Below, one piece after another: positions 1 through 33,084 of a DNA stretch of 33,084 nt. How positions within the stretch are numbered: position 1 is the first letter of the stretch; every line of letters begins with the position of its first letter. Position numbers and translations under genes: made by a program. Origin of the DNA: Myxococcales bacterium (GTDB lineage: Bacteria > Myxococcota_A > Polyangia > Polyangiales > Polyangiaceae); the NCBI GenBank assembly GCA_013297655.1, contig JAAFHV010000085.1:1-33084 (forward strand), given 5' to 3'. The notes beneath the pieces are model-generated. The model had not been told where the DNA came from. It saw only the letters and a program-made list of their open reading frames with translations, and searched no databases.

Positions 1-194
<194 letters not shown>

Positions 195-255
195 CGGAGG
201 GACGGCCAGCGAGAAGTCCCTCGACTCCCCCGGCCGTACTCACCCGTAGTTGAGC

Positions 256-293
256 AAAGAGCGGAGACCTCGGTCTCCGCTCTTTCTTTATTT
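256..293 (+). terminator. Rho-independent terminator
   Basis: A perfect 13-bp stem (256-268 with 273-285, GC-rich, AAAGAGCGGAGAC on the left arm) closes a 4-nt loop. It runs into a T-rich tail through 293. It lies about 60 bp after the stop of the Gly-rich gene and ends that transcript. The A-tract before the stem also gives a T-tract on the other strand, but no minus-strand gene ends here. Confidence 0.9.
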
Positions 294-386
294 CGGCGCG
301 CGCACGAGCTATCCCCAACAGAATACACCGGCCCTCGCGTTTGAATGCCGGGCGGCCGACGCGGTCAGACCGGCTCAGGAGGCATC

Positions 387-1409
387 ATGACTGCATCGTC
401 CACGCGCCCCTTCGTCACGCGCGCGCTTCGTTCGCTCGCGCTCGCGGCCGTCTTCCCCATCGTCGCCTGCTCCGCCCTCGGTGGTGGAGGAAGCACCAAC
501 AACGCCCCCCCCGCCAACACGGCGCCAGCCAAAGATGCGCTCGACGATCCGAAGCACCCCGGCCTCGAGACCTGCACCGCGAACGTCGGCGAGACCTCCC
601 GCGAGGACGCGCTCGCGATCGCGCAAGGCTTCAAGCAGAGCTGCCACGAGCTCGTCGTCTGCGGCGGCCTCGCTGCCCAAATGAGCGCGGGCGCGCTCAC
701 TCTCGTCCTCAACGCCGCCCTCGGCGCGGCGACGGGCTCGGGCGGCTTCGTCTACGACGGCAAGGGCACCTACAAGACGAACACGAGCGGTCAGGGCACC
801 GGCATGGACATCGAGCTTCGCCTCCCGAAGGACACGAGCTTCGGCAAACGCGGCGACGTGATCACGTTCGACCTCTTGAAGCTCGACACGTATTTCAAAG
901 GCGATCCGAAGCTCTCCGCCTCCGGCTCGATCGATACCTCCGGCAATACGGCCTACAAGATCGCAGCGTCGTTCGGCGAGCCCGGCCCCGGCTACGAGCT
1001 GCTCGGCCTCGGCGCCGCGGCGGGAGGAAGCGCGAGCGTCTCGTTCGATTTCGACAAGGTCAAAGCCGCGATCGGCGAGATCCTCATCACCGCGAAGACG
1101 CACGTCGACGACAAACAGGGCAAGTCGACGTTCGTCTACGACATGGCATCGAAGAGCGAGCTCACCCTCGGTCGGTTCGCGTCCGGCACTCCGCTCGACA
1201 TGTCGCTCGTCGGCGTGCGCGGCGAACGACCGGATCTCGGCCAGACGCTCGCGATCACGAAATGGGAGATTCGCTACCTCGACACGTCGGGGTCGGGATA
1301 CCTCGACGGCACGATCGGGTTCGACGTGAAGGGCGGAGCGTTCCCCTACGGCGTCACGTTCGACTATCCGCGCCGCAAGGACCCCGACGTGAGCCTCGCC
1401 TGCCGCTGA
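387..1409 (+). CDS. Putative lipoprotein of unknown function
   Basis: A 340-residue protein. The ATG at 387 is chosen over an in-frame ATG at 345 because AGGAGG lies 6 nt upstream and because this start gives a clean lipoprotein signal: basic start, hydrophobic core, and lipobox IVAC with Cys near residue 28. A Gly/Asn/Pro linker follows, then a mature domain with several cysteines (CTAN, QSCHEL, VVCGG) and a long region rich in alternating Asp/Gly/Thr beta-like sequence. I do not recognise the domain. It is probably anchored in the outer or inner membrane facing the periplasm. It stands alone between a terminator and a repeat-bearing gap. Confidence 0.85.
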   Translation: MTASSTRPFVTRALRSLALAAVFPIVACSALGGGGSTNNAPPANTAPAKDALDDPKHPGLETCTANVGETSREDALAIAQGFKQSCHELVVCGGLAAQMSAGALTLVLNAALGAATGSGGFVYDGKGTYKTNTSGQGTGMDIELRLPKDTSFGKRGDVITFDLLKLDTYFKGDPKLSASGSIDTSGNTAYKIAASFGEPGPGYELLGLGAAAGGSASVSFDFDKVKAAIGEILITAKTHVDDKQGKSTFVYDMASKSELTLGRFASGTPLDMSLVGVRGERPDLGQTLAITKWEIRYLDTSGSGYLDGTIGFDVKGGAFPYGVTFDYPRRKDPDVSLACR

Positions 1410-1439
1410 TCGGGTCGTGCGTCGCGCTCTCCGAGGCTC

Positions 1440-1537
1440 GCCCCTACAGACGTCACCCTCGCCCCTACGGGAGCGACGTCACCCTCGCCCCTACGGAGCG
1501 ACGTCACCGTCGCGCGTACGGGAGCGACGTGACCCTC
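1440..1537. repeat. Tandem repeat, ~26-bp unit, about 4 copies
   Basis: Four adjoining units at 1440-1460 (short copy), 1461-1486, 1487-1511 and 1512-1537. They share the core ACGGGAGCGACGTCACC with a few substitutions. The array begins about 30 bp after the lipoprotein stop. The units contain the palindrome GACGTC. There is no coding potential of its own. Confidence 0.8.
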
Positions 1538-1634
1538 GGTGCTCACGCCCGCGCCTCGTTCCTTTTTTTCGGCGCGATGAGCGCGCGCGGCGAAGAATCA
1601 CGGCGCGTTCGCACACCCAGCACGCGGCGAGCGC

Positions 1635-1663
1635 TTGACTCCATCGTACCCACACGATAAGTC
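1635..1663 (+). promoter_or_regulatory. Possible sigma70-type promoter for rpmG
   Basis: TTGACT at 1635-1640 is a good -35 hexamer. The -10 partner around 1657-1663 (ATAAGTC) is weak at 16-17 bp spacing. It lies about 90 bp before the rpmG ATG. Confidence 0.35.
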
Positions 1664-1751
1664 AGCGGCCCCTTCACGTGGGGTCTCGAAAAGAAAGGCG
1701 TCCCTTGCCTTCTGGTCGAAAACCTCCGAAGAATGCGCATAAGGATCGGCC

Positions 1752-1913
1752 ATGCGTGACCTCATCAAGATGACCTGCGCGAACTGCAACCGCGCCAACT
1801 ACACCACCACCAAGAACAAACGGACCATGTCCGAAAAGTTCGAGATCAAGAAGTTCTGCTCCTCGTGTCGGGCACACCACCCGCACAAGGAAGGCAAGAT
1901 CTCGAAGGGCTGA
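1752..1913 (+). CDS. rpmG: 50S ribosomal protein L33
   Basis: A 53-residue protein, the normal size for bL33, a small component of the large ribosomal subunit. It begins [12 protein letters not shown] and carries the zinc-ribbon form with two CxxC pairs (CANC at residues 9-12 and CSSC near 37-40), so it is the Cys-containing type. Basic residues (KNKR, EIKKFC, HPHKEGK) fit rRNA binding. The ATG is preceded by AAGGA about 6-7 nt upstream. In many bacteria rpmG stands next to secE/nusG or tufA; here it stands alone before the mre operon. Two L33 types often coexist in one genome, but no second copy is seen in this window. Confidence 0.95.
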
Positions 1914-1995
1914 GCTCGCGAGAGACTACGCCGTTCGGTCGGCAGCGTCCGGCGTGAGCGTCGCGGGCGTCACGAGCTCGCACGCACGAGGGGGC

Positions 1996-2030
1996 GGGAG
2001 GCACGGTTTCTGGCGCCTCCCCTTCTCTTT
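1996..2030 (+). terminator. Possible terminator after rpmG
   Basis: A 7-bp stem, GGGAGGC (1996-2002) with GCCTCCC (2015-2021), is followed by the pyrimidine tail CTTCTCTTT. The loop is 12 nt and the T-run is interrupted, so it may be weak or only partial. Confidence 0.4.
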
Positions 2031-2036
2031 ACTTAA

Positions 2037-3197
<1,161 letters not shown>

Positions 3198-3225
3198 GGC
3201 GTAGGCCTCGGTCGTAGTCACTCGG

Positions 3226-4119
3226 GTGTTTGCCGTGTCGTCGTTCAAGCGCTACCGCGACGTGGGCATCGTCATTCTGCTGCTCGCGCTGCCGTTCTTC
3301 TTTCTCCGGACGAACATGAAAAAGCCGGAGAACCTCAACGCGATGGATCGCGCGGTGCTCCGCGTGAGCGCGCCGGTCGAGTTCGGAGCGTCGAGCCTCG
3401 CGCGTGGTGTGTCCAACATGTGGGACAGCTACGTGTACTTGGTCGACGTGAAGTCCGACAACGAGCGCCTCTCGTATGAAAACGCGCGCCTCCGCGAGAC
3501 GGTGCATCGCCTCGAGCAGACCCAGGTCGAAAACCAAGAGCTTCGCCGCTTGCTCCAGCTCCGAGAGGGAATTCCCGGCGATCTCGTGAGCGCGCAGGTA
3601 GTCGCGAAAGACTTCAACGCGTTCTTCCGCGTCACGCGGGTGGTGCTCGATCGCGGCTCACGGAACGTGCGGCCGCACATGCCGGTCGTCGCCCCTGATG
3701 GCGTGGTCGGCTCCGTGCTCCGCGTCGCGGGCGATGCGGTCGACGTGCAGCTCGCCGCCGACGCGGGGTTCGGGCTCGACGTCGTGAACGAGCGCACCCG
3801 CGCGCGGGGCTACGTGCGTGGCACCGGCGACCCCTCCCGTTACTTCTGCAAGGTCGAGACCGTCGACTCCGCGGACGACGTCGAGGTCGGCGATCTTCTC
3901 GTCACGAGCGGCAAGGGCCACTGGTTCCCGAAGGGCCTCCCCGTCGCGAAGGTCACCAAGGTCACCAAGCGCGAGACGGGACGCGATCAAGAGATCGAAA
4001 CGACACCGACGGTGAACTTCTCGCGCCTCGATTCGGTGCTCATCCTCGTCACGCCGCCTCCGGACGGCGAGGGCCAAGAGGGCAAAGACTCGAAAGACAA
4101 GCCGAAGCCGAAGCCATGA
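3226..4119 (+). CDS. mreC: Rod shape-determining protein MreC
   Basis: A 297-residue single-pass inner-membrane protein whose periplasmic part activates PBP2 and links it to MreB. The transmembrane segment is near residues 13-30 (VGIVILLLALPFFFL). A coiled coil follows around residues 75-112 (DNERLSYENARLRETVHRLE), then the two beta-barrel-like MreC lobes containing VAPDGVVGSVLRV and VGDLLVTSGKGHWFPKGLPV. The GTG at 3226 is taken; a GTG three codons later is equally possible. The tail is short, charged and Lys/Pro-rich. It starts 28 nt after mreB and overlaps mreD by 4 bp (ATGA). Confidence 0.95.
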   Translation: MFAVSSFKRYRDVGIVILLLALPFFFLRTNMKKPENLNAMDRAVLRVSAPVEFGASSLARGVSNMWDSYVYLVDVKSDNERLSYENARLRETVHRLEQTQVENQELRRLLQLREGIPGDLVSAQVVAKDFNAFFRVTRVVLDRGSRNVRPHMPVVAPDGVVGSVLRVAGDAVDVQLAADAGFGLDVVNERTRARGYVRGTGDPSRYFCKVETVDSADDVEVGDLLVTSGKGHWFPKGLPVAKVTKVTKRETGRDQEIETTPTVNFSRLDSVLILVTPPPDGEGQEGKDSKDKPKPKP

Positions 4120-4700
4120 GATTTACTGCCTTTTTTGGGGCAGGTCTCGCGCTCCTGCTGCTTCAATCGAACCTCTTCCGGCTCGTCCTGCTCGCCGAGC
4201 ACGCGATCTCCGCGCTGCTCATGTGGATGCACCTGTCGAACCACGAGGTGCACGTGCCGGGGTTCCTCCCGCAGCTCGTGCTCCCGCTCGTGGTCTACAT
4301 GGGTGTGCACGAGTACTCGCTCGTGCGCGGCGCTTCGGTCGCGTTCGTGCTGGGCTACTTCACGGACCTCGTCGGCATCGCGCCGGTGGGGCTCTACACG
4401 TTCACGTACGTCGCTACGTTCGTGCTCGCGCGTGCGGCGGGGGTTCGCTTCGCGGCGCAGACGCGCTGGATGCAAGTGGTGCTCGCGCTGGTGTTCTCGC
4501 TCGTGCACTCCGTGATGGTCGTGATCTTGATCGCGATCTTCTGGAAGGACCGCGACGGCTGGATGCCGCGCATGATCGCGCCGATGGCCCTGCCGCACGT
4601 CATCGCGACGAGCATGACCGCGCCGCTCGTGTTCCGCCTCGCGCAGCGCATCCACCTGGCGACCCAAGGCGCGCTCCGTGATCCGGGGGCGCAGCCATGA
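4116..4700 (+). CDS. mreD: Rod shape-determining protein MreD
   Basis: A 194-residue polytopic inner-membrane protein, slightly longer than the usual ~165-180. It has about five hydrophobic spans: FFGAGLALLLL, LPLVVYMGVHEYSL, VAFVLGYFTDLVGIAP, YVATFVLARAAG and VVLALVFSLVHSVMVVILIA. The combination LGYFTDL...GLYTFTYV is typical of the family. MreD joins MreC in the elongation complex. Its start overlaps the mreC stop (ATGA at 4116) and its stop overlaps the mrdA start, so translation is probably coupled. Confidence 0.9.
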   Translation: MRFTAFFGAGLALLLLQSNLFRLVLLAEHAISALLMWMHLSNHEVHVPGFLPQLVLPLVVYMGVHEYSLVRGASVAFVLGYFTDLVGIAPVGLYTFTYVATFVLARAAGVRFAAQTRWMQVVLALVFSLVHSVMVVILIAIFWKDRDGWMPRMIAPMALPHVIATSMTAPLVFRLAQRIHLATQGALRDPGAQP

Positions 4701-6862
4701 GCGAGAGGCTCGTCCCGCGATCGGACGTAGGCGAATTTCGCAAGCGTTACCAGTGGATGGCGCTCTTCGCGTTCGTCGCGTTTTTCATCGTCGCGATCCG
4801 CCTCTTCCAGCTCCAGGTCATCGGCGGAAAAGAGTACGCCCAGGTCGCGCACGAGAACGTGATCCGGCGGGTGACGCTCTCCACCACCCGCGGGGTCATT
4901 CGCGACGCGTATGGCCGCGTGCTCGCGTCGAGCCGGCCCGCGTTCAACGTGTACATCGTGCCCGGCCGCGTGATGCCGAGCGCCCGCCCGCCGCGCAAGT
5001 GGGGCAACGTCGACGAGCGCGACTCGTTCCCGCAGATCGCGGACGCCCTTCGTCTGAACCCCGACGAGCGCGGGCGCCTCACCGCGAAGATCCGCGACGC
5101 CTGCGTGACCGACGAGGACAAGTCTCCCTGTTGGCACTCGATCCTCGTCCGCGAGGACGTGCCGCGCGACATCGTGGCGGAGCTCAAGCAGCACGCGTGG
5201 GAGCTCGTCGGCAGCGAGGTCGTGAGCGCGCCGGTGCGGCTCTATCCGTACAAGCAGCTCGGCTCGCACATGCTCGGCTACGTCGCGCAGGTCGACACCG
5301 AGACCCTCTCCAAGTTTCGCCCCGACAACTACAAGGCGATGACCGCGGAGGAGCGCGCGAAGGTAAATCCCTTGGGCTACGCGCCGGGCGACACCCTCGG
5401 GGCGACCGGGATCGAGCGCGCGTGGGAGGCCTATCTTCGCGGTCAGCGCGGCTGGGAGAAGCGCGTCGTCGACGCCCGCGGTCGCTACCACACCGGCCCC
5501 GAGGCCGAGCGCTTGCTCGACGATCCGAAGCGCCAAGAGCCGATCCCCGGCCGTGACCTCCGCCTCACGGTCGACATGGAGCTGATGGAGTCGATCGAGA
5601 AGGCGATGCGCCCGCAGATCTCCGGCGCGGTGGTCGTCGTCGACGTGCGCACCGGGCGGCTCCTTGCGCTCTACTCGAAGCCCGATTTCGATCCCAACGA
5701 TCTCTCTGGCGGCGCCGGGCGCGAGAAGGTCCGCGAGACGTTCAACAAGCTCTACGCCGACGCGCTCCGCCCGATGCTCGACAAGACCATGAGCGGCGCG
5801 TTCCAACCCGGCTCCACGTTCAAGCCGTTCTCCGCCCTCGCCGCCCTCGAGGCCAAGCTCATCAACCCCGCCGAGAGCGAGCGCTGCGACGGTTACCTCT
5901 ATTACGGACGTCGTGTGTTCCGCTGCTCGCACGTGCACGGCCGCGTGAACATGCGCGGCGCGATCGCGCAGTCCTGCAATATCTACTTCTATAGGCTCGG
6001 CGAGACCGTCGGCATCGACAGGCTCGCGAAGGTCGCCGCCGAGTTCGGCCTCGGCCAAAAGACGGGCCTCGGGATCAACCCGGAGGCGCAAGGCCGGGTG
6101 CCGACCCGCTCGTGGTACGCGCTCCGTTACAAGGGTCAGTTCCGCATCGGCTTCACCCTGAACTCGGCGATCGGCCAAGGCGCCACCACGGTGACGCCAC
6201 TCCAGCTCGCTCTCGCGTATGCCGCGATCGGCAACGGCGGCACGGTGTACATGCCGCAGGCGGTTCGTGCGATCGAGTCATCCGACGGCGCGGTCCTCCA
6301 AGACTTCCCTCCCCGCGTTCGTCAAAAGGCGCGCATCGAGCCGCAGAACCTGCAGCGCATCAACGACGGTCTCTTCGCCGTCGTGAACGAAGAGCACGGC
6401 ACCGCGTACCCGGTCCGCGATCCTGCGCTCGACATCGCGGGCAAGACCGGCACCGCGCAGACCGGCTACGTCGCGACCGGAAAAGACTCCGCGAAGACGG
6501 CGTGGTTCTTGGCGAAGGACCACGCGTGGTTCGCCTCGTTCGCGCCCTCCAAGTCGCCCGAGGTGGCGGTCGTCGTCCTCGCCGAGCACGGCGGCTCGGG
6601 CCCCACCATCGCGGCGCCGATCGCGATTCAAGTCGTGCGCGAGTACACCCGGCTCCGCGCGATCCGCGCCGGCAAACCCCCGCCCCCCGTTCCACAGAGG
6701 CCCAAGCCCGCCGCGGCTCCTGCGGGCGCGCCGCCAGGCCCGGTCCCCGATCCGCCCGCGACCCCCGATCCGAGCGATCCCCTCGCGCCGCCCATTCCCG
6801 TCGTGCCCACTGCGATCCCTCCTACCCCGCCCGGCGGAGACAAGGACGACGAAGCCCCATGA
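4697..6862 (+). CDS. mrdA: Penicillin-binding protein 2 (elongation transpeptidase)
   Basis: A 721-residue class B PBP that cross-links peptidoglycan during side-wall growth together with RodA. One transmembrane anchor lies near residues 22-40. A dimerisation domain follows (TTRGVIRDAYGRVLASS), then the transpeptidase domain with catalytic STFK at 373-376, SCN at 426-428 and KTGT at 583-586. A Cys pair around CDGYLYYGRRVFRC and the HVHGRVN segment match the metal-binding-like loop of PBP2. Beyond the catalytic domain there is a ~65-residue Pro/Ala-rich tail ending DKDDEAP, which is absent from typical PBP2. It overlaps mreD (ATGA) and rodA (ATGA). Confidence 0.95.
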   Translation: MSERLVPRSDVGEFRKRYQWMALFAFVAFFIVAIRLFQLQVIGGKEYAQVAHENVIRRVTLSTTRGVIRDAYGRVLASSRPAFNVYIVPGRVMPSARPPRKWGNVDERDSFPQIADALRLNPDERGRLTAKIRDACVTDEDKSPCWHSILVREDVPRDIVAELKQHAWELVGSEVVSAPVRLYPYKQLGSHMLGYVAQVDTETLSKFRPDNYKAMTAEERAKVNPLGYAPGDTLGATGIERAWEAYLRGQRGWEKRVVDARGRYHTGPEAERLLDDPKRQEPIPGRDLRLTVDMELMESIEKAMRPQISGAVVVVDVRTGRLLALYSKPDFDPNDLSGGAGREKVRETFNKLYADALRPMLDKTMSGAFQPGSTFKPFSALAALEAKLINPAESERCDGYLYYGRRVFRCSHVHGRVNMRGAIAQSCNIYFYRLGETVGIDRLAKVAAEFGLGQKTGLGINPEAQGRVPTRSWYALRYKGQFRIGFTLNSAIGQGATTVTPLQLALAYAAIGNGGTVYMPQAVRAIESSDGAVLQDFPPRVRQKARIEPQNLQRINDGLFAVVNEEHGTAYPVRDPALDIAGKTGTAQTGYVATGKDSAKTAWFLAKDHAWFASFAPSKSPEVAVVVLAEHGGSGPTIAAPIAIQVVREYTRLRAIRAGKPPPPVPQRPKPAAAPAGAPPGPVPDPPATPDPSDPLAPPIPVVPTAIPPTPPGGDKDDEAP

Positions 6863-8001
6863 TCCGCGAGTTCGGTCTCGGAAACCGCGGCGTCGTCCGC
6901 GCGCGGGAGCACTTCGATTGGACGCTCTTCCTCGTGAGCTCGATGCTCGCGGTCGTCGGCGTCATCAACTTGTACTCTGCAACCAGCGCCGCGCGCGCCG
7001 CGTTGTCGGACATCTACATCCAGCAGATTTACTGGCTCGTGCTCGGCGGCATCTTCGCGACCGTGGTGTCCGCGATCGACTACCGCCACTACGAGCGCCT
7101 CGGTTACATCCTCTACGGGTTCGGCATCGTGTCGCTCGTGCTGGTGTTCATCCTCGGCAAAGACATCCGCGGCAGCTCGCGCTGGATCAACATCGGCAGC
7201 TTCAGCTTCCAACCTAGCGAATTCACGAAGATATTTCTGATCATCGCGCTCGCGAAGTACCTCCACGACGACCCCAAGAGCGAGGGCCGCACGCTCTCCG
7301 ACCTCATCGTGCCGGCGATCATCGCGGCGGTGCCCACGCTCCTCGTGCTGAAGCAGCCGGACCTCGGCACCGCGCTCATCCACGGGCTCATCTTCACGAC
7401 GATCTGCCTCCTCACGCGCATCAAGTGGCGGAGCTTCTTGTCGCTCGTCGTGAGCACCGCCGTCGCGTTCCCGCTCGCGTGGACGTACGGCATGAAGGAC
7501 TACCAAAAGAAGCGCATCACCACCTTCTTGAACCCGGAGGAGAACCTCCTCGGCTCCGGCTGGCACGCCCACCACGCGCGCGTCGCGATCGGCGCCGGCG
7601 GCGTGACGGGGCAAGGCTTCATGAAGGGAACGCAGAACCAGTTCCACTTCCTCCCCGACCAGCACTCCGACTTCCCCTTCGCCGTTTACGCCGAAGACTG
7701 GGGCTTTTTGGGCGGCTTTTTCCTCGTTTGCCTCTACGCGTTCTTGGTCCTCTGGGCGATCCGAGTCGCGTCGTCGGCCAAGGATCGCTTCGGCGCGGTG
7801 CTCGCGATCGGCTGCGGCGCGCTCATCTTTTGGCACGCGATCTTCAACCTTGGGATGGTCACCGGGCTCCTCCCCGTCGTCGGTGTGACGCTCCCGTTGT
7901 TCTCTGCCGGTGGCTCGTCCGTGCTCACGATCATGATGGCGATCGGCCTCTTGATGAACGTATCGATGCGAAGAAACGCGCCCGCGGGTGTGTTGGGCTG
8001 A
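6859..8001 (+). CDS. rodA: Rod shape-determining protein RodA (SEDS glycosyltransferase)
   Basis: A 380-residue polytopic SEDS protein that polymerises lipid II into glycan strands and forms a complex with PBP2. The ATG at 6859 overlaps the mrdA stop, and the protein starts MIREFGLGNRGVV. Signature segments are FSFQPSEFTKIFLIIALAKY, LKQPDLGTALI, the large periplasmic loop with FLPDQHSDFPFAVYAEDWGF, and near the end GVTLPLFSAGGSSVLTIMMA (usually PLPFISYGGSS). About ten hydrophobic spans are visible, as expected. A longer open frame runs upstream through mrdA but is only antisense-free shadow sequence. It is the last gene of the operon; no clear hairpin terminator follows. Confidence 0.95.
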   Translation: MIREFGLGNRGVVRAREHFDWTLFLVSSMLAVVGVINLYSATSAARAALSDIYIQQIYWLVLGGIFATVVSAIDYRHYERLGYILYGFGIVSLVLVFILGKDIRGSSRWINIGSFSFQPSEFTKIFLIIALAKYLHDDPKSEGRTLSDLIVPAIIAAVPTLLVLKQPDLGTALIHGLIFTTICLLTRIKWRSFLSLVVSTAVAFPLAWTYGMKDYQKKRITTFLNPEENLLGSGWHAHHARVAIGAGGVTGQGFMKGTQNQFHFLPDQHSDFPFAVYAEDWGFLGGFFLVCLYAFLVLWAIRVASSAKDRFGAVLAIGCGALIFWHAIFNLGMVTGLLPVVGVTLPLFSAGGSSVLTIMMAIGLLMNVSMRRNAPAGVLG

Positions 8002-8318
8002 CCTCGTCTTCCCGCGTTCACCCTCTCCGGCTCACGCCTCGTCGCTTCTCCGCGCGCATCGCGCTGCGCTCAACGCGTGGTGTGCCACTCCGGGGCCGGC
8101 GAGGGCTCCGGCGCTGCCCGATGCGGCTCCCGTCGCGACGCGAGGGACGCTAGAGCACCGAACAGTTCGATGACCGAGGATTTTCGCTGAGTTGCGAGCC
8201 GTGCGAGGCGCGACAACGAGTCCTACTGCTGCTAGCCGAGGAGGAGCAACGAAGCACGGCGACGCAAATCGGTGAAAAGCCGACCGAATCGAACTGTTCG
8301 GTGCTCTAGAACCAAGGG
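8002..8318. other. Gap after rodA, half filled by a palindromic element
   Basis: No gene is seen here. Bases 8002-8149 hold nothing I recognise. Bases 8150-8309 are a MITE-like element (listed separately). Only 9 bp remain between the element and the next start codon. Confidence 0.7.
8150..8309. mobile_element. MITE-like element with 22-bp perfect terminal inverted repeats
   Basis: The left end 8150-8171 (starts CTAGAGCACCGAACAGTTCG) is the exact reverse complement of 8288-8309. The interior is also partly self-complementary: TTTTC-GA-TTGCG-CCGTGC on the left pairs with GCACGGC-CGCAA-TC-GAAAA on the right. The whole 160 bp could therefore fold into one imperfect hairpin. Both ends carry CTAG, so a TA or CTAG target duplication of the IS630/Tc1 kind is possible. 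No transposase is present; it would be non-autonomous. It could instead be a repeated extragenic palindrome; the distinction needs other copies. Confidence 0.75.
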
Positions 8319-9548
8319 GTGGCTCGACGAACGCACCTGACGCTCACGGTTCTCTCGGTCGCCACCGCGACTACCCTCGGAGCTTGTGGTGCGCCGACCG
8401 TGCCGGAGCCGCGCCGCGCGACGACCGCGATCGAGAGCTACCTCGTCGACCCCGCGTTTCGTCGCGCGGAGCTCGAGGGCTCGCTCGTGAGCCGTACGAA
8501 CCTCTACGCCAAACGGCGCCTCGCCTCCTACACGGAGTCGGCGTGGGGAGCGCTACCGGAGTGGAACCCGCGCGTGCTCCCCGCGCGCAAGGGCGCACCT
8601 CCAGGCCCGAACGAAGACTTCGTCGCGCTCACGATCCCGGAAGACAAGAGCGAAAAAGAGCTCCTCGAGCTCGGCCGTCGCGCGTTCGTTTCGTACCCTC
8701 TCCAGCTCTCCGATTACGCCGCGCCCGCGCTCACACGGGCCGACTCGGCGTCCCGCTACGGCCTCTACGATCCGGTCGCGAGCGATCACGGTCCAGGTGG
8801 GCTCGTCGCGGTAAAAGTCGCCGACGGCACGGTGCACCTCGCGGTCACGTGCGCCACCTGCCACGCGAAGATCGAGAACGGCACCCGCACCCTCGGGAAG
8901 ACGAACGACGCGCTTCGGATCGACCTCCTCGAGGCCGATGCGTACGGCACCGCGCCCCAAGCGTGGGGGCCGGGCCGCGTCGACGTGACGTCCGACGAGG
9001 TCGACAACCCCACCGCGGTGACCGACCTCCGCCCGATGCGCTTCCAGCAGAACATCCACCGCGCCGGCACGCTCCGCAACGGCACGATCCCGCTCGCGAT
9101 TCGCCTAGAAACGCTCACCATCACGAGCCTCGGGGAGGTGGCCCGTCCGCCGCGCGAGATCGCGATCGGGCTCGCGCTCTACGTGTGGTCGTTGGGCGAG
9201 AGGCTCGCCGAGCCAACGCGAAACGGGGAAGGTGCACGTATCTTCGAGGGCGCCTGCGGGCGATGCCACCAGGGCTCCGCGCTCTCCGGGCCCGCGGTTC
9301 CGTTCGACGAGGTGCGGACCGACGAGGCGATCATCCTCGGCCCCGAGCGCACCACTGGCCGTGCGCGTGTGCCTTCGCTTCGCGGCGTGGCGCGCCGTTC
9401 GCCCCTGCTGTCGTCGGGGAGCGTGCCGTCGCTCGAGGCTCTCCTCGCCCCGACGACCGAGCGCCCCACCGGCGGTCACACGTTCGGGCAAGATCTCTCG
9501 GCGACGGACCGCGCGGCGCTCCTGGGGTGGCTTCGTACCCTCGAGTAG
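8319..9548 (+). CDS. Di-haem c-type cytochrome lipoprotein
   Basis: A 409-residue exported protein. The start MARRTHLTLTVLSV leads to lipobox TLGAC, with Cys near residue 23, so it should be lipid-anchored. Two haem c sites are present: CATCH at 178-182 and CGRCH at 313-317. The C-terminal part (VPSLRGVARRSPLLSSGSV) resembles the C-terminal domain of di-haem cytochrome c peroxidase/thiol-oxidoreductase-like proteins, suggesting electron transfer or peroxide-type redox chemistry in the periplasm; the substrate is unknown. The start is GTG at 8319. An in-frame TAG at 8307-8309, inside the MITE-like element, prevents any longer start, and AAGGGG directly abuts the GTG, too close for a normal ribosome binding site. 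Confidence 0.85.
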   Translation: MARRTHLTLTVLSVATATTLGACGAPTVPEPRRATTAIESYLVDPAFRRAELEGSLVSRTNLYAKRRLASYTESAWGALPEWNPRVLPARKGAPPGPNEDFVALTIPEDKSEKELLELGRRAFVSYPLQLSDYAAPALTRADSASRYGLYDPVASDHGPGGLVAVKVADGTVHLAVTCATCHAKIENGTRTLGKTNDALRIDLLEADAYGTAPQAWGPGRVDVTSDEVDNPTAVTDLRPMRFQQNIHRAGTLRNGTIPLAIRLETLTITSLGEVARPPREIAIGLALYVWSLGERLAEPTRNGEGARIFEGACGRCHQGSALSGPAVPFDEVRTDEAIILGPERTTGRARVPSLRGVARRSPLLSSGSVPSLEALLAPTTERPTGGHTFGQDLSATDRAALLGWLRTLE

Positions 9549-9614
9549 TGCGGCATCTGGCGCGGCGCGGTCCGCGCGGGGCACATACGATGGCCGGAGC
9601 AGGCCGGAGGGGCT

Positions 9615-9870
9615 GGGCATGGCGGCGCGCACGTCTTTTTGGGCGCGCACCAAGGCGCGGCGAGCTCCGTGCAGCGTGCATACGGTGCGGCAGAGCGGGA
9701 CCGGACGGGCTCGCGGAAGACACTCGTGGGCATGACGGCGCGCACGTCTCTTGGGCGCGCACCAAGGCGCGGCGAGCTCCGTGCAGCGTGCATACGGTGC
9801 GGCAGAGCGGGACCGGACGGGCTCGCGGAAGACACTCGTGGGCACGGCGGCGCGCACGTCTTTTGGGCGC
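9615..9870. repeat. Tandem repeat, 112-113-bp unit, about 2.3 copies
   Basis: Copy 1 is 9615-9727, copy 2 is 9728-9839, and a partial copy 3 starts at 9840 and fades around 9870. Copies 1 and 2 are almost identical; differences are concentrated in the short T-run (CGTCTTTTTGGG versus CGTCTCTTGGG). The unit length is not a multiple of three and every frame is broken or shifts, so it is not a protein repeat. Confidence 0.9.
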
Positions 9871-10041
9871 TGGCGGGCCCCTCCCGAACTCGGCGTCGTT
9901 CCGCACGGTGACTTGCACCGCAATGCGCGCCTTCCACGCCCGTGAGAACGACACCGCGCGAGAACGACGTCCCTCAAACAGCGGGCACCTCCCACCAGCG
10001 CCCAAAAGCCGCACGCACCACCGTGCCCCGGAGAGGCCCTC

Positions 10042-10138
10042 GAGAGCCGAGAGCCGAGAACCGAGACGCGAGAGCCGAGAGCCGAGAACCGAGACGCGAG
10101 AGCCGAGAGCCGAGAGCCGAGAACCGAGAGCCGAGAGG
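10042..10138. repeat. Heptanucleotide array, about 14 units
   Basis: Fourteen 7-bp units of the forms GAGAGCC, GAGAACC and GAGACGC. The order GAGAGCC-GAGAGCC-GAGAACC-GAGACGC occurs twice in a row (10042-10069 and 10070-10097), giving a 28-bp higher-order period. The remaining units are a variant of the same pattern. Noncoding. Confidence 0.92.
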
Positions 10139-10501
10139 CAGCGACGGGGCGTCGCTTGGCAACGTGATCTTCCTCGAGAGGCACGAGGCGACGCGCGCGG
10201 GCTCCGACAGACGCAGCAATCCATGTGGAACGCCCGCGCCCGCGCTTCGCGCTGGCCCCGACCGCACTGCACGCGCTTTTTCCAAGTGTGTCCGCGCATT
10301 TACGGACTGCTTGATCCGGCCGCCGGCGCATGTGTTTGACGCTGCGCTGACACCCGTATCTTCCTACAGCTTCGTGGCCGACCTCGCATGCACTGCACCT
10401 GCGGCGCGGGCGCCAACAGTCGCGCGGCGTGCACCGCGGGCGGTTGCGCAGCGTCGCCCTCGCGCGCGCGGAGCGGGCCTTTCGGCGCGCAGCGGCGAGG
10501 C

Positions 10502-11452
10502 TTACTTCGCGGGTTGGGACTTGTTGATCTCGGCGGTGACCAACTGGGCGAGGGCGCAGTTGTTCACTTGGCGCTTCATCGCGGCGCGGGTGTCCGAGTC
10601 CATCGTGTGGGCTTCGCCGGCCATGAAGAACTGCCCCTCGACGTCGCGACGGAGACGCAAGAGCACCTCTTTGTTCTTGAGGTTCACGACGACGACGCGG
10701 GCAGGGTGCGGGAGGGCTTGGAGCTCTTCTCCCGTTGGTACGCCGGCGTCGGCTTGGGCCTTCGCTTCGGGGGTGTCCTCGTCGAGCACCAGCATGAAAA
10801 ACTGAGCCCGCTTCACGATCTCGACCGCGATCGGGATCTCGTTCACTTGCGCCTTGTCGTACTGCTGCTGGAAGACGCGCAGACGCATGTCGTTCTCGGC
10901 GCCCTTCACCTCCGCGACCCAACCGTCGTCGAGCACGCGCGCGGCCGCGTAGGCACGGTGGAGGTTCCAGGGGCGCTCCTCGGAGGCTCCCGCGTCGCCC
11001 TCGGGCATCGGGCGGCCCTTGAGGAGGCACGCGCAGAAGGAGTCGCGCTGGGAGTCGGCGGCGGCGAGGCGAAGAGATTCGGCCGTCTTCGCTTGGTCGA
11101 CACGGAGACGAAGGTAAATGCCAGGCAGCGCCCTGAAATCCCAGGAGGCGAGCTCGGGCTTCACGACCTCGGGGAGCACGCTGCGCGCGTTCTCCAGGGC
11201 GACCGCCTCGATGCCGTCGCGGAGGGGCGCCCACTCTTTGCCGACGGTCTCGGCGGCGGCGCGTTGCTTCTTCAAGAGATCGGCGCGCGCCGTCTCGAGC
11301 TCACGGCTCGACGAAAAGTAGGCGATCCCGAGCACGACGAGGAGCCCCGCTCCGACGAGGAGAAAGAACATACCGGTGGGCTTGCCGAACTTGCTCGCCT
11401 TGCGCTCTTCGCGCAACACCGCGACCGACTTCAGACCTCGTTCTCGTTCCAT
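10502..11452 (-). CDS. Membrane-anchored protein of unknown function
   Basis: A 316-residue protein. The ATG at 11452 (MERERGLKSVAVL) is chosen because CGGAG lies about 7 nt upstream; a longer open frame would add 28 Arg-rich residues. A basic cytoplasmic segment is followed by one transmembrane helix near residues 28-46 (MFFLLVGAGLLVVLGIAYF), then a coiled-coil-like stretch (SRELETARADLLKKQRAA) and an extracytoplasmic domain with two nearby cysteines (SFCACLL) and one near the C-terminus (NNCALAQ). I do not recognise the domain. It lies downstream of an ExbB-ExbD-ExbD set on the same strand, but a terminator stands between them, so co-function is only suggested by position. Confidence 0.8.
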   Translation of the reverse strand: MERERGLKSVAVLREERKASKFGKPTGMFFLLVGAGLLVVLGIAYFSSSRELETARADLLKKQRAAAETVGKEWAPLRDGIEAVALENARSVLPEVVKPELASWDFRALPGIYLRLRVDQAKTAESLRLAAADSQRDSFCACLLKGRPMPEGDAGASEERPWNLHRAYAAARVLDDGWVAEVKGAENDMRLRVFQQQYDKAQVNEIPIAVEIVKRAQFFMLVLDEDTPEAKAQADAGVPTGEELQALPHPARVVVVNLKNKEVLLRLRRDVEGQFFMAGEAHTMDSDTRAAMKRQVNNCALAQLVTAEINKSQPAK

Positions 11453-11572
11453 TGCTCGCTCCGGACAGCGCCGCCCCCGTGAGGTTTCGCGCGCGCGTCG
11501 AATTTCGTTCCGCCTCGAATCAGGTGCAACGTGCACGCATACCGAGGGCGCGCGCCCGAAGGGTCGAAGCGC

Positions 11573-11610
11573 AAAAAAGGAAACAGCCGCCAGGGATCCC
11601 CGAGCGGCTG
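11573..11610 (-). terminator. Rho-independent terminator of the left ExbB/ExbD module
   Basis: On the minus strand, CAGCCGC (11610-11604) pairs with GCGGCTG (11590-11584) around a 13-nt loop, and TTTCCTTTTTT follows directly. It lies about 75 bp past the last exbD stop and about 120 bp before the next minus-strand start. It should separate the module from the gene at 10502-11452. Confidence 0.85.
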
Positions 11611-11685
11611 CGTGTCGCTGTTACTCAGCGTCCTCAAAGTACGTGCGCATCGTCTTCCCTCGCGGGAGCGGCACCCGTCAGTACG

Positions 11686-12225
11686 TCACTTGGTCTTCGG
11701 GATCATGTTCACCATGAAGCTCACGTTCGGATAGCCGGCAAAAGCGGCCGTCTGGAACACGCTCTTCACGACGATCGCGGGCACGTCTTGGTCGACCTGG
11801 AGGACGACGACGCCGGGAAACTCTTTGCCCGGGTGGAGCTGCTTCCAGAGCTCGCGCTTGCCCTTGAGCACGTTGAAGAGCTCGTCGATGCGCTGGAGGC
11901 GCTTGGAGTCTTCGATCGCGCGGGTGTTGCCCGCGAGGTTGCCGTCCACCAGGATTTGGCTTCCGGCGATGCCCACCATCGGGGCGTCGATCATGTCGAG
12001 GGTGTTCTCCGCCTTGGGGAGATTCACGCCCTTGGCCACGGTGGTCTCACCGGAGGCGCTGAACGTCATGAGGAGGAACACCACCGTCACGACGAGGAAG
12101 TCGATCATGCTGGTGAGAGAGAGCGCCGCACCCACCGCGCGTCGTCCGCCGCCCGTCACCTTGTGCTGGACGAACTTGAGCGGCACGGCGTGCATGAGGC
12201 GACGGCCAGGCTTGTGAATGGTCAT
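11686..12225 (-). CDS. ExbD/TolR-type biopolymer transport protein (left module, second)
   Basis: A 179-residue protein of the ExbD/TolR family, the peptidoglycan-side partner of an ExbB/TolQ proton channel. A basic N-terminus is followed by one transmembrane helix (SLTSMIDFLVVTVVFLLMTF) carrying the conserved proton-path Asp at residue 42, then a periplasmic domain with the usual late segment VVLQVDQDVPAIVVKSVFQTA. Its ATG is 12 nt after the stop of the preceding exbD, so the two are one operon. It ends VNMIPKTK and is followed by a strong terminator. The long, loop-rich periplasmic part is larger than in E. coli ExbD (141 residues). Confidence 0.88.
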   Translation of the reverse strand: MTIHKPGRRLMHAVPLKFVQHKVTGGGRRAVGAALSLTSMIDFLVVTVVFLLMTFSASGETTVAKGVNLPKAENTLDMIDAPMVGIAGSQILVDGNLAGNTRAIEDSKRLQRIDELFNVLKGKRELWKQLHPGKEFPGVVVLQVDQDVPAIVVKSVFQTAAFAGYPNVSFMVNMIPKTK

Positions 12226-12237
12226 GGCTCGGAATCC

Positions 12238-12810
12238 TCAGTTGACCGCGAAGGTGACGTTGAACGAGGGCACCTTTTCGGCCTTGCCGCCGACGGTGTA
12301 GTCACGCTTCGCGCGGTAAATCGCGTCGATCACGCCGACGATGTAGACGTAGGGAACTTCGTTGTCGCAGTGGAGCACGGCCTGGTCGAACTTCTTGTCC
12401 GAGCCTTCGCGGTGCGTCCCGGTGGTCTTCCACTCTTGCTCGATCTTCTCGGCGAGCTCGGGGAAACGGATCACCTTGGTGGCGCCCTCTTTCACGAGGT
12501 TGTCTTTGCGGGGCACGTCGGTCGTGTTGATGACCGTGCCGCCTTGCTTCCAAACGAGCTTGAACACGTTCGGATCGTTCATGTGGACGTGAAGCTGCTT
12601 CTCGGGCTCGACGTTCACTTGCTCGTCCGGGCGCGGAGGACCGGGCACCTGCGCGTCTGCGTTGAGGCGCGCCATCTGCGACCAAACGGCCGTGATGAGC
12701 AAGAACGAGATGGTCACCATGAGGAGGTCGATGAACGGGATCATATTGACCTCCGAGTCGGTCGACCTACGACCACCATTTCCACCACCGCCGACGTCTA
12801 CTCCGCCCAT
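12238..12810 (-). CDS. ExbD/TolR-type biopolymer transport protein (left module, first)
   Basis: A 190-residue ExbD-family protein. I place the start at the ATG at 12810 (MGGVDVGGGGNGG) because GGTGGAG lies just upstream and because the short Gly-rich cytoplasmic tail then leads directly to the membrane helix. An in-frame ATG at 12894 would add 28 residues but has no ribosome binding site. The helix VNMIPFIDLLMVTISFLLIT carries the conserved Asp at residue 28. The periplasmic domain has the typical DNEVPYVYIVGVIDAIYRA segment. It lies between exbB (133-bp gap) and the second exbD (12-bp gap). Confidence 0.87.
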   Translation of the reverse strand: MGGVDVGGGGNGGRRSTDSEVNMIPFIDLLMVTISFLLITAVWSQMARLNADAQVPGPPRPDEQVNVEPEKQLHVHMNDPNVFKLVWKQGGTVINTTDVPRKDNLVKEGATKVIRFPELAEKIEQEWKTTGTHREGSDKKFDQAVLHCDNEVPYVYIVGVIDAIYRAKRDYTVGGKAEKVPSFNVTFAVN

Positions 12811-12943
12811 GATGCTGCTCCACCGATACTTGCTTTGAGGCTCGAGAGCCACGGCGCGCCGTGACCCTCGTTCCTTGATGGCTTGGCTAAACATTGGGGG
12901 AGCGACCCGTGCATCCTGCACGCGTCGCTCACCCGGCGTGACC

Positions 12944-13588
12944 TCACGCGGTGAGGTTCACCTTCTGGCGGTTCGTCACCACGAGGTTGAGCACTTGCAC
13001 GCTCGCCTCGTTGATGTCGTCCTCGAGCTGCTGGGTCTTGCCGTTGAGGACGGCGAACCCGATGAGGCCGATGAGGGCGACGACGAGACCGAACGCGGTG
13101 CACGCCATGGCCTCCGAGATGCCTTCCGCGAGGATGCGGGCTTTCTGGCTGGGGTCGACGCTCTCGCCGGACACCGCGCCGAAGCTGGTGATGAGACCGA
13201 CGACGGTGCCGAGGAGGCCCGAGAGCATGGAGAGGTTCGCCATGAGGGCGAGGTAGCCGGTGCGCTTTGCGATCTTGGGGATCTCGCGGAGGGCGGCTTC
13301 GTCCATCGCGGCCTGGACTTCTTCGTCCGGGCGGTTGACCTTCACGAGGCCCGCTTGAACGATACGCGCGAGGGGCGCGTTCGCGGCGGAGCACATCTTG
13401 ACGGCCTTGGCGACGTCGCCCGCGAGGATGCACTTCTGCATCGTGGCGAGGAAGACGTCTTTGTTAATCGAGGAGCCGTACAGGTAGATGGCCCGCTCGA
13501 TGATGATGCCGATCGTAACCATGGACCAGAAGAGGATGACCCACATCATCTTCCCGCCCATCTGAAACTGCTTCCACAAGCCAGCCAT
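12944..13588 (-). CDS. ExbB/TolQ/MotA-family proton channel (left module)
   Basis: A 214-residue inner-membrane protein. The first helix is near residues 13-33 (MMWVILFWSMVTIGIIIERA). The channel domain has the family pattern SMLSGLLGTVVGLITSFGAV in the second helix and GISEAMACTAFGLVVALIGL in the third, with the pore-lining Thr residues in place. GGAGG lies 7 nt before the ATG. It should conduct protons and drive the two ExbD partners encoded after it. No TonB, TolA or outer-membrane receptor is nearby, so the output of the motor is unknown. The closest named layout is AglR of the Myxococcus gliding motor; TonB-type energising is the alternative. Confidence 0.92.
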   Translation of the reverse strand: MAGLWKQFQMGGKMMWVILFWSMVTIGIIIERAIYLYGSSINKDVFLATMQKCILAGDVAKAVKMCSAANAPLARIVQAGLVKVNRPDEEVQAAMDEAALREIPKIAKRTGYLALMANLSMLSGLLGTVVGLITSFGAVSGESVDPSQKARILAEGISEAMACTAFGLVVALIGLIGFAVLNGKTQQLEDDINEASVQVLNLVVTNRQKVNLTA

Positions 13589-13637
13589 CTGTATCCTCCA
13601 CTCGGGGCGGCCTGTCGCCGCGTTCTTTCGACCGTGT

Positions 13638-13661
13638 ACGCCGCGGGAAAAACCGCGGCGT
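13638..13661 (-). promoter_or_regulatory. Hairpin in the leader of the left exbB
   Basis: A perfect 9-bp stem (13638-13646 with 13653-13661, CGCCGCGG core) closes a 6-nt A-rich loop. It lies about 50 bp before the exbB ATG, on the leader side. There is no T-run on the minus strand, so it is not a simple terminator; its role is unknown. Confidence 0.4.
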
Positions 13662-14412
13662 CGCTCGTTAACTCTTCACCCGCAAGAACTACGAAACCCC
13701 AGTTCCGGTCGTCCGGCGCGAGCGCGACGGGACGTTATCCGAACGGGGAGAGACGATGCAAGAACACTCTTCACGAGGGCCCCACACGACCTCAGGGCGC
13801 GCAGAATTGCCGGTAGGACGCCTCCCGTCAACAGGACTTTGGGAAAAATATCCAGCACATATCATCTTCGAGGGGTGTCAAAAAATTACACTTGATCCAC
13901 CCGAACGCGCGGGCAGTGACTCACGTTGAGCCAGGGTCATAAGCCCCCAAATTGCGTCGAATCGCACGCCGTCCGAGGCTCGTCCGGGTCCCCCCTCTTT
14001 ACGTAGCCCTCATCGGTCCTCTCCTCGTCGCGCAGGTCGCGCTCCGGTCGGCGCGCGACGGACCGTTTTTTCGTCGTGGTGGGTCGCGAACACCGTCGGG
14101 GGCTCGTCGACGCTCATGTCCTCGACGACGGAGACACGGAGCGGACCGCCCACGCGCCCGACTCGCTCGAACGAACAGCGCGGCGCTCGTTTGCTCGCGG
14201 GGCCGAATGGCGCCGTGAACGCGGTACGAAAGCTCACGATCTCGAGCGCATCGGCGCCTCGCGACGAACGGGCGACGAAATCGTAGGAAAAAAACCGCGG
14301 CGCGACGACGTTGACTTCGCCGATCCAAGGCCTGTATCGTCGCGAATGAATAGAAGGCGTGGCTTGCGTGGCCGTACCTGCGAACGCTCGATGGTTCGCA
14401 CTTTCTTCGCAA

Positions 14413-14441
14413 TTCAAAGGCTCGCGCCGAGCGGTTCTAAA
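14413..14441 (+). promoter_or_regulatory. Candidate promoter of the right ExbB/ExbD module
   Basis: TTCAAA (14413-14418) and TCTAAA (14436-14441) are separated by exactly 17 bp, each matching four of six sigma70-type consensus bases. The exbB ATG is about 100 bp downstream. Confidence 0.35.
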
Positions 14442-14543
14442 CGTTTCTCTACGGTCTTGGTTCGCGAAGCAGGTCGGCTCGGTCCGCGTGGCTCATTCGC
14501 CGCGCGGCACCACCAAGCAAGGTTTTAGAAAGGAGCATCGGGG

Positions 14544-15233
14544 ATGTTCGTTGCGCTTTTGAGTGAAGGTAAGGCTGCTGCAGGCGGTGGCGGCAACAGC
14601 TTGATGGAGGCGTTCAAGGAGAACCCCGTCTTTCTTTCGTTCAACTTGGTGGTCAGCGCCATCGTGCTCGCGGTCGTCATCGAGCGCGCGGTGTTCCAGC
14701 TAGGTAAGTACCGCGTGAACTCGAAGGAGTTCTTCGCTCAGATCAAGAAGCTCGTTACGGCGGGCAACATCGATCGAGCGATCAAGCTGTGCGACGCCGG
14801 TGACTTTCCCACCCTCCAGCTCGTGAAGGCTGGCCTCACGAACGCGAGCAAAGGTCCGGACGAGATCGACGCGGCGATGAGCGAGAAGATCGGCGAGCTC
14901 AAGCCCGCGGTCGAGAAACGCATCGGCGCCCTCTGGTCGCTCGCGAACATCGCGACCCTCATCGGCCTGCTCGGCACGGTCGTCGGTCTCATTCACACGT
15001 TCGGCGCCGTCTCGGACCCGAACCTCTCGGCAGCGGATCGTCAGCGCGTGCTCGCGAACGGTATCGCCGAGGCGATGTACAACACCGCGATGGGCCTCGG
15101 CATCGCCGTCACGTGCATGATCGCGCACTTGATTCTTCACCAGCGCGCGAAGAACATTCAGCACGATCTCGACGCTACGCAGGAGCGTGTCTTCAACCTC
15201 CTCACGATCCAAACCCGCTCCGGCAACTTCTGA
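14544..15233 (+). CDS. ExbB/TolQ/MotA-family proton channel (right module)
   Basis: A 229-residue inner-membrane channel subunit, a clear paralogue of the divergently encoded ExbB. A Gly-rich start (AAAGGGGNSLMEAF) is followed by a first helix LSFNLVVSAIVLAVVIERAV. The cytoplasmic domain has AGNIDRAIKLCDAGDFP. The channel helices are ANIATLIGLLGTVVGLIHTF and NGIAEAMYNTAMGLGIAVTC, with the conserved Gly-rich and Thr positions. GAAAGGAG lies 7 nt before the ATG. The exbD start is 21 nt after its stop. Function: proton flow coupled to work on the envelope; the partner outside the module is not visible. Confidence 0.92.
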   Translation: MFVALLSEGKAAAGGGGNSLMEAFKENPVFLSFNLVVSAIVLAVVIERAVFQLGKYRVNSKEFFAQIKKLVTAGNIDRAIKLCDAGDFPTLQLVKAGLTNASKGPDEIDAAMSEKIGELKPAVEKRIGALWSLANIATLIGLLGTVVGLIHTFGAVSDPNLSAADRQRVLANGIAEAMYNTAMGLGIAVTCMIAHLILHQRAKNIQHDLDATQERVFNLLTIQTRSGNF

Positions 15234-15254
15234 GCGCGGGACGGGAGCCCCATC

Positions 15255-15830
15255 ATGGCGGAGACCGAAAAGCTCTCGGCGAGTCAGCGGGCGAAGGTTC
15301 GCCGGCTTTCCGCGCCGAAAGAGCTCGCGCCTGACGAAGAGGGCGGTGAGCTCAACATCGTCCCGTTCCTCGATATCGTCACGAACGTCCTCATGTTCGT
15401 GCTCGCTACCGTGAGCGTGACGTTCACGGCTACGATCGACAGCTATCCCCCGCGAGCGGGCGGAGGAGCCGGCCGTACGCCCACCACGAAGACCCTCAGC
15501 CTCACGGTGATCATCGTGAACGAGGGCTTCAGCATCAAAGCGAGCGGCGGCAACGTCGCTCCCGGCTGCAGCGACACGGGCCCCGGCATCGCGATCCCGA
15601 AGAAGGGCAACGACTACGACTTCGAGGGCCTCCGCGACTGCGCGGCGAAGCTCAAGTCCGCGGCGCCCGAGTTCGAGTCCGAAGAGCAGGTCACCATCAG
15701 CGCGAACCCGAACATCCCCTACCAGTTGGTCATCGGCGCGATCGACTACCTGCGCGAGGTCCCCAACCCGAACGATCCCCAGAAGCCGAGGCGCCTCTTT
15801 CCAGAGGTCAACTTCGGTCTGGCGCGCTGA
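15255..15830 (+). CDS. ExbD/TolR-type biopolymer transport protein (right module, first)
   Basis: A 191-residue ExbD-family protein. The N-terminal 33 residues are charged and cytoplasmic. The membrane helix LNIVPFLDIVTNVLMFVLAT carries the conserved Asp at residue 40; this is followed by a periplasmic domain with two cysteines (PGCSDTG, LRDCAAK) and the family-typical ISANPNIPYQLVIGAIDYLR. GGGAG lies just upstream of the ATG. Ten bases separate its stop from the next exbD start. The two cysteines may form a disulfide in the periplasm (inference). Confidence 0.88.
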   Translation: MAETEKLSASQRAKVRRLSAPKELAPDEEGGELNIVPFLDIVTNVLMFVLATVSVTFTATIDSYPPRAGGGAGRTPTTKTLSLTVIIVNEGFSIKASGGNVAPGCSDTGPGIAIPKKGNDYDFEGLRDCAAKLKSAAPEFESEEQVTISANPNIPYQLVIGAIDYLREVPNPNDPQKPRRLFPEVNFGLAR

Positions 15831-15841
15831 GGACCGCCACC

Positions 15842-16456
15842 ATGGCCAACCAGCCCCCCCCGCAAGCAAAACCGGCATCCACGCGCGCCCCGCAAAAGCA
15901 GGCGAGCATGGCCACGTACAAGCGTGAGCTGCGCAAGCAGATCAAGAAGCGCGCGGCAGAGCCGGAGATCAACTTCCTCAACATCACGGCGATGCTGGAC
16001 ATGATGACCATCATCCTCGTGTTCTTGCTGAAGAGCATGAGCGCGCAGTCGGCGTCGCTCCCGAAGTCGCAAGACCTCACGATGCCGAACAGCCTCCTCA
16101 CCACGGAGGCCTCGCAAGAGGGCCTCGCCGTGCTCGTCTCCAAGTCGAGCATCGTGGTGGACGACGCCGAGGTTTGCAAAGTGCCCGCCGACGCCACCCA
16201 CGGCGTCGAGGCGAAGTACAAGCGCTCCGGTCCGAACGACCTCTTCATTCAGCCCCTCGCCGCGCAGCTCCAACAGTGGCGCGAACGCGATCGTCAGATT
16301 CGCCTCGCGACTGGCAAAGACGCCAACGCGAGCGAAGCGATCCTCATCGTGGACAAGGACACGCCCTACCGTCTGCTCGTGGAGGTTCTCTTCACGCTCG
16401 GGCAAAGCGAGTTCGCCAAGTTCCACCTGATGGTCATGCAGGCGCCGAAGAAGTAA
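15842..16456 (+). CDS. ExbD/TolR-type biopolymer transport protein (right module, second)
   Basis: A 204-residue ExbD-family protein. A long Pro/Ala- and Lys/Arg-rich cytoplasmic tail (about 40 residues, with KRELRKQIKKR) is followed by the helix INFLNITAMLDMMTIILVFL, with the conserved Asp at residue 53. The periplasmic domain ends with the typical LIVDKDTPYRLLVEVLFTLG. GAGGA overlaps the stop of the preceding gene and acts as ribosome binding site. It is the last gene of the right module, followed by a hairpin. Confidence 0.88.
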   Translation: MANQPPPQAKPASTRAPQKQASMATYKRELRKQIKKRAAEPEINFLNITAMLDMMTIILVFLLKSMSAQSASLPKSQDLTMPNSLLTTEASQEGLAVLVSKSSIVVDDAEVCKVPADATHGVEAKYKRSGPNDLFIQPLAAQLQQWRERDRQIRLATGKDANASEAILIVDKDTPYRLLVEVLFTLGQSEFAKFHLMVMQAPKK

Positions 16457-17045
16457 CGGCGCGCAACCCGCACGCACGCAGCGCCTCGAGGGACACCTCG
16501 AGGCGTTCGTCCTTTCGAAGCACCACACGCCGCGACGCCCTCCCTTCCCGCCCCCGGCTTCTTCGCTCTCCGCTTCTTTGCTCGCGCTCTCCGCTTGTTC
16601 CGTCGTCACGCCTCGCTCGTCCCGGAGCGTGCCGCGGCCCCCACGAGGCTTCGGCTCGCCCCGCGTTTCCTCCCGCCGCGCGCTTCTCGTCTCGCGGCCA
16701 GCGGTCTGGTCGCGCGCGCACGGGCCGTGAAACGGGCCCCGCTCCCTTCGGAACGTCGCTCCCGCGCGCGCGACGTCACGCATGCGCAGGGAGCTACGCG
16801 CTTCCTTTTTGGTCGTGACACGGCATAGAACGGGCCGGAAATGCGCAACGATGTTGGCGCGTTGCGGCTATCGGACGCGATGGTGTCGTCGAGGTGAGCT
16901 CCGCGAAAAATCGGAACGCGATCGGACATGACACCCTTGTCGTGCGTCCGTTCGTTCGCACCGTTTGGGACATCGTAAGCGCGACGTGACGAAGCGGCTC
17001 GGGGAGCCGCAAGCCGTTGCCATGCCGCGCACGAGGGGAGATCGC
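16457..17045. other. 589-bp gap between the ExbD gene and the YqiJ-like gene
   Basis: No gene I can support. It begins with a terminator-like hairpin (16492-16515) and contains a second 7-bp stem without a T-run (16844-16850 with 16860-16866). The rest is very GC-rich with Arg-rich open frames on both strands. Confidence 0.6.
16492..16524 (+). terminator. Likely terminator of the right ExbB/ExbD module
   Basis: A perfect 9-bp stem, CGCCTCGAG (16492-16500) with CTCGAGGCG (16507-16515), closes a 6-nt loop and is followed by TTCGTCCTTTC. The T content is moderate. It lies 36 bp after the last exbD stop. Confidence 0.65.
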
Positions 17046-17879
17046 ATGACTCTTCTAGGGTTCCTCTGCGCGTGGGCGAACACGCCTTTCGGCGTTGCGT
17101 TGGGCATCGCGCTCGTGTTCGCGGCGCTGTCGTGGAGCGGCGCGCTCTCGCTCTTTGCTGGCGGCGGCGACGACGCGGACGGAGACCACGAGGCCGATGG
17201 CGATCACGAGGCCGACGCGGACGGAGACCACGAAGCCGACGCGGATCACGACGCCGAAGATGGCGACGACGAAGAGGGCGACGACGAGGGCGACGAGCGC
17301 GGTGTGCTCGCGCACGTGCTCGCGCCGCTCGGCGTAGGGAAAGTGCCGCTCTCGGTCCTCTGGCAGTCGTTCGCGGTCGTGTTCGGGGTGACCGGGTACG
17401 CGGCGAACGTGCGCTACATCGCGCGCGGCGCGGTGCCCCTCGTGTCGCTCGCGTGGACCTTGCCGATCGCGTTCGTCGTCGCCTACGCGGTGGTCGCGAT
17501 GCTCGCGCGGATCCTCGCGCCGCTCTTCTCCACGGAGGCCTCGGAGGCGAGCTCGCGCTCCGATCTCCTGGGCCAGGTCGGGGTCGTCATCTCGTCGCAA
17601 GTGTCGGAGACGTTCGGCGAGGTGCGATTCCGCGAGAAAAATGGGCACGACGTGCGGGTCGTGTGCGCGCTCGACGAGGGGCTCCGACCGGCGCGCGAAG
17701 GCGAGAAGGTCGTGGTGGTGGGCGTGGACGTGGATACCAAGAAGATCCTGGTCGCGCCTCTGGACGCGTACGACGAGCCGCCTCCGCCTCCGCCTCCGCC
17801 TCCGCGTAACGCCGACGACGCCGCGAGCGCCGGGCCGGTCGTGACCCCCGAAGCGAGAGCCGCGCGCAAGTCCGCGTAG
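17046..17879 (+). CDS. YqiJ/NfeD-like OB-fold membrane protein, flotillin partner
   Basis: A 277-residue inner-membrane protein. Three helices are visible: FGVALGIALVFAALSWSGAL; VPLSVLWQSFAVVFGVTGYA; and a third around LAWTLPIAFVVAYAVVAMLA. Between the first two is a ~45-residue acidic His/Asp/Glu/Ala repeat (GDHEADADGDHEAD). The C-terminal part (GQVGVVISSQVSETFGEVRF to VVVVGVDVDTKKILVAPLD) fits an OB-fold as in YqiJ/NfeD proteins, then a run of nine prolines. The ATG at 17046 is chosen for GGGGAG 5 nt upstream. YqiJ-type proteins are known to be encoded next to flotillin YqiK, exactly as here. The acidic repeat may bind metal ions (inference). Confidence 0.85.
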   Translation: MTLLGFLCAWANTPFGVALGIALVFAALSWSGALSLFAGGGDDADGDHEADGDHEADADGDHEADADHDAEDGDDEEGDDEGDERGVLAHVLAPLGVGKVPLSVLWQSFAVVFGVTGYAANVRYIARGAVPLVSLAWTLPIAFVVAYAVVAMLARILAPLFSTEASEASSRSDLLGQVGVVISSQVSETFGEVRFREKNGHDVRVVCALDEGLRPAREGEKVVVVGVDVDTKKILVAPLDAYDEPPPPPPPPPRNADDAASAGPVVTPEARAARKSA

Positions 17880-17980
17880 CGACCGCGAAACTCCCATGTC
17901 CTGCTTCCCGTGCGCGCCTCCGCCCCGAGGTCGAGCTCGCGCGCGTCCACATTTCCAACCGAACAAGGAGACACAGAACC

Positions 17981-19903
17981 ATGCCGTCGATCGAGAACCT
18001 CATCGTCATCGGAGGCGCCGTCTTTGCGGGCGTCTTCGTGCTCGTGGCCACCACCCTCGTGATGTCGCGCTTCTACCGGCGCTGCGGCGCGGACGAAGCG
18101 CTCGTGCGTACGGGATCGGGCGGAAACAAGGTCGTCATCGGTGGAGGCATCCTCGTGTACCCCATCCTCCACCAGCTCCTCCGCGTGTCGCTGCGGAGCG
18201 TGAAGCTCTCCGTCGAGCGCAGCGGGAAGAACGCCCTCGTCACCGCCGACAAGATCAAAGCGAACGTGACGACCGAGCTCTACATCAAGGTCGAGCCGAT
18301 GTCGGACGACGTGCTCGCCGCCGCGCGATCGTTCGGCGAGCGAAACCTCGACGAGCACGCGATAGGCGACCTCATCGAAGGCAAGCTGACCGACGCGCTC
18401 CGCAGCGTGGCGGCGAACCAGACCTTCATGTCGCTCCACGGCAAGCGGAAGGACTTCGCGGAGCACATCCAGGCCTCCCTCGCGGAGGAGCTCAAGAAGA
18501 ACGGGCTCACCCTCGAGAACGTGTCGATCACGTCGCTCTCGATGGTGCAGGTGCGCGACCTCGACGACGACGACGTGTTCGACGCGGAAGGCCTCCGCGC
18601 GATTACCGAGAGCGTGCAGACGAACCGCGAAAAGACGAACCAAATCCAGCGCGAGAAGGAAAACCAGATCCACGCCCAGAACGTGACCGCCCGTATGCGT
18701 CAGCTCGAGCTCGAGCAAGCGCAGAAACAAGCCGAAGCAGACCAGGCCCGTAGGGTGGAGGAGTACGCCGCGGCGCAACAGGCCGAGATGCAAAAGGCCG
18801 TCTTCATCCAGAAGCAGTCGTCCGAGCTCGCCGCCTACGACAAACAGCGCATGGTCGAGACCGCGCGCATCCAACAGGAGCAGGCGATCGCGATCGCGAT
18901 GGCGGAGAAGCAGCGCGCCGAGCGGGAGGCCATGATCGCCGCGGAGAAGGGCCAGCTCTTCGCCGAGGTGAAGAAGCAGCGCGAGATCGAGACCGCCGAG
19001 ATCGAGAAGCGCAAGGCCCTCGAGACCGCGGAGATCGACCGTCAGAAGGTGATCGAGGCGTCGGTCATCGACAAGGAGCGCACCGTCGGCGCGGCACTCG
19101 TGCAGAAGGAACAAGCGATGGAAGTCGCCGGGATCGAGAAGGTGATCGCCGTCACCAAGAGCCAGGAGGAGCAGGCGCGGGCGTCGGCGCAGAAGGCGCT
19201 CGCGGTGGCGGAAGAGGAGCGCGCGCTCCAAGAGATTACGACCGTCGAGGTGGTCGCGAAGGCGAACCGCGAGCGGGAGGTGTCCGTGATCGCGGCGCAA
19301 GGTGAGGCCGCGGTGCGGATCGCGGAGAGCGAGGCGACGGCGCAGATGGCGCGCCTCGTCGCGCAGACGGCCGCGGACCGCGCGCGGATGGAGGCCGAGA
19401 CGCGGGTCGTGACCGCCGAGAAGGAGGCCGAAGCGATGAGCCTCCTCGCCAACGCGATCGCGACCAAGGGCGAAGCGGAGGCGAGCGCGCGACGCAAGAT
19501 GGTCGAAGCGGAGAACTCGCGGAGCCTCAAGCTCGTCATTCAAGACGTCACGAAGCACGCGATCGACGCCCTCCCCGAGATCGCACGCGAGCTGATGGCT
19601 CCCGCCCATTCAATCAAGGAAATCAAGGTGTTGCACACAACCGGAAATGGGCAGGGCGGCATGGGGCCGATGGGGGCGATGTCGCCGGTGGTGAAGACCT
19701 TGCTCGACGCCGGCGCGGCGTACCCGCTCATGAAGGAGCTCCTCGGGTTCGCGGACGTCGACACGAAGGCGCTCGAGAACAAGGCGCGCGCGCTGCTCGG
19801 TGAGATGGGCTCGGAAGCGAGCGAAGAGATCCGCGCCGAAGAGACCGCAGCGCCCGTGCAGGCCGAGGTGGAAGCAGCGCCTCCCTCGAAGCGCGCGGCG
19901 TGA
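17981..19903 (+). CDS. Flotillin / SPFH (band 7) family protein
   Basis: A 640-residue membrane scaffold protein of the YqiK/FloT type. One N-terminal helix (residues 6-28, LIVIGGAVFAGVFVLVATTL) is followed by the SPFH domain (about 35-200: SVKLSVERSGKNALVTADKI, LEEVSIT-like LENVSITSLSM). A very long Ala/Glu/Gln coiled coil of roughly 300 residues follows (AEIEKRKALETAEIDRQKV and related heptads), then a C-terminal region with GNGQGGMGPMGAM, which is typical for flotillin ends. Flotillins oligomerise into membrane microdomains. AAGGAG precedes the ATG by about 10 nt. It starts 101 bp after the OB-fold gene and is followed by the channel-like gene, so the three likely form one operon. Confidence 0.93.
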   Translation: MPSIENLIVIGGAVFAGVFVLVATTLVMSRFYRRCGADEALVRTGSGGNKVVIGGGILVYPILHQLLRVSLRSVKLSVERSGKNALVTADKIKANVTTELYIKVEPMSDDVLAAARSFGERNLDEHAIGDLIEGKLTDALRSVAANQTFMSLHGKRKDFAEHIQASLAEELKKNGLTLENVSITSLSMVQVRDLDDDDVFDAEGLRAITESVQTNREKTNQIQREKENQIHAQNVTARMRQLELEQAQKQAEADQARRVEEYAAAQQAEMQKAVFIQKQSSELAAYDKQRMVETARIQQEQAIAIAMAEKQRAEREAMIAAEKGQLFAEVKKQREIETAEIEKRKALETAEIDRQKVIEASVIDKERTVGAALVQKEQAMEVAGIEKVIAVTKSQEEQARASAQKALAVAEEERALQEITTVEVVAKANREREVSVIAAQGEAAVRIAESEATAQMARLVAQTAADRARMEAETRVVTAEKEAEAMSLLANAIATKGEAEASARRKMVEAENSRSLKLVIQDVTKHAIDALPEIARELMAPAHSIKEIKVLHTTGNGQGGMGPMGAMSPVVKTLLDAGAAYPLMKELLGFADVDTKALENKARALLGEMGSEASEEIRAEETAAPVQAEVEAAPPSKRAA

Positions 19904-20053
19904 AGGTTCACGCGGTGGCGCGTGACGCTCTTCGGATCGTCCCGGCGCTCATCTGGTGACGGCGGCGCGGGCTCGGGGACGTTCCCCGGGCTCGCGTCGC
20001 TGCGGTTCGCCGCTTCGACCCCGGACGTCCATCTGCAACTAAGGAGACGGAAC

Positions 20054-20548
20054 ATGACGACCTCGATGGCTACCGCGACCGCTCGTGCGAAAGCGGATGG
20101 TGCGAAGATCGATCTCGGTGCCCTCGTGATGAAGATGCTCGCGAGCGAGGGCAGCGCCGCGATGACAGGAGGGCTCGGGCGTGGGCTCCAGGAGGCCGCG
20201 GACGCCGACCCGCTCGGCACCTTGGCGAAGACGGTGGCGGCGGCGAGCACCGTGTTTTATATCGCCGAACGAGGGAAAAACCCGAAGGTAAAGAGCCTGC
20301 ACGATGCGCTCGTGCTCATCACGACGAGCCTCTCGGTGGGCTGCACGGACATCTTTCCGCGGACGAAGGTGGGAAAGCTCGTCACGTCGTTCGTGATGGC
20401 GATAGGCCCCGGGCTCTCGTCGCGCGCGCTCGAGCACCCCGATGGACCACCCGAGGCGCGCGCGATGAACGAGCTCGTCGCGTCGCAGAAAGAGCTCGCC
20501 GCGAAGCTCGAGCGGCTTGTGAAGGCACTGGAGGCGCAGCGGCGCTGA
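20054..20548 (+). CDS. Small K+-channel-pore-like protein with altered filter
   Basis: A 164-residue protein. The ATG at 20054 is chosen for AAGGAG 7 nt upstream. From about residue 57 it follows the order of a two-helix K+ channel pore: a moderately hydrophobic helix ending FYIAERG (KcsA has LAERG at this point), a turret, a pore helix SLHDALVLITTSL, the filter position SVGCTD at 94-99 (canonical TVGYGD), DIFPRTKVGK (canonical DLYPVT..GR) and an inner helix LVTSFVMAIGPGLSS. A C-terminal coiled coil follows (LVASQKELAAKLERLVKAL). The resemblance is seen directly; whether it conducts ions is unknown because the filter is changed and the first helix is weak. It follows the flotillin gene. Confidence 0.65.
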   Translation: MTTSMATATARAKADGAKIDLGALVMKMLASEGSAAMTGGLGRGLQEAADADPLGTLAKTVAAASTVFYIAERGKNPKVKSLHDALVLITTSLSVGCTDIFPRTKVGKLVTSFVMAIGPGLSSRALEHPDGPPEARAMNELVASQKELAAKLERLVKALEAQRR

Positions 20549-20550
20549 CA

Positions 20551-20625
20551 CTCGTCGACGGCGCGGCTACCACCACCGCTATTCCGAGATCTTCCCGACG
20601 GTTGCGCAAACGTATCGTCGACGAG
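20551..20625. repeat. 10-bp inverted repeat between convergent genes
   Basis: CTCGTCGACG at 20551-20560 and its exact reverse complement at 20616-20625, separated by 55 bp. It lies in the 96-bp gap between two converging reading frames. There is no T-run, so it is not an obvious terminator. Confidence 0.5.
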
Positions 20626-20644
20626 AATGAGCTACCCCGCTCGC

Positions 20645-22284
20645 TCATGGCGAACGCGGACGCCCGCGGCCGAGGAGCACGCCGCCGGCTAGGCCCAGCG
20701 CGAAGAGCGCGAGCCCCGCTCCTCCGAGCACTCCCGCGCTCGGCGGTGGCGAAGACGCGGCGGAGCTGCGGTCGGGCTCCGCGCCGACGCCCGCGTCCGG
20801 GGTGGGCTCGGCGCCGGGCGGAGACGGGTCGTGCGTCGGCGCGCCCGCATCCGCGGGGGTCTCGGGCTTTAGTGGCGCGAGCCTGGTCGTCGCGAGCTCG
20901 ATCGGTGACAACGCACACGCATAACTGCCGACGAGCTGCGGCGGAGGCAGCGCCGGCTCGCGCGCGCCCGGCCCCAGCTTCCCCCCCTTCTCCGCGCAGG
21001 CCTTTGCGCGCATGGCGAGACAAGAAACGTCGGGAGCGGGACGCGTGCAGATCCCCGTGTTCGATACGAGTCGTACGCGCCCCTCGTCGACCGCAAAGGC
21101 GGCGTCGAACGGCGGGGTCGGGAGTGAGCGCCAGACTGCGCCGTCGAACCCGAACGAGCCATACCGCTGGTTCCGACCGAGCCCAGGAGACACCGTGAGG
21201 GACAGGACCACGTTCGACGCCGAGCCCGCCGCGAGCGCCGTGACGTGGGCGTGGGCGAGGTCGTACCGCTGGCACGTGGTCCCCTTCCGCACGACGAGCT
21301 CGCTGTCGCCGAACCACACCCGATCGGGGAGCGCGCTCACGAACCGCCCTCCGGCTTCGCCGAGCGCCTCGAGCTTCGCCCCGTCCCAGTGAACGACACG
21401 ATGCTCACCGACGAGCCATACGTCGCTCTCGCTGCTGGCGGAGATGCTCGAAAATCCCGCCCCACCCGTCGAGAGGAAGGAGATGTCGTCGCCACGACGG
21501 TGGATCGCACCGGACGGACCGATGAACCACGTCGAGTCTCGCACCCCCCACGCACCGGCTCGCGAGCGACGAACCGACGAAGGAGCGCGCCTGCCTGCCA
21601 AACTTCGTCGCGCGTTTGCGCCCAGACGTGCCCTTGCGCTACCCCCGGCGGGTCCGCTACCCACCCCGCGGGGCTCGAGCGAAGCGCGCCATGGGCGGGG
21701 CGTACGATTCGACCGTCCTCGACGTAGAAGCCGGAGGCCTCGTCGAGGTCTTTCGGGCCCGGGGTGAGCACGCGGCCGTCCCAGTCGAACGCGGGCTTGC
21801 TCTCGACGCACGCGACGCAGTCCATGGTGCACGGGTCGGGCGGGTAGGTCGGTTGGATCCACGCGAGCTCCTCAGCCTCGAGCCCGCTTGTTGCGACCCA
21901 GTCTGCGAGCCCCTCGACCCGCATCGCCGCGAGGTACTCGTTCTGCGCCTCGCCGACGATTCGCGCCGTCAGCGTGGTCTGGTCGTCGGCGAGGAGAAGG
22001 TGCGCCACCGCACACGGACGTCCCCCCGCGTCGACGAAACACGGGATCGGCTCCGCTGCCGCGTGGTTGCGCGGAAGCACGCCGCGCCGGGCGTACTCCT
22101 CGAGCCTCAGGAGGTGGCGCTCGCGAGCGGCGCGTTCGTCGCTCGAGCGTCGGATGGAAGTGCGCGCACGAAGCACGAGCGCGGTGTGCCGAAGGTGAGC
22201 GCAGATGCGGGCAAGGTCGTCGACGAGCCCTGCCTGCGCGCGGACTTGGGAGCAACGAACGCGGGATGAGGCGAGCGAGGTCAC
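20645..22284 (-). pseudogene. Beta-propeller membrane protein gene, interrupted by a frameshift
   Basis: The product is split over two frames. The N-terminal part (22284 to about 21544) contains ERHLLRLEEYARRGVLPRNH, CFVDAGGRPCAVAHLL, GLEAEELAWIQPTYPPDP and DEVWQAGALLRRFVAREPVR. The continuation in the next frame (from 21544 down to the TGA at 20645-20647) contains VRDSTWFIGPSGAIHRRGD and SSESDVWLVGEHRVVHWDG, propeller-blade-like repeats. It ends in a Pro/Asp-rich linker, one helix GVLGGAGLALFALGLAGGVL and the basic tail GRGRPRSP. The switch lies at a run of six G on the coding strand (21549-21544); one extra G would join them into about 546 residues. The start is uncertain: GTG at 22284 is preferred because a TATATA box at 22362-22367 sits just upstream; GTG at 22356 is the alternative. 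It may be a real lesion, a sequencing error or -1 frameshifting. Confidence 0.75.
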
Positions 22285-22361
22285 GTATTCGAGGGTACGC
22301 GACGACGCCACGCGGCGGGCTCGGACCTCGCGTGCTCGATGGCCCACACCAGCCACTCGAC

Positions 22362-22367
22362 TATATA
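22362..22367 (-). promoter_or_regulatory. Possible -10 box for the propeller gene
   Basis: TATATA in an otherwise GC-rich region, about 80 bp before the preferred GTG start. No good -35 hexamer at 16-18 bp is visible. Confidence 0.3.
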
Positions 22368-22486
22368 GGTCGAAAAATCAAGCACTTGTGAGCAAGAAGA
22401 CGGCGATGCGAACGTGTGCATTCTACACGGCTATGCGCGAGCTCCGTATCGGCGTCGCTGCGCGCCGGCGACGCGAGCGGACCACA

Positions 22487-23692
22487 TCAGCGGGGGCGCG
22501 CGAGCAGGATCACGTCCGTCAGGTTGTGTCCACGAGGGACGTCGACGTGGACACCGAGATCGCACACGAAGGCGCCGGCGTCGAAGGTAGCGAGAGCGTG
22601 ACGGGCAGCACGCAGGTTGCCGCGGAAGGTAGCGCGCGAGACCTCTGCGCCCGCGTGGCCGCTCGATCCGTCGACCCCGTCCGTCGCGAGCGAGAGCAGC
22701 GTGACTCCGGAAGGGAGCTCGGGGCCAACCACGACGGCGAGGTGCGACGCGCGTCCTCCTCGACCGCGAGCGCCACGAGGAACGGCGAGGGTCGGCTCCG
22801 CCGCGAGTACGATCGCCTCTCCGGACGCGAGCGCGTGGGCACGAGCGACGAGATGGATCGCGAGCGCGTCGAGGCTCGACGCTGCCGCGCGCTCTACCCG
22901 CGCCCCGAGCCCGGTCCGCGCGAGGGCGCGCGCGACACGGACCGCAAACGACCGCGGCGAGATCAAGATCGTGTGCGAAGCGCGGCGTGCGAGAGGATCG
23001 GCGAGACCGACACACGGCTGGAGCGGCAGGTGCGTGTGTCCGAGCCAGCGCGCAGCGACGGTTCGTGCATGGCGCACGTCGCTGGGGGACGCCATCGATG
23101 GCCCGGAGCCCACGTCCGACGCGCGGCCACCGACCACGTCGGAGATGACGAGCGAGTGAATGTGCGGTCCACCGAGGGCGCGGAGGAGCCCCCCGCCCTT
23201 CACCCGCGAGAGATGGCGTCGAACGAGGTTCACGTCCTGGATCGGCGCGCCGCTCCCGAGCAGCGAAGCGACGACTTGCCGCTTTTTTTCTAGCGAAAGC
23301 CCTTCGTTCGGCCACGCCACGAGCGACGAGGCGCCGCCGGAGACGAGGGCGAGCACGGGGAAATCGCTCGTCCGCACGAGGCGTTCGACCGCCTTCGCCG
23401 CGCGCACGCTGCGTTCGTCCGGAAGCGGGTGGGGCGCCTCGTGCACGACGAGGCCACGGCGGGCCGCGGGCCGAGGCGTACCCTCCGGGATCACCACGCA
23501 CGAGCGACGGATCGAAGCTCCCAGCGCGGCGTAAGCGCCCTCGATCATCGGCCGCGCGGCCTTCCCGAAGGCCACGACGACGACGCCGCGCGAGGTGTCG
23601 AACGGGAGGCTTCGCAGGAGACGCCGACGGACCACGCGCTCGGGGTCGACCTCTCCGAGGGTGGCGATCACGACTTCGGCGAGCGAGGTCAC
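22487..23692 (-). CDS. Glycerate 2-kinase (DUF4147/MOFRL family)
   Basis: A 401-residue enzyme of the GckA/TtuD type, expected to phosphorylate D-glycerate to 2-phosphoglycerate with ATP. The N-terminal DUF4147 part has VVVVAFGKAARPM, VSGGASSLVAWPNEGLSLEK and NLVRRHLSRVKGGGLLRAL; LVISDVVGG and SGPSMASPS follow. The C-terminal MOFRL part has SHLAVVVGPEL and LLSLATDGVDGSSGHAGAEV. Length and motif order match the family; the usual SGGGSALL is SGGASSLV here. The GTG start overlaps the preceding stop by 4 bp (GTGA), which also rules out the longer open frame. It is the last gene of a four-gene overlapping operon. Confidence 0.92.
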   Translation of the reverse strand: MTSLAEVVIATLGEVDPERVVRRRLLRSLPFDTSRGVVVVAFGKAARPMIEGAYAALGASIRRSCVVIPEGTPRPAARRGLVVHEAPHPLPDERSVRAAKAVERLVRTSDFPVLALVSGGASSLVAWPNEGLSLEKKRQVVASLLGSGAPIQDVNLVRRHLSRVKGGGLLRALGGPHIHSLVISDVVGGRASDVGSGPSMASPSDVRHARTVAARWLGHTHLPLQPCVGLADPLARRASHTILISPRSFAVRVARALARTGLGARVERAAASSLDALAIHLVARAHALASGEAIVLAAEPTLAVPRGARGRGGRASHLAVVVGPELPSGVTLLSLATDGVDGSSGHAGAEVSRATFRGNLRAARHALATFDAGAFVCDLGVHVDVPRGHNLTDVILLARPR

Positions 23693-24285
23693 GGAGCGAC
23701 GTCGACGAGCTCGTGCCACGCGAGACCGAACGTCACGAAGCCCGCGCGGGTGGCGGACGTGGGCCCGTCGGCGGCGGCGAGCGCGTCCGAGAAGCGCCCT
23801 CCCCCGTGCGCCGTGAGGAAGAGCCCCTCCGCGCGACCGAAGAGCGGGAGCTCGAGACCGAGGCTCGCTTGCAACCCCATGCGCTCGCCGAAATGCCCGG
23901 GCGCAGGGTGCGCGAAGAACGCCCCGAGCTCGAGCGCGAACGAGTCGATGAAGAGATCGATCGTCGCGCGCCCGAGCTCCTTGTCTTTCAGCCAGCGCGC
24001 GAAGAAGAGCGGTCGCAGCTCCACGCCCGTCGACACGAGGCGACGCGGATCGCGCCCCTGACCGAAGCCCTCTTCGTAGGTGACGAACGCGCCGGCCATC
24101 GAGAGGTAGCGCGCACGGAGCTCGAGCGCGGGGCGCGCGCCGTAGGAAGCCAACGTCGCGCCGATCGCCGGCGCCACCTCGAGCGCGCCCTCGATGCGCC
24201 CGTAGGTGGTGTCGCCTTCGGCACGCGCGAGGCATGGGGCGAGGAGGCCCGCGAGGCTAAAAAATACGCCTACCGCACGCTTCAC
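23689..24285 (-). CDS. Exported protein, possibly outer-membrane beta-barrel
   Basis: A 198-residue protein. The GTG at 24285 overlaps the stop of the preceding gene (GTGA) and begins a clear signal peptide: VKRAVGVFFSLAGLLAPCLA, with cleavage expected after ALA-like CLARA before EGDTTYG. The mature part alternates polar and hydrophobic residues with many Gly/aromatic residues (ELRARYLSMAGAFVTYEEGF, GLQASLGLELPLFGRAEGLF) and ends FVTFGLAWHEL, consistent with a small beta-barrel, though not proven. I do not recognise a named family. Its stop overlaps the glycerate kinase start. Confidence 0.8.
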   Translation of the reverse strand: MKRAVGVFFSLAGLLAPCLARAEGDTTYGRIEGALEVAPAIGATLASYGARPALELRARYLSMAGAFVTYEEGFGQGRDPRRLVSTGVELRPLFFARWLKDKELGRATIDLFIDSFALELGAFFAHPAPGHFGERMGLQASLGLELPLFGRAEGLFLTAHGGGRFSDALAAADGPTSATRAGFVTFGLAWHELVDVAP

Positions 24286-25589
24286 GTGAGCCCCAACGCG
24301 GCGGTGACCTCGTCGCGAAGCTCGGGCGCGATCACGATCCTCACCCGCGAGAGCACCTGCCCCGCGAGGCGCGCGAGCAGGAACGACACCTCCGAGAGCG
24401 GCCGCGGGACGCCCTTCGCGAAGACGACCATGAGCGGATCGGGATCGGCGCCGAACGGGGTGACCTCCGCGACGTCGAGCCCGACGTGCACGTCCGGATC
24501 GAGCCCGCGCATGACCGCGATGTCGCGAGCCCTCGCGAGCGCGTCCTCCCGCGCGCCCGGGAGCGCCTGCGGCCCGAAGAGCTCGATCGTCTTGTGGAGC
24601 TTTCGTGTGCGCACGCGGCGGCAGAGCTCCGCGAGCGACGCGTCTTTCGCGTGCTCCCACGAGGCGAGCGCGACCCACAGCACGGTGTCGTCGAGGGCGA
24701 GGTAATCGCCGAGCGACGGAGGCGCGCCGTTCGCCGAGAGAACCACCGCGCGCGGAGAGCCCTCGAGGCGAGTGCCGTCGGCGATGAGCTGGCTCGCGCG
24801 GGCGAGGATGGTGCGGATCATCCACTCCGCGGAGCGGGTCGCTTTGTGGAGGTACACCTGCTGAAACATGAACAGTCTCGCAAGGATGAACGCTTCGATC
24901 GCGGGCAGGCCCTTCGCGCCGTCGATGGCGAGGCGGGGCGCTTGTTCGGTAGAGCCGTGCTCACCGGGTGTGATCGAGAAGCGGAGCGAACGGAAGAGCC
25001 AGTCGAGGTCGTAGAGGCCGTAGCGAACGCCGGTGGAGTGCGCGTCGCGGAGGAGATAGTCGCAACGATCGACGTCGAGGGTGCCGCTCACGGCCTTCGC
25101 GAGGTAAGGCAGCTCGTGCTCGCCGCGGACGAGGGCGGCGACCCGCTCCGGCATCCCGGGATCGAGATCGACGAGGACCTTGTGCACGTCGGTCTCCTTC
25201 GAGAGTACGATCTGCTCGGTCCACTCTTCGTGGTGGGTGGTGCCGGGGATCGCGTCCTCGAAGAGGTGCGAGAGCGGCCCGTGACCGAGGTCGTGGAGCA
25301 TCGCCGCCGCGAGCGCGTCGCGCCCGAGATCGGTGGTGACCCGCTGCCAGTACGGGAGCTCGTCGTGGATTTGGCGGAGGCGCCCGAGGAGCTGCTTCAT
25401 CACGAACGTGGTGCCGACCGCGTGCGCGAAGCGGGTGTGCTCTCCGCCGGGAAACGCCATCGACGCGACACCGAGCTGACGGATGCGGCGCAGGCGCTGC
25501 ACCTCCGCCGTGTCCATCAAGCGCTCCACGACGCTCTCTTCGTCGGACTCGAACGCCACGAGCCCGTGCACGGGGTCACGGAGGATCAT
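24282..25589 (-). CDS. HD-domain phosphohydrolase (SAMHD1/YwfO-like)
   Basis: A 435-residue protein with the HD-superfamily metal-binding set: H51 in GGEHTRFAHAVGT, HD at 99-100 in AAMLHDLGHGPLSHLFE, and D174 in LDVDRCDYLLRDAHSTGVRY. It starts MILRDPVHGLVAFESDEE, the usual opening of this family (COG1078). Relatives hydrolyse dNTPs or other nucleotides; the substrate here cannot be told from sequence. The ATG at 25589 overlaps the methyltransferase stop (ATGA), and its own stop overlaps the exported-protein start, so translation is probably coupled. Confidence 0.92.
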   Translation of the reverse strand: MILRDPVHGLVAFESDEESVVERLMDTAEVQRLRRIRQLGVASMAFPGGEHTRFAHAVGTTFVMKQLLGRLRQIHDELPYWQRVTTDLGRDALAAAMLHDLGHGPLSHLFEDAIPGTTHHEEWTEQIVLSKETDVHKVLVDLDPGMPERVAALVRGEHELPYLAKAVSGTLDVDRCDYLLRDAHSTGVRYGLYDLDWLFRSLRFSITPGEHGSTEQAPRLAIDGAKGLPAIEAFILARLFMFQQVYLHKATRSAEWMIRTILARASQLIADGTRLEGSPRAVVLSANGAPPSLGDYLALDDTVLWVALASWEHAKDASLAELCRRVRTRKLHKTIELFGPQALPGAREDALARARDIAVMRGLDPDVHVGLDVAEVTPFGADPDPLMVVFAKGVPRPLSEVSFLLARLAGQVLSRVRIVIAPELRDEVTAALGLT

Positions 25590-27025
25590 CGCACGCTGAC
25601 CTCGGCCTCTCCCACGGACCCATCGTCCGTGTATACGCGAACACACACGCTGCTGGCGGTCCCCCGCACGCGCGCCACGAGGGACGCGGGCTCCGCTTTT
25701 TTTCCGAGCGATCGCGCGCTCGACCACCGCGCCACGAAGGGAGCATCGGGCGCCCGCTCGGTGTCGACCGCCCAGACGAGCGGCTCGGCGGGCTCCTTCA
25801 AGACGACCTCGATCTCTTCTTGGTCGCGACGCGCCTCGGCGACGACGGGGATCGACGTGGAGGGCTCGGCGTCGACCGCCTCTTGCATCGCGACACGAGC
25901 CCCTGCCCGCCCGAGACGCGCGCGAGAGGTGGCGACGGCGACGGACGCGCGGTCGCCCAAGATGGCGCGCCGACCGCAACGGAACGCGGCCTCGCCGGTG
26001 GTGCCGCTCCCCGAGAACGCGTCGAGCACGAGGCCTCCCTCTTTTGACCCTGCCATGACGACGCGCTCGAGCAGCGCGAGCGGCTTCTGCGTGGGGTACC
26101 CGGTGCGCTCTTTCGGCGAGGCGTGGCGGAGGGGAGGCACGTCGGTCCAGAGGGCGTCGACGCGGCGCTCGCGGGCGTACTCGTCGTCGCCGGTCTCGAT
26201 GAGAAAGTACTTCACGTAGACCTTGCCCGTCGCCGTGCGCAGGATGCGCCCCTCGGCGGCGAGGCGCTCGACCGACGCGTCGGTGTAGTCGCCTCGAGGC
26301 GCGGTGGTGAACGGCCTACCCTCGTCGTCGAAGCGGACCGCGCTGCGAGGGACGACCTCGGGACGGGTGGGAGGTACGAGGGTCGCGTCCTTGCCGCCGT
26401 AAACCAAGATCGTGTCGAGGGTGCGCCCGAACTGGCCGCTCGTCGCCTGGCGGCCGAGGTTCGGCGCGCGACGCCACACGATCTCGTTCAAGAACGCGTC
26501 TTTACCGAAGATTTCGTCGAGCAGCACACGCACCAAGTAGGACGCCCGCCAGTCGAGGTGCACCCAAAACGTGCCCGTGTCGCCGATGAGACCGGCGAGC
26601 GCGGAGAGGCGCGGCGCGAGCATGTCGAGGTACGCGCCGAGCCCCCCGCTCTTTTTTGTCCACCTGTCCTCGTAGGCGAGGCTTCGGGTGAGGCGGCCGT
26701 CGGCGCGACCGTCGAGACGCGCCTCGTGGACGTAGTCGGCGTCCGAGAAAAATGGCGGGTCGAGGTAGACGAGATCGATCTTGCCAGCGAGCCCTTCGCG
26801 CGTGAGCGCCGCGGCCAGGGTGAGCGCATCGGCGCGGATCAGGCGGACGTCCGGCGAAGGCCCCGCGCTCTCGATCGTGAGGAGCTCCGCGGTCGGAGCC
26901 GGGCCTTGCTCGACACGCGACGGCCACCAGAGCGAGACCTCGCTCCGCGACGAAGCTGGAGGGCGCGCCTCGGCCATCGCGTCGCTCGGCGCGATCTTCG
27001 GGCTCGTTCCGCGGGGTCTCGGCAC
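25586..27025 (-). CDS. Site-specific DNA methyltransferase (N4/N6, beta-type order)
   Basis: A 479-residue enzyme. Motif IV DPPF lies at residues 89-92 (LVYLDPPFFSDADYVHEAR) and precedes motif I FSGSGTT at 337-343 (LVLDAFSGSGTTGEAAFRCG), the permuted order of beta-type amino-methyltransferases such as type III Mod and CcrM-like enzymes. TGYPTQKPLALLERVV before motif I is typical. DPPF rather than DPPY is a recognised variant. About 110 residues after the catalytic domain have no recognised family. No restriction endonuclease or specificity subunit is nearby, so it looks solitary; the target sequence is unknown. The start may be residue 17 (MAEARPP) instead. It heads the overlapping operon. 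Confidence 0.9.
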   Translation of the reverse strand: MPRPRGTSPKIAPSDAMAEARPPASSRSEVSLWWPSRVEQGPAPTAELLTIESAGPSPDVRLIRADALTLAAALTREGLAGKIDLVYLDPPFFSDADYVHEARLDGRADGRLTRSLAYEDRWTKKSGGLGAYLDMLAPRLSALAGLIGDTGTFWVHLDWRASYLVRVLLDEIFGKDAFLNEIVWRRAPNLGRQATSGQFGRTLDTILVYGGKDATLVPPTRPEVVPRSAVRFDDEGRPFTTAPRGDYTDASVERLAAEGRILRTATGKVYVKYFLIETGDDEYARERRVDALWTDVPPLRHASPKERTGYPTQKPLALLERVVMAGSKEGGLVLDAFSGSGTTGEAAFRCGRRAILGDRASVAVATSRARLGRAGARVAMQEAVDAEPSTSIPVVAEARRDQEEIEVVLKEPAEPLVWAVDTERAPDAPFVARWSSARSLGKKAEPASLVARVRGTASSVCVRVYTDDGSVGEAEVSVR

Positions 27026-27203
27026 GCCGCGAGGCTAATCGAAGTCGCGAGAGCCACCGAAGGACAAATCCGACCGCGCCGTATCCCCGGGTCGCTCGCG
27101 CGCCACGCTCACATCGAACTTGAACGCGTCGCAAGGGCCCGCGGCGCCGGTGGCAGCGCCAAAGAGCACGGGTGATTTCCGGCGGGCTTCCGCGATATTG
27201 AGC

Positions 27204-27219
27204 TAATCTGCCATATCTG
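27204..27219 (+). promoter_or_regulatory. Possible -10 box and leaderless start for the helicase-associated-domain gene
   Basis: TAATCT at 27204-27209 lies 10 bp before the GTG at 27219, the distance expected when transcription begins at the start codon. The in-frame TAA of this box (27204-27206) blocks any longer start, and no ribosome binding site is visible. No clear -35 hexamer is seen. Confidence 0.3.
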
Positions 27220-29345
27220 TGGGCACGAAGACCGTCTCCCCTCTGCGGCTGACCGACGTTCTGGGGGCTCTCCCTCCCTCGGAGCTCGACGCCCTGATCG
27301 CGCGCCTCGGCGTGCGCATCGATCCGGCGAAGCGCCTCGACGTGCCGGCGCAGGTCGCGCGCGCGCTCGTGCAGCTCCCGGACTTGCGTGACCCGAGTCG
27401 CCTGCCGGCCCCGAGCGTGGAGCTCTTGCACCGCGTCGCGGAGGCGAACGGTGTCTTGTTCGTCACCACCGTGCCCGCCGCGCTCGAGCCACTGTCGGCG
27501 CGCGGCATCGTGTTCGCGCGAGGAAAAAAAGGCGCGATCGAGCTCATCCTGCCGATCGCGTACCTCGTGCAAATGCGCTCGTGGGAGGGCGAGGATCCGC
27601 GCGGCCTTCGCGCGCTCTTGGCGCAAGCTCCGTTCGAGACGGCGAGCGCGGTCGCGGCGCACTACCTCGGGCGACCGGCCACGCCGCCGGTGGCGCTCTC
27701 GCTCGAGACCGCGTGGGAGGTGCTCGGTCAAGGCGAGCGCCTCGCGGAAGAAATCGAGAAGCTCGCGCCGACCGAGCGCCGGGTCCTCGAAGGAGTCGTC
27801 CAAGAAGGCGGCGAGGTCGAGACCGACGAGCTGCTCGAGCTCGAACGCGAGCCGCTGCGCCTCCGCACCGCGCAAGGCCCCACCCAAACGCGACGCGGCG
27901 TGGGCTTCTCGCTCGAGCGACGCGGATTCCTCGTTCCCGTACACCCGAACCGCCACGTGGTCCCCACCGAGGTGGCGCGGATCATCGGCGCCGAGTCGCA
28001 CGAGGAGCGCGAGCAGCGTCGCCGTGACGTCAAGACGTTCGCGATCGGGGGCGACCACTCCCCTCGTCGTGCGCGCTTCACCCAAGATCCCGCGCCCCTC
28101 GCCGTGGGCCTCGCGCTCTCCGCGCGGGAGCCAGGCAGCGAGACGCGACCCACGATCGGCACCCCGAAATCGCTGGTGCAAAAGCTCGCGACCCGTTTCG
28201 GTCGCGATCCGGCCCATGTCGCGCTCCTCGTCGCGCTCTCTCGCGCGATCGGCTTGTGGGACGCCGGGGCGCTAAGCGTCGCGGGCCCACCTGGCTCGCT
28301 CTTCATGGGCGACATTTCGCGCGTGCTCTTCGAGACGTGGCTCCGAGGTGGCGCTTGGGACGAAGCTCGGCCCGAGTCCGAGGTGCTGCGCATCGGCGTC
28401 GACGCACGCGACGGCAGCCCGGTCGGCGTGGTGCGCGAGCTCGTGCTCGAGGCGCTCCGCGACCTCGGAGAGGACTGGCTCCCCGTAAGCGCGCTCCTCG
28501 GCTACGTGAAGAGCGACCATCGCCTCCCGGGTCTCACGCGTCTGTTTCGGCGCTGGAGCGAGCGGGTGGGCGTGGAGCCGCAGTCTCCCGCCGACGTCGC
28601 CGATCGCATCCTCAAGGAGACGCTGCCCGCGCTCGGTATCGTGGACCTCGGCGAAGAGGGCGAACAAGACGTCACCTTGCGCCTCACGCCGCGTGGGCGC
28701 GCGCTCGTGAACCGCCGCGAGGTGCCGAGCGAAGAGGCAAAATCCAAATTCCTCGACACGCACGTGCTCCGGGTCGGCGCCGGCGCGCGCATCGCTTCGG
28801 TGCTTCAAATCGCCGCGTTCGTCGAGGTGGGCCGCATCGGCGCGGAGCTCGATTTGCTCGTCGCTCCGCAGACCTTGGCGCGCGCTCTCTCGGCCGGCTT
28901 CGAAGCCGACGTGCTCCGTCAGCGGATCGAGGCGGTCGCGCCCCTCCCCGAGTCGCTCTCGCGCACCCTCGAGCAAGCGAGCGTGGTGCTCGGACGCGGC
29001 ACCTTCGCTGCCGCAAACGGCTTCTTGTGGGTCGAGGACGCGAACATTCGCGAGCTGCTGCGCACCGCCAAATCGACCCAAGAGCTCTTCGTCGATCCGT
29101 CGCCGCAAGGAGGCCTCTTGGTGGTCGCGGGGGTCGATCTCGACCGCCTCGCGCGTCGCTGCCGAACGGTCGGCGTCGAGGTGATCGCCGAGGGCAACGT
29201 CGTCCGCGCGCGCACGGTGCCGCCGCCTCCGGTCGCCCCGCGCTCGCAGTCGTCGTCGCGCGTTCTTCGGGTCGATGGTCCGGCGAGGAACCTCACGCCG
29301 CAGCCCCGCAGCATGACGCCCCCTCCCCGCAAACGCGACCCGTAG
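27219..29345 (+). CDS. Helicase-associated C-terminal domain (Helicase_C_3-like) protein
   Basis: A 708-residue protein. No Walker A or B helicase motifs are visible. The region around residues 530-610 (VLQIAAFVEVGRIGAELDLL, VAPQTLARALSAGFEADVLR, LPESLSRTLEQ) resembles the domain found at the C-terminus of XPB-like helicases and in stand-alone actinobacterial proteins. The first 500 residues look like repeated winged-helix-type segments (VLEGVVQEGGEVETDELLEL, DWLPVSALLGYVKSDHRLPG). The tail is Ser/Pro/Arg-rich. A role in DNA or nucleoprotein binding is likely but unproven. The start is GTG at 27219. It is divergent from the methyltransferase gene across a 193-bp gap, and its stop overlaps the first bases of a large hairpin. 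Confidence 0.75.
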   Translation: MGTKTVSPLRLTDVLGALPPSELDALIARLGVRIDPAKRLDVPAQVARALVQLPDLRDPSRLPAPSVELLHRVAEANGVLFVTTVPAALEPLSARGIVFARGKKGAIELILPIAYLVQMRSWEGEDPRGLRALLAQAPFETASAVAAHYLGRPATPPVALSLETAWEVLGQGERLAEEIEKLAPTERRVLEGVVQEGGEVETDELLELEREPLRLRTAQGPTQTRRGVGFSLERRGFLVPVHPNRHVVPTEVARIIGAESHEEREQRRRDVKTFAIGGDHSPRRARFTQDPAPLAVGLALSAREPGSETRPTIGTPKSLVQKLATRFGRDPAHVALLVALSRAIGLWDAGALSVAGPPGSLFMGDISRVLFETWLRGGAWDEARPESEVLRIGVDARDGSPVGVVRELVLEALRDLGEDWLPVSALLGYVKSDHRLPGLTRLFRRWSERVGVEPQSPADVADRILKETLPALGIVDLGEEGEQDVTLRLTPRGRALVNRREVPSEEAKSKFLDTHVLRVGAGARIASVLQIAAFVEVGRIGAELDLLVAPQTLARALSAGFEADVLRQRIEAVAPLPESLSRTLEQASVVLGRGTFAAANGFLWVEDANIRELLRTAKSTQELFVDPSPQGGLLVVAGVDLDRLARRCRTVGVEVIAEGNVVRARTVPPPPVAPRSQSSSRVLRVDGPARNLTPQPRSMTPPPRKRDP

Positions 29346-29468
29346 GCTGGGGCGCTTTTCGTCGATACCTTCGCCTGGCCGTCGTCGGACGTCCTCACGA
29401 ACAGGAGTTCGTTCCGGGCGGTCCTCCTAGGCCAGGCTCGGTCTCGACGAAAATCGACCCAGCCTACG
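29341..29468. repeat. 128-nt near-perfect hairpin
   Basis: The arm 29341-29380 pairs with 29430-29468 with only a few mismatches and one bulge: CGTAGGCTGGG at the outer end, TTTTCGTCGA in the middle and GCCTGGCC at the inner end. The 49-nt loop contains a further small hairpin (CGAAC-AGGA-GTTCG). The outer end overlaps the stop codon of the helicase-domain gene. It could be a terminator-like structure, a folded RNA or a mobile palindrome. Confidence 0.85.
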
Positions 29469-29738
29469 TCCCGTTCTCAGCTCGAGAGGAGCTCGTGCGC
29501 GCTCGCGGACTCGCGCTCGGGGACTCGCGCTCCGCGACTCGCGCTCGAGACGAGCTGGTGCGCGCTCGGACTCGCGGGCCTTATGCGCAAGCCTCTGAAA
29601 ATGCTTGGGTTTGGCGCGACAAGGGGAGGTCGGGCGATTTTCGTCGAGACCGAGCCTGGCCTAGGAGGCCGCCCGGAGCGTACTCCTGTCGGTGAGGACG
29701 GCCGACAACGGCCAGGCGAAGGGATCGGCGGAAAGCGC
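29352..29738. repeat. Large inverted repeat, ~105-bp arms
   Basis: The left arm 29352-29456 is the reverse complement of the right arm 29635-29738 with about nine mismatches and one indel (roughly 90 percent identity). The innermost ~34 bp of the arms are identical. The arms are separated by 178 bp. Because each arm is itself largely palindromic, this is two copies of one palindromic unit in opposite orientation. The right copy ends 8 bp before the lysA stop codon. Confidence 0.88.
29505..29546. repeat. 14-bp tandem repeat, 3 units
   Basis: Units 29505-29518, 29519-29532 and 29533-29546 share the core GACTCGCGCTC. They are flanked by two near-identical direct repeats (29481-29508 and 29545-29570), each starting CTCGAGA and containing GTGCGCGCTCG. 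Confidence 0.8.
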
Positions 29739-29746
29739 TCGGCCTC

Positions 29747-31063
29747 CTACTCTTCGGCGATGGATAGGCGTTCGTCGGCCCAGGCGCGGAGGGGGGCTCG
29801 TTCTTTGGCGGCGACGATTCGGCCTCCTCGGACGAAGACCTCGGCGGGAAGAGGGCGGCCGTTGTAGCGGCTCGCCATGCTGTAGCCGTAGGCGCCGGCG
29901 TCGAGGAGGGCGACGTGGGAGAAGGGCTCGATCGGGAGGGTGTGGAGGCCGAAGTCGTCGGAGCTCTCGCAGACGGGGCCGACGACGCGGGCGCTCGCGG
30001 TGGCGGACGCGGAGGATGGGAGCGCGAGCGGGACGACGCGGTGGTTCGATTGGTAGAGCGCGGGACGCATGAGATCGTTCATCCCCGCGTCGATCATCAG
30101 CCAGCGGCGCTCGGGATCTCCCGCCACACGTTCGTTCGCGGGGCGATCGGACTTGGTTTGGAGCACCTTCGCGAGGAGGACGGCGTGCGAGCCGACGAGG
30201 GAACGGCCGGGCTCGACGAGGTGGCGAAGATGATCGACGCCGTACACTTTTGCGAGCGCACGAGCCTTGCGTACGAAGTCGGCCGGGCGCGCCGCGCAGC
30301 CGCCGCCGTAGTCGATCCCGAAGCCACCGCCGGTGTCGACGTAGTCGAGGGCGATGCCCCTCGCGAGGGCGTCTTTCGCGAGGGAAAACAGCACCTTCGC
30401 GCCGCCTTCGTAGGCGTCCGTCGTGGTGAACTGCGAGCCCACGTGGCAGGTGAGCCCGGAGAGCGTGAGGCTGTTGCTCTCTGCGATGCGGGCGAGGGCC
30501 TCCGGTACGCGCGGGAGCGGAACGCCGAACTTCGCCTCGTCGTGCCCCGTCGCGATGTTCGCGTGGGTGTGGATCTCGCTCGGATCGAGGCCCGGGTTGA
30601 TCCTGAGTGACACCCGCGCGACACGGCCGAGCGCACGCGCGCGCGCCTCGACACGGGCGACCTCCTCCGCGCTCTCCACCTGCAACGCGAGGATGCCGCG
30701 CGGGCCTGCGCCGAGCGCGAGATCGATCTCTTCATCGGTCTTCGCGACGCCGCTCATCACGACGAGATCGGCAGAGACTCCCGCGCCGAGGGCAAAAAGA
30801 AGCTCCCCCGCGCTCACCACGTCGGCGCCGAGGCCGTGCTTCGCGAAGCTGCGCACGATCGGCGCGGCGCTGTTCGCCTTGACCGCGTAACAGACGAGGT
30901 GCGGGTGCCCCTCGAACGCCGCCGCGAGCTCGAGCGCTTCGCGGTCCATGCCGTCGAGATCGTACACGTACGTTGGCGTCCCGTACGTGGGCGAGGTCGC
31001 CACCTCCGAGAGCTTCAATCCACCCAGCCGTAGCTCGCCCGCGTCGTCTCGCGTGATTGACAC
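29747..31063 (-). CDS. lysA: Diaminopimelate decarboxylase
   Basis: A 438-residue PLP enzyme that decarboxylates meso-diaminopimelate to L-lysine, the last step of lysine synthesis. PLP lysine K62 is in CYAVKANS. Other conserved parts are the substrate-binding HVGSQ, GGGFGIDY, EPGRSLVG, the catalytic GPVCESSDDF and DAGAYGYSMASRYNGRPLPAEV. The GTG at 31063 (MSITRDDAGELRL) is preferred; the open frame extends to a TTG six codons earlier with no better ribosome binding site. It is transcribed divergently from pyk across 67 bp. Its stop lies 8 bp from a large inverted repeat. Confidence 0.95.
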   Translation of the reverse strand: MSITRDDAGELRLGGLKLSEVATSPTYGTPTYVYDLDGMDREALELAAAFEGHPHLVCYAVKANSAAPIVRSFAKHGLGADVVSAGELLFALGAGVSADLVVMSGVAKTDEEIDLALGAGPRGILALQVESAEEVARVEARARALGRVARVSLRINPGLDPSEIHTHANIATGHDEAKFGVPLPRVPEALARIAESNSLTLSGLTCHVGSQFTTTDAYEGGAKVLFSLAKDALARGIALDYVDTGGGFGIDYGGGCAARPADFVRKARALAKVYGVDHLRHLVEPGRSLVGSHAVLLAKVLQTKSDRPANERVAGDPERRWLMIDAGMNDLMRPALYQSNHRVVPLALPSSASATASARVVGPVCESSDDFGLHTLPIEPFSHVALLDAGAYGYSMASRYNGRPLPAEVFVRGGRIVAAKERAPLRAWADERLSIAEE

Positions 31064-31130
31064 GGCGCATTCATACCACAAGGCAAAAAAAACAACCCGT
31101 CACGCCGACCAGAGGTGTCATTGTTCGCGC
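31064..31130. promoter_or_regulatory. Divergent lysA/pyk promoter region
   Basis: A 67-bp gap holding an A8 run (a T8 run for lysA), which could act as an UP element. TTGACA at 31057-31062 on the plus strand looks like a -35 box for pyk, but no good -10 follows. TATGAA on the minus strand is a possible lysA -10 box. Confidence 0.4.
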
Positions 31131-32540
31131 ATGGTTATTCGCCGCGCAAAGCTGCTCTGCACGTTGGGTCCCGCCTGCGACACCGTCGACGGTCTGCGCT
31201 CCCTCATCAAGGCCGGGATGGACGTGGCGCGCTTCAACTTTTCCCACGGCACGCACGAGGAGCACAAAGCGCGTCTCGACCGCTTGCGCGAGGCGAGTGA
31301 GCACGAACGAAAAGCCACCGCCGCGCTCCAAGATCTCTGCGGCCCCAAGATCCGCACCGGAAACCTCGCCGCCTCGTACTCGCTGCCCACGGGCATCGAG
31401 GCCACCCTCGTCGAGGGCGACTACTCGGCGGACGAGAACGTCATCCCGATCAACTACGAGGGCCTCGCCGCCGACGTGCGCGTCGACGACAGCATCCTGT
31501 TCGACGACGGCCGCATCACGCTCCGCGTCCGCGCGATCGAGGGCGACAAGGTTCGGGTGTTCGTGGAGCAGGGCGGCGGGATGCGCAACCACATCGGCGT
31601 GCACCTGCCCAGCAAGACGATGCGCCTCTCGGCCCTCACCGAAAAAGACAAAGAAGACCTCGACTTCGGCCTCTCGCAGAACGTCGACTACGTGGCCCTC
31701 TCGTTCGTACGCCGCGCCGAGGACCTCAAGCTCGTCCGCGAGATATGTGCAGCTTACAACAAGCCCACTCCCATCATCGCGAAGATCGAGACGCCGGACG
31801 CGGTGGAGAACCTCGAGAGCATCATCGCCGCTTCGGACGGCGTGATGGTGGCGCGCGGCGATCTCGGGGTCGAGTTTCCGCCCGAGCGCGTGCCGGTCAT
31901 CCAGCGGCAGATCTTGATGGTCGCGCGGCGGGTACGGAGGCCCGTGATCGTGGCGACCGAGATGCTCCAGTCGATGACGAAGGCGACGCGGCCGACGCGC
32001 GCCGAGGCGAGCGACGTGGCGAACGCCGTGTTCGCCGGCACCGACGCGATCATGCTCTCGGGCGAGACCGCGACCGGCGATCACCCCACCCTCGCGGCGG
32101 CGATGATGAGCCGCCTCGCGACCGAGGCCGAGTCGTCTCCGTTCTTCGAGTACCTGCCCTACACCTCGCGCGCGACGAGCGTGCCGGAGGCGGTGGCGCG
32201 CGGCGCGGTGAACACGGCCAAAGAGATCGGCGCGCGGTTCCTCGTCGCCTTCACCGAGACCGGCTCTTCGGCCCTCAACGTGAGCCTCGCGCGCCCACCG
32301 GTGCCGATCGTCGCGTTCTCGCCGAACGAAAAGACGCGCCGCCGAATGGCCCTCTATTGGGGCGTCATCCCGCGCAAGAGCCCCTCGCTCCACGACACCG
32401 ACAAGCTCGTCGATTGGTGCACCGGCGATCTGCTCGCGTCGGGCCTCGCCTCGCCCGGCGAACGCGTCGTCATCGTGTTCGGCGCGCCGCTCGGCGTGGC
32501 GGGAAGCACGAACTCGATCCGCGTCCACGTCCTCGGCTGA
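31131..32540 (+). CDS. pyk: Pyruvate kinase
   Basis: A 469-residue glycolytic enzyme converting phosphoenolpyruvate and ADP to pyruvate and ATP. The ATG at 31131 gives the usual start VIRRAKLLCTLGPACDTVDG. Conserved parts are GMDVARFNFSHGTHEEH, DLCGPKIRTG, the catalytic lysine and metal-binding segment IIAKIETPDAVENLESII, MVARGDLGVEFP, and AGTDAIMLSGETATGDHP. The C-terminal domain (ARFLVAFTETGSSALNVSLA, NEKTRRRMALYWGVIP) is of normal length. The upstream AGAGG is about 15 nt away, so the ribosome binding site is weak. The open frame continues upstream only by overlapping lysA antisense. Confidence 0.96.
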   Translation: MVIRRAKLLCTLGPACDTVDGLRSLIKAGMDVARFNFSHGTHEEHKARLDRLREASEHERKATAALQDLCGPKIRTGNLAASYSLPTGIEATLVEGDYSADENVIPINYEGLAADVRVDDSILFDDGRITLRVRAIEGDKVRVFVEQGGGMRNHIGVHLPSKTMRLSALTEKDKEDLDFGLSQNVDYVALSFVRRAEDLKLVREICAAYNKPTPIIAKIETPDAVENLESIIAASDGVMVARGDLGVEFPPERVPVIQRQILMVARRVRRPVIVATEMLQSMTKATRPTRAEASDVANAVFAGTDAIMLSGETATGDHPTLAAAMMSRLATEAESSPFFEYLPYTSRATSVPEAVARGAVNTAKEIGARFLVAFTETGSSALNVSLARPPVPIVAFSPNEKTRRRMALYWGVIPRKSPSLHDTDKLVDWCTGDLLASGLASPGERVVIVFGAPLGVAGSTNSIRVHVLG

Positions 32541-32712
32541 GCGCTTCCTAGCGTCGCTCCTCGTCCTCGCTCACCCGCTCCCCGCTCCCCTTCCCGCTCC
32601 CCCGCAGGCGCTGCCGGAAGCGGCCCTGGACGAGCGGGTGCGGGGAGAGTGGCTCCACGTTCGCGGCTGGGCACCTCTCGCGTGGCGAAACGCCTGCTTC
32701 GTGCTGCGAGGC

Positions 32713-33084
32713 TCAGCGCGAGACGAGCTCCCGCTTGAGCACCTTCCCGGTGGGGTTCCGCGGCAACGTGTCGATGAACACGACGTCGCGTGGGACCTTC
32801 GGTCCGGCGAGCCGCTCCTTGAGCCACCCCTTCAGGGAAGCCTCTTCCACGACCGCGCCGTCGCGCTTCACGACGAACGCGCGCACACGCTCGCCCCACT
32901 CTTCGTCCGGCACGCCGACGACCGCGGCCTCGGCGACGTCGGGGTGGCTCTCGATCACGCTCTCGATCTCGACCGGGTACACGTTCACGCCGCCGGAGAT
33001 CACCATGTCGCGCTTGCGGCCCTCGATGAAGTAGTTCCCGTCGTGATCCCGCCGCGCGAGATCCCCCACCGAGAAGTAGCCGGA
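32713..33084 (-). CDS. Acyl-CoA synthetase / AMP-binding enzyme, C-terminal part (partial)
   Basis: The last 123 residues of an adenylate-forming enzyme; the gene runs off the right edge. The family hinge and C-terminal domain are clear: SGYFSVGDLARRDHDGNYF, then EGRKRDMVISGGVNVYPVEI, VVGVPDEEWGERVRAFVV and LPRNPTGKVLKREL with the catalytic Lys of the adenylation step. Such enzymes activate a carboxylic acid, usually a fatty or aromatic acid, as acyl-AMP and then as acyl-CoA. The substrate pocket lies outside the window. Its stop is TGA at 32713-32715. Confidence 0.93.
   Translation of the reverse strand, partial: SGYFSVGDLARRDHDGNYFIEGRKRDMVISGGVNVYPVEIESVIESHPDVAEAAVVGVPDEEWGERVRAFVVKRDGAVVEEASLKGWLKERLAGPKVPRDVVFIDTLPRNPTGKVLKRELVSR

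Follow-up and report, generated by a model that had tools for sequence, protein, structure and literature searches.

The SPFH2-NfeD2 operon has been described as an NfeD2 gene accompanied by one SPFH2 gene or two of them, in a paper whose main text never uses the word "channel" (Hinderhofer et al. 2009, PMC2636767). Operons of a wider type combine Band-7/flotillin and YqiJ genes with genes for an AAA+ ATPase and a beta-propeller protein, some of them with PspA (PMC11237479); in the accessible text of that report, the sole mention of a potassium channel, a ligand-sensing one, belongs to another operon group. As far as the accessible parts of the respective reports go, flotillin in mammals builds a cage bound to the membrane (PMC11260169), and human stomatin encloses AQP1 and UT-B (PMC12407830). 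Among the matches listed in the open-access literature, judged by title and abstract opening, we found no described flotillin-channel operon. To our knowledge, coupling between SPFH proteins and channels is known mainly from animals, in which MEC-2 represents a stomatin-family case of channel regulation or enclosure.

Gene organization of the locus

The window, i.e., the whole 33,084-nucleotide stretch of DNA that was analyzed, carries three consecutive same-strand genes (+ strand) for a YqiJ-like protein, a flotillin and a 164-aa pore-like protein. The start of the pore-like gene was corrected to the ATG at 20054, with the stop codon ending at 20548. The genes and their leaders are as follows.

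17046..17879, + strand: YqiJ-like membrane protein, NfeD2-type flotillin partner, 277 aa (PF21001 YqiJ_N, E 2.7e-8; C-terminal NfeD, E 0.0084, sub-threshold)
17965..17972, + strand: AAGGAGAC, Shine-Dalgarno-like, 8 nt ahead of the flotillin ATG
17981..19903, + strand: flotillin/YqiK-type SPFH protein, 640 aa (Band_7, E 2e-14; Flot, E 2.8e-21)
20041..20048, + strand: AAGGAGAC, Shine-Dalgarno-like, 5 nt ahead of the ATG of the pore-like gene
20054..20548, + strand: homologue of K+-channel pores, filter altered, 164 aa (PF07885 Ion_trans_2, KvAP profile match, model)

The original prediction had proposed a trio of OB-fold partner candidate, flotillin and pore-like protein, and Pfam domains confirmed all three open reading frames. 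For the partner, the YqiJ_N domain was recovered, whereas the OB fold itself was seen only as the sub-threshold NfeD match. The flotillin possesses both the SPFH domain and the Flot C-terminal domain and is adjoined by the YqiJ/NfeD2-type gene, and the claim that these two form a known pair agrees with the SPFH2-NfeD2 operon as laid out in the main text of PMC2636767. Inside the trio, the + strand showed no terminator-like site, and 150 bp separate the flotillin stop from the preferred ATG of the pore-like gene. Similar leaders had also been noted ahead of the flotillin and pore-like genes; they are indeed present, and a third copy of AAGGAGAC lies in the window at 28614. These leaders look like ordinary Shine-Dalgarno sequences, i.e., ribosome-binding sites, and their reading as a special signal was rejected. 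Among the Pfam-scanned window genes, no linked pspA or CesT/Tir genes were seen.

A pore homologue with an altered selectivity filter

Judged by its sequence, the third protein is a homologue of K+-channel pores, with a resemblance beyond chance. It matches PF07885 Ion_trans_2 with 23.8 bits (cut-off 22.5), as do 27 of 28 family members at E<=0.01, and KvAP is matched by the single sequence (phmmer, E 0.0016) as well as by the profile of the pore family (E 2.4e-9). Single-chain structure prediction (mean pLDDT 84.5, pTM 0.65) yielded the succession TM1-pore helix-filter-TM2, to which the following features were assigned.

20159..20206, + strand: residues 36-51, helix ahead of TM1, taken for a slide helix from its position only (DSSP on the model)
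20210..20269, + strand: TM1, residues 53-72, weakly hydrophobic (model)
20297..20332, + strand: residues 82-93, pore helix without WW, shorter by one residue relative to control K+ channels (model)
20333..20347, + strand: filter SVGCT, residues 94-98, replacing TVGYG (sequence)
20366..20422, + strand: TM2, residues 105-123; Gly118-Pro119 does not vary across the alignment of 28 rows (model, alignment)
20450..20542, + strand: C-terminal helix, residues 133-163 (model)

The best match of the model in Foldseek was Kv4.2 (E 2.1e-3, prob 1.00), the best 50 of 879 rows (E<=10) consisted of K+ channels plus one NaK-based chimera, and VIA-align against KCNQ4 gave a Z of 10.8 with 1.4 A over 73 residues (52-124). 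Since no Foldseek match of the model reached E 0.001 or better, and since the VIA tool cautions that a Z below ~13 can come from a common helical arrangement, the case for the fold leans on sequence homology as well. Together, the Ion_trans_2 domain, the KvAP profile match and the predicted pore fold bear out the suggested resemblance to a K+ channel pore, and the structure prediction proposed as a check returned, at the level of a model, a K+-channel pore fold. A chance or mis-annotated ORF was ruled out by the agreement of family alignment, KvAP profile match and fold prediction.

The protein is nevertheless a pore homologue and not a canonical K+ channel, as it differs from control K+ channels in filter, pore helix, hinge and hydrophobicity. 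Where K+ channels have T-V-G-Y-G, the family has S-V-G-Y-[A/S/D/C/H/T], and the second glycine, kept by 21 of 21 scored control K+ channels, is missing in 63 of 64 family sequences. The remaining positions are highly conserved (S 62, V 63, G 64 and Y 60, n=64), with the caveat that one family search pattern fixed SVG[YC] and that filter counts are unbiased only in the 29 places from the other family search, in which SVG occurs in 26 and the tyrosine is kept in 25. In the window copy, the tyrosine is missing as well. All 63 family members have a pore helix shortened by one residue and lacking the WW pair, 62 of 63 carry Gly-Pro at the hinge, and both TM1 and TM2 are weakly hydrophobic relative to control K+ channels. 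As the TVGYG/TVGFG signature of K+-selective channels is not kept in the family, with the second glycine in 1 of 64, we do not file the third protein as a canonical K+ channel, and the weakly hydrophobic helices together with the missing second glycine are unfavorable for a normal conducting channel. Our literature search found nothing on the filter glycine.

The lost glycine, the altered pore helix and hinge, the low hydrophobicity and the absence of the filter tyrosine in the window copy would suit a protein that has kept the channel-pore fold and lost conduction, acting as an oligomeric membrane anchor, a plug or a lipid or tension sensor of the flotillin assembly. We regard this explanation as possible rather than probable; against it, the almost invariant inner S-V-G argues for a retained ion-coordinating role, subject to the pattern bias given above.

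Conserved linkage to flotillin and partner genes

Family members were collected by searches using pore-protein alignments only. Out of 63 distinct members, 50 are located within 6 kb of a flotillin and/or YqiJ gene, in three arrangements (A, B and C), so that the neighborhood survey which the original prediction had called for does find the third gene beside flotillins in relatives, whereas none of 20 control loci of ordinary K+ channels shows such linkage. In arrangement A, to which the window belongs, the gap between flotillin and pore-like gene is mostly a few bases: the pore start codon overlaps the flotillin stop or is no more than 10 bp away from it in 22 of 27 scored gaps, and a +4 spacing is common to 11 of these 27 loci, although the scoring took the start nearest to the flotillin stop, which favors small gaps. 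Among myxobacteria, and in a small number of other bacteria, the pore gene is often found beside flotillin and partner genes; the members outside Myxococcota come from three loci (L088, L098 and L111). Of these, L111 is a MAG contig of 6 kb that could have been mis-binned.

Thirteen loci were first scored as solo, one of which (L036) proved to be linked at longer range. The other 12 of 63, about a fifth of the family and including one at a contig end (L082), indicate that the pore protein can be kept without a neighboring flotillin. In the phylum sample, 31 of 46 PF15975 (Flot) matches have no pore gene next to them, and these include close relatives from G177 and G355. The assembly has a second trio, on a different contig; the SPFH protein of this trio can be aligned with the window flotillin starting at the N-terminus (26% identity, E 2e-35), and Pfam did not recognize the respective domains in its SPFH and YqiJ-like copies. 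Likewise, among the arrangement B/C proteins, Band_7 was recognized in 7 of 18 and Flot in 1 of 18 SPFH proteins, and YqiJ_N in 2 of 21 YqiJ-like proteins. A large gene for a DUF3686 ATPase is also present in 15 of 21 arrangement B/C loci, and none was found in the sequence stretch covered at 29 A-type loci, window included. The arrangements cluster in the pore-family tree, which shows only this, being based on few columns with poorly resolved forks. With an end branch of 1.02 (median 0.21), the window copy is fast-evolving and, also lacking the filter tyrosine, may be atypical of the family.

What the linkage points to is a common function and not physical contact. An ordinary K+ channel, whose place beside flotillin is incidental or reflects only shared expression, would agree with the Ion_trans_2 and KvAP homology and with the existence of solo copies; we consider it improbable, as the 50 of 63 linked members in three gene arrangements, compared with 0 of 20 ordinary channels, speak strongly against it, and the candidate was rejected on the filter, which is unlike all 21 scored controls, and on the pore-helix signature. 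Still less credible is a stress or defense effector, i.e., a membrane-permeabilizing pore kept inactive by the flotillin scaffold until an attack releases it. A small membrane protein whose conserved cassette varies in gene order, and which also exists as solo copies, would suit this reading, but PADLOC gave no match among the three window proteins, and the window sequence alone, used as query, gave neither a plasmid match nor a confirmed relative among viral contigs. On these searches, a phage, plasmid or defense origin was rejected; two PADLOC matches of the paralogue to Cas11e (E 0.005-0.006) are taken for chance.

Discussion

The third protein is most likely a dedicated pore, or a pore-derived subunit, of a flotillin microdomain, and we see an even chance that the trio constitutes one functional module, namely a flotillin microdomain equipped with a pore subunit of its own. 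In such a module, SPFH domain and coiled coil would let the flotillin oligomerize on the inner membrane, with the YqiJ/NfeD-type protein anchoring or assembling it; the two-helix K+-channel-type subunit would, by analogy, form a tetramer within the flotillin ring or next to it. With the inner S-V-G-Y half of the filter kept and the outer glycine lost, a weakly selective or low-conductance monovalent-cation pore would be expected, the opening of which might depend on the scaffold or lipid state, and which might be used for the local adjustment of membrane potential or ion balance. Our data show the genes, the homology to channel pores, a predicted fold, filter changes across the family and a conserved linkage, and physical complex, tetramer, caging, conduction, gating and physiological role of the pore protein are what we infer here; the conducting flotillin-scaffolded channel or the membrane-stress role offered by the original prediction may likewise apply to the trio. 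Tentatively, we further propose that bacteria encode flotillin-caged channels, built from a family of K+-channel-derived half-filter pores (S-V-G-Y, no outer glycine) that would conduct only inside their cognate flotillin/YqiJ ring.

Our data suggest a bacterial scaffold that has a pore-like subunit of its own. A conserved pore-like partner offers a specific client for the question of what bacterial flotillins organize, a family of natural K+-channel-type pores lacking the outer filter glycine bears on which filter parts are needed for ion coordination, and a bacterial cassette of three genes would permit the study of SPFH-channel coupling.

Compared with the pores of the KcsA/KvAP type (Ion_trans_2), the third protein shares the TM1-pore helix-filter-TM2 fold, as predicted, and detectable homology, yet differs in its altered filter, shorter pore helix without WW, Gly-Pro hinge and low hydrophobicity. 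Window genes 1 and 2 are the same pair as in the SPFH2 (flotillin/YqiK/YuaG)-NfeD2 (YqiJ/YuaF) operon, whereas the pore-like third gene is a regular member here, measured against the main text of the operon's description. The DUF3686 ATPase of the B/C loci is taken as the AAA+ ATPase of the operons in the accessible text of PMC11237479. Animal stomatin-channel complexes, as far as the accessible part of PMC12407830 describes them, likewise combine an SPFH scaffold with a membrane pore, whereas here the pairing is seen only at the level of conserved gene linkage, its SPFH protein is of the flotillin type and its pore is bacterial and K+-channel-like. If they exist, flotillin-caged channels would be the prokaryotic, genetically linked counterpart of these animal complexes.

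Results

Linkage of the pore gene to flotillin and YqiJ

The trio occupies window positions 17046-20548 and consists of three genes:

17046-17879, + strand: YqiJ-like gene (Pfam YqiJ_N, E 2.7e-8)
17981-19903, + strand: flotillin gene (Pfam Band_7, E 2e-14; Flot, E 2.8e-21)
20054-20548, + strand: pore gene, 164 aa, from ATG 20054 (Pfam Ion_trans_2, E 4.2e-5, bit score 23.8 with the cut-off at 22.5)

A Shine-Dalgarno-like sequence, AAGGAGAC, precedes both the flotillin and the pore gene, and the + strand of the trio interior showed no terminator-like site. The pore gene start was placed by our choice at the ATG with its own Shine-Dalgarno, 150 bp past the flotillin stop, which differs from the GTG at 18 bp picked by our gap script. 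Opposite the flotillin gene, a 708-codon open frame (17483-19609, - strand) was taken for a shadow frame of a GC-rich gene. Separate from the trio, an ExbB/ExbD/ExbD set lies upstream (14544-16456, + strand), close to a second ExbB-ExbD-ExbD (TolQ/TolR-like) set on the opposite strand (11686-13588, - strand). Window 2070-6862, with an MreB gene, two more genes (possibly MreC/MreD, by context only) and a penicillin-binding transpeptidase, is likely a cell-shape operon.

The linkage between the pore gene and flotillin/YqiJ is real and conserved. A search of 377 genomes of the phylum found 29 pore places in 28 genomes, all at E<=2.5e-16 and set apart by a gap from ordinary channels, which begin at 3.6e-10; flotillin and/or YqiJ adjoin 24 of these 29 places, while a control of 20 regions (6.6-12.4 kb) around ordinary K+ channels contained no flotillin or YqiJ match. 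Another 51 loci came from pattern matching across a collection of 84,980 species genomes; once duplicates are removed, there are 63 distinct members, of which 29 show arrangement A (yqiJ>flotillin>pore), 10 arrangement B (pore>yqiJ>flotillin) and 11 arrangement C (pore divergent from yqiJ>flotillin), and 13 are solo, i.e., have neither gene within 6 kb. A few linked loci show just one of flotillin and yqiJ, some of these on short contigs. At L036 (genome G066), counted as solo, flotillin and yqiJ lie at distances of about 7.7 and 9.8 kb, respectively, and the large ATPase gene stands between; L082, also solo, sits at a contig end. The distance from the flotillin stop to the pore start, scored in 27 of the 29 arrangement A loci by a script biased to small gaps by choosing the start codon nearest the flotillin stop, was within 10 bp in 22, including +4 bp in 11 and overlaps (-1 or -4) in five.

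Conversely, the Flot domain (PF15975, E<=1e-6) gave 46 matches in 45 of the 377 genomes, and by coordinates a pore gene adjoins 15 of them; of the 31 others, 16 were inspected, and none of these had a pore gene in the stretch taken. Two of these pore-less loci (genomes G177 and G355) carry a flotillin closely related to that of the window with yqiJ in place, and therefore the pore gene can be absent or lost. In a solo pore clade (L048, L079, L082, L084, L086), a conserved gene for a 248-aa protein (beginning VLxRGRRSPDQTEVRRDL) lies downstream in four of five loci and is absent from the L048 gene call. In the solo loci L108 and L110, a conserved gene of ~440 aa (MTIDLTKLLRVPPDDARVSRMAAG...) upstream encodes a possible different partner of the pore protein.

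The third protein and its departures from ordinary K+ channels

The original prediction that the third gene resembles a K+ channel pore was borne out by sequence and by predicted structure. KvAP was the best solved relative of the window protein (E 0.0016, single-sequence search) and of the 28-row family profile (E 2.4e-9), there followed by KCNQ2 and, at E 2e-6 and weaker, KcsA; Ion_trans_2 was matched by 27 of 28 family members at E<=0.01. The AlphaFold model (mean pLDDT 84.5, pTM 0.65) has a K+-channel pore fold, and its helices include five that we read as follows:

residues 36-51: putative slide helix
residues 53-72: TM1
residues 82-93: pore helix
residues 105-123: TM2
residues 133-163: C-terminal helix

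The best 50 of 879 Foldseek matches with E<=10 were all K+ channels plus one NaK-based chimera (top match E 2.1e-3, none below 0.001). In VIA-align, the stretch from residue 52 to 124 fitted KCNQ4 to 1.4 A (73 residues) with Z 10.8, in a range (below about 13) that according to the tool's warning can come from a common helical arrangement alone, and glutamate-receptor pores were also among its matches, in a few rows. Relying on both fold and sequence evidence, which agree, we assign the third trio protein as a K+-channel pore homologue.

The protein is not a normal K+ channel. Within the selectivity filter (TVGYG in canonical channels; SVGCT in the window), the first four positions of the 64 distinct members read SVGY almost throughout (S, 62; V, 63; G, 64; Y, 60), and the second glycine gives way to A, S, D, C, H or T, with L040 alone keeping it (the L059 alignment is unsure there); since the contig pattern scan fixed SVG[YC] in advance, the filter is unbiased only in the 29 profile-search places, 28 of which lack this glycine. 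In 63 of 63 members, the pore helix lacks one residue relative to ordinary channels, as well as the WW pair, whereas 21 scored control channels, which are lower-ranked matches of the same phylum search and no random draw, show the longer spacing in 20, WW in 20 and the second glycine in 21. Gly-Pro at the hinge occurs in 62 of 63 members and in none of these 21 controls. The best 19-residue hydropathy windows are 0.55-1.98 (TM1) and 0.75-1.77 (TM2) in the family versus 1.67-2.70 and 1.83-2.53 in controls.

A second trio, subtypes and spread

A second trio, ordered pore, yqiJ and SPFH protein (flotillin-type membrane scaffold protein), is found on contig C60 (23 kb) of the host assembly. Since this assembly is a draft, with contamination estimated at 4.45%, C60 is likely but not certainly from the same organism. 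The C60 SPFH and YqiJ-like proteins gave no Pfam match; the former aligned with the window flotillin from the N-terminus (26% identity, E 2e-35). A third host-assembly SPFH gene starts at the edge of contig C535 (L172, 1-1005), with no pore or yqiJ match nearby in the 6 kb taken.

In the stretches examined, a large DUF3686/DUF7902 ATPase gene is present in 15 of 21 B/C loci (L032, L033, L037, L039, L040, L051, L053, L056, L065, L066, L068, L080, L083, L092, L109) versus none of 29 A loci. Pfam matched Band_7 in seven and Flot in one of 18 B/C SPFH proteins, and YqiJ_N in two of 21 YqiJ-like partners; their identities rest on our iterated profiles.

By title, pore family records come mainly from Myxococcota or 'delta-proteobacteria' (Minicystis rosea, Polyangium, Labilithrix, many MAGs). 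Outside those, two Anaerolineales MAGs (L088, L098) and one Actinomycetota MAG (L111) all have the arrangement A order, which suggests transfer or a wider distribution. The family tree, built on few columns and with weak forks, groups arrangements (12 changes versus a shuffled mean of 30.4). The window pore branch (1.02, median 0.21) is among the longest, with 48% and 54% identity to the relatives L062 and L064 (mutually 77%), and the window flotillin is also more diverged (61% versus 75% between kin). Given this divergence, the window copy may not be typical, and one from Minicystis or Polyangium would suit experiments better.

Discussion

Because linkage is conserved in three orders, spacing is close in arrangement A and the assembly holds a second trio, the trio genes very likely share a function. 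A serious rival to a conducting pore is that the pore fold has been repurposed and is non-conducting, in line with the low hydrophobicity of the membrane helices and the missing second filter glycine. Trk/Ktr type transporters keep one filter glycine, and by analogy the half-filter of the pore family suggests weaker selectivity. For a shared function, the simplest mechanism would be a pore partner sitting inside or beside an SPFH ring: mammalian flotillin, an SPFH protein, forms a membrane ring or cage (PMC11260169) and stomatin encloses AQP1 and UT-B (PMC12407830).

Among the matches listed in the open-access literature, none described a channel-like third member of a flotillin operon. The flotillin-YqiJ pair, as originally noted, is already known (PMC2636767), as are flotillin-YqiJ-ATPase operons; the paper on those operons (PMC11237479) does mention a potassium channel, but for a different operon group than flotillin-YqiJ-ATPase.
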